A stretch of DNA of 43,489 bases from positions 1-43,489 of the forward strand of contig JAJTGR010000011.1 in assembly GCA_021299375.1 (NCBI GenBank), in the 5' to 3' direction. The first letter of the stretch is position 1, and each line of letters opens with the position of its first letter. Position numbers and translations under genes: made by a program. The notes under the pieces are model-generated. The model saw only the letters and a program-made list of their open reading frames with translations. It was not told the DNA's origin and did not search any database. Shown here one piece after another: positions 1 through 43,489 of the stretch. Source of the stretch: Gemmatimonadota bacterium (GTDB taxonomy: Bacteria > Gemmatimonadota > Gemmatimonadetes > Gemmatimonadales > Gemmatimonadaceae).

Positions 1-381
1 ATGTACGCGCCGCATGGTGGGCGTCTCGAGGCAGGCCGTGATGCTGCGCTTGCGACGGTCCAACCCTCGCTTGGGGTGCAGCGGCTCCCCCTTGGTGTTG
101 CGCTTGGCCCCGAGGCGCGAGAGATAGCGCACCGCATAGTCGACCAGCGTCACCCCGCGCGGGCTTTCGACGATAACCGGCAGCCCGTTCTGGTGCCGGT
201 CGAGCGCCCGTTCGAGCTGGGCCCAGCGCTCGTTAAAGACGCCCTGGGCGACCACCGGGTTGTCGGTCGCGACGGTCTGGCCCTTGGGGATGAGGGGCTC
301 GCGCTTGCCGCCGACGGCGGCGAAGCGCTCGAAGTTCCCCCAGAATCTCCTTCCGTTCAGGTATGGTTTGGCTTGGCGCAC
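1..381 (-). CDS. Tyrosine recombinase/integrase, N-terminal part (runs off left edge)
   Basis: Reading from a GTG at 381 towards the left edge gives 127 residues that begin VRQAKPYLNGRRFWGNFER, a typical integrase opening. A helical stretch near residues 86-98 (TLVDYAVRYLSRL) and a basic segment with RRKRS resemble the core-binding domain. The catalytic domain (Arg, His, Tyr) would lie beyond the edge, so activity cannot be judged. The gene points away from an orphan tRNA-Met 3' half at 595-637, with repeats between them; that is the normal place for the integrase of an element inserted in a tRNA gene. Family assignment rests on the N-terminal pattern and this context, not on catalytic residues. 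Confidence 0.62.
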   Translation of the reverse strand, partial: MRQAKPYLNGRRFWGNFERFAAVGGKREPLIPKGQTVATDNPVVAQGVFNERWAQLERALDRHQNGLPVIVESPRGVTLVDYAVRYLSRLGAKRNTKGEPLHPKRGLDRRKRSITACLETPTMRRVH

Positions 382-489
382 AGTGCCCTCGTGGGTTGAG
401 AGTGATGTGCGCGAGCCTACTGGCGTAATTTTCGTGGCCTGTCCGACGCCCCAGGCGGGGGGCGTGGAACGGGGCCGATGGGGCAGGGG

Positions 490-545
490 TACGCTGCCGT
501 ATGGCAGCGTATGCGCATACGCCCGGCGGGTGTTGCGCATACGCC
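490..545. repeat. Palindrome and phased direct repeats between integrase and att site
   Basis: A perfect inverted repeat, TACGCTGCC then 4 bases then GGCAGCGTA, occupies 490-511. A 12-base perfect palindrome GTATGCGCATAC overlaps it at 509-520. The word TGCGCATACGCC occurs at 512-523 and again at 534-545, exactly 22 bases apart, about two helical turns. Repeats of this kind between an integrase start and its core site are typical of arm-type integrase or excisionase sites, or of the operator of the element's regulator. Which of these applies is inference. Confidence 0.6.
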
Positions 546-594
546 TGATTGTAAGGTGTTGATTTCTCAGCGGTTACCGCGTCGAAGAAATCCC

Positions 595-637
595 CTCATA
601 ATCGTGAGGTCGAGAGTTCGAGTCTCTCCCCAGCTAC
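595..637 (+). other. Orphan 3' half of elongator tRNA-Met, probable att site
   Basis: The stretch starts with the anticodon loop CTCATAA (anticodon CAT), followed by the 3' anticodon-stem strand TCGTG and variable bases AGGTC. A full T arm follows (GAGAG, loop TTCGAGT, CTCTC), then the 3' acceptor strand CCCAGCT with discriminator A at 636. The 5' side is absent: no CACGA lies before the loop and no AGCTGGG lies upstream. Elements that integrate in tRNA genes often cross over in the anticodon loop and leave just such a displaced 3' half. With the integrase on the left and a terminator on the right, I read 595-637 as the junction between element (left) and chromosome (right). The restored tRNA should sit at the other end of the element. 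Confidence 0.7.
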
Positions 638-648
638 TTTGTAAACCG

Positions 649-683
649 AACCCCCGTCGTCACTTACGTGAGGGCGGGGGTTT
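649..683. terminator. Hairpin terminator after the tRNA remnant
   Basis: AACCCCCG (649-656) pairs fully with CGGGGGTT (675-682), and an inner TCAC/GTGA stem with a TTAC loop is nested inside. A short T run closes it. It follows the tRNA remnant by 12 bases and probably was the tRNA gene's own terminator. It also covers the stop codon of the minus-strand gene at 664-1140, so it may work in both directions. Confidence 0.6.
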
Positions 684-1140
684 CGCGTGGTGCGGCGGTT
701 GTGGATAGGTTGTAGATGTCGTACTGGATGGGCGCCGACACGAAGAAGGCGCCTGCGCGCTGCTCGCTGCGACCGTAGCTTCCTACCACGCCCCACGTGA
801 ACTGGCGCACCACGCGCGGTGCGAGCACGCCGTAATGACGCCGCCCGACATGAAGCTGCAAGGCTTCGGCGTCGGTGACGATCGGAAGCTCCGGCCCGCC
901 ATCGCTGTTGCCGCCGCTCCGTCGGGTGAAGCGCCCCTGGACGTCGGCCAGCTACGCCCGTCGGGCATCCGAGAGGCGCAGCACGCCCACGCCGCCGAGG
1001 TTGGCCGCCGAGCACTCCGCCGCCCACTCCCCGGCACGGAAGGGGAGACGGTTGGCGGCCCGCGCCGTCACCGGCGGCGCGGTCACGAACAACAGGGCGG
1101 CAGCGGCGCCGAAGCGCGTGCGGCATGCGGCGAGCAGCAT
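664..1140 (-). pseudogene. Small secreted protein interrupted by an in-frame TAG
   Basis: From an ATG at 1140 the frame encodes a signal peptide (MLLAACRTRFGAAAALLF, likely cleavage after TARA) and reaches residue 62. There it meets TAG at 952-954. The same frame then stays open for 95 more codons and ends at 664 with protein-like sequence (RQFTWGVVGSYGRSEQ, APIQYDIYNL). One substitution, for example from CAG or TGG, would give an intact secreted protein of about 158 residues. I do not recognise the family. A base-call error or a recent nonsense mutation both fit; amber readthrough is possible but unsupported. A GTG at 1164 is an alternative start. Confidence 0.45.
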
Positions 1141-1157
1141 CCGAAGGCGTGGTGGCA

Positions 1158-1280
1158 ATGTCACGCATGACGAACCACCCCGATCTGCTGGCGGCGGTCC
1201 TCGTGCTTGGCTTTGCCGGCGCGCTGACTGGCGGGCTGACGACCGAAGCGACGAAGTGGTGGGCGCGGTGGCGGAAGTGA
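1158..1280 (+). CDS. Possible 40-residue membrane peptide
   Basis: An ORF starting at ATG 1158 (or ATG 1167) encodes 40 residues with one hydrophobic segment (LLAAVLVLGFAGALTG, about residues 10-25) and a basic, Trp-rich end (KWWARWRK). That is the make-up of a small single-pass membrane protein with a cytoplasmic tail. It lies antisense to the start and upstream region of the interrupted secreted-protein gene and has no clear ribosome binding site. It could equally be a chance ORF in GC-rich DNA. Confidence 0.25.
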   Translation: MSRMTNHPDLLAAVLVLGFAGALTGGLTTEATKWWARWRK

Positions 1281-1353
1281 CCGCCCCCACGCCGCACCAC
1301 CTCAGGGCACGACCTCGCGGCCGCGCGTCAACGCACGGCCAAAGCGGACGGCC

Positions 1354-1944
1354 TTACCGCACCGCCCAATCCGCCTGCAACTGCACAGTGCCCCAGGCCA
1401 TGGTCAGTACGCCGGTCTGCGCGCCGGGCGCGGTGCTTGGTACCAGCCAGATGCTGAAGCTCTCCACCGGCACCGACAGGGTGCTGAGGCGCAGCGGAAT
1501 GCGCGCGAAATCCTTGCCGGCCTCGTACTGCCCGAGCATCACCTGCGCGGCGCCGCTCGTCTCGCGCTGCAGGATGAGCGTCCAGCTGTTGCGGGTGGGC
1601 AGCACCTGCATGATGTAGCGCCCGGCCGGCACGTTCGTGCCGCCGATGGTGAGTTCGGCCTCGGTGGTGAGCAGCGTCGCCGCATTGGCCCCGAGGCGCC
1701 ACACCTGATCGTATGGCACCAGGTTTTCGCTGTTGATGGTGCGGCCGCGCAAATGCGGCTGGCCGTAATCGATGCGGACGAGCGCCGGCTTGCCGGCGGC
1801 CCGCTGGGCCGCCGTGTCGGCGAAGGTGAGTTCGACCGTGGTGGTGGCCCGCGTGCTGGGGGCCGCGCGGCGGGCGCCGGGCTGGGCCGCGGCGACCGCC
1901 GTGCACAGGGTCGTCAGCGACAGGGCAAAGGCAAAGGATTTCAT
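1354..1944 (-). CDS. DUF2911 family secreted protein
   Basis: The 196-residue product starts MKSFAFALSLTTLCTAVAAA, a signal peptide likely cut before QPGARR. The mature part has DUF2911 features: the core PHLRGRTI, then VPYDQVWRLGANAATLLTTE, GGTNVPAGRYIMQVLP and NSWTLILQRE. The end is strand-rich (FSIWLVPS, LTMAWGTVQL). Proteins of this family are exported and their biochemical role is not established. ATG 1944 is chosen because the signal peptide begins there, although the frame stays open further upstream. It is transcribed away from the kinase gene that starts at 2102. Confidence 0.8.
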   Translation of the reverse strand: MKSFAFALSLTTLCTAVAAAQPGARRAAPSTRATTTVELTFADTAAQRAAGKPALVRIDYGQPHLRGRTINSENLVPYDQVWRLGANAATLLTTEAELTIGGTNVPAGRYIMQVLPTRNSWTLILQRETSGAAQVMLGQYEAGKDFARIPLRLSTLSVPVESFSIWLVPSTAPGAQTGVLTMAWGTVQLQADWAVR

Positions 1945-2101
1945 GATCAGGGGAGGGAGGTCGTGGTGGTGCCGCGCGATGTAGCGGAGTCTCCAACAGC
2001 GCAGGCCTTGGGGCAAGGTATCCCGGCCACGGGACCACCTTCCGGCGCGCTTCCCCGCGCCGTAACGTGAATCACACTCCCCGCGCCCCAACCGATTTCC
2101 C

Positions 2102-5100
2102 GTGTCGTCCGACGTGTTCAGCGGTACCGCCGCGCCCGCCACCGATCCGCTCCTCAACCGCCTTCGTCTGGCCACGGCGGGGAGCTACGACGTGGCCGGG
2201 GAACTCGGACGCGGTGGAATGGCCGTCGTCTTTCTCGGCAAAGACCTGAAGCTCGATCGGCTTGTGGCCATCAAGGTCATGGACCCGCGGCTCAGCCTCA
2301 CGCCGGGCATGGCGGAACGCTTCCTGCAGGAGGCGCGCATCGCCGCCCGTCTGCAGCATCCGCACATCATCGTGGTGCACGACATCCGCGAGGACCACGA
2401 GCTCATCTTCTTCGTGATGAGTTTCGTGGAAGGTGCTGCCCTCGACGACCTGTGCCGTCGGCCCGAGCCAATGCCCATCGACCAGGCCCGTTGGATTCTG
2501 CTGCAGGCGGCGCGTGCGCTGGCCCATGCCCATGCCGAGGGGGTCGTCCACCGTGATGTGAAGCCGGCGAACATCATGGTGAATCCCAAGGGCGATGTCG
2601 TGCTCACCGATTTCGGCATCGCCAAGGCAATCGGCGGGACGGCACTCACGAAGTCGGGGACGCAGATCGGCACGCCGGTCTACATGAGCCCCGAGCAGTT
2701 TTCGGACAAGGCCGTGGGACCGGCCTCCGACCAGTATGCGCTGGGCGTGACGGCGTATCAGCTGCTTACCGGGCAGCCGCCCTTCACCGGCGAGCTGTAC
2801 CGGCTCATCGCCGCGCACGGCAACGAGGCGCCGGTGCCCCTGCGGGAGCGACGTCCGGATTGTCCGGCGTTCCTTGCCAACGCCGTCATGCGCATGCTGG
2901 CCAAGCAGCCCGAGGAGCGCTGGCCGTCGCTTGACGATGTGGCCGAGGTGTTCGGGGCGAACCTGCCAATGGACGGTGGCCCCGCGCGCCGGCAGTTGGC
3001 GTTGGCCGCGGCCGAAATCCAGCGCGAACGGGCACAGGTGGTGCCGGCCTTGAGCGCACGCACGCCGGTCAGCCCGGTGCCGGTAGGCCCTGCCCGCACA
3101 CCGACCCCCACGCCGCGCGTCATGGCGCCGGTGGTGACACTGTCGCCGCCGGGGGCGACGATCTTCGCCGGGGGCGCGATTGAGCTGGGCGTACGCGTCA
3201 TGTCGGCGCAGGGTGAGCCGGTCACGGGCGTCAGCTTGCTGTGGAGCAGCAGCAATCCGGCCGTCGCCACCGTCGGTGGCGACGGGATCGTGCGTGGAGT
3301 CGGCGCTGGCACGGCGCAGGTGCAGGTCACCGCCAACGGCACGACCGCGGCTGCCACGATCACGGTCGCCCTCGCGCCGCTGACGCGGCTTGTCCTCGAC
3401 CCGGTCCCCGAGCCGCTGCGCATCGGCGATCGCGAGACGCTGGTGGCCACCGTGTTCGACGCGACGGGGCAGGTGCGCCACGAGGTGCCCGTGCAGTGGC
3501 GCGTGATCGAAGGCGCCGACATCGTGCGCGTGGACGAGGCGGGCGTTCTCGAGGCGCTGGCGCGCGGTGACGCACTGGTGAATGCGCAGGCGGGGCCCCT
3601 GCAGGTCGACGTGGCGCTGCGGGTGGAGGCGCGGCCGGTGGTGGTGCTGCGACTCGTGCCGCTCACGGGGCCGCTCGAACTCGGGGCCGCGGTGCCCCTG
3701 CAGGCCGTCTGCCTCGATGACCGCGGCACGGCCGCCGTGCATCCGGTTCGCTGGCGCTCACGCAGCGCAGGCATCGTGCACGTCGACGCCAACGGGGTGG
3801 CCCTCGCAATCGCACCCGGGCAGGCCGTCATCGAGGCCGAGGCGGCGGGATGCACCGCCACGCTGGTGGTGGACAGCGTCGAAGCCCCGATCGCGGCGCT
3901 CGCCTTCGGGACACCGACGCTGTCGGTGGACGTGGGCGAGATCCTCCCGCTCCCGTTGCGTGTGACCGATGCGAGCGGGGCGCCGCGCTCCGCGCACGGC
4001 GTGACCTTCCTGTGCGACAAGCCACAGTGCCTCGCCATCGACGGCGAGCGGCTGCAGGCGACTGGGCTGGCGTCGGGCGTGGTTCGGGTGATCGCTGCCG
4101 TGGAGGGCTCGCTCACCCCCGAATCGTCGGCGGCGCCGCGCGCGACCTGCACCGTCACGGTGCGGCCGGTGCTGGCCGTGGCGCTCGACGTGGAGCCAGC
4201 AGTCATCGACGTGCGGGGGCAGGCGCGGGTGCGGGTCGCGGTGACGCCGCGCGACACCCGTGGCCGCGACGTGGCGGCGCTGGCCATTCGGGCCGAGACG
4301 CGGGCGCCGGACGTGGCCACCGTCCGCACGATCGGCCCTCGGGCCTTCGAAGTCTCCGGTGTGGCCGACGGGCAGACGTTGCTCCGCGTGCAGGCGACCA
4401 ACGTGGACGGGAGTGTACTGGCGGTCGAGATACCGCTCCGTGTTTCGGGCGCCCCCGTCACGAGTTCGCCGGTCACGGACGGGCCGGAAATGCGTGCGCC
4501 GAGTACGACGGCGCGTCCGCTCACGGTGACCGGGGGGGTGGCGCGCTCGCTCGAGTCGACGTGGTCCTCGGACCCGCGGTCATCCGTGGCCGCAGCGCCG
4601 GTGGCGGCGTCGGCGTCCTCCGTGGCGCCCGCAGCGCCGTGGCGTCGGGTGGGGCCGTTCGTGGGCGTCGGAGCGGTACTCGCGGTGACGGTGGTTTGGC
4701 TGCTGCGCCCCTCGGCGCCCCCGGACGTGACGAACACGATGGCGGAGACAGCGCCCGTCGTGATCGCCAACCCTGCCAGGCCGCTGCCGTCAAGCAGCGC
4801 CGCCGCGGTCTCGGCCCGTGAACCCGTCACCGCGAGAAGGGAGCCGGCGCCGCCGGCTGCGGGTGCGGAGGGGCGGGCAATCCCACCATCACCGCGAACG
4901 GCCTCGCCTCCACGTGCGGGAACCGCGGTGCCGAGAACGACGGCTGGAGCGCCGGCGGCACCGGCCGGCAGTGCGGTCGGACCGTCGAGTGCGGCGCCGT
5001 CCCGACCGGCCACGGCCACCGCGCCGGAGACGGTCGGCACCTCCACCGCACGGCCGCCGGAGCGCGCCACCGAGTCCAGGTCCACCGAGGCCGCCCCCGC

Positions 5101-5419
5101 GGCGCCGACCATGAACGACGTGCGGCACGTGGCAGACAGTCTCGTGCGGGACATCCGGCGTGGCGGGTCCACCAGCCGCGACCTCGTGGCATTCTTCAAG
5201 GACGGCGATGGGCATGCGGTCAAGGTCCCGCAGCCACCATACCTGCAGGACGAGAGCGCGGGCGTCGTGCGGGCCCAGATCGACCTGCAACTCGAGAAGT
5301 TCGACGGTGGCGGGCGTCCCTGGTCGCGCTTCGCGCAACTCGTATTCACGATCTCGCGCCGCGAAGGGGCGATCGTGGTCCAGAACGTCCAGCTGGGGCC
5401 GCTGCAGCGCATCCGATGA
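2102..5419 (+). CDS. Ser/Thr protein kinase with Ig-like (BIG2-type) repeats and one membrane segment
   Basis: The 1105-residue product begins at GTG 2102. Residues about 29-280 form a complete PknB-type kinase: glycine loop ELGRGGMAVV (34-43), Lys58 in VAIKVM, Glu77, the catalytic loop HRDVKPANI with Asp152, DFG at 170-172 and SPE at 196-198. A Pro-rich linker follows. Residues about 345-800 carry repeated Ig-like modules; the first shows WSSSNPAVATV, typical of bacterial BIG2 domains. One hydrophobic helix (GPFVGVGAVLAVTVVWLL, about 850-868) is followed by about 130 residues of Ala/Pro/Thr linker and a compact C-terminal domain of about 100 residues. The only membrane helix lies after the Ig-like block, so that block should be on the same side as the kinase. 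That is unusual for repeats normally found outside the cell. Confidence 0.9.
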   Translation: MSSDVFSGTAAPATDPLLNRLRLATAGSYDVAGELGRGGMAVVFLGKDLKLDRLVAIKVMDPRLSLTPGMAERFLQEARIAARLQHPHIIVVHDIREDHELIFFVMSFVEGAALDDLCRRPEPMPIDQARWILLQAARALAHAHAEGVVHRDVKPANIMVNPKGDVVLTDFGIAKAIGGTALTKSGTQIGTPVYMSPEQFSDKAVGPASDQYALGVTAYQLLTGQPPFTGELYRLIAAHGNEAPVPLRERRPDCPAFLANAVMRMLAKQPEERWPSLDDVAEVFGANLPMDGGPARRQLALAAAEIQRERAQVVPALSARTPVSPVPVGPARTPTPTPRVMAPVVTLSPPGATIFAGGAIELGVRVMSAQGEPVTGVSLLWSSSNPAVATVGGDGIVRGVGAGTAQVQVTANGTTAAATITVALAPLTRLVLDPVPEPLRIGDRETLVATVFDATGQVRHEVPVQWRVIEGADIVRVDEAGVLEALARGDALVNAQAGPLQVDVALRVEARPVVVLRLVPLTGPLELGAAVPLQAVCLDDRGTAAVHPVRWRSRSAGIVHVDANGVALAIAPGQAVIEAEAAGCTATLVVDSVEAPIAALAFGTPTLSVDVGEILPLPLRVTDASGAPRSAHGVTFLCDKPQCLAIDGERLQATGLASGVVRVIAAVEGSLTPESSAAPRATCTVTVRPVLAVALDVEPAVIDVRGQARVRVAVTPRDTRGRDVAALAIRAETRAPDVATVRTIGPRAFEVSGVADGQTLLRVQATNVDGSVLAVEIPLRVSGAPVTSSPVTDGPEMRAPSTTARPLTVTGGVARSLESTWSSDPRSSVAAAPVAASASSVAPAAPWRRVGPFVGVGAVLAVTVVWLLRPSAPPDVTNTMAETAPVVIANPARPLPSSSAAAVSAREPVTARREPAPPAAGAEGRAIPPSPRTASPPRAGTAVPRTTAGAPAAPAGSAVGPSSAAPSRPATATAPETVGTSTARPPERATESRSTEAAPAAPTMNDVRHVADSLVRDIRRGGSTSRDLVAFFKDGDGHAVKVPQPPYLQDESAGVVRAQIDLQLEKFDGGGRPWSRFAQLVFTISRREGAIVVQNVQLGPLQRIR

Positions 5420-5519
5420 CTCGTTCCTCCTCTCCTCCTTACCGAGCCCCCCGTTGACTACGTCGAATGTCGGCGCGACGTCTCGCGCGCCCAGCACACG
5501 CCATCGCCCTCTGGTCCGG

Positions 5520-6115
5520 GTGACGGCCTTGCGCTCACTCGCACTGCCGCTCGCGCTGCTCGCGGCTGCGCCACGCGTATCGGCCCAGGCCGCGCAGAAG
5601 TTTCGTTCCACGTCTCCGCTCTCGGTACATCGTTCGAGGGCAGCAGTGGGTCTGCGATCGGCGGTGTGGGGATCGAGCCGCAGCTGCGCTTCAATCGCCT
5701 GTACTCGAGCGAATCATTCGGGACGCTGACGGTTGGCGTTGGCGGGCAATTCACGCGACACGCGTCCGGCGGTCAGAACATCAGCATCAGCGGAGCGTTT
5801 CTCGAGCCGCGGTGGCTTCCCAATACCAGTTCTGAGAAGCTGTTCCCGTACGTCGCAGGCCGTCTCGCGGTATTGAACCAGTCCAACAATTTCGGATCCT
5901 CGTCAGGCGGCACGGCCTTTGGGGCGGGTGCAGGCGTGGCCTTTCTGTGGAGCAAGCGCGTGAATCTCGATGCTGGCGTGGTGCTGGTGCGACAGAAGTT
6001 CGGCGACTTCCAGTTCTCCAACGGTCAAGCCGGGGCCTTCAACGCCTTCAACACCTACGCCGCGAAGATTGGGGCCAGCTTTGGGTTTCCGGCGAGGGCG
6101 AGGCAGGCTCCGTGA
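5520..6115 (+). pseudogene. Outer-membrane barrel-like protein with an apparent frameshift
   Basis: A signal peptide is read from GTG 5520 (VTALRSLALPLALLAAA, cleavage near VSAQA at about 5588). The mature protein is in another frame, starting near 5594: AEVSFHVSALGTSFEGSSG, then GIEPQLRFNRLYSSESF and barrel-like strands, ending GASFGFPARARQAP at 6115. Adding one base in the stretch 5588-5596 would join the parts into a protein of about 198 residues. The alternating, aromatic-rich pattern and the C-terminal GASFGF strand suggest a small outer-membrane barrel. A sequencing error or a real mutation could explain the shift. Its stop overlaps the GTG start of the next gene, so the two look like one operon. 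Confidence 0.55.
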
Positions 6116-9100
6116 ACGTCTGGACGCGCGGGCACGGCGCACGGCGCCTGCTCTTGGGGGCGGGCATGGCGTTTGGCACCGCTTGTGGTGGCGGTGATCC
6201 TATCGTTCCGGTACCCCCCGCTCCCCCGCCCCCCACGCCGGCCGTCTCCGCCGTGACGGTGTCCCCCGGTAGCGCCAGGGTCCGCGTCGGCCAGCCCGTC
6301 ACGCTTACCGCGTCCGTGACCGCCTCCGGCGGCGCGTCCACCGACGTCTCGTGGAGCACCAGCGACGCGTCCGTCGCCACCGTCCCCGAGTCGGGCGGCA
6401 ACACCGTGTCCGTTACCACGCTGGCGCCCGGTACGGTCACCATCACCGCGCGCTCGCGCCTGTCGAGCAGTGTGTCCGGCTCTACGGTCATCACGGTAGA
6501 GCCACGCCCCGACGCGATCGCCGCCGTCACGCTGTCGCCACCGCAGCCGTTCTCGCTCGCGGAGCAGGCCACCGCCGATCTCACGGCCACAGCCACGGGC
6601 ATCGAGCAGGGTGCCACTGTCTCGTACGTGTTCAGCTCGAGCAACCCGGCCATCGCCACGGTCTCGCCGGTCGGTGCCACCGGCGCTGCCCGGGTCACCG
6701 CGGTCGCTCCCGGTGGCCCCGTGCAAATCACGGCGACCGCCACAGGCAGCGGCCCGCTGCTCACTACGGTGTCGCGCGCGACCTCCGTGGCGGTCACCGT
6801 CACGGCCCTGCCGTCGGCGTGCACCGGGTTCACCCTCGAACCGCGAACCATCGCCCTCGCCCCAGGCGGCATCCAGGCCATCGTGGGCACGGCCACGGGG
6901 CGCGCCGCCGGCTCGGCGGCGCGCTTCACGTTCGTGTCGTCCAACGTGGCGGTGGCCACGGTCGACTCGCTCGGGCGAGTCACGGCGGTCGCTCCTGGCA
7001 CTGCCAGCATCGCCTGGACGGGCACCTGCACCGGGCCCGGGCTTCGCCCATTCAGCTCCAGCGAGACCGTGCCCGTCACTGTCTCGGCTCCGCCCGCCCT
7101 GCTTGGGGTGTCACTCACGCCGGCTACGGCCACCGTCCGGGTGGGCCAACAGGTCACCCTCACGCCATCGTTCGATCGGGCTTCACCGTCGGTCTCCGTC
7201 GCCTGCACCTTCGCCAGCGACAGCACCGCCATTGCCGTCGTGTCGAACAGTGGCCTGGTCAGCGGCGTCGCCCCGGGGCGCGCGCCCATCACCGTGTCCT
7301 GCACGGGTACCGGCACCGGCCTCTCAGCCACGACACGCACCGCGTCGGCGCTGGTGACTGTCACCGCCGCCACGAACGCGTGCACGGCCGTCGCCCTTTC
7401 GCCCAATCCGGCCTCGGTCACCGTCGGTTCGACCAGTTCGCTTGCCGCCGTGACGGGCACCGCTGGCGCTGGCGTGGTAGTCTCGGGCACGTGGTCGAGT
7501 TCGGCCACGAGCGTTGCTACGGTGGCAGGTGGCTCCAACGTCGTGAACGGCGGGCAGAACTCGACCAGCGGCACGGTCACCGGCATCGCGCCGGGCACGG
7601 CGGTCATCACCTATACGGCCTCGTGCAGCGGGGGCGGCTTTACGACCAACCAGGTGCAGGCCGCAACCAGTGTGCTCGTGACGGGCATCACCGTACCGCC
7701 CATCGCGTCCTGGGACGCGTACCTCGTGGGTGGGCCGGTGCGCGCCGACGTCCTCACTCGCGGCTGGGCCGCGTCGGCCACGACGTGGTTCGTGGCCGGC
7801 TCCGACGACGTGAGCACCGCCGGTGGGGGACTTTGGCGCACCACGGACGGCGGCGTCAACTGGAGCAAGGTGGCGGAAGTGTCCTCGCGCATCACCGCTG
7901 TGACCGGTACGAGCGCGACGGACGTCTGGTTCGGCACCGCCGATGGGCGGATCCTCCAGTTCACCGGCAGCGGCACGGTATCCCGCCGGAGCGCGGGGGG
8001 CGACGGCATCTTCGGCCTCTATGTGTCCGGGACCACGGCCTTCGCCATTACCGGCACGAAGCGCATCGAGTTGGCAGTGTCCGGCGGTCCCTTTGCGCTC
8101 ATGACCAACGCGGCACTCGGCGGGCTCAATCTGTACCACATCAACGGGTCCGGGCCGACTGACGTATTCGCGGCCGGTGACTCCGGTGTGGTGCTGCGCT
8201 GGAATGGTACGGCGTGGGCGCGGAGCTTCACCATCGCCGATCAGCCGCTCATCAGCGACATCTACGTGGCCGGGCCAGGCGCCGTGTGGGTCGGTGGGAC
8301 CACCTGTGCCGCCGGGTGCGTTGGTCGCCTGGCGCGGCTGTCCGGGTCGGTCTGGGTGAACGAGACCGCACTGAGCATCCCGTACGTCGATGCGATTGCC
8401 GGCAGTGGGACGAGCGATGTCTACGTCCTCAATTTCCCTGGCGATCTGCGCCGCTTCAACGGCTCTGCGTGGACCACGGTCAACACGGGTGCGCTTCGCT
8501 GGAATGATGGGCGTCGGCTCATGGTGCCGCGGGCCGGCGGACCAGTCATCGTGGGCTCGTACCGGGCCAGCATACAGGAATTCACGGGAACCAGCTGGAC
8601 GACGCGGTCGGTCGTGCCTGACTTCTACGACGCCGCGACTTCGACGGGCGGTACATCCTACTTCGTGGGCGACACGCGCACCATCATTGGCGCCAGCGGC
8701 GGCGTCGCGTTCTCGGCGGCGTTCACGTCCCAGGACGTCCTCTACGCCGTCCACCCCGTGAGCGAGACCGAACTCTACGCCGGCGGCGTCAACGCGATCG
8801 TGCGCGTGGTGGACGGACAGGAGGTGGGCACGTCCTCAGTCGGGTACACGGTGCTCGACGTGCACGGCGCGGGAGGCACCATCTTCGCCGTCGGCACGGC
8901 CGGGGGCATGTCGCGCCTCGCGGGGACCACGTGGACTGCCGTGAACAGCGGTGTCAGCAACACACTGCGCGCCATCTGGATGGCCTCCCCCCGCTTCGGC
9001 GTGGCCGGCGGTGAGAACGGCACACTGCTGCGCTACGACGGATCGACCTGGCAACGCCTCTCCAGCCCCACTACGGCGCGCATCGTCTCGGTGTGGGGTG

Positions 9101-9549
9101 CCGACTCGGCCAACGTCTGGATTGCCACCGAACTTGGCAACGTGCTGCGCTGGAACGGCACGGCCTGGTCGTCCTACCTGCCGGCCGACGGGCTGCGCGC
9201 GCTCGCCGGTGGCGCGAACTCGGCGCAGGATCTCTACCTCGCCACGACGGTGGGGCTCCGCCGCATCAGCAACAACGCGGTGACGACTGTTCCCAATCCG
9301 TCGTTGGCGGGGGTCACCCTCCCGTGGAGCATGTCCGTGCTGACCAGTGCGGGGCTCGGAGCAGCGGTGGGACCGAACGGCGTGCTATGGACGGGGCGAC
9401 CATCGTCGGCGCTGCGCGCCATTCGCGCCGCGGGCGTTACCGCCCCACGGGACGCGATTCTGCAGGAGGCCGGGCGCGGCACCCCCATGCCACGCCCCAC
9501 GCGGTCTGGCGCGGGAAGCAACAGCACCTGCCGCGCCTCCCGCTGCTGA
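6112..9549 (+). CDS. Large secreted protein with five Ig-like repeats and a beta-propeller
   Basis: GTG 6112 overlaps the previous stop as GTGA, and the product has 1145 residues. The N-terminus (RRLLLGAGMAFGTAC) looks like an export signal ending in Cys25. The box GTAC is poor for a lipoprotein because it lacks Leu at -3. A Pro-rich spacer is followed by five BIG2-like modules at about 45-527, with motifs such as VSWSTSDASVATV and FSSSNPAIATVSP. The rest, about 530-1110, is a propeller of repeats such as GLWRTTDGGVNWSKV, ATDVWFGTADGRILQ and ANVWIATELGNVLRWNG. Such proteins usually sit on the surface and bind partners; no catalytic residue is evident. The last about 40 residues are basic and low in complexity, so the true C-terminus may have drifted by frameshift. 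Confidence 0.82.
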   Translation: MNVWTRGHGARRLLLGAGMAFGTACGGGDPIVPVPPAPPPPTPAVSAVTVSPGSARVRVGQPVTLTASVTASGGASTDVSWSTSDASVATVPESGGNTVSVTTLAPGTVTITARSRLSSSVSGSTVITVEPRPDAIAAVTLSPPQPFSLAEQATADLTATATGIEQGATVSYVFSSSNPAIATVSPVGATGAARVTAVAPGGPVQITATATGSGPLLTTVSRATSVAVTVTALPSACTGFTLEPRTIALAPGGIQAIVGTATGRAAGSAARFTFVSSNVAVATVDSLGRVTAVAPGTASIAWTGTCTGPGLRPFSSSETVPVTVSAPPALLGVSLTPATATVRVGQQVTLTPSFDRASPSVSVACTFASDSTAIAVVSNSGLVSGVAPGRAPITVSCTGTGTGLSATTRTASALVTVTAATNACTAVALSPNPASVTVGSTSSLAAVTGTAGAGVVVSGTWSSSATSVATVAGGSNVVNGGQNSTSGTVTGIAPGTAVITYTASCSGGGFTTNQVQAATSVLVTGITVPPIASWDAYLVGGPVRADVLTRGWAASATTWFVAGSDDVSTAGGGLWRTTDGGVNWSKVAEVSSRITAVTGTSATDVWFGTADGRILQFTGSGTVSRRSAGGDGIFGLYVSGTTAFAITGTKRIELAVSGGPFALMTNAALGGLNLYHINGSGPTDVFAAGDSGVVLRWNGTAWARSFTIADQPLISDIYVAGPGAVWVGGTTCAAGCVGRLARLSGSVWVNETALSIPYVDAIAGSGTSDVYVLNFPGDLRRFNGSAWTTVNTGALRWNDGRRLMVPRAGGPVIVGSYRASIQEFTGTSWTTRSVVPDFYDAATSTGGTSYFVGDTRTIIGASGGVAFSAAFTSQDVLYAVHPVSETELYAGGVNAIVRVVDGQEVGTSSVGYTVLDVHGAGGTIFAVGTAGGMSRLAGTTWTAVNSGVSNTLRAIWMASPRFGVAGGENGTLLRYDGSTWQRLSSPTTARIVSVWGADSANVWIATELGNVLRWNGTAWSSYLPADGLRALAGGANSAQDLYLATTVGLRRISNNAVTTVPNPSLAGVTLPWSMSVLTSAGLGAAVGPNGVLWTGRPSSALRAIRAAGVTAPRDAILQEAGRGTPMPRPTRSGAGSNSTCRASRC

Positions 9550-9661
9550 AGGACCTCGTGCTCGCGCGGCATCTGCTGATCGGGATGCCGCGCCGTGATG
9601 CCGGGGGCAGACTGGTGGCCGAGGTGTACGCCGCCGGCACCCGGCGCCACCATCAGTCACG

Positions 9662-11371
9662 CTAAGGTCGCATGGCTTCCCGCTGCAGGGCCAGCTTCAC
9701 GGCGGCATGGGCATCCACCACGCCGCCGGTGCGCGAGAGCGCGCTGAAAGGTACCCGCTGACCGCTGCCGCCGGGTTGCGGCACCTGCAGCGCGGGAAAG
9801 GTACGCACCGACTGGAGCAGCACGTCGCGCACGTCGGCGGGCGTGAGCGTGGGGAAGTATGCCAGCAGCAGCGCCGCCACGCCGGAGACCACCGGCGCCG
9901 CCATGCTGGTGCCGCTCTCGCGCTTGAAGCGCCCGCCGGGCGCCGTGGAGAGAATGTCTTCGCCCGGTGCGAACAGGTCGACGCGCGCGCGGCCGTAGTT
10001 GGAGAAGCTCGTGGCCAGGGCGCGTTCGCCCTTCCACGAACTCGCGCCCACCTCCAGCCAGTTGCCCACGCGTGCGCCGTCAGCCAGGACGCTGGTGGGA
10101 TAGCTCGGCACGACATCATTGTTCTCGCCGTCGTTGCCTGCCGCGTGCACCAGCAGCACGCCCCTGCTGTCCGCGTAGCGCACGGCGCTGTCCACGGCCG
10201 GCTTGTCGGGCGAGTAGCCCTTGCCGAAGCTCATGTTGATGACCTGCGCGCCATTGTCCACCGCATAGCGGATGGCGCGCGCCACATCGGTGTCGCGCTC
10301 GTCACCATCGGGCACCGCGCGCAGCGCCATGATGCGCACCGACGGGGCGATTCCCTGCATGGGCTGGGCCCCGCCGCGCACGGCGGCGATGATGCCTGCC
10401 ACGTGCGTGCCGTGCAGCGCATCGGGGCCCGTGACGTCGCGCGAGCCGGCGGGACCGGTGGTGCTCCGAGGATGGAACGTCGTATCGAGGCCGTATCGGG
10501 CCTGCGACTCGTACGCCTTCTTGGCTTCCTCGATCGCGTCGGCGCCGAGTCCGTTGGCGTCCAGCTGGAGCCACACACGCTTCGCCCGTTCCTGCATCTC
10601 GGAGGCAGGCGTGAATCCCTCCACGCGGGCGCGGGTGAGCGGGCCCGCGCCCAGCGCCTGCTGCAGCGCGGCCGTGACCTGCGTCAGCGTGCGCTCGATG
10701 CTGCGCACCTGGGCCAGCGTACCGAGTATCTCCTGCGACTTCTCGTCGTAGGCGGTGCGCAGGGAATCACAGGTGCGCGCGGCCGGCTTCGGCGTGTCTC
10801 GGCCAGCCGGCTGGTTGCGACAGGCCGCGTAGAGGCGCGTCAGTTCGAACGTGTCGTGATGGACGGCATCGCCGGAGGGCGTGGTCATGAAGTTCCAGCC
10901 GTACACGTCGTCGATGTAGCCGTTGCCGTCGTCGTCCTTGCCGTTGCCGGCCACTTCGCGCGTGTTGCGCCAGAGCACGGGGGCGAGGGCGGCATGGGCC
11001 GTGTCGATGCCACCGTCGATGACCGCCACGATCACTGCACGACGCGGCTGGCGGCTGGCGAGCAGCTCCCGCAGGGCGCGCTCCGATCCCACGCCCGGTA
11101 CCCGATCGGTATCGAAGTCGAGTCGCTGCCAGTCGGCCCGCGCCGTATCGGCCACCGGCACAGCCGCCGCTGGCGCAGGCGCGGCCGGCGGGGAGACGGT
11201 GATCGGCGCATTCTGCACCGGGGCCGCGGCCGGGCGGGGCGTGGGGTCGGTGCTGCTGCCGGCGCGGGCGCAGGCGGACAGCAGCGCCACGATGGCGACT
11301 GCCGGGAACGCAGAAGTCAAACGCACGGAAATCCTGAGCAAGCGGGAAACGGAAGGGCGAGGCGCCGTCAC
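9662..11371 (-). CDS. S8 (subtilisin-like) serine protease, lipoprotein
   Basis: The 569-residue product starts at GTG 11371, whose GTGA overlaps the stop of the upstream VOC gene, so the two are translationally coupled. A signal sequence ends in the lipobox LSAC (Cys34). The subtilase triad is complete: Asp119 in VAVIDGGID, His320 in LHGTHVAG and Ser489 in ESGTSMAAP. The GNGKDDDGNGYIDDVYGWNF motif follows the Asp. About 200 residues separate Asp from His, against about 30 in classic subtilisin. That insert is helical and charged (residues about 190-290), perhaps a coiled coil. It probably acts as a membrane-anchored periplasmic or surface protease; the substrate is unknown. Confidence 0.9.
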   Translation of the reverse strand: MTAPRPSVSRLLRISVRLTSAFPAVAIVALLSACARAGSSTDPTPRPAAAPVQNAPITVSPPAAPAPAAAVPVADTARADWQRLDFDTDRVPGVGSERALRELLASRQPRRAVIVAVIDGGIDTAHAALAPVLWRNTREVAGNGKDDDGNGYIDDVYGWNFMTTPSGDAVHHDTFELTRLYAACRNQPAGRDTPKPAARTCDSLRTAYDEKSQEILGTLAQVRSIERTLTQVTAALQQALGAGPLTRARVEGFTPASEMQERAKRVWLQLDANGLGADAIEEAKKAYESQARYGLDTTFHPRSTTGPAGSRDVTGPDALHGTHVAGIIAAVRGGAQPMQGIAPSVRIMALRAVPDGDERDTDVARAIRYAVDNGAQVINMSFGKGYSPDKPAVDSAVRYADSRGVLLVHAAGNDGENNDVVPSYPTSVLADGARVGNWLEVGASSWKGERALATSFSNYGRARVDLFAPGEDILSTAPGGRFKRESGTSMAAPVVSGVAALLLAYFPTLTPADVRDVLLQSVRTFPALQVPQPGGSGQRVPFSALSRTGGVVDAHAAVKLALQREAMRP

Positions 11372-11763
11372 GATGCGGGTGGCGCTGCCGGTTCGAACAG
11401 GGCACACGCCGCACCTGCCGGATCGGTGATGACGGCGAACCGCCCCGACGGTCCTGCGGCATTGGGAGCGCGCAGCACTCGGCCGCCAAGGGCGACCACC
11501 TGGGCCACGCGGGCGTCGAGATCGGTCACGGTGATGTACACCAGCCACTGCGCCGGGAGCCCGGCATTCCGGCCACGGGCGTGGCAGACCCCCGCCTGCG
11601 GCGATCCGTCGGGAGCGGCCATCACGTAATCGGCGTAGTCACCCATCGAGAGCGGCTGCGCTGTCCAGCCAGCCACGGCCTCGTAGAAATCGCGCAGGCG
11701 CGGCGCGTCGTCGACGGTCAGGTCGACCCAGCTGATGCGGCCGGGAACCAGGGGGTCGGGCAT
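11368..11763 (-). CDS. VOC family (glyoxalase/bleomycin-resistance fold) protein
   Basis: The 131-residue product starts at ATG 11763 (MPDPLVPGRISWVDLTVDDA). It has the two-module VOC pattern: module one with ISWVDLTVDDAPRLRDFYE, module two with WLVYITVTDLDARVAQVVALG, and the end GRFAVITDPAGAACALFEP. The family includes glyoxalases, dioxygenases and binding proteins; the residues seen do not tell which. A longer ORF upstream of 11763 exists but reads as Arg/Pro-rich non-coding sequence. Coupled to the S8 protease by a GTGA overlap. Confidence 0.82.
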   Translation of the reverse strand: MPDPLVPGRISWVDLTVDDAPRLRDFYEAVAGWTAQPLSMGDYADYVMAAPDGSPQAGVCHARGRNAGLPAQWLVYITVTDLDARVAQVVALGGRVLRAPNAAGPSGRFAVITDPAGAACALFEPAAPPAS

Positions 11764-11945
11764 GTGGGGGCACGTGTGAGGGGACGACCGCGCGGGAGGC
11801 GCACTGGGAAACTTCGCCCGCCGCCCCCACCGACGGAACGCCCCGCCCGGGGCGCTCTTGCGACCCGTCACGTCTCGGCCCATGGATTAGTGGGGGCAGG
11901 AATTCCCCGGGAAACAGACGTGGGCCGAAATGGACGGGGGTCCGC

Positions 11946-12638
11946 ATGCCCATCAAGCGTGTCGTGCTATCTGCCTTCGAGTCGTCGCGGCGCTGGTCGT
12001 GGACGGCACTCTGGCAGCAGGGGTTAGGCGTCGGCTTCGCCGTCATCGTGATCGCGGGCTTCCTGGTCGGCGGCTATCTCGAGCAGCGAAACCGCCCGGG
12101 ACAGACCAACGATGACGTCACGTTTCTCGCGCCGCTGCAGCATTATGTGCCTCCGCCGGCCCACGAGCGCCTGCAGTACGTCGGCATCGGCGGCGCCCTG
12201 CCGCTCAGCGAGGGGCTGGACGCGACGCCGACCGAGGACGGTACCAGCCCGGTGGCTGTTCGAACGCAGGGCGGTCTGCTGGCCGATCCGAGCGCCGTGC
12301 CGTCGCAGGAGTCGGACGCGCCGCGAGCCATGAGCGAGATCGAAGTCGACTCGGCGGCCGCGCTCGATCCGACGGCCGAGGGGCCGCAGTACCCGGCCGA
12401 CCTGCTGCAGGCGGGCGTGCAGGGCGTCGTGTATGCCCGCTTCATCGTGGACAGCACCGGCTATGCCGACACGCTCACGCTCCAGGTGCTCGATCAGGCG
12501 GAACCGGGATTCGTGAGCGCTGTGCGGGCTGCCCTGCCGCGCATGAAGTACCGGCCGGCGGTCTTCGCCGGCAAGCGGGTGTCGCAGCTGGTGGAACAGG
12601 CATTCGCCTTCCGGATACAACCGCCGGCTAGTCGCTGA
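11946..12638 (+). CDS. TonB-like energy transducer with C-terminal TonB domain
   Basis: The 230-residue product has a short basic cytoplasmic N-terminus and one membrane helix at about 27-45 (GVGFAVIVIAGFLVGGYL). An acidic/Pro-containing periplasmic linker leads to a TonB C-terminal domain at about 145-228: YPADLLQAGVQGVVYARFIVD, FVSAVRAALPRMKYRPA and the final VEQAFAFRI. That is the standard layout for a protein that passes proton-motive energy from ExbB/D to outer-membrane receptors. No exbB or exbD lies nearby, and the window's TonB-dependent receptor is 21 kb away. A G-rich stretch just before ATG 11946 may act as the ribosome binding site. Confidence 0.82.
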   Translation: MPIKRVVLSAFESSRRWSWTALWQQGLGVGFAVIVIAGFLVGGYLEQRNRPGQTNDDVTFLAPLQHYVPPPAHERLQYVGIGGALPLSEGLDATPTEDGTSPVAVRTQGGLLADPSAVPSQESDAPRAMSEIEVDSAAALDPTAEGPQYPADLLQAGVQGVVYARFIVDSTGYADTLTLQVLDQAEPGFVSAVRAALPRMKYRPAVFAGKRVSQLVEQAFAFRIQPPASR

Positions 12639-12650
12639 CGGCTCGACGCT

Positions 12651-12671
12651 CGGCTCTCGGCTCTCGGCTCT
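12651..12671. repeat. Tandem heptamer CGGCTCT, three copies
   Basis: Three exact head-to-tail copies of CGGCTCT lie just after the TonB-like gene. GGCTCTC from this block can also pair with GAGAGCC at 12699-12705, forming an outer hairpin next to the large inverted repeat that follows. It may end the transcript of the TonB-like gene, although no T tract is present. Confidence 0.6.
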
Positions 12672-12705
12672 CGGGTTCGAGAGGCCAGACGGCAGTGGGA
12701 GAGCC

Positions 12706-12907
12706 GAGACGACGATAGAGGATTGAGACGCTGAGCTACACACGAGGTTGAGAGCACCGACCGCTGGCGTCTGCACTTTCGTGCCGCCCCCCGGCGCGCG
12801 TTGGCGCGCGGGTGACCCGTCCTGTTGGCGCCACTCCCCCGCGGATGAAGGGCTCGGTGCTCTCCCGTCTTGAGTGGCCCAGTGTCTCATTCCTCTATCG
12901 TCGTCTC
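12706..12907. repeat. 202-bp element with about 57-bp imperfect inverted repeats
   Basis: The left arm 12706-12762 begins GAGACGACGATAGAGGA. The reverse complement of the right arm (12851-12907) begins with the same 17 bases and continues with TGAGAC, CTG, CAC and GAGAGCACCGA in the same order. About 34 of the first 40 positions match. The loop (12763-12850) is GC-rich and contains GGCGCGCG. This takes up most of the gene-free stretch 12639-13023; I see no ORF in it. It could be a MITE-like element, a REP-type repeat or the template of a long structured RNA. No target-site duplication is evident. Confidence 0.65.
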
Positions 12908-13023
12908 GTATCTCCCCCCTGAGCTCTGCCTTCTCGCCACTCTGCGACCTTTGAGAGATATTGAGGGCGTTGCGGCCGCGCCCCATGCGCCGCCGTCTCT
13001 CTTCCCCGGTACGGAGTGCGTGC

Positions 13024-14856
13024 GTGGATAGCCCCCTCGAATATCTGGAGCAGGCCGAGGCCGAATTGGCGGCCCTCGATTACGACGAAGCGTCCACCGG
13101 CGTCGATCGCCGGCAGTTCATGTTCCGGTCGCTCGTCGCGGCGGCGGCCAGCGCCTTCGGAGCCCGGGCCGTCGGCGCGCAGACCACTGCGGAGTACCTG
13201 GACGCGACGGCCGGCGTTTGGCAGCGGCTCCAGCCGCCCGTGCAGCAGGCGCCCCCGGTGCCACTTGGCAACGGCGAGGCGCCGGCACTCCAGTTCATGC
13301 CGTATCCGGCCGGCACCGGAGCGCTCATGGAACGGCTCGTGCGCGAGCGTGGCGCGGCGGCGTTCGCGCGGACACCGCATGCCATTGAACGGTGGAACGG
13401 TGTCGTGCCCACCAGCGCGGAGGATCTGGCGTTCCTGCCCGCGCACCGCATCGCGGCGCTCATTCGCGAGCGCAAGCTCACGTCGCGGCGCATCACCGAC
13501 ATCTACCTCGAGCGCCTCGAGCGCCTGAATCCCACGCTCAACTGCGTGGTGACGCTCATGAAGGAGTCCGCGCGCGCCGAGGCCGATGCCATGGACGCCG
13601 AACTCAAGGCCGGCAGGATTCGTGGCCCGCTGCACGGCGTCCCCTATGGCATCAAGGACCTCTTTGCCACGAAAGGTGTGCCCACGTCGTGGGGGGCGGC
13701 GGACTTCAAGGACCAGGTGTTCGACTACGACGCCGAGATCGTGGTGCGGTTGCGCAGCGCCGGTGCCGTGCTGCTCGCGAAGCTGTCCACCGGGTTGTTC
13801 GCGCAGAACGACTGGTGGTACGGCGGGCGCACCAACAACCCGTGGAACCTCAACATCGGCTCGAGCGGCTCCTCGGCCGGACCCGGGTCGGCCACGGCGG
13901 CAGGCTGCGTGGCGTTCGCCATCGGCACCGAGACGCAGGGCTCCATCGTGTCGCCGGCGATTCGCAACGGTATCAGCGCCCTGCGTCCCACCTACGGACG
14001 GGTGAGCCGGCATGGCGGCATGGTGCTGTCATGGTCGCAGGATCGCGTGGGACCCATGTGCCGCACCGTGGAGGACTGCGCGCTCGTGTTCAGCGTGCTG
14101 CACGGCGTGGATGAGAAGGACGCCTCCACCGTGACGACGCCGTTCCGATTCGATCGCGCGGTGCGGCTCGCGTCGCTGCGCATCGGCGTCGATGCGAATG
14201 CGCCGAAGGAGCTGGTGGCGCAACTCACCGCGCTCGGCATGCAACCGAAGCCGATCGGTGCACGTCCCACGGTTGCCGGCATGGCGGGCGGTGGCCTGAA
14301 CGCGGAGTATGCGGCAGCGTTCGACAGCTACGTGCAGCGCAAGGCCAAGGAGTACGGCCTCGACCTCAATGCGCTGCCCGAGCGCGCCAACACCCAGGCG
14401 TCGTTCGGCAATACACCACCGGCGCTCCCGGCGGGCGTGGCGCAGGGCGCGCCCAACCCGATGGCCCCCGCCGACTGGAATCCGCGCTTCGTGGGTGGCC
14501 GCAGTACGCGCGCCTTCGAGTTCATCAACAATCAGCGCCGTCGCCTGATGCTGGTGCAGGCGTGGGGCACATTCATGAAGGACCTCGATGGCTTCATCGG
14601 GGCGCCCAACGCCGACGTCGGCCCCAATGCCCAAACGGGCCACCCGTGCGTGGTGCTGCCCTACACGTTCGACGTGCCGCAGTTCGGGGGCGGCGGGGCC
14701 CGCGCGAATGACAGCACCCCGGCGCCCACCTACAAGCCGCAGCCGATCTGTGCGGTGATCACCGGGAGTCTCTACAACGACGACCTCATCCTGTCGATCG
14801 CGCATCAGGTCCAGCAGGCGACCGACTTCCACACCCGTCGGCCGTCGCTCTCGTGA
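13024..14856 (+). CDS. Amidase-signature family hydrolase, Tat-exported
   Basis: The 610-residue product is read from GTG 13024. Near residues 36-60 is a twin-arginine-type signal (DRRQFMFRSLVAAAASAF, then VGAQ), so export in folded form is likely. The amidase-signature triad is visible: Lys211 in YGIKDLF, the cis-Ser segment GSSGSSAGPGS (280-289) and the nucleophile Ser307 in TETQGSI. Residues 430-500 contain a low-complexity insert. The family hydrolyses amides, from carbamates to peptide amides; the substrate here is unknown. An ATG at 12985 in frame is a weaker start because it would put a basic tail before the signal. It overlaps the next gene by 4 bases. Confidence 0.88.
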   Translation: MDSPLEYLEQAEAELAALDYDEASTGVDRRQFMFRSLVAAAASAFGARAVGAQTTAEYLDATAGVWQRLQPPVQQAPPVPLGNGEAPALQFMPYPAGTGALMERLVRERGAAAFARTPHAIERWNGVVPTSAEDLAFLPAHRIAALIRERKLTSRRITDIYLERLERLNPTLNCVVTLMKESARAEADAMDAELKAGRIRGPLHGVPYGIKDLFATKGVPTSWGAADFKDQVFDYDAEIVVRLRSAGAVLLAKLSTGLFAQNDWWYGGRTNNPWNLNIGSSGSSAGPGSATAAGCVAFAIGTETQGSIVSPAIRNGISALRPTYGRVSRHGGMVLSWSQDRVGPMCRTVEDCALVFSVLHGVDEKDASTVTTPFRFDRAVRLASLRIGVDANAPKELVAQLTALGMQPKPIGARPTVAGMAGGGLNAEYAAAFDSYVQRKAKEYGLDLNALPERANTQASFGNTPPALPAGVAQGAPNPMAPADWNPRFVGGRSTRAFEFINNQRRRLMLVQAWGTFMKDLDGFIGAPNADVGPNAQTGHPCVVLPYTFDVPQFGGGGARANDSTPAPTYKPQPICAVITGSLYNDDLILSIAHQVQQATDFHTRRPSLS

Positions 14857-15506
14857 GCGGGCCGCCGTATGCCCCGGTGGCCGTTACCAACGCCCACCGG
14901 GAGCGGGTCGTCGATCTGTTGTCGGTGGCGTTTGCCAACCACCGTCTGACCATCGAGCAACTCGACCAGCGGCTGGCTGCCGTGTATGCGGCACCGTCGC
15001 TGGCCGACCTTGAACTCCTGCTCGCCGATCCGGCCGAGCCGCAGCGGTCGCTGGCCGAAGCGCCCACCCTCACCGCCAACGCCGCCGTGGTGCCCGAGCG
15101 CGGGCTGGCTCTGGCCATCATGGGCGGCTTCGGCAGCAAGGGCGGCTGGCTGGTGCCGCGCCACCTCAAGGTCACCGGCATCATGGGGGGCGGTGAACTC
15201 GACCTGCGCGAGGCGCGCTTCGCGCCGGGCGTGACCGAAATCGAAGTCTACGCCTTCATGGGGGGCGTCGACCTGATCGTGCCTGACGGGGTGCGCATCG
15301 AGCTGTCCGGTGTGGGCTTTCTGGGCGGCTTCGAGCAGCGCGGTGGCGACATCGTGGATGATCCGGCGGCACCGGTGCTGCGCATCACCGGCGCCGCGGT
15401 CCTGGGCGCCGTGGAGATCTCCCGGAAGCCGCGTGCAAAGAAGAGTGACCGGCGATACGTGGACGCCCTCGAACGCGCCGAACGATTGCGTCCGCGAGGC
15501 TGGTAG
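14853..15506 (+). CDS. DUF1707 domain protein with LiaF-like C-terminal beta-helix
   Basis: GTG 14853 overlaps the amidase stop (GTGA). The 217-residue product opens with a DUF1707-like segment (residues about 14-57: RERVVDLLSVAFANHRLTIEQLDQRL), usual for small DNA-binding-like or membrane-associated modules. The C-terminal half (about 85-190) is a strand ladder with recurring IMGGFGSKG, IMGGGELDL and FMGGVDLIVPDG, as in the cell-wall-active DUF2154/LiaF family. No membrane helix is visible, unlike many LiaF proteins. A role in envelope-stress sensing is possible by family analogy only. Confidence 0.78.
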   Translation: MSGPPYAPVAVTNAHRERVVDLLSVAFANHRLTIEQLDQRLAAVYAAPSLADLELLLADPAEPQRSLAEAPTLTANAAVVPERGLALAIMGGFGSKGGWLVPRHLKVTGIMGGGELDLREARFAPGVTEIEVYAFMGGVDLIVPDGVRIELSGVGFLGGFEQRGGDIVDDPAAPVLRITGAAVLGAVEISRKPRAKKSDRRYVDALERAERLRPRGW

Positions 15507-15557
15507 CGCATCGTCGGGCAGTCGCCACCGCGTCGTCTCCCCTTCCGCGCGCCTGTC

Positions 15558-17267
15558 ATGGACAAATCGTCGCTGCCCAGCCGTCATGCCACTTCCGGTC
15601 CGGAGCGCGCGCCGCACCGCGCGTTCTACTACGCCATGGGCCTCTCGGCGGACGACATTGCGCGGCCCATAGTCGGCGTGGTGTCCAGCTGGAACGAGGC
15701 GGCGCCCTGCAACATCGCGCTCAAGCGGCAGGCGGAAGCGGCGAAGCGCGGCGTGACGGCGGCGGGCGGCACCCCGCGCGAGTTCACCACCATCACGGTC
15801 ACCGATGGCATCGCCATGGGACACGTGGGCATGAAGGCCTCACTGGTGAGTCGCGAGACGATCGCCGACTCGGTCGAACTCACCGTGCGTGGCCACTGCT
15901 ACGACGCCTTGGTGGGCCTTGCCGGCTGCGACAAGACATTGCCGGGGCTCATGATGGCGATGCTCCGCCTCGACATCCCGTCGGTGTTTCTCTATGGCGG
16001 CTCCATCCTGCCCGGGCGCTTTCACGGACGTGATGTCACGGTGCTCGATGTCTTCGAGGCAGTGGGGGCCCACGCCGCCGGCAAGATCTCCCTCGACGAA
16101 CTCACGGCGCTCGAGAAAGTGGCGTGCCCGGGGGCTGGCTCATGCGGCGGTCAGTATACCGCCAACAGCATGGCCTACGTGTCCGAGGCCATCGGGCTCG
16201 CGCTCCCCGGCTCGGCGAGTCCGCCGGCGGCATACGACACGCGCGACGCCTTCGCCGAACGGTCGGGCGAGGCGGTCATGCGCCTCGTGCGCGAAGGCCC
16301 GCGCCCGCGACAGATCGTCACGCGTCGGGCGCTGGAGAATGCCGCCGCTGTGGTGGCCGCGACGGGCGGATCCACGAATGCGACGCTGCACCTGCCGGCC
16401 ATGGCGCACGAAGCGGGGATCGCCTTCGATCTGTTCGATGTGGCGGAGGTGTTCCGGCGTACGCCGCTCATTGCCGATCTCAAGCCCGGTGGGCGGTACC
16501 TCGCCAAGGATGTGCACGATATCGGCGGCGTCACCGTGATTCTCAAAGTGCTGCTCGACGGCGGCTTCCTGCACGGCGACTGCCTCACGGTCACGGGGCG
16601 CACGCTGGCGGAGAACCTCGCCGACGTGGTCCTCCCGACCGAGCAGCAGGTGGTGATGCCGGTGTCGCGCGCCATCTCGCCTACGGGCGGTCTGGTCGGG
16701 CTGCGCGGCAACCTGGCACCCGATGGCGCGATCGTGAAGGTCGCCGGACTCGCACACCTCGCCCATTCCGGGCCTGCCCGCGTGTTCGACAGCGAGGAAG
16801 CATGCTTCGAGGCGGTCATGCGGGAACAATATGCCGCTGGCGACGTGCTCATCATCCGCTACGAAGGGCCCAAGGGGGGGCCCGGCATGCGCGAGATGCT
16901 CAGCACCACGAGCGCCATCTACGGCCAGGGGATGGGCGATCAGGTGGCGCTCGTCACGGACGGGCGCTTCTCCGGCGCGACGCGCGGGCTGTGCATCGGT
17001 CACGTGGGCCCCGAGGCGGCCGACGGCGGGCCGATCGGGCTGCTGCGCGACGGCGATGTCATCGACATTGACGCCGCCGCTGGCACGCTGTCGGTACGAC
17101 TCACCGACGACGAACTCGCCGCGCGTCGCGCCGCCTGGGCGCCGCGGGCCACCGATTATCAGAGCGGCGCGATCTGGCGCTACGCGCAGACCGTGGGGCC
17201 AGCCCGCTATGGGGCGGTGGTGCATCCCGGGGCGAGGGCCGAAACGCACGTCTACGCCGATCGGTAG
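15558..17267 (+). CDS. ilvD: Dihydroxy-acid dehydratase
   Basis: The 569-residue product is the full length of an IlvD, which dehydrates 2,3-dihydroxy-isovalerate and -methylvalerate to the keto acids that precede valine and isoleucine. All three Fe-S ligand cysteines are in place: Cys51 (EAAPCN), Cys124 (GLAGCDKT) and Cys196 ([13 protein letters not shown]). [20 protein letters not shown] and [11 protein letters not shown] are also present. The start ATG 15558 lies 51 bases after the DUF1707 gene. It stands just upstream of the branched-chain attenuator and the broken ilvB, so it looks like the surviving member of an ilv cluster. Confidence 0.95.
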
Positions 17268-17427
17268 GCCGAGGTCGCCGGCCAACAATCTCACCGCGCG
17301 GGTTGCGAAAACGTACGGGTCGGCCCTTGAATCCGCGTTGTCGTCCCGCGTGACGTCGGCCGATATCGTCGCATCGTCAAAACGCCGCCCCCGTCACCGC
17401 ACTCCGGCCCGCTCGCTCTCTCCCCTG

Positions 17428-17544
17428 ATGCTCCCGACGTCCTTTCGACTCCTTGGCCTGATTCCCGCCATCGTAACGCTGCTCGTTACGGTGGTTGTCG
17501 TACGTGGTACCCGGGAGCAAGGCCGCACCGTCGCGATGTACTGA
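17428..17544 (+). CDS. Leader peptide of a branched-chain amino acid attenuator
   Basis: This ORF encodes 38 residues: MLPTSFRLLGLIPAI, then VTLLVTVVVVRGT and a polar tail ending AMY. Between residues 8 and 25 there are 5 Leu, 2 Ile and 6 Val, far above chance, and the run VTVVVV comes close to the end, as expected of control codons. The stop at 17542-17544 lies 12 bases before the first of a set of competing hairpins (17557-17643). The next start, ilvB, is 111 bases further on. This matches the ilv leader design, where ribosome stalling at scarce Leu/Ile/Val codons prevents termination. No strong ribosome binding site is visible. Confidence 0.82.
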   Translation: MLPTSFRLLGLIPAIVTLLVTVVVVRGTREQGRTVAMY

Positions 17545-17556
17545 CGCGAACACGCC

Positions 17557-17581
17557 GCCTCTCCCGATCTGCGGGAGGGGC
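17557..17581 (+). promoter_or_regulatory. Attenuator segments 1:2 (pause/anti-antiterminator hairpin)
   Basis: GCCTCTCCCG (17557-17566) pairs with CGGGAGGGGC (17572-17581) around a 5-base loop: 10 pairs, one of them a G-T wobble. The second strand can instead pair its GGAGGGG with CCCCTCC at 17607-17613. That would break the downstream terminator, the classic switch between pause, antiterminator and terminator forms. Confidence 0.72.
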
Positions 17582-17604
17582 GAGCCTGACGAACTGCCAC
17601 GAAG

Positions 17605-17643
17605 GCCCCCTCCGCCGCCGCGGAGAGGGGCTTCTGACTTTTC
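17605..17643 (+). terminator. Attenuator terminator hairpin (segments 3:4)
   Basis: GCCCCCTCCGC (17605-17615) pairs with GCGGAGAGGGGC (17620-17631): 11 pairs with one bulged A and a 4-base loop, followed by a T-rich tail (TTCTGACTTTTC). It ends 13 bases before the ilvB start. In the attenuation model it forms when the leader is translated without stalling. Confidence 0.72.
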
Positions 17644-17655
17644 ATCAGGCCTTCG

Positions 17656-18167
17656 ATGATCGACGGACCTCTGCCACCGACCTCCAGTGGCCTGCCTGCC
17701 GCACCAGACCGCACCGGGGCGCAGGTGATGCGCGAAGCGCTCATCCACGAGGGTGTCCGCGTGCGGTTCGGCGTTCCGGGTGGGTGCATCATGCTGTTCG
17801 ACCAGGCGCTTTGGGACTATCGCGACCAGCTGCGCCACGTGCTGGCGCGCCACGAACAGGGGGGCGGCCATGCCGCCGAAGGGTACACGTGCGCCACGGG
17901 GCAGGTGGGGGTGTGCATCGGCACCAGCGGCCCCGACATCACCGTGCCGATCACCACGCACAACTCCCTAGTGACATCGGCCGCCGACCTGCCGCGCGTC
18001 TTGCGCGAGGCCTTTCACCTCGCGCGCACCGGTCGGCCGGGGCCCGTGCTCATCGACATCACCAAGGACGCCCAACGGGCGCGGGTCGTGCCGGGGTGGG
18101 ACGTCGCGATGCAGCTGCCCGGCTATCGTCCCGCCCGGAGCGGAGCGCACCACGACACGCCGAGGTG
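17656..18167 (+). pseudogene. ilvB: Acetolactate synthase large subunit remnant
   Basis: From ATG 17656 the product matches the N-terminal domain of acetolactate synthase: GAQVMREALIHEGV, FGVPGG (38-43), HEQGGGHAAEGY with the TPP-activating Glu67, then VGVCIGTSGP (84-93). The next residues are DITVPITTHNSLV, which in intact enzymes come about 39 residues later. The stretch with GATNL...AITGQ...DAFQEV is missing in frame. Similarity resumes (ADLPRVLREAFHLA, GRPGPVLIDITKD) and stops at LPGYRP, residue 159. The remaining about 400 residues, including the middle domain and the TPP/Mg-binding domain, are gone. The frame runs on to 18285 without similarity. The product cannot be a working enzyme. 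A real deletion or an assembly collapse both fit. Confidence 0.8.
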
Positions 18168-18207
18168 CCGACGCGGTGTTGGCAACGCTCGCCTGACACC
18201 GCGTCGG
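18168..18207. terminator. Terminator-like hairpin ending the ilv locus
   Basis: CCGACGCGGTGT (18168-18179) pairs perfectly over 12 bases with ACACCGCGTCGG (18196-18207) around a 16-base loop. It lies between the ilvB remnant and the stop of the converging propeller gene (18221), so it may stop transcription from both sides. No T tract is present on either side. Confidence 0.6.
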
Positions 18208-18220
18208 TACGGCGACCCAG

Positions 18221-21535
<3,315 letters not shown>

Positions 21536-21666
21536 GCCGGGATGTTGCCCCGACGTCAGGGCTTCGGCAAGATGCGCACCATGCGGGCCCGGTATCGTGC
21601 GCGGGGGCATCATCGTGCAGGGGCAAATGCGACAGAGTCCCGACCACCTCCATTTACCGACAAGTC

Positions 21667-22482
21667 ATGGGATTGCCTTGGAATCTGTGCCCACGACGTC
21701 GAGCGGCCACCGCGTTCGTCGCCGTGTTGTCCTGCACCACGTTCGCAGGCCCGTCCCCCCTCCTCGCACAAACCGGCACCATTCGCGGCACCGTGCGGAG
21801 CACGGCGTCGGGGCGTCCGGTGGGGGGCGCGTCGGTCACCGTACCCGCTGCCGCCCGGCAGACGCGCACCGACTCGCTGGGACGATTCGTGCTGAACGCC
21901 CTGCGAGATGGCGACCAGAAGCTGGTGGTACAGGCGGTCGGCTTCGCGCCCGCGCGTGCCGTTGTCACCCCCACGGCCGGCGATCCGCTCGAGGTTGACG
22001 TCGACCTCGCCCCCCTGCCGCAGGAGCTCCAGCGCGTCGTGGCCGTGGCGCCCCGTGACGCCCCGCGCAATATCGCCTACGCGGAATTCGAGCAGCGGCG
22101 CGCGATGGAGCTGGTCCGCCTTCTCACCCGCGAAGAGCTGGTTCACGTGGAAGCACGCTCACTCGATGGGCTGCTGCGCGCGAGAGTCTCGGCACTTCGC
22201 ACCTGGGAACTGGGGAGCGCGCGCATCGCGGGATCCGCGCGCGGCAACATCTCGCTGTCGCCCCGCGCCAATGCGGGGCAGGCCCGGTGCTACGTGCAGG
22301 TCATCGTCGACAACGTGATCCGATACGAGACCGGTGGCACCCTCCCGCCGTTCGATCTGCGCAGCCTCGACCCGGCCATGATCGCCGGCGTCGAGTTCTA
22401 CACACCGTCGTCGACCCCTGCCGAGTTCAACCGCGGCAGCACCGCCGCCTGGGGGACGCTGCTGATCTGGCTGCCGCACTGA
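21667..22482 (+). CDS. Secreted carboxypeptidase-regulatory-like protein with TonB-plug-like end
   Basis: The 271-residue product has a signal peptide (AATAFVAVLSCTTFAG, cleavage near LLAQ). A carboxypeptidase-regulatory-like Ig fold follows at about 37-115: GTIRGTVRSTASGRPVGGASV, DSLGRFVLNALRDGDQKLVV. The C-terminal part ends with IAGVEFYTPSSTPAEFNRG, which resembles the plug-domain edge of TonB-dependent receptors. There is no barrel, so it is not a transporter itself. It may be a cut-down relative of SusC-like receptors or an envelope partner. Divergent from the propeller gene, 131 bases away. Confidence 0.75.
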   Translation: MGLPWNLCPRRRAATAFVAVLSCTTFAGPSPLLAQTGTIRGTVRSTASGRPVGGASVTVPAAARQTRTDSLGRFVLNALRDGDQKLVVQAVGFAPARAVVTPTAGDPLEVDVDLAPLPQELQRVVAVAPRDAPRNIAYAEFEQRRAMELVRLLTREELVHVEARSLDGLLRARVSALRTWELGSARIAGSARGNISLSPRANAGQARCYVQVIVDNVIRYETGGTLPPFDLRSLDPAMIAGVEFYTPSSTPAEFNRGSTAAWGTLLIWLPH

Positions 22483-22605
22483 GTCGCGGACCCGGGCACG
22501 GGGCCCTCCCCGCGCCCGGCGCCGGCCGCTGCGTTGCCCGGGCCCCGTTCGCGGTGCAACGTACCCGGGCTCAGTCCCCCCTTCCCCCGCAGGAGACTCT
22601 CATCT

Positions 22606-24903
22606 ATGTCGGTTCGGATGCCACTCGCGGTCGGCGCGCCGCTGGCCCTGGTCTGGTTGGCGGCCTCGACGCTCTCGGCCCAAGGCGCGCCCGCCGCCAA
22701 GCGCCCCATGACCTGGCTCGATGCCCAGTATCTGCGCTCGGCGGGCGCCACTGCCGTCTCCCCCGACGGCAAGCAGGTGCTGTATACGCTCACCACGCCG
22801 GACTGGAGGGAGGCGACCACCCAGACCGATCTCTACCTGGTGCAGACCGACCGCGGCCTGCCCAGCACGAAGCAGCTCACCTTCACCACCAACAAGAACG
22901 AGGGGGCCCCGCGATGGGCCCCGTCGGGCGCCTGGCTCGTGTTCGCCTCCAATCGGGAGGCGCCGGCCGCCCAGAGTGGGCAGCAGCAGCTGTTCGTCAT
23001 GCGCCCCGACGGCGGCGAGGCGCGCCGCGTCACCAACGCGCGGGAGGGGGTGAGCACCTTCGAGTTCACCAAGGACGGTATGTGGTTGATCTACCGTAGC
23101 GGCAAGAGCGGTGAAGAACAGCTCTACGCGCTGGCCGTCTCGGCGCTGGAGAAGGGTACACGTGTCGACTCGCTCACCCCCGCCACGCTGACCAGGCACC
23201 CCACGGGCGTCTCCACGTGGCGCGTGAGCCCGGACAGCAAGCGCATCTACTTCGTCACCGCCGACACGAACGACGCCGACGAAACGCTGCGCCGCGAGAA
23301 GAAGTTCACCGTGGACATCCGCAATGCTGCGACCCCCACGGCCTCGCTGTGGATGCTCGATCTCACCGGGCCGAGCTACCCCACGACGCGCCTGACGCGT
23401 GACACGTCGATGGCGGTGGGCAACTTCACGCTGTCCCTCGATGGTCGGTGGATCGGGTTTCAGGCCACGCCCAACGATCGCTACAAGCGCAACATCACCG
23501 AAGAAGGGATCTACTCCGATGTCTTCCTGCTCGACACGCGCGACAACAGCGTCGAGCGGCTGACGAAGAACGACGAGATCTCGGAGAGCCCGCTCAGCTT
23601 CTCCCCCGATTCGCGCACGATCGCGTTTTCGGCGTCGGACGACATGACGCGCTACACCATGAAGAACCGCCGCGTGTATGTGCGCGATGTGGCGGCCAAG
23701 GGCACCCCCTTCCGCAAGATCGGCGACTATGACGGCGACGTCAGCGCCGACTTCTGGTCGGCCGACGGCAAGACCATCTACTACAACGAGGGCGCCAAGG
23801 CCACCAATCAGCTGTTCGCGCTGGATGTGGCGAGCGGCAAGGTCAAGGCGGTCACCAACGTGCAGGGCGTGGTGAACGTCTCGCAGGACGAGGCCAGCAA
23901 GCGGCTGATGGTGTCGTATCAGGACCCGGCCACGCCGCCGGCGCTGTACACGGTGGCCTCGCTGGCCGCCCTCCCCAATCGCAGCGCGTGGGTGCAGCTC
24001 ACCGACCCCAATCCCTGGGTGCGTGAGCAGATCGCCCTTGGCGAGGAGAGCGAATTCACCTGGACGTCCAAGGACGGCAAGCCGGTCGGTGGCGTGCTGC
24101 TCAAGCCGGTGGGCTATCAGCCCGGGCGACGGTACCCGCTCATCGTCGCCATTCACGGCGGACCGGCGGCGGCCGACCTGCTGAGCTTCAATGGCGGCTA
24201 CGGCTCACAGGTGTACGCGGGGCAGGGGTGGATGGTGCTCATGCCCAACTACCGCGGCTCCACCAACTACGGTGAGGCCCACAAGAACGGCATTGTGGGC
24301 AACTACTTCGATCCGGGCTATCAGGACATCATGACCGGTGTGGACGCGCTCATCGCGCAGGGCATGGTGGACAGCACCAGGATGGGCGTGCTGGGGTGGA
24401 GTGCCGGCGGGCATTGGAGCAATTGGATTCTCACGCACACCGACCGTTTCAAGGCCATCAGCAGCGGCGCCGGGACCTCCAACTGGATTTCGATGTACGC
24501 CCAGTCGGACGTGCAGCGGAATCGCCAGCACTACCTGGGCGACAAGTTGCCGTACGACGACTTCGATGCGTATTGGCGCCAGTCACCCATCCAGTTCATT
24601 CGCAATGCGAAGACGCCCACCATGATCCACGTGGTCGAGGGCGACCCGCGCGTGCCCAGCCCGCAGAGCGTCGAGTTGCACATGGGGCTCAAGCGGGTGG
24701 GCGTGCCCACCGAGCTGTTCATGTACCCGGGGGCGTCACACGGCATTCCTGATGCCCGCAACCGCCTGGTGAAGAGCGCGGCCGAGCAGGCGTGGATGGA
24801 TTACTACGTGCTCGGGAAGGGGAACAAGTTCTCGTGGCGGCAGGTGCTGGAGACGCTCGAGGACCCGAAGGCGGAGAAGAAGGTGGAAGTGAAGGGGCCG
24901 TGA
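22606..24903 (+). CDS. S9 family serine peptidase (prolyl oligopeptidase/DPP type), exported
   Basis: The 765-residue product starts at ATG 22606, with AGGAGA about 10 bases upstream. A signal peptide (LALVWLAASTLSAQG) precedes a WD40-like/DPP-type propeller at about 40-480 (ATAVSPDGKQVLYTL, PRWAPSGAWLVFASNR). The C-terminal alpha/beta hydrolase domain carries the triad Ser599 (LGWSAGG), Asp680 (VEGDPRVPS) and His712 (GASHGIPD). It probably removes dipeptides or cleaves short peptides in the periplasm. The next gene downstream is on the other strand. Confidence 0.92.
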   Translation: MSVRMPLAVGAPLALVWLAASTLSAQGAPAAKRPMTWLDAQYLRSAGATAVSPDGKQVLYTLTTPDWREATTQTDLYLVQTDRGLPSTKQLTFTTNKNEGAPRWAPSGAWLVFASNREAPAAQSGQQQLFVMRPDGGEARRVTNAREGVSTFEFTKDGMWLIYRSGKSGEEQLYALAVSALEKGTRVDSLTPATLTRHPTGVSTWRVSPDSKRIYFVTADTNDADETLRREKKFTVDIRNAATPTASLWMLDLTGPSYPTTRLTRDTSMAVGNFTLSLDGRWIGFQATPNDRYKRNITEEGIYSDVFLLDTRDNSVERLTKNDEISESPLSFSPDSRTIAFSASDDMTRYTMKNRRVYVRDVAAKGTPFRKIGDYDGDVSADFWSADGKTIYYNEGAKATNQLFALDVASGKVKAVTNVQGVVNVSQDEASKRLMVSYQDPATPPALYTVASLAALPNRSAWVQLTDPNPWVREQIALGEESEFTWTSKDGKPVGGVLLKPVGYQPGRRYPLIVAIHGGPAAADLLSFNGGYGSQVYAGQGWMVLMPNYRGSTNYGEAHKNGIVGNYFDPGYQDIMTGVDALIAQGMVDSTRMGVLGWSAGGHWSNWILTHTDRFKAISSGAGTSNWISMYAQSDVQRNRQHYLGDKLPYDDFDAYWRQSPIQFIRNAKTPTMIHVVEGDPRVPSPQSVELHMGLKRVGVPTELFMYPGASHGIPDARNRLVKSAAEQAWMDYYVLGKGNKFSWRQVLETLEDPKAEKKVEVKGP

Positions 24904-24958
24904 ACTGGGGTTGGTGACTCGGCGGGTCATGCCTTTCAGCGCGCGACGACCTGCGGGT

Positions 24959-25384
24959 TCACCCCGCCATCAATCCCTGAAAGGATGCGTTCGCCGCCAG
25001 CGCGTCCCGGGCCGCCGCGATCACCGAGGCCGGCAGCGGTGCCGAGCCGGCCCGCTGGGCGGCCTCGACCACGAGCGTCAGCGCCCGGGCCTGCGCGGCG
25101 TATGCCGCGATGAGGGCACCACCGGCCCCAGGCGTCGCCATGATGTCGTGGGCCAGGTGGTCCAGCTGCTGGACCAGCGCCGTCGCCGACGCCGGGAATG
25201 GCCCACCCATTGGCTCGCTTCGTCCGACGGGAGTCGCGTGCAGGGGGGGAAAGCCTTGCGGGTCAAGGGCTTCCTGAATGCAGTGCTTCGTTGCGGCCAT
25301 GGCGGCCAGACGGCGGCGCGCCACCAGTGACGACTCGAATCCCACGCGGAACTCCTCGGAAGAGGCACCTGTGCCGACAGGCAA
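24959..25384 (-). CDS. Small helical protein of unknown function
   Basis: I do not recognise this family. The frame encodes up to 141 residues from TTG 25384; ATG 25297 (MAATKHCIQEAL) is a plausible shorter start. The sequence is Ala-rich and helical: ALVQQLDHLAHDIMATPG, GGALIAAYAAQARALTLVVE and ASVIAAARDALAANASFQG. There is no signal peptide or membrane segment. It is likely to be a small cytosolic helical bundle. It is divergent from the gene at 25559. Confidence 0.5.
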   Translation of the reverse strand: MPVGTGASSEEFRVGFESSLVARRRLAAMAATKHCIQEALDPQGFPPLHATPVGRSEPMGGPFPASATALVQQLDHLAHDIMATPGAGGALIAAYAAQARALTLVVEAAQRAGSAPLPASVIAAARDALAANASFQGLMAG

Positions 25385-25400
25385 AACCGTTGGTTCGCCC

Positions 25401-25429
25401 TTGACAGATGCCGACCTGTTACATAAATG
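25401..25429 (+). promoter_or_regulatory. Candidate sigma-70 type promoter
   Basis: A perfect -35 box TTGACA (25401-25406) is followed after 17 bases by TAAATG (25424-25429), a weak -10 (3 of 6). It lies about 130 bases upstream of the gene at 25559 and just outside the divergent gene that starts near 25384. The assignment is by consensus only. Confidence 0.4.
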
Positions 25430-25558
25430 CGACAGTGATGGTGGTGCGGTGCGCTGCTCAGGCGTGCATGGTCTGGGGCCGCACCGGTGTTGCTACCGTC
25501 TGGGTGGTGCTGGACTCCCTGCAGGACCCCGTTCGAGCTCTCCCCTGATGGAGGCTGG

Positions 25559-26500
25559 ATGCCCGTCCTCTTCCCGGCTGTTGACCGTGACCGCGCCGCG
25601 CAGGCCTTGGCTGACCTTGCCAGGACCACGCTCGACGACCACTGGGCCGTCGCCGCGATCCCGGTCGAGCGCCGTGCGCTCCTGCTCGAACGGGCGGAAG
25701 GGGCCTCCCTGCTGCCCGGCGATGGACTGGGCGAGCCGATCGCCGATGGACTGGCCCTGCTCGGCACCGCCTACGAGTTGGCGGCGCTCGGCCAGTTGGA
25801 GGCTGCCCTGCAGCCCGTCCCCTCGGCGGGACGTGATCTTGCCCAGGCGGTTCTCGCGCTCGGGGCGGCCCGGGCCTTCCGCTGCGCGGCTGCCTTGCGC
25901 CCGCCGCTCGATGATGGCGAATCGGCGATCAAGTGGGCGCTCCGTCTGGGAGCACTCGCTCTGGTGTCCCGCCAGACCGACAGCTACGTGCGGTGGTGGG
26001 AAGCCCGCTCCCACGTCACCGATGTCGTGACCGCGACCGCCCAACGCCTCGAGCACGAGGCGTGGGAGCCCTATGCGCGCGGCACGCTCTGGTTGGCATG
26101 GCTCGGCCTGATGGGCGCGCCGGTTGCCGCGCTCCCCGAGCACGCGGCCGATGACCTGCCGACGCTCACGGCCACCCGCTCGCGCCTGGCGGCCTTCCGC
26201 GAGCGGCGGGCCGATCATGACGTGCCGGGGGATGGCCCGCTGCGCAATGCGGCAGCCCTGCGAGTCCGCATGACGGAGTTCGCGATTCGTCACCTCGCCG
26301 ACGCCACGGAGTTGCTCACGGTCGCCGTGCTCCGGCGGACGCTGCCCGACGTGTCCGGGGAGTTCAAGCTGCACCTCAGTGCCGCCCGCTCGGCCATGGC
26401 CGGTGATCATGGACAGGACGTCCTGCTCGCGTGGCTGCAAGCGGCGGGCGTCACGCTGGCAGGCGGCGTGACCGCGCAGCTCGAACTCCCAGGATTCTAG
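25559..26500 (+). CDS. Hypothetical helical protein
   Basis: I do not recognise this 313-residue product. ATG 25559 is preceded by GGAGG at a good distance, so I prefer it to the earlier in-frame start at 25487. The sequence is Ala/Leu/Arg-rich and helical throughout (LAQAVLALGAARAFRCAAAL, MTEFAIRHLADATELLTVAVL), with no export signal. The C-terminal half has SGEFKLHLSAARSAM. It has no motif with clear catalytic meaning. Its last 50 bases overlap the end of a convergent gene. Confidence 0.62.
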   Translation: MPVLFPAVDRDRAAQALADLARTTLDDHWAVAAIPVERRALLLERAEGASLLPGDGLGEPIADGLALLGTAYELAALGQLEAALQPVPSAGRDLAQAVLALGAARAFRCAAALRPPLDDGESAIKWALRLGALALVSRQTDSYVRWWEARSHVTDVVTATAQRLEHEAWEPYARGTLWLAWLGLMGAPVAALPEHAADDLPTLTATRSRLAAFRERRADHDVPGDGPLRNAAALRVRMTEFAIRHLADATELLTVAVLRRTLPDVSGEFKLHLSAARSAMAGDHGQDVLLAWLQAAGVTLAGGVTAQLELPGF

Positions 26501-26858
26501 TCCGCCCAGCGCCTGGGGTGCCCTTCGCGGCCCGCCAGACGCGATACACGCGCCGGCCGCTGCTGCCCACGGGGAACGCCACCCGCCCGCCCCCAAGGGG
26601 AATGATGTCGGCCAGCAGCATCCCCCACAGCCGACGCGCGTCGTCGTTCGCATCGGCTGCCGTCGGCGCCGCCGCGTCGACGGCAGCGATGGCGTACCAG
26701 CTCGCGCCCTCGGTCCCCTCGAAACGCAGCACGTACCGATCGTCAGCGGTCCAGAACGCCGACAGCTGACCCCCGCGCACTTCTGTGTGGAGAGCAAGAC
26801 TTGTGACAGGTGCGGGATCGAGCTGGCCGTGAGGCGCGTCAATGGGTACGACGTGCAT
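26451..26858 (-). CDS. Hypothetical small strand-rich protein
   Basis: ATG 26858 gives 135 residues (MHVVPIDAPHGQLDPAPV). Strand-rich parts include LSAFWTADDRYVLRFEG and WYAIAAVDAAAP, then ARRLWGMLLADIIPLGGGRVAFPVG and RRVYRVW. I do not recognise the family. Its last about 15 codons (RTRILGVRAARSRRLPA) are basic and lie in the overlap with the convergent gene, so the real protein may end differently. Confidence 0.5.
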   Translation of the reverse strand: MHVVPIDAPHGQLDPAPVTSLALHTEVRGGQLSAFWTADDRYVLRFEGTEGASWYAIAAVDAAAPTAADANDDARRLWGMLLADIIPLGGGRVAFPVGSSGRRVYRVWRAAKGTPGAGRTRILGVRAARSRRLPA

Positions 26859-26983
26859 GGCGCAATTCCGTGAGAAGACAGGAACGTGATGACGACCCAT
26901 GGGGCATGAATCGATCAGATCATGGGCGGGGATGTTATGACGATCGGCGTGTCCACGCAATACGAATGGATTGATCTAAGTTA

Positions 26984-27129
26984 TTGACAGACATGTCGAT
27001 ACATGTTGAGAACCCTGTGGAAAACCGGCTAACGTCCATTCCCCGATCACGCTGGGGTCCGCCGAGGTGTGGAAAGATGGCTTCGTGATGCTCCTGTCTT
27101 TTGGGGTCGGTCGGGCTGTCTTGTCCACA
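26984..27129. promoter_or_regulatory. Intergenic control region upstream of the amidoligase operon
   Basis: The gap 26859-27310 is more AT-rich than its surroundings. TTGACA (26984-26989) could be a -35 box, but the -10 at the right distance (TGAGAA, 27007-27012) is weak. The spacer holds two ACATGT palindromes (26991-26996 and 27001-27006) separated by CGAT, which looks like an operator. Three DnaA-box-like words follow: TGTGGAAAA (27016-27024), TGTGGAAAG (27068-27076) and TTGTCCACA (27121-27129). They are one, two and one mismatches from TTATCCACA. The role is unproven. I see no gene between 26859 and 27310. Confidence 0.35.
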
Positions 27130-27310
27130 TTCAGTGCTATCACAAAAATGCTGGATTCTTGTTTGCGCACACGTGACCGAAAGGCGAATCGGTCGGCCTC
27201 GGACGGTTGCGCCGGCCGGCAAAGGGTTCCCGCTCAGGTCTCCCCATGGCGGAGAGCGCGTCGGGGCGACATTCTCCGGAGATCACGCGCATCCCATCAG
27301 GAGTCCAGAC

Positions 27311-28270
27311 GTGTCAATTGAACCTCGGATCGGTCTGCTGGTCGGGCGGGAATGGTCGTTTCCGCCCGCGTTTCTCGACGCGGTCTCACGGCGCCAGTCC
27401 GGCGTGACGGCCGACTACATCAAGCTCGATGCGACGCGGATGGGGCAGGCGGTGCCCTACACGCTGATCATCGACCGCATCTCCCACGAAGTCGGGTTCT
27501 ACCGCACCTTCCTGAAGCACGCAACGCGGATGGGCGTGACGGTCGTGAACAATCCGTTCATGTGGTCGGCGGACGACAAGTTCTACGACGCGACGCTGGC
27601 CATCCAGCATGGTGTCGCGCACCCGAAGACCATGGTCCTTCCCAACAAGGACTACATCCCGGGCATCTCGCACACCGAGTCGCTGCGCAACCTCGCCTAT
27701 CCGCTCGATTGGCGTGGGGTCGCGGAGCACATCGGGTTCCCCTGCGTCCTCAAGGACGCCCACGGCGGCGGCTGGCGCGACGTCTACATTTGCCAGTCGA
27801 TGGAGGAGCTCATCCACCACTACAACAACAGCAGCCTGTTGACGATGGTGGTGCAGGAGTTCATCAAGTGGGACGCGTACGTGCGCTGTATGGTGCTGGG
27901 GCGGGAGCACGTCCTGCCCATGCCGTACGATCCGCGGGAGCGCCGGTACATCCCCGACCCGGGCTACCTGAGCCAGGAGCTCGAGGCCCGCTGCGTGCGC
28001 GATGCGCTGACGCTCTGTCGGGCGCTGGGCTACGACATGAACACGGTCGAATTCGCGGTGAAGGACGGCATCCCCTATGCCATCGACTTCATGAACCCGG
28101 CGCCGGACATGGACATCAACTCCCTCACCCCCAGCTACTTCGAATGGGTGGTGGAGCATATGGCCGATCTCGCGATCGCGTTGGCTTCGGCGCCCCGCCC
28201 CGCGGTGCCGGCCGGCCCCATCATCACCGCACCGCCGGTGGTCGCGCCGATTGGCGCCGGTCCGCGGTGA
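27311..28270 (+). CDS. ATP-grasp ligase, first gene of the amidoligase cassette
   Basis: The 319-residue product is read from GTG 27311, which has AGGAG about 8 bases upstream. It shows an ATP-grasp layout: N-terminal pre-ATP-grasp lobe to about residue 120, nucleotide-binding Lys148 in LKDAHGGGWRD, VVQEFIKWDAYVRCMVLG, and metal ligands Glu247 (NTVEFAVKDG), Asp259 and Asn262 (IDFMNPAP). Such enzymes join a carboxylate to an amine through an acyl phosphate. The substrate is not readable. The C-terminus is Pro/Ala-rich. Ten bases separate it from the next ligase gene, so the four genes 27311-31639 are very likely one transcript. Confidence 0.85.
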   Translation: MSIEPRIGLLVGREWSFPPAFLDAVSRRQSGVTADYIKLDATRMGQAVPYTLIIDRISHEVGFYRTFLKHATRMGVTVVNNPFMWSADDKFYDATLAIQHGVAHPKTMVLPNKDYIPGISHTESLRNLAYPLDWRGVAEHIGFPCVLKDAHGGGWRDVYICQSMEELIHHYNNSSLLTMVVQEFIKWDAYVRCMVLGREHVLPMPYDPRERRYIPDPGYLSQELEARCVRDALTLCRALGYDMNTVEFAVKDGIPYAIDFMNPAPDMDINSLTPSYFEWVVEHMADLAIALASAPRPAVPAGPIITAPPVVAPIGAGPR

Positions 28271-28280
28271 TCACAATTCC

Positions 28281-29645
28281 GTGACAGTGAACATGTCCAC
28301 AGCGGCCATTGCGCAGTACCATGACGTGCTCGCGACGGGGGGCTGCGCCGAGGCGTCGGCGGCCGTGTTGGCGCAGCAGCTTCGGCAGCAGGGGCTGTTC
28401 TTCGGCGACCGGGCGCTCTGCAGTGTGCTGCGGCCGCGCTTTCTGAGCCTCGCGGAGTACCGCCATATCGCCCGGGAAAGCGGGCTGGTGGGGCAGGCCT
28501 TCGAGAAGATACGGCAGGCGGCCATGGCCGATGCGGCGCTGCGTCAGCGCTTCGGGCTCACGGCGTGGGAGGAGCAGCTCATCCATGCCGATCCGGGGTT
28601 CGCCGCCACGAGTCCGACCTCGCGCCTCGACGCCTTTTATGCGCCGGGGCAGGGCGGGCTGCAGTTCACGGAGTACAACGCTGAGACCCCCGCGGGGGCG
28701 GCGTACAACGATGCGTTGTCGCAGGCGTTTCTGGCGATGCCGGCCATGCAGGCGTTCGGGCGGACCCATGTGGCGCTGCCGATACCGGCCGCGGCCAGCG
28801 TAGTGGACGCGTTGCTGCGGGCCTACGAGGAGTGGCGTGGATATCGCGAAGCGCCCACCATCGTGATCCTCGATTGGAAGGAGGTCCCCACCTACAGCGA
28901 GTTCGTGCTCTTCGAGCGTGAGTTCCGGGCGCGTGGCCTCGAGGCGTTCATCGGCGATCCGCGCGATGCGGAGTACGCGAACGGCCGGCTCACGATCGCC
29001 GGCCGGCATGTGACGCTCATCTACAAGCGGGTGCTCATCGATGAACTGGTGACCCGCGAGGGGCTCGACTCGCCAGTGGTGCGGGCCGTGAAGGACGGTG
29101 CGGTGTGTATGGTCAACCCGTTCCGCTGCAAGCTCTTGCACAAGAAGTCCTCACTTGCCGTGTTAAGTGACGAGCGGCATGCGTCGCTGCTGTCGGTGGA
29201 CGAACAGCAGGCGGTCCGCGCGCATGTGCCGTGGACGCGTGTCGTGGAAGAGCGCTGGACGCAACATGCGTCGGGGGAGGTGGATCTGGTGCCGTTCATC
29301 GCCGCCAACCGCTCCACCATGGTGCTCAAGCCGAACGACGAGTACGGCGGCAAGGGGATCGTGCTGGGGTGGACCGTTGACGACGACACGTGGCGGTCGG
29401 CCATCCAGGCGGCCCTGGTAGAGCCGTTCATCGTGCAAGAGCGCGTCACGTTGCCGAGTGAGCCGTGGCCGGCCTGGGCTGATGGCGGCCTGCACATTGG
29501 AGATCGCATGCTCGACACGGCGCCGTTCCTGGCCAACGGGTCGACCGTGTCCGGTTGCCTCACCCGCATTGCGACCGATCCACTGCTCAACGTCACCGCC
29601 GGTGGCGGGTCGAACGTTCCCACCTTCCTCGTCGAGGCGCGTTGA
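28281..29645 (+). CDS. Circularly permuted/glutathionylspermidine-synthase-like ATP-grasp protein
   Basis: Up to 454 residues from GTG 28281; ATG 28293 is the alternative start. The N-terminal half carries LQFTEYNAETPAGAAYND (Glu131, Asn133, Glu135), close to the EINADTP-type motif of glutathionylspermidine synthases and permuted ATP-grasp proteins. The C-terminal half has the nucleotide-binding MVLKPNDEYGGKGIVLGW (Lys350) and FIVQERVTLPSEPW. The order of parts supports a permuted or pre-ATP-grasp-first ligase of the amide-bond-forming type. Its stop (TGA 29643-29645) overlaps the next ATG by one base. A second ligase in one operon suggests two successive condensations. Confidence 0.8.
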   Translation: MTVNMSTAAIAQYHDVLATGGCAEASAAVLAQQLRQQGLFFGDRALCSVLRPRFLSLAEYRHIARESGLVGQAFEKIRQAAMADAALRQRFGLTAWEEQLIHADPGFAATSPTSRLDAFYAPGQGGLQFTEYNAETPAGAAYNDALSQAFLAMPAMQAFGRTHVALPIPAAASVVDALLRAYEEWRGYREAPTIVILDWKEVPTYSEFVLFEREFRARGLEAFIGDPRDAEYANGRLTIAGRHVTLIYKRVLIDELVTREGLDSPVVRAVKDGAVCMVNPFRCKLLHKKSSLAVLSDERHASLLSVDEQQAVRAHVPWTRVVEERWTQHASGEVDLVPFIAANRSTMVLKPNDEYGGKGIVLGWTVDDDTWRSAIQAALVEPFIVQERVTLPSEPWPAWADGGLHIGDRMLDTAPFLANGSTVSGCLTRIATDPLLNVTAGGGSNVPTFLVEAR

Positions 29646-30442
29646 TGTCGTCCCTGTATCGCCCGACCATCGGGCTCACGACCCAGACCCTGCATTCCAT
29701 CGACGGCATCCCGCCGGCCCTGCCGTCGTCGTGGGTGATGAATCAGCGCTACTTCGTGGCGGCCACCAGCGTGGGCGCCGTCCCGTGGATGATCCCGCTG
29801 CTCGATGACGACCTGTTCACGCTGCGGGAGATCTATGAGCGGCTCGACGGACTGCTCATTCCCGGTGGCGTGGACATCAATCCGGCTGAATACGGTGAAG
29901 CGGTCCGCCCCGAGTGCGGCAATCTCGATCCGGCGCGCGACCGGGTGGAGCTGCAGCTGGTCCGGTGGGCCATCGAAGACGGCAAGCCGGTCCTCGGCCT
30001 GTGCCGCGGCCTGCAGATAATCAACGTGGCCCAGGGCGGAACCATGTGGCAGGATCTTGCCTCACAAAATTCAGCTTTCCACAAACACGACTACTTCCCG
30101 AATGCCGGCTTTGAGCGTGACCATCTGGCGCACGAGGTGCGTATCGAACCAGCCACGCGCCTGTCACGATTACTCGAATCCACACGGTGCCCCGTCAACA
30201 GCATGCATCATCAGGGCATCAAGGCGTTGGGACGTGATCTGGTCGCCTCGGCGACGGCCGACGACGGGCTGATCGAGGCGATCGAAGGCACCGCGGATGC
30301 GTTCCTGGTCGGGGTGCAGTGGCACCCCGAAGTCTTCGAGATGGCCGACCCGCATACCCGACACCTGTTCGGCGGGTTCATTCGGGCGGCTGTCGAATGG
30401 TCCACGGCCAACAATGCGCCCCGCGTGGGCGTGGGGGACTAG
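29645..30442 (+). CDS. Class I glutamine amidotransferase-like hydrolase (peptidase C26/PuuD type)
   Basis: The 265-residue product has the C26 layout: GLLIPGGVDINPAEYGE, nucleophile Cys120 in LGLCRGLQIIN, then MHHQGIKALG and the His227-Glu229 pair in QWHPEVFE. PuuD-type members cut gamma-glutamyl bonds, for instance in gamma-glutamyl-GABA. In this operon it could trim or recycle the product of the ligases, or supply ammonia to one of them. Context favours hydrolysis of a gamma-glutamyl intermediate, but this is inference. It starts at ATG 29645 and ends at 30442, directly before the next ATG. Confidence 0.9.
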   Translation: MSSLYRPTIGLTTQTLHSIDGIPPALPSSWVMNQRYFVAATSVGAVPWMIPLLDDDLFTLREIYERLDGLLIPGGVDINPAEYGEAVRPECGNLDPARDRVELQLVRWAIEDGKPVLGLCRGLQIINVAQGGTMWQDLASQNSAFHKHDYFPNAGFERDHLAHEVRIEPATRLSRLLESTRCPVNSMHHQGIKALGRDLVASATADDGLIEAIEGTADAFLVGVQWHPEVFEMADPHTRHLFGGFIRAAVEWSTANNAPRVGVGD

Positions 30443-31639
30443 ATGCGGGGCCCAAGCCTGACCGTCGGAATCGAGGAAGAGTACCAGATCATCGATCCGG
30501 TCACACGTGATCTCACGCCGGGGTTCGACGCCCTGGTCCAGTCGGATTTTGCGCAGCTGGCCGACGTGAAGGCCGAATTGCATCAGTGCCAGGTCGAGAT
30601 CGGCACGAAACCGTGCGCCAACATCGCGGAGTTGCGCGACGACCTCGTAAAGCTGCGCGGCCTGGTGATCAAGGCGGCCGGTCAGCACGGGCTTACCATC
30701 GCCTCGGCGGGCACCCATCCGTTCTCCAATTGGATGAACCAGGAGATGACGCCCAAGGAACGCTATCTTGGCGTCCAGGCGGAGCTCCAGGACCTCGCCC
30801 ATCGTCTGCTGATCTTCGGTACGCATGTACATGTGGGCATTGAAGATCCGGAGTTCCGCATCGATTGCCTCAACGCGGCCCGGTACATTCTGCCTCACAT
30901 CCTGTGTCTGTCCACGTCGTCCCCCTTCTGGTTCGGACGCAACACCGGGCTGCACTCGTATCGCAGCATCGTCTTCAAGAACTTCCCGCGGACCGGGGTG
31001 CCTCGCATCCTGAACGGCTGGAGCGATTACGAAGACCTGGTGGACACGTTGGTGAAGACGCGCAGCATCCCCAATGGCTCCAAGATCTGGTGGGACGTGC
31101 GCCCGCATCACGCGTATCCCACGCTCGAGTTCCGCGTCTGTGACGTGAACACCCGGGTGGATGAGGCGGTGTGCATTGCCGCCATGCTGCAGGCGGTGGT
31201 CGCCAAGATGTGGAAGCTGCGCCGCGACAACATGACGTTCCGCGTGTACGCCAGCGACCTGATCGAGGAGAACAAGTGGCGCGCCGTGCGCTACGGGCTG
31301 GGCGGCAAGCTGATCGACTTCGGCAAGAAGGAAGAGCTGCCGGCGGCGGTGCTGATCCGTGAACTCATCGAGTGGTTCCTCGACGACGTGCTCGACGAGC
31401 TGGGAACGCGCAAGGAAGTCGAGTACGCGTTCAGGATCCTCGAGGAAGGCTCAAGCGCCCAGCGCCAGCTGGCCACCTACGCCCGCACCGGTGACCTGCG
31501 CGCGGTGGTCGACCAGCTCATCCGCGAGACGGCCGAAGGGGTGTGCGAACCGACGCTTGGCCCGTCGCTTGAATCGCATGCGTCCCCGATCGGCGCAACC
31601 CCGATGCATTCGGCGGCACGCGGACAGTCGACCGCGTGA
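30443..31639 (+). CDS. GCS2/YbdK-type carboxylate-amine ligase
   Basis: The 398-residue product opens with TVGIEEEYQIID, the GCS2/YbdK signature with acidic metal ligands. Next come HQCQVEIGTKPC and FGTHVHVGI (His128, His130), then GWSDYEDLVDTLVKTRSI, WWDVRPHHAYPTLEFRVCD and a helical C-terminus. Family members form gamma-glutamyl-cysteine or related carboxylate-amine bonds with ATP. The last about 30 residues are low in complexity. ATG 30443 follows the previous stop with no gap. As the fourth gene of the cassette it probably makes the first gamma-glutamyl or amide bond, on which the ATP-grasp proteins act. Confidence 0.9.
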   Translation: MRGPSLTVGIEEEYQIIDPVTRDLTPGFDALVQSDFAQLADVKAELHQCQVEIGTKPCANIAELRDDLVKLRGLVIKAAGQHGLTIASAGTHPFSNWMNQEMTPKERYLGVQAELQDLAHRLLIFGTHVHVGIEDPEFRIDCLNAARYILPHILCLSTSSPFWFGRNTGLHSYRSIVFKNFPRTGVPRILNGWSDYEDLVDTLVKTRSIPNGSKIWWDVRPHHAYPTLEFRVCDVNTRVDEAVCIAAMLQAVVAKMWKLRRDNMTFRVYASDLIEENKWRAVRYGLGGKLIDFGKKEELPAAVLIRELIEWFLDDVLDELGTRKEVEYAFRILEEGSSAQRQLATYARTGDLRAVVDQLIRETAEGVCEPTLGPSLESHASPIGATPMHSAARGQSTA

Positions 31640-31672
31640 GCGGGGAAGACGGCTGAAGGGCGGAACGGCGGA

Positions 31673-31726
31673 ACGGCGCGAGCTCGCGGGCGCGAGCGAC
31701 GTACGGCGAGCCATCACTCGCGCCGT
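31673..31726. terminator. Inverted repeat between convergent genes, possible terminator
   Basis: ACGGCGCGAG (31673-31682) pairs with CTCGCGCCGT (31717-31726), 10 of 10, in the 105-base gap between the amidoligase operon and the convergent SDR gene. No T tract follows. Smaller GAACGGCG repeats sit just upstream. A two-way terminator is the simplest reading. Confidence 0.45.
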
Positions 31727-31744
31727 CTCGCCCTCAACCCGCAA

Positions 31745-32512
31745 TCACGGGTCCATGCCGACCCGCAGATAGTATGCCGCCACCCGGGCGGCCATGCCTG
31801 CCCGGGTGTACACGTCCGGCCGCCGGTCGGCGATGACCTGCGCGATCACCGCGGCCACGTCGTCCGCGCTCTGGGCATCCGGCAAGGTGCGTGAGTCCAC
31901 GCCGCCGTGGCGGGCGTTGACGCCGAAATCCGTGTGCACCACGCCCGGGGAAACCAGGGAAAACTGGATGTCGGGGTGCTCCGCCTGGACCTCGTCCCGG
32001 ACGTTGGCCGTGAGGCTGTCGAGGAAGTGCTTGGAGGCGCTGTACGCCGATCGGTGGACGACCGACGGGATCCGGCCGAGCATGGATGACACGTTGATGA
32101 CGTGGCCGCGTCCGACGAGTCGGAAGTGCGGCAGCACGGCCTGCATTCCGTAGAGTGCGCTCTTCACGTTCACGCGCAACATCTCGTCGAGATCCTCGTC
32201 GGTGAGCGCCGACGGGGCGCGGGTGATGCCGCGCCCGACATTGTTGACCCAGACATCGAGACGGCCGAAGTGGGACAGCGTTGTCTCCACCACATCGTCC
32301 ACCTGGCTGCGGACGGTGACGTCGGCGGCGACGGGTATCACGGCGGAGGTGTCGATCGAGGCGGCAACCGCCGCCAGCGCGTCCGCCCGGCGGGCCACCA
32401 GCACGAGGGCATGGGTGGGCGCGAGGCGGGCCGCCAGCGCGGCTCCGATGCCACCGCTGGCTCCGGTGATGACCACTACGGGACGGGACGGGGGAGGGTC
32501 GGGACGAAGCAT
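31745..32512 (-). CDS. Short-chain dehydrogenase/reductase
   Basis: The 255-residue product starts at ATG 32512 (MLRPDPPPSRPVVVITG). The Rossmann motif TGASGGIG (16-23), NNVGRG, the catalytic Ser in INVSSMLG and Tyr157-Lys161 in YSASK are all present, as expected of a classical SDR that uses NAD(P). Its C-terminal half (LVSPGVVHTDFG) fits the DltE/YqjQ-like subgroup. The substrate cannot be read. It converges on the amidoligase operon but is not part of it. Confidence 0.92.
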   Translation of the reverse strand: MLRPDPPPSRPVVVITGASGGIGAALAARLAPTHALVLVARRADALAAVAASIDTSAVIPVAADVTVRSQVDDVVETTLSHFGRLDVWVNNVGRGITRAPSALTDEDLDEMLRVNVKSALYGMQAVLPHFRLVGRGHVINVSSMLGRIPSVVHRSAYSASKHFLDSLTANVRDEVQAEHPDIQFSLVSPGVVHTDFGVNARHGGVDSRTLPDAQSADDVAAVIAQVIADRRPDVYTRAGMAARVAAYYLRVGMDP

Positions 32513-33023
32513 GTGGGAAACGTACCGTGGGCGACGGGACTCCGAATGTTTCCGAGGTGATGCCCCGAAATAGTACGAATGCCATGCGCCGAGCCGAGTT
32601 GGTAGTCTCTCCGCCATGCATTTCTTCATGGCTCTTCCGGGTTCGGCGTGGGTTGGTCTGGCGACATCGCGGTCCCCTGGATCTCCGGCCCGGCGGGCGC
32701 CGCGCTGTGGGCGCCGCGATGCGGGCGCCGCCTTCGGCGTCGCGATCCACAACGGGAGAACAGCAGGATCGCCCTGCGCAGCAGGCCACCCACGCGCGCT
32801 CCGCGGGTGGCGCCCCCGGGGTGATCCGATGGGGCCTGCCGTCGTGGATCGCTCCCGCAGGGGGGCCAGGACGCCATCGCGCCGGGCCCGCACGGCCGGG
32901 CGCGATTCGCACGGCGCGTGATGCCGAGGTGGCGCCTGACGCCCCCGACCGCCGGAGGGCGCTCGATTGCGGCCGCTGCCCAACCGAACGCCACACAACT
33001 CGAAACCTCGAAGAGCCTTCTTC
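32513..33023. other. 511-base gene-free stretch
   Basis: I find no convincing gene here. The stretch is very GC-rich and full of short inverted repeats, for instance GCCACCC with GGGTGGC near 32790-32816. No riboswitch or structured RNA consensus is recognised. A minus-strand ORF (32626-32994) shows a coding-like stretch but no family. The promoters of the SDR gene (minus) and of the hmuY-like gene (plus) must lie in it. Confidence 0.5.
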
Positions 33024-34100
33024 ATGTTGCCAGTCCGAATGCGGCCCCGGTCGCGCGTCGTGCCTGTTCTCGTTGTCGCGGCCCTCGGACCACTCGCCGC
33101 CTGCGAGTCCGAAGCTGATCCCACTGGCCCCGGGGGCGGTGTGCGCGAGCCCGCCCTCAACGAGATCGTGACCACGCCGCCGCTCAACGCGAGCAGCAAT
33201 GACACGCTCGTCTACTTCAGTTTCTCGAACGGAACGCTCGTGCCGCGAACGGGCGCGTGGGACCTGGCGCTGCGCCGGTTCGAGGTACGGCTCGCCTCGC
33301 CCGCCACCGGTGCCAGCCAGACGGTCCTCGGATATGCGGTGGCCAACCATGCCACGGCCTCGAACGCCGAGGTGCTGGCGTTCACGTCGGCCTCCACCCG
33401 CGCGGCGTTCGATGCCCTTCGCGACCCGCAGGTTCCGGCCGATAGCCTGTTCGCCACCGATCGCCTGGCGGCGAACCCTCAGGGGCACATCGTGCTCGGC
33501 GGGGTGCCCGTGGCCAATGCCGGGCAATTCTGGAAGGTGCGGCTGGCCAACGGTCAGTTCGGTGTGTTCCGCACCGCGCGCATCCGCTTTACCGGGTTCG
33601 TGACCGATACGATCTACCTCGAGACGCGGCTGCAGACCGGCACTGCACTGGGCGCCGTGCAGACCCTCGCCGTGGTGCCCGGCGGGCAGGCGCGCGCAAT
33701 CAGCCTGACCACCCACAACGTCGTCATGCCCAATGGCTGCAACTGGGACCTGCAGTTCAATCCCGATCCGCGACAGCTCGCGATCACCGTCAATACGGCG
33801 TGCAATGTGGGCACCAGCCCCGGCAGTGCGTCGCCGACGTTCGCCGGTGTCACGGTCGCGAACGATGCCCCACAGTACGTCCCGTTCCTGTCCGAGCTTG
33901 TCGGGCCGATACCCAACTCGATTCTCGACCCCCGCGCGTCATTCCGCTACGACCTCACGGGGCAACAGCGCCTGCATCCGACGTTCAACACGTTCTTCGC
34001 GAAGGTGGGAACGCGGGTATGGAAGTTTCAGGTGATCGACTACTACAGCAACACGGGTGCCCCAGGCTTCCCGACCTTGCGGTACGCACGCATTCGTTGA
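33024..34100 (+). CDS. HmuY-like lipoprotein
   Basis: ATG 33024 gives 358 residues; ATG 33039 is a near alternative. The signal ends in the lipobox LAAC (Cys near residue 27). The mature part fits the HmuY family: strand-rich, with YFSFSNGTLVPRTGAWDLALRRFEVRL near its start and the end WKFQVIDYYSNTG. HmuY proteins bind haem at the outer surface and hand it to a TonB-dependent receptor. Two Cys in a C-terminal part (PNGCNWDL, NTACNVG) may form a disulfide. It is followed 10 bases later by the receptor gene, so the two form one operon. Confidence 0.83.
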   Translation: MLPVRMRPRSRVVPVLVVAALGPLAACESEADPTGPGGGVREPALNEIVTTPPLNASSNDTLVYFSFSNGTLVPRTGAWDLALRRFEVRLASPATGASQTVLGYAVANHATASNAEVLAFTSASTRAAFDALRDPQVPADSLFATDRLAANPQGHIVLGGVPVANAGQFWKVRLANGQFGVFRTARIRFTGFVTDTIYLETRLQTGTALGAVQTLAVVPGGQARAISLTTHNVVMPNGCNWDLQFNPDPRQLAITVNTACNVGTSPGSASPTFAGVTVANDAPQYVPFLSELVGPIPNSILDPRASFRYDLTGQQRLHPTFNTFFAKVGTRVWKFQVIDYYSNTGAPGFPTLRYARIR

Positions 34101-34110
34101 ACGCGTCCCA

Positions 34111-36303
34111 ATGACCACGCGCCTCGCGCCTGCGGCACGGCGGCTCCTGAGCCTCGCGGCTGGCCTTCTGCCGGTCACGGGGCTTGTGGCGCAGGAGGGC
34201 CAATCGACGGTGGTGCATGGGCGCGTGATGAGCCTCGCTGATGGCGCACCGGTGGCCGGGGCTCACGTTCGTGCTGGCCGGAGTGCGGCGGTGGCGGTGC
34301 GGACACGCACCGACGAGACCGGTCATTTCCACGTGTCCGTGCGCCGCGGCGATACCCTGTTCATACGCGCCCTCGGCTTCCGGGAGAGCGAGGCGGTGGT
34401 TCCGGGCGCGTTCACCAGCTCACGCGATTCGCTGCGGGTCCGCCTCGAACCGTTGGCGACGGTGCTCCCGGTGTTCACCACCACCGCGGGACTGCGAGTC
34501 ATCCGGGCGAGTGACTCTCCACGCAGCGTTTCGGTGATCGATCGAAGGGAAATCGATGCCGTCGCGGCCGTGTCCGCCAATCAACTCCTGCGTCAGCTAC
34601 CGGGACTGCAGGAGTTGCCGGCGCCGCCCAGCAAGACGAGCATCGCCATTCGCGGGTTCGACGATTCGCGCGTCCTCGTGCTGGTGGATGGCGAGCCGGT
34701 ATCCGGGTCGCTCATCGAGAGCCGCGACATCGGACGCCTCAGCACGGTCGCCACCGAGCGCATCGAGGTCACCAAAGGCCCGGGCAGCGTGGAGTTTGGC
34801 AGCGACGCACTGGGGGGCGTGATCAACATCGTGCAGGCGGCGCCGACGTCGGCGCTCACGGTCGAGGGGGTGGCGCGTCAGGGCGGCCTCGGTCGAGAGG
34901 AGGCGACGCTGGGGGTCAGTCAAACGGTCGGGCGGGTGGGCTATCGCGTGAACGGCGGCTGGCGGCAGTCGGACCGTGTCACCGGCTACCATGCGGCGGG
35001 TGCGACCTTCAATCGCATCTACGATCTCAAGAGTGACGTGCGGGTGCCGCTTGGCGCGTGGACGGCGCGGCTCGATGTGCAAGGCGCCCAGGAGCGTCAG
35101 CGTTTCCCGCTCGATGCGAACTTCAATGGGTTCATCGACAATCGGGGTGGCCAGGGGTTCGGTGAACTGCAGGGCCCCGCGCTTGGTGGTCGCGTACGCA
35201 TGCGCGCCTTCGGCCAGCGCTTCCAGTATCAATACCGCCAGGCGCGCGGGCTGCTGCCCATTCGCGGTTCGGCCGACTCGGTGGAGCAGCGCGAACGGGT
35301 GAACCGTTACCTGCTGGCATACACCACGGTGGCGGGGGACCACGCCATCGACGCCGGCGTGCAGCATGCGCGGCGCACCCTGATTGCGCCCACCAAGGTG
35401 GATGGCGACAGCGCACAGGAACTGGTGACCGAGCTGTTTGCGCGCGACGCGTGGACACTCGGTGACGTGCTGGTCACCGCCGGCGCGCGGCATACCCGGA
35501 GTTCGTTGTGGGGGAGCACCACCAACCCGTCGCTGGGCATGGCCTGGCAGGCCACACCCGCGGTGCGTCTGCGCGCCAATGTGGCCCGCGGGTTCCGCGC
35601 TCCGGGCTTCAAGGAGATCCGCTACACGTTCTTCAACCCGGCCGGCGGCTACGAGATCGTTGGCAACCCGGCGCTGCGCCCGGAGAGTTCGTGGAGCACC
35701 GGCGCCGGCGGCACGTGGGCGCCGTCGCCCCGCTTCTCGCTCGACGTGGAGGCGTACCGCAATGACGTCGACGATCTGGTGGACTGGAGCTTCCGCGGCA
35801 ACAACGCGGCAGGGTTTCAGCAGTATGCCAACGTGAACGTGGCGCGCGCACGGACGCAGGGCGTGGAGAGTAGCGTGCGCGCGGAACTGTTCGGCACGGA
35901 CATCCTGGCGGGCTATGATTGGCTCCATGCCTTCAACCTGAACACCGGGCTGCCGTTGTCACGCCGAGCGTCGCACACGGCGCGGCTGCGCCTCTCCCGA
36001 CAGTTCGCCGTGCGGCAGGGGCTCGCGACCGACGTGAGCGCGCGCTACACGGGTGGCGCCGCGCTGATCGGCATACCCAGTGGGGCGCCGATCACGGGGG
36101 CCATCGCGACGGAACAGGGCATCATCGGGCGCCAAGGGGCGCTGCTCAGCCTGGATGTGCAGCTACGGCTCTCCATCACGCGCGATGCCGAGCTGTCGTT
36201 GGGCGGCAACAATCTGCTGGGACAGCGCCCAGCGTTGTGGACGCCGGCGTTCGACCGGCAAGTCTACGCCGGGGTACGCGTCCTTTTCGTCCGTACGCCG
36301 TAG
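34111..36303 (+). CDS. TonB-dependent outer membrane receptor (HmuY partner)
   Basis: The 730-residue product has a signal peptide (LLSLAAGLLPVTGLVAQ). A carboxypeptidase-regulatory-like domain follows at about 35-115 (VVHGRVMSLADGAPVAGAHV), then a plug at about 130-250 (SVSVIDRREIDAV, GFDDSRVLVLVDGEPV, VEFGSDALGGVINIV) and a barrel to the end. FRAP (in GFRAPGFKE) and NPAL (in GNPALRPE) are the motifs often seen in haem and other receptors. No His lies between them, where haem receptors usually have a ligand. Haem import is therefore suggested mainly by the HmuY partner. Energy would come from a TonB such as the one at 11946. Confidence 0.88.
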   Translation: MTTRLAPAARRLLSLAAGLLPVTGLVAQEGQSTVVHGRVMSLADGAPVAGAHVRAGRSAAVAVRTRTDETGHFHVSVRRGDTLFIRALGFRESEAVVPGAFTSSRDSLRVRLEPLATVLPVFTTTAGLRVIRASDSPRSVSVIDRREIDAVAAVSANQLLRQLPGLQELPAPPSKTSIAIRGFDDSRVLVLVDGEPVSGSLIESRDIGRLSTVATERIEVTKGPGSVEFGSDALGGVINIVQAAPTSALTVEGVARQGGLGREEATLGVSQTVGRVGYRVNGGWRQSDRVTGYHAAGATFNRIYDLKSDVRVPLGAWTARLDVQGAQERQRFPLDANFNGFIDNRGGQGFGELQGPALGGRVRMRAFGQRFQYQYRQARGLLPIRGSADSVEQRERVNRYLLAYTTVAGDHAIDAGVQHARRTLIAPTKVDGDSAQELVTELFARDAWTLGDVLVTAGARHTRSSLWGSTTNPSLGMAWQATPAVRLRANVARGFRAPGFKEIRYTFFNPAGGYEIVGNPALRPESSWSTGAGGTWAPSPRFSLDVEAYRNDVDDLVDWSFRGNNAAGFQQYANVNVARARTQGVESSVRAELFGTDILAGYDWLHAFNLNTGLPLSRRASHTARLRLSRQFAVRQGLATDVSARYTGGAALIGIPSGAPITGAIATEQGIIGRQGALLSLDVQLRLSITRDAELSLGGNNLLGQRPALWTPAFDRQVYAGVRVLFVRTP

Positions 36304-36305
36304 TT

Positions 36306-36345
36306 CGCCGTCACCCGCCGTCACCCGCCGTCACCCGCCGTCGCG
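36306..36345. repeat. Tandem decamer CGCCGTCACC, three copies plus a variant
   Basis: Three exact copies of CGCCGTCACC are followed by CGCCGTCGCG. The block lies between the receptor stop and the end of the convergent GH57 gene and overlaps its last codons (stop at 36331-36333). Length variation between strains is likely; no further role is visible. Confidence 0.65.
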
Positions 36346-38196
36346 GGGCCTGGTGTTCGTTCCGCTCGCGTCGACGACCGCGCCGATGTCGCCCAGCAAC
36401 GCGTCGTCCTCGTGGGCCCGCATCTGCAGCAGGAGCCGTGCGACCTGCTCCGGGAACTCGTGCGGGCTCACCGCCACCCATGTGGCCGAGTCGTCGGCCG
36501 GATCGCCGAGTTCGACGATGAGGCCAGGCCCGGAGCCCGTGACCTGGCCACGGAACGACGCCATCGCACCGGTGCGGCGGTGTCGCAGGTGCGCGGTAAA
36601 CCCATCCCCGTGCTCCGCGACCTCGACGTCGAAGATCGCAAGGCGTGCCTTCGGGAGCCCCGCTGCGGCCAGCGCCATCGCGGCTGCAGCCACGCAGAGC
36701 GTATTGTCGCGATGTGGGATGGCCTCACGCACGAACAGCTCGCCGGCGCTGCCGGCGCCTGGCGCGCCCGTGGTGGCGTGGCCTAGCCAGCCGACAAGTT
36801 CCGGGGTCAGCCGCGCCGCCTGGCCACTCAACTCCAACGCCCGCGCAGCGTAGCGCAGCACCTGCCGCACCTCGATGCGGTCGACGTCGTCGAAGAACCA
36901 GGCGCAGGAGGTGAAGGTCCGGAGCGCGGCCCGCTGCAGCTCGAGCAGTTCGCGGGCGCGTTCAACGTGACGATCGTTCGACGGATCGACGAGGTGCCGG
37001 CGCACGCCCTGTTCGAGTGGCTCTCCCTCCTGGCCGACCACGTCGCCGTAAGCATCGCGCACGGTCCAGGGATCCCCGCGGAACAGCAACCGGCCCTCGG
37101 TCTCGAACGTGTCGTGCACGACCGCTGCGAGGCGCTCGAGCGCCGTGCGCAGGGGCCCGCGCCACTGCTGGGCCGGCGGTTTGCTTCCGTCGAGACGACA
37201 GCCGCAGTTGCTGCGCCACCGTTCGACGCCATGCGCACAGCTCCAGGCCGACGGGGACACGAGGGTCACATCGGAGATGGGCGGATGCTGCGCGATCAGC
37301 GCCGCCGCATTGGTGAGGCGTGTCCGTGTGCGCTGCATCACCAGCGCGAGGGCTTCAGTGAGGGTGGACTCACCGCCCTTGTGATGGTGGCCAAAGGTCT
37401 CGCCGTCGGTGGCGAGCGTGGTGCACATCGGCCGCTCGAGGGGCGCATGATGATACGGCGTGAAGCGCCGTGCGAGTGCCAGCGAATCACCGAGCAACCC
37501 GCCGAACGCCACGTCGCCGGCCAGCCCCCCGTCGTATGGCACGATGGAGAGGGTGCGCCCCGATGCGCCGCGCCAGCGCACCGGCATGCCACTGCCGTCG
37601 TGGCCGTGCAGCTGATACGGCGCCAGAATCGTGAACGTGATCCCTTCGGCCGCGACCGCATCGAGCGTGTCCTCGTCGGCGGCGCACTCGGGCAGCCAGA
37701 TCCCCTCCGGGGCGCGGCCGAAACGACGCTGGAAGTCGCGTATCCCCCAGCGGATCTCGGTGCGCCGATCGCGCGGCGTCGCGAGCGGCAGGATGACGTG
37801 ATGATACGGCGCCGCGATGGCGTTGCCGTGCCCCCAGCGCCGCACGCTGGCGGCATCGCCGGCCTGCATGGCGGCCAAGGTCTCCGGCGCCTCGTGATCG
37901 AGCCACTCGCACAGCGTGGCCCCCACGTCGAACGAGCACCACGCGTACAGATTCACGACGCGGGCGATGCCGGCACGCGCGTCGGGGTCCCGCGTGGCTG
38001 CACGCGCATCGCGCAGGTGCGCCTCGGCCGCCGCCAGTCTCGCGTAGCACTCGCGATTGATACGCGTGTTCCAGTCGTGGTCCGGCGCTGCCGACGGCTC
38101 CGCCCGCACCACCTCCAGCCATGGATCCTCGCGCGGCGGCTGATACAGGTGCTGGTGAATGATCAGAGAATGCACGGATGGCGACGGGTCAACCAC
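36331..38196 (-). CDS. GH57 family alpha-glucan-acting enzyme (DUF3536 type)
   Basis: The 621-residue product starts at GTG 38196 and overlaps the end of glgA by 8 bases. The N-terminus VHSLIIHQHLYQPPREDPW is typical of GH57. The likely nucleophile is Glu170 in GIWLPECAADEDT, and the likely acid/base is Asp264 in LATDGETFGHHHKGGE. Both are conserved in this group, as is the HHH cluster. GH57 enzymes are amylases, branching enzymes or 4-alpha-glucanotransferases; members near glgA and glgP usually remodel glycogen. The C-terminal about 170 residues form a helical and strand-rich accessory domain. Confidence 0.85.
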   Translation of the reverse strand: MVDPSPSVHSLIIHQHLYQPPREDPWLEVVRAEPSAAPDHDWNTRINRECYARLAAAEAHLRDARAATRDPDARAGIARVVNLYAWCSFDVGATLCEWLDHEAPETLAAMQAGDAASVRRWGHGNAIAAPYHHVILPLATPRDRRTEIRWGIRDFQRRFGRAPEGIWLPECAADEDTLDAVAAEGITFTILAPYQLHGHDGSGMPVRWRGASGRTLSIVPYDGGLAGDVAFGGLLGDSLALARRFTPYHHAPLERPMCTTLATDGETFGHHHKGGESTLTEALALVMQRTRTRLTNAAALIAQHPPISDVTLVSPSAWSCAHGVERWRSNCGCRLDGSKPPAQQWRGPLRTALERLAAVVHDTFETEGRLLFRGDPWTVRDAYGDVVGQEGEPLEQGVRRHLVDPSNDRHVERARELLELQRAALRTFTSCAWFFDDVDRIEVRQVLRYAARALELSGQAARLTPELVGWLGHATTGAPGAGSAGELFVREAIPHRDNTLCVAAAAMALAAAGLPKARLAIFDVEVAEHGDGFTAHLRHRRTGAMASFRGQVTGSGPGLIVELGDPADDSATWVAVSPHEFPEQVARLLLQMRAHEDDALLGDIGAVVDASGTNTRPRDGG

Positions 38197-39703
38197 GCGG
38201 GCGTGCGATGTCGATGGCGCGCCGATACACGGCCGCGTAGCGCTCGGCCGAACGCTCCCAACCGAAGTCCCGGCGCATCGCCGCCTTCATGCGGGGCAGC
38301 CACGCGGCGGGGTCATGAAAGCGGGCAAGCGCGCGGGAAATGCCGCGGTCGAGTGCCGCCGAGTGGAATTCGTCAAAAAGAAAGCCGGTCGCATCGTCCT
38401 CGATGGTGTCGGCAATACCACCGACCCGTCGACCGATGGGCAGCGCGCCATAGCGCTGCGCACGCAGCTGGGTGAGGCCGCAGGGTTCGTACTGCGACGG
38501 CATGAGAAACAGGTCGGCGCCGGCCATGAGCCGATGTTCGAGCCGGTCGGTGAAGTCGAGCTGCACTCCCACATGCCGCGGACGCGCCCGCGCGAGTGCC
38601 AGCAGCGCCTGCTCGTAACGCGCCTCCCCGGCACCAAGAAAGACGAACTGTGCGTCGAGGGTCCAGACGAGATGCGAGTTGAGAAGGAGGTCCAGTCCCT
38701 TCTGCGTCACCATGCGCCCGGTGAAGCCGAAGAGCGGAGTGCGCTTGCGTTGCGGCAAGCCGAACGACCGCTGCAGCGCCGCCTTGCATCGCCCCTTGTT
38801 GGACGGATCGTCGACCGTGTAGTTGGCGGTGATCTGGTCGTCGACAGCCGGATCCCACACCGTCTGGTCGATGCCGTTGGTGATGCCCGTGAACCGGTTG
38901 CCCAGCCACGTGAATACCTCCTGCAGCCCGAAGCCACCCCCCGGGGTGCGCAACTCCTGCGCATGCGTGGGACTCACCGTGACGACCATGTCGGCGAAGG
39001 TGAGACCGCCCTTGAGAAAGTTGATGCGGTCGTACCACTCGAGGTGTCGGAACGTGTAGACCTCGGGAGGGATGCCGCACTCGTTGAGCATCGCGGCGGG
39101 AAAGTGCCCCTGATAGCCGGCGTTGTGCACCGAGAGCACCGTGGGGGTGCCCGCGAACCGCTCGCGCAGTCCGGCGTAGCTCCGCATGAACATCAGCGCC
39201 AGCGACGTGTGCCAGTCGTGGGCGTGCACCAGCACCGGGCCGGCAATCAGGCGCGGAATGCCATCGAGCACGGCCCGCGAGAAGAGCGCGAAGCGACGTG
39301 CATTGTCCGCGAAGTCGCGCCCCCCCTCACCGTACAGGCCACCGCGCGCAAAGGCACTGGGGATGTCGACGAACACCACTTTGGGCCCCTTGCGGGGGTG
39401 TACTTCCCGAAAGAAGCGCACCTCCTCGCCCCGGAAGCCCAGGTCCACCGTGATTGCGCGACCGAGTGGTGCGAGGTCCGGCGCGAAGTCGCGCACGGTG
39501 CGGTACAGCGGCAGGAACACCACGACGTTGGCGCCCCCCTTCACCTGATACTCCGCCAGTCCCATGACCGCCTCCGCCAGACCACCGGTTCGGGCGTACG
39601 GACTGTACTCGGCCGTGAGGTGCACGATCGTTGGTGCCCCGTGCTCGGACGCCCGGACGAGGGGCGACCCGAAGCTCGGTGTCGGCAGGGAGGGGCTGGT
39701 CAT
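38189..39703 (-). CDS. glgA: Glycogen/starch synthase
   Basis: The 504-residue product has the GT5 layout: N-terminal Rossmann lobe with HLTAEYSPYARTGGLAEAV, the HAHDWHTSL motif, VLSVHNAGYQGHF, then NGIDQTVWDP, FGFTGRMVTQKGLDLL and YEPCGLTQL. It transfers glucose from ADP- or UDP-glucose to the growing glucan. The usual KTGGL nucleotide-sugar motif reads RTGGL (Arg38), a conservative but notable change. The start is ATG 39703; a TACAAT box ends six bases before it, which could give a nearly leaderless mRNA. The GH57 gene follows with an overlap and glgP precedes it. Confidence 0.92.
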   Translation of the reverse strand: MTSPSLPTPSFGSPLVRASEHGAPTIVHLTAEYSPYARTGGLAEAVMGLAEYQVKGGANVVVFLPLYRTVRDFAPDLAPLGRAITVDLGFRGEEVRFFREVHPRKGPKVVFVDIPSAFARGGLYGEGGRDFADNARRFALFSRAVLDGIPRLIAGPVLVHAHDWHTSLALMFMRSYAGLRERFAGTPTVLSVHNAGYQGHFPAAMLNECGIPPEVYTFRHLEWYDRINFLKGGLTFADMVVTVSPTHAQELRTPGGGFGLQEVFTWLGNRFTGITNGIDQTVWDPAVDDQITANYTVDDPSNKGRCKAALQRSFGLPQRKRTPLFGFTGRMVTQKGLDLLLNSHLVWTLDAQFVFLGAGEARYEQALLALARARPRHVGVQLDFTDRLEHRLMAGADLFLMPSQYEPCGLTQLRAQRYGALPIGRRVGGIADTIEDDATGFLFDEFHSAALDRGISRALARFHDPAAWLPRMKAAMRRDFGWERSAERYAAVYRRAIDIARPRG

Positions 39704-39709
39704 GCGTCT

Positions 39710-39715
39710 ATTGTA
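39710..39715 (-). promoter_or_regulatory. Candidate -10 box directly before glgA
   Basis: TACAAT, one base off TATAAT, is followed by six bases and then the glgA ATG. A weak -35 (CTGACA) lies 19 bases upstream, inside the end of glgP. Transcription from here would start at or near the start codon, which suggests a leaderless message in addition to readthrough from glgP. Based on consensus only. Confidence 0.35.
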
Positions 39716-39736
39716 CCACGGCGACGCCGCCGGTTG

Positions 39737-41911
39737 TCAGGCGATCGGCGGATCATCCGGCAGGGAATCCCCGAGAATGGAGGGGGCGTAGTAGGCGCGG
39801 GCATACTGCTCGACCATGCGCCGCGCCGTGAACTGCTGGCCGGCCACCCGGATGGCATGCTTCATGGTCAGCAGCCAGCGGCGGGGCAATTCGTTCTTGT
39901 CGCGGTCGTAGAAGCGTGGCACCACCTCCTGCTCGAGCAACTGGTACAGACGGTTGGCCGTGTTGACCCCCGCGTCGTCGTCCACTTCGGGTTCGATCGC
40001 CCAGCCGTTGTTCCCCTCGTAGCCCTCTTCCCACCAGCCATCGATGGTGGAGAGCTGTGGCACCCCGTTGAGGGCGGCTTTCATGCCGCTGGTCCCGGAG
40101 GCCTCGAGCGGCACACGTGGCAGGTTCATCCACAGGTCCACGCCCTGCACCAGCAGGTGCGCGAGGTGCATGCCATAGTCCTCCACGAACGCCACGCGCC
40201 CCTCGAAGCGTGGGTCGCGCGTGAAGTGGTAGACGCTCTGCAGCACCTGCTTGCCCGGGTTGTCGGCCGGGTGCGCCTTGCCGGCGAACACGATCTGCAC
40301 GGGGCGCGCGGCGTTGGTCACCAGCTGCTGCAGGCGATCGACGTCTCGGAAGATCAGATTCGCGCGCTTATAGGTGGCGAAGCGCCGCGCGAACCCGATC
40401 GTGAGCACGTTGGGGTCGAGCAGGGTGCCGGCGCCCACGAGCTGCGTCGACTCCATGACACCGTTGGCGAATGCCCGCCGCGCCTCCTCGCGCACCAGCC
40501 GCATGAGCGTGTGCTTGAGGCGTTGGTGGATGAACCAGAGCTGTTCGTCGTCGAGTGTCAGGACTTGCTCCCAGAGCGCCGGGTCATTGCTGTGCCCCCA
40601 TGCCGGCCCAAGGTGTTCGTCGAGCAGCTGCATGACCGGATTGGCCATCCAGGTGGCGAGGTGCACCCCGTTGGTCACGTGGCCCACCGGCACCTGTTCG
40701 GCGGGACGACCCCGCCAGAGCGACCGGCTCATCTCGCGGGTCACGATGCCGTGGCGGCGCGAGACGGCGTTGATCCGCCGCGACAGGCGCACGGAGGCCG
40801 CCGTCATATGGTAGATCCCGGCCCCCGACTCCGGGTGGTAGCCGATGCGCAGGAACGTCTCGGCGTCAATCCCCATGTCGTTCCAGACGCCTTCGGCACA
40901 CTGCTGCACTTCCTGCACGGCGAAGTGGTCGTGGCCTGCCGGGACCGGGGTATGGGTGGTGAAGACGCTGCCGTTGCGGACGCGTTTGACGGCCTCGGTA
41001 TAGGGCACCCCCTCGACACAGAGTTCGCGCACCCGCTCCACCATCATAAAGGCGGCGTGCCCCTCGTTGGCATGCCAGGCCGCCGGCTCGATGCCGAGGG
41101 CGCGCAGGGCGCGTACGCCGCCCACGCCCAGCAGCCACTCCTGCCGCAGGCGCATGGCCGGCCCGCCGGAATACAGCTTGGATAGCAACGGCCGGTCGTC
41201 GGGGTGGTTTTCCTCGAGGTCGGAGTCGAGCAGGTAGACCGGAACGCGGCCCACCTGCATCTTCCAGACCCGGATATGGATGTCGCGCCCGAAGGTCGTG
41301 ACCGTCACCAGATGCCGGGCGCCGTCTCGGCCCGGCAGGGGCGTGATGGGCACCGACGAGAAGTCGAGGCGCGCGTCCGAGTCTTCCTGCCAGCCGTCGA
41401 CCCGGATATGCTGGTCGAAGTAGCCGTTGCGATACAGGATGCCGACCGCGACGAGCGGGACCCCCAAGTCGGACGCGGTCTTGAGGTGGTCGCCCGCCAG
41501 CACGCCCAGGCCACCGGAATAGATCGGGACCGAGTTGTGAATCCCGAACTCCGCGCAGAAGTAGGCAACGGTTCGACCACGCAGTTCGGGGAAGGTGCGC
41601 GCATACCACGTGTGCTCGTCGGAGCGTTCTGCCGATAGCCACTGCATGGCCCGGTCGTAGCGGGCGCAGAACACGGGATCGCCAGCCAGCGCCTCGAGGC
41701 GCGTCGGCTCCACGACCTGCAGGAGGTGAATCGGGTTGTGGCGCAGGCGCGCCCAGAGCGTCTCGTCGATCGCCCTGAAGAGGGACCGCGCATCGCGGTT
41801 CCAGCTCCACGCGAGGTTCTGGGCCAACAAGGCGAGGCCGGCGAGTCGCCCCGGCAGAGGGGCCGATTCAGTGACGAAAGGGGCCTCGGGAGCGTCGACA
41901 GGTGCAGTCAT
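39737..41911 (-). CDS. glgP: Alpha-glucan (glycogen) phosphorylase
   Basis: The 724-residue product matches the short alpha-glucan phosphorylase family. It has an N-terminal DUF3417-like region (LALLAQNLAWSWNRDARSLF), then YFCAEFGIHNSVPIYSGGLG and AWHANEGHAAFM. The PLP lysine is Lys611 in EASGTSGMKAALNG. It releases glucose 1-phosphate from alpha-1,4-glucan. ATG 41911 is preferred over earlier in-frame starts because conservation begins soon after. An inverted repeat lies just before it. The 33-base gap to glgA and the shared strand make glgP-glgA-GH57 a glycogen operon. Confidence 0.93.
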   Translation of the reverse strand: MTAPVDAPEAPFVTESAPLPGRLAGLALLAQNLAWSWNRDARSLFRAIDETLWARLRHNPIHLLQVVEPTRLEALAGDPVFCARYDRAMQWLSAERSDEHTWYARTFPELRGRTVAYFCAEFGIHNSVPIYSGGLGVLAGDHLKTASDLGVPLVAVGILYRNGYFDQHIRVDGWQEDSDARLDFSSVPITPLPGRDGARHLVTVTTFGRDIHIRVWKMQVGRVPVYLLDSDLEENHPDDRPLLSKLYSGGPAMRLRQEWLLGVGGVRALRALGIEPAAWHANEGHAAFMMVERVRELCVEGVPYTEAVKRVRNGSVFTTHTPVPAGHDHFAVQEVQQCAEGVWNDMGIDAETFLRIGYHPESGAGIYHMTAASVRLSRRINAVSRRHGIVTREMSRSLWRGRPAEQVPVGHVTNGVHLATWMANPVMQLLDEHLGPAWGHSNDPALWEQVLTLDDEQLWFIHQRLKHTLMRLVREEARRAFANGVMESTQLVGAGTLLDPNVLTIGFARRFATYKRANLIFRDVDRLQQLVTNAARPVQIVFAGKAHPADNPGKQVLQSVYHFTRDPRFEGRVAFVEDYGMHLAHLLVQGVDLWMNLPRVPLEASGTSGMKAALNGVPQLSTIDGWWEEGYEGNNGWAIEPEVDDDAGVNTANRLYQLLEQEVVPRFYDRDKNELPRRWLLTMKHAIRVAGQQFTARRMVEQYARAYYAPSILGDSLPDDPPIA

Positions 41912-41916
41912 GGACT

Positions 41917-41952
41917 TTTTCTGATGTTTCAGAAAACCGCCCGGATGGCGGT
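41917..41952. promoter_or_regulatory. Two adjoining palindromes upstream of glgP
   Basis: TTTTCTGA and TCAGAAAA (41917-41924, 41929-41936) form a perfect 8-base inverted repeat with a 4-base loop. ACCGCC and GGCGGT (41936-41941, 41947-41952) form a second, directly next to it. The first ends 5 bases before the glgP start, so a protein or RNA hairpin there could block initiation. The gap 41912-42062 also holds the start region of the divergent aspartokinase gene. Confidence 0.5.
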
Positions 41953-42062
41953 CTTCGGACAACCGTGGGAAAACTATGCCCGTGTACCGGGGTGTGGACA
42001 GGGAAAGCGGCCCGAACTAGTGTCGGACAGGGTTCGGACCGTCTCCTGATACTGATTTGCTG

Positions 42063-43489
42063 ATGCCATCGCGCTCCCGCTCCTCCAAGTCCCGCGTCGC
42101 CGCCGGCGGCGCGGTCGAGGTTTACAAGTTCGGGGGGGCCTCGCTGGCAGACGCCGCCGCCGTCCGGCAGGCCATCGACATCATTTTGTCACCGCGCCCC
42201 ACGCGTACCGTGACCGTGGTGTCGGCGCTGGCGGGGGTAACGGACGCCTTGTTGGCGATGGCCGAGCTGGCCCGCACCGGGAAAGGGCGGGCGGTCGACG
42301 CCGCGGTAGATCGGCTCCACGCCCGGCATCGCATGGTGGCCGAGGGAATCGGTGGGACGCGTGGGTTGCGCACGGCGCTCCTGCGCGACCTCGAGGTGGC
42401 GTTCGACGAGCTGCGAACACTCGCCCACGGGGTGGCGAGCCTGCGGGAGCTGACGCCACGCACGCGCGACTTTCTGGTGGTACGCGGCGAACAGCTTTCG
42501 GCGCGCATTGTCGTGGCGGGGCTCGCGGCGCGGGGCGCGAAGGCCCAGTACCTCGAGGCCGCCGAGCTGATCGTGACCGACGGCGTGTTCGGGAACGCCT
42601 TTCCCGAGCTCCTGGCCACCGATCGCCGTGTGCGCGAGCGCGTGCGGCCGTTGCTGCGCCGGCGGATCATTCCGGTCATTCCCGGCTTCGTGGGTGGCGG
42701 GGCCGACGGCGCCTTCGTGACGCTCGGTCGCGGCGGCAGCGACCTCACGGCCACCGTCGTGGGGCGGTCGCTCAGGGCACAGCGCATCACGCTGTGGAAG
42801 GACGTGCCCGGGCTCATGACCACCGATCCGCGGCTCGTGCCCAGCGCGCGCATCGTGCCGCAGCTCAACGTGCGCGAGGCCGCCGAGCTGGCGTACTACG
42901 GCGCCAAGGTGCTGCACCCGCGGGCGCTCATTCCGCTGGCGCGCGTGAAGGTGCCGGTGTTCGTGCGTCCCTTTGCCGATCCCGAGGCACCGGGCACGGA
43001 GATCTCCACGCGGCACACGCTGCAGCGCTATCCGGTCAAGGCGCTCAGCATCGTGCGGGGGCAGGCGCTGGTCACGGTTACCGGCAACGGCATGCTGGGC
43101 GTGCCCGGCATTGCGGCGCGTACCTTCTCGGCGCTGCATCAGGCGGGCATCTCCGTGACGCTCATTTCGCAGGCGTCGTCCGAGCACTCCATCTGCCTCT
43201 GCGTGCCGGCCGAGCGCGGGGCGGATGCCCAAGCTGCGCTCAATCAGGCGTTCGAGCGGGAACTGGCGCGCCGCGAACTCGAAGGCATGGATGTGCGGCC
43301 CGGCATGGCCACCTTGGCGGTGGTGGGGCTGGGCATGGCGGGGTCGCCGGGTATCGCCTCACGCATGTTCACCGCGCTGTCGCAGTCGCGGGTGAACATC
43401 GTGGCCATTGCCCAGGGCTCTTCGGAGCTGAACATCTCGGTGGTCATCGGTGAACGCGACGCCGAAGTGGCGGCGCGCGCCGTGCATGA
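42063..43489 (+). CDS. Aspartokinase, possibly fused to homoserine dehydrogenase (runs off right edge)
   Basis: From ATG 42063 the frame is open to the window end (475 codons, no stop). The kinase part carries VYKFGGASLADA, TPRTRDFLVVRGEQLSARI, GFVGGGADGAFVTLGRGGSD and ITLWKDVPGLMTTDPR, with AYYGAKVLHPRAL. Two ACT domains follow from about residue 325 (VTVTGNGMLGVPGIAARTF, VVGLGMAGSPGIASRMF), as in Lys- or Thr-sensitive enzymes. The reaction is ATP-dependent phosphorylation of aspartate, entry to Lys, Thr and Met synthesis. At the edge (AARAVH) both a single-domain LysC and a bifunctional ThrA remain possible. The start follows a gap without a clear ribosome binding site. Confidence 0.9.
   Translation, partial: MPSRSRSSKSRVAAGGAVEVYKFGGASLADAAAVRQAIDIILSPRPTRTVTVVSALAGVTDALLAMAELARTGKGRAVDAAVDRLHARHRMVAEGIGGTRGLRTALLRDLEVAFDELRTLAHGVASLRELTPRTRDFLVVRGEQLSARIVVAGLAARGAKAQYLEAAELIVTDGVFGNAFPELLATDRRVRERVRPLLRRRIIPVIPGFVGGGADGAFVTLGRGGSDLTATVVGRSLRAQRITLWKDVPGLMTTDPRLVPSARIVPQLNVREAAELAYYGAKVLHPRALIPLARVKVPVFVRPFADPEAPGTEISTRHTLQRYPVKALSIVRGQALVTVTGNGMLGVPGIAARTFSALHQAGISVTLISQASSEHSICLCVPAERGADAQAALNQAFERELARRELEGMDVRPGMATLAVVGLGMAGSPGIASRMFTALSQSRVNIVAIAQGSSELNISVVIGERDAEVAARAVH

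Follow-up and report, generated by a model that had tools for sequence, protein, structure and literature searches.

Predicted cytosolic placement of a surface-type Ig array in a single-pass Hanks-type kinase of Gemmatimonadota

On which side of the membrane does an array of Ig-like domains lie when it is fused to a Ser/Thr protein kinase and the sole hydrophobic helix of the protein follows the array? The question is raised by an open reading frame in the genome of a soil-type Gemmatimonadota bacterium, within a window (the whole stretch of DNA analyzed) of 43,489 nucleotides. The repeats of this protein are of the Big_2 type, and Big_2 domains are usually located outside the cytoplasm, although such a location is not a formal criterion of the family. 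Given that Big_2 is read as a surface domain, annotation pipelines and topology intuition alike would assign the array to the exterior. Should it in fact be cytosolic, export could no longer be read from an 'Ig-like' match, and there would be a class of bacterial receptor kinases with a repeat module that acts on the cytosolic side.

Domain layout of the kinase-Ig protein

The features of the protein are the following, with domain limits in protein numbering, which is ORF numbering minus 12.

2102-5419, + strand: kinase-Ig ORF, GTG start, 1105 aa
2186..2923, + strand: Hanks-type Ser/Thr kinase domain, aa 29-274
2924..3130, + strand: kinase-to-Ig linker, aa 275-343, with a TPVSP motif (aa 321-325) and no membrane helix
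3131..3379, + strand: Ig-like domain 1 (Big_2), aa 344-426; PF02368 and home-made HMM
3386..3637, + strand: Ig-like domain 2, aa 429-512; home-made Ig HMM, AF2 beta block
3644..3889, + strand: Ig-like domain 3, aa 515-596, with Cys537 and Cys584; home-made HMM, AF2
3896..4171, + strand: Ig-like domain 4, aa 599-690, with Cys638, Cys643 and Cys683; home-made HMM, AF2
4181..4435, + strand: Ig-like domain 5, aa 694-778; home-made HMM (3e-8), AF2
4436..4648, + strand: Pro/Ala/Ser/Thr-rich linker, aa 779-849, with WRR at its end, directly before the helix
4649..4705, + strand: single membrane helix by hydropathy, aa 850-868 (VGPFVGVGAVLAVTVVWLL), N-terminus predicted inside
4706..5107, + strand: Ala/Pro/Ser/Thr-rich tether, aa 869-1002, without Cys, predicted periplasmic
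5108..5416, + strand: C-terminal NTF2-like domain, aa 1003-1105, predicted periplasmic; AF2 pLDDT 86.6

The kinase domain belongs to the Hanks-type Ser/Thr kinases by its match to PF00069 (E 4.8e-47; 161 bits against a cut-off of 31.7) and by the catalytic motifs which, read off the sequence, are all intact: the glycine loop GRGGMAV, Lys58 (AIK), HRD (150-152) and DFG (170-172). Its best match among solved structures is PknB of M. tuberculosis (E 1.5e-50). A linker motif of the TPxSP type is present in 27 of the 61 Ig kinases that we collected vs 2 of 71 other kinase ORFs; because it is also found in relatives with the PknB-like order, it is a mark of the kinase clade and not of the Ig array.

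The home-made Ig HMM delineates five tandem Big_2-type repeats at about residues 344-778, separated by gaps of only 2-4 residues. Domain 1 is also identified by Pfam (residues 367-422, 44.2 bits against the curated cut-off of 22.8) and is structurally matched by the Big_2 domain of 7r3t (Z 13.6, 36% identity, 84 residues), whereas the identification of domains 2-5 comes from the home-made HMM combined with AF2. The AlphaFold2 model of residues 335-795 is all-beta, with a mean pLDDT of 88.5. Between close orthologues, the Ig domains are 26-43% identical, compared to 67-74% for the kinase, and this low conservation, as far as the sequences go, gives no hint of a single, fixed binding surface. 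Compared with 180 non-kinase repeats, those that precede the helix contain more Asp/Glu and Cys and less Ser/Thr/Asn; the total charge of the Ig domains does not differ between the two sides of the helix (p 0.14).

The C-terminal domain has the cone-like alpha+beta fold of the NTF2-like domains, as judged from the AF2 model and its structural matches (KSI, Z 9.6; the DotI periplasmic domain, Z 9.3; NTF2, Z 8.9). The top Foldseek match is the CaMKII hub at E 2.9e-3, with no match at or below 0.001, and the full-length Pfam scan (E up to 1), in which filters often drop weak matches, yielded no NTF2-like family. A sensor function would fit such a predicted periplasmic domain.

The side of the membrane

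Hydropathy was computed on three scales. The sole strong 19-residue hydrophobic segment is at 850-868 (Kyte-Doolittle mean 2.25), which bears out the sequence-only reading that the only helix comes after the Ig block, unlike the order in PknB-type proteins. That reading would have been undermined by a second helix between residues 290 and 345 or by secretion of the kinase. Hydropathy detects neither: the best 19-residue Kyte-Doolittle value between the kinase and the Ig block (residues 275-345) is 0.79, and no signal or hydrophobic segment was found at the N-terminus (best value 1.08 in residues 1-60). On two of the three scales, the runners-up in hydrophobicity are 513-531 (1.63, the best Kyte-Doolittle value elsewhere) and 414-432; these were rejected as candidates for an overlooked second helix, both being within the confidently predicted beta block. 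The 20-residue flanks of the helix contain 2 K/R on the N side and 1 on the C side, a small bias, and there is no Cys beyond residue 683 of the protein.

So do the relatives of this protein in Gemmatimonadota carry any clearer marks of topology? Among the 61 kinase-Ig proteins, all Ig domains precede the helix in 23, flank it on both sides in 20 and follow it, in the PknB-like order, in 10; a helix is lacking in 5, and 3 sequences are truncated. These proportions are biased because most of the relatives were found with a query consisting of the kinase and adjacent Ig. The contig scan reaches close relatives only. The 10 proteins with the PknB-like order imply that the position of the helix varies within the family; the same domain order as in the window protein, which the earlier reading had proposed to look for, is seen in all five complete members of the closest clade.

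Within the 15-residue flanks of the helix, 49 of 53 proteins have more K/R on the kinase/Ig side, with 4 ties and no reversal, and this positive charge bias marks the kinase/Ig side as cytosolic. Cysteine is present in 63 of the 138 Ig domains that precede the helix (in 55, in an odd number) vs none of the 67 that follow it; the contrast holds in 19 of the 20 proteins with Ig domains on both sides, and the cysteine totals beyond the helix are even in 52 of 53 proteins. Genes for DsbA-like proteins and one VKOR are present in the genome, so that an oxidising periplasm is plausible. When kinship is taken into account, the cysteine contrast reduces to only 3 independent pairs on well-supported branches, about 2 in the same direction and 0 in the opposite one, so that the sign test is not significant. 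The flank and cysteine counts include helices set by hand in L011, L063, L088, L180, L189 and L197; the helix of L009, also hand-set, is identical in position to that from the scan. In L063 (G058), the 19-residue scan took a strand for the helix, and the 17-residue scan at the first threshold overlooked the weak helices of L159, L161 and L162; all of these were placed by eye. Proteins with Ig domains on both sides of one helix provide a natural within-protein test of the effect of the compartment on the same fold, with Cys inside and none outside.

Five soluble relatives, which consist of the kinase and three Ig domains with no helix, form one clade, and one more, L105, is tail-anchored (kinase, 4 Ig domains, helix, stop) and ends directly past the helix. 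Because these proteins keep the array without an outer domain, the array is not merely part of an outside sensor.

All the topology marks, the placement of the Big_2 array included, are computed. From the position of the helix and the charge and cysteine marks across the relatives, we conclude that the Ig array is very probably cytosolic. In line with the sequence-only reading, a topology that leaves nothing outside but the C-terminal domain and its tether is strongly supported by the same marks, together with the soluble relatives and the tail-anchored L105, and we consider a single-pass, N-in topology with the array inside highly probable.

Possible roles of the array and alternative readings

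The explanation that we favor as a whole, with a probability of roughly 0.7, is that of an N-in membrane kinase with a cytosolic rod of five Ig domains and a tethered periplasmic NTF2-like domain. Under this scenario, the rod would separate the catalytic domain from the membrane, whereas the long, flexible tether would put the NTF2-like domain into the periplasm, where it could receive an input, either a ligand or self-assembly like that of NTF2-like hub domains. The short gaps between the repeats are suggestive of a stiff scaffold that would keep the kinase away from the membrane, and the surfaces of the rod might serve for kinase-kinase contact or substrate docking. We infer that the array could function as a rigid spacer, a docking platform or a dimer scaffold, and put a scaffold or docking role at even odds. 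The sequence-only reading had likewise suggested that the repeats might bind partners inside the cell, with the last 100 residues as the sensor. Somewhat more tentatively, Gemmatimonadota might have turned surface-type Big_2 domains into an intracellular signalling rod, a regulated scaffold, with the helix after, inside or before the array, or lost.

Could the cytosolic array instead be a passive, freely expanding filler, with Big_2 repeats copied into the kinase linker and tolerated without contributing any function? The number of repeats before the helix ranges from 1 to 7, conservation is lower in the Ig domains than in the kinase, and donor sequence is at hand given that a match to the Ig block was found in all 61 genomes searched. 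Big_2 repeats abound in the exported proteins of these genomes, and the second gene downstream of the kinase encodes a Big_2 protein:

5420..6115, + strand: outer-membrane beta-barrel protein gene, adjoining the kinase gene; mature-part frame, with an apparent frameshift near 5600
6112..9549, + strand: Big_2-repeat protein gene; Big_2 in five stretches, 122.7 bits

The product of the latter has a lipobox-like N-terminus (GTACGGG) and, judging by its sequence, is probably a surface lipoprotein. The window copy of the beta-barrel gene has no Pfam match; its homologue in L009 matches OMP_b-brl, and one is also found 3' of the kinase in L065. Against the filler explanation, the kinase tree requires only about 4 changes for the presence of Ig domains before the helix vs 11 for those after it, so that, of the two traits, the cytosolic array is more stable. 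Furthermore, in the Ig tree, which was built from few columns (83 kept) and has many unresolved forks, the domains preceding the helix cluster apart from the exported ones (21 changes vs a shuffled mean of 92), and exactly three repeats are retained in 5/5 soluble members. On balance, we find the filler explanation unlikely.

A far less probable alternative is that the Ig block is exported, via an undetected helix or an unusual route, to serve as an outside sensor as in the PASTA kinases. The usual surface location of Big_2 domains, the 10 relatives with Ig domains solely after the helix and the weak charge bias in the window protein are compatible with export. However, hydrophobic stretches (KD17 >= 1.5) between the kinase and the first Ig domain are found in 0 of the 48 proteins that either have Ig domains before the helix or lack a helix, in line with the low value at 275-345; the cysteines of the domains before the helix look unpaired, and the soluble and tail-anchored relatives also speak against export. 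Least credible of all is a secreted or periplasmic kinase with a cytosolic C-terminal domain, for which the sole point is that insertion in either orientation is possible, in principle, for a single-pass protein, and against which stand the lack of an N-terminal hydrophobic segment, the unreversed charge bias, the N-terminal zinc-ribbon matches in L055 and L056 and the absence of ATP from the periplasm, as stated in PMC11032199.

Relation to known kinases and Ig arrays

A Hanks kinase whose surface-type Ig domains lie in the cytosol, as predicted here, would be a variation on a known layout; in the open-access PMC literature, we found no description of a bacterial kinase with cytosolic Ig or Big_2 domains. 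The closest parallel, the PASTA receptor kinases PknB, PrkC and StkP, shares with the window protein the cytosolic Hanks kinase, the single helix and the C-terminal outer domain. In the PASTA kinases, however, the helix joins the kinase to the outer repeats, including the Ig-like fold that passages of PMC5786024 and PMC3601408 describe for PrkC of S. aureus and B. subtilis, whereas in the window protein five Ig domains precede the helix and hydropathy detects no helix between the kinase and the array. The NCBIfam model of PASTA receptor kinases (PknB/Stk1 type, NF033483) scores 275.5 bits vs the required 450, with the match confined to residues 27-287, and PASTA repeats are absent from the 13 Pfam families that a scan of the whole protein returned with E values of up to 1.

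The array shares its domain family and fold with the Big_2 (PF02368) surface proteins, adhesins and S-layer-type Ig arrays, but those are exported, whereas this one is predicted to be cytosolic. In eukaryotic kinases of the titin/twitchin type, a cytosolic kinase is joined to a rod of Ig domains. The layout is similar, and titin I65-I70 (Z 8.4) and filamin rods (Z 9.0) are structural look-alikes of the array, although such Z scores can reflect a common arrangement and imply no kinship; the window protein differs in its Big_2-type domains and membrane anchor. If its cytosolic placement is true, the array would be a bacterial counterpart, in layout, of the Ig-flanked cytosolic muscle kinases.

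As described in PMC11032199, planctomycetes likewise have large, lineage-specific families of single-pass Hanks kinases, which carry arrays of TPR or WD40 repeats, but these arrays are mostly predicted to be periplasmic. The matches to anti-phage defence kinases (PADLOC PD-T4-6, mad6) involve only the kinase part and the linker (e.g. 20-338), over which other Hanks kinases would match too, and the protein was not classed as a defence kinase on this basis.

Domain architecture of the kinase protein

The window is the start of contig C1 (bases 1-43,489) in a 4.48-Mb Gemmatimonadota genome, and its kinase gene is the following:

2102-5419, + strand: kinase-Ig open reading frame, GTG start, 1105 residues

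Pfam places a protein kinase at residues 29-274 of the product and a Big_2 domain at 367-422. The kinase keeps its glycine loop, Lys58, HRD and DFG intact, and the closest solved chain is M. tuberculosis PknB (E 1.5e-50). With a home-made Ig profile, five tandem Ig repeats are delineated (residues 344-426, 429-512, 515-596, 599-690 and 694-778), with only 2-4 residues between neighbouring envelopes. The AlphaFold2 model of residues 335-795, built with four sequences, is all-beta (pLDDT 88.5) with a low pTM of 0.47, so that the inter-domain angles are not fixed by it. In structure comparison, the first Ig domain matches the Big_2 domain of 7r3t (Z 13.6, rmsd 1.7, 84 residues, 36% identity); further matches of the array are to S-layer, invasin-type and LigA arrays. 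The last domain (modelled on residues 990-1105, pLDDT 86.6) is predicted to adopt an NTF2-like fold, judging by the matches of its model to ketosteroid isomerase (Z 9.6, rmsd 3.1, 97 aligned) and the periplasmic domain of DotI (Z 9.3); the top Foldseek match is the CaMKII hub (E 2.9e-3), with none at E <= 0.001.

Shortly after the kinase domain, at window positions 3062-3076 (residues 321-325), lies a TPxSP-type motif, a possible phosphorylation or docking site that is found in 27 of 61 Ig kinases of several layouts versus 2 of the 71 other kinase reading frames examined. The genome yields 38 kinase-family matches, several of which form a tandem cluster on contig C35.

Membrane topology in the window protein and its relatives

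The sequence-only reading had placed the kinase and the Ig repeats together on the cytosolic side of a single helix that follows the Ig block, and this arrangement is strongly supported. The sole helix-like segment is at residues 850-868 (KD 2.25). A second helix between the kinase and the Ig block was sought without success (highest 19-residue KD mean 0.79), and a search of the first 60 residues for a hydrophobic segment indicative of a secreted kinase found none (highest mean 1.08). These values come from hydropathy scales, and the relatives provide the main test of topology.

The relatives were collected with profile A2, which spans the kinase and Ig domains 1 and 2 and was run on overlapping sets of 179 family, 288 order and 395 phylum genomes. 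The most complete of its matches were retrieved, as were most kinases of the window genome itself. Ig repeats are present in 61 of the 132 distinct kinase reading frames examined and, in the window genome, in 1 of 32 of at least 250 aa, namely the window kinase. Among these 61, with several helix positions placed by hand, every Ig repeat is pre-helix (between the N-terminal kinase and the helix) in 23, repeats flank the helix in 20 and are post-helix only, the PknB-like order, in 10, whereas 5 lack a helix and 3 are cut off ahead of any possible one; these counts are not frequencies because the query included the adjacent Ig domains and the loci were picked from its matches. The order of the window protein, which the earlier reading proposed to look for in relatives, recurs in all five complete members of its closest clade (six rows, full support). 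The helix-less kinases (loci L079, L081, L082, L083 and L084), all from one genus, form a single clade with full SH-aLRT support, end 0-23 residues past the third Ig domain and show no signal at the start. Locus L105 (892-3267) encodes a kinase, four Ig domains and a helix, and has no outer domain; since the protein stops right after the helix, it is tail-anchored.

Of 53 proteins, 49 have more Lys and Arg in the 15-residue helix flank on the kinase/Ig side than in the opposite one, 4 are tied and none is reversed; in the window protein itself the difference is small (2 versus 1, 20-residue flanks). Cysteine occurs in 63 of 138 pre-helix Ig domains (an odd number in 55) versus 0 of 67 post-helix ones, and the contrast recurs in 19 of the 20 proteins with Ig domains on both sides, L183 having no Cys on either. 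Post-helix Cys, summed over all domains, gives an even total in 52 of 53 proteins: 36 have none, 12 have two and 4 have fourteen. The sole exception is L182 with one. Kinase-to-helix totals are often odd (22 of 53). Such a distribution matches what one would expect if the cytosol is reducing and the periplasm oxidising. In the window genome, six matches are DsbA-like and one is a VKOR. Relatedness limits the Cys contrast: the well-supported branches of the Ig tree offer just 3 independent pre/post pairs, about 2 of which go the same way and none the opposite way. The four relatives with exactly 14 post-helix Cys are L178, L179, L196 and L197; the post-helix stretch of the last is, we presume from its look, RCC1-like. 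Even cysteine counts in exported proteins are a subject of PMC12421883.

Across the 48 proteins of the first set, pre-helix Ig domains contain more Asp/Glu (10.7% versus 8.1%) and less Ser/Thr/Asn (17.0% versus 20.8%) than post-helix ones, and total charge does not separate the two; the gap between pre-helix domains and 180 non-kinase repeats is much wider (5.3% Asp/Glu and 28.3% Ser/Thr/Asn in the latter). The zinc-ribbon matches N-terminal to the kinase in L055 and L056 are a further cytosolic sign.

Possible roles and evolution of the predicted cytosolic array

PASTA kinases are described as joined by a helix to outer repeats (PMC6213207), the Ig-like fold of PrkC is located outside (PMC5786024, PMC3601408), and the TPR or WD40 arrays of Planctomycetota membrane kinases are mostly predicted to be periplasmic (PMC11032199). 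Searches of open-access PMC text returned no account of cytosolic Big_2 domains in a kinase.

The domain order, predicted fold, helix and family-wide topology marks make up the demonstrated part of the model. Beyond these, the periplasmic NTF2-like domain, on a 134-residue tether, might take a signal or assemble, the Ig rod may keep the kinase off the membrane, and the surfaces of the rod could serve kinase-kinase contact or docking. One conserved docking face is disfavoured because, among close orthologues, identity of the Ig domains (26-43%) is below that of the kinases (67-74%). Could the array then be passive filler, expanding freely and tolerated without a function of its own? Pre-helix Ig presence requires about 4 changes on the kinase tree (59 rows) versus about 11 for post-helix presence, and pre-helix domains cluster on the poorly resolved Ig tree (21 changes versus 92 in shuffles); thus, the cytosolic array is the steadier trait, and outer repeats are gained and lost. 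We regard passive filler as an unlikely though not negligible account; a scaffold or docking role for the rod is about as likely as not.

Neighbouring genes

5520-6115: outer-membrane beta-barrel gene, adjoining the kinase gene
6112-9549: Big_2-repeat, lipoprotein-like gene, overlapping the barrel stop codon (gtga)

Beta-barrel homologues also come after the kinase in loci L009 and L065, and a functional link is possible. In the barrel gene of the window, the frame changes between the signal-peptide-like part and the mature barrel, an apparent frameshift near 5600 that is either real or an assembly error. The product of 6112-9549 begins with a lipobox-like segment, contains five Big_2 stretches and has a long C-terminal region.
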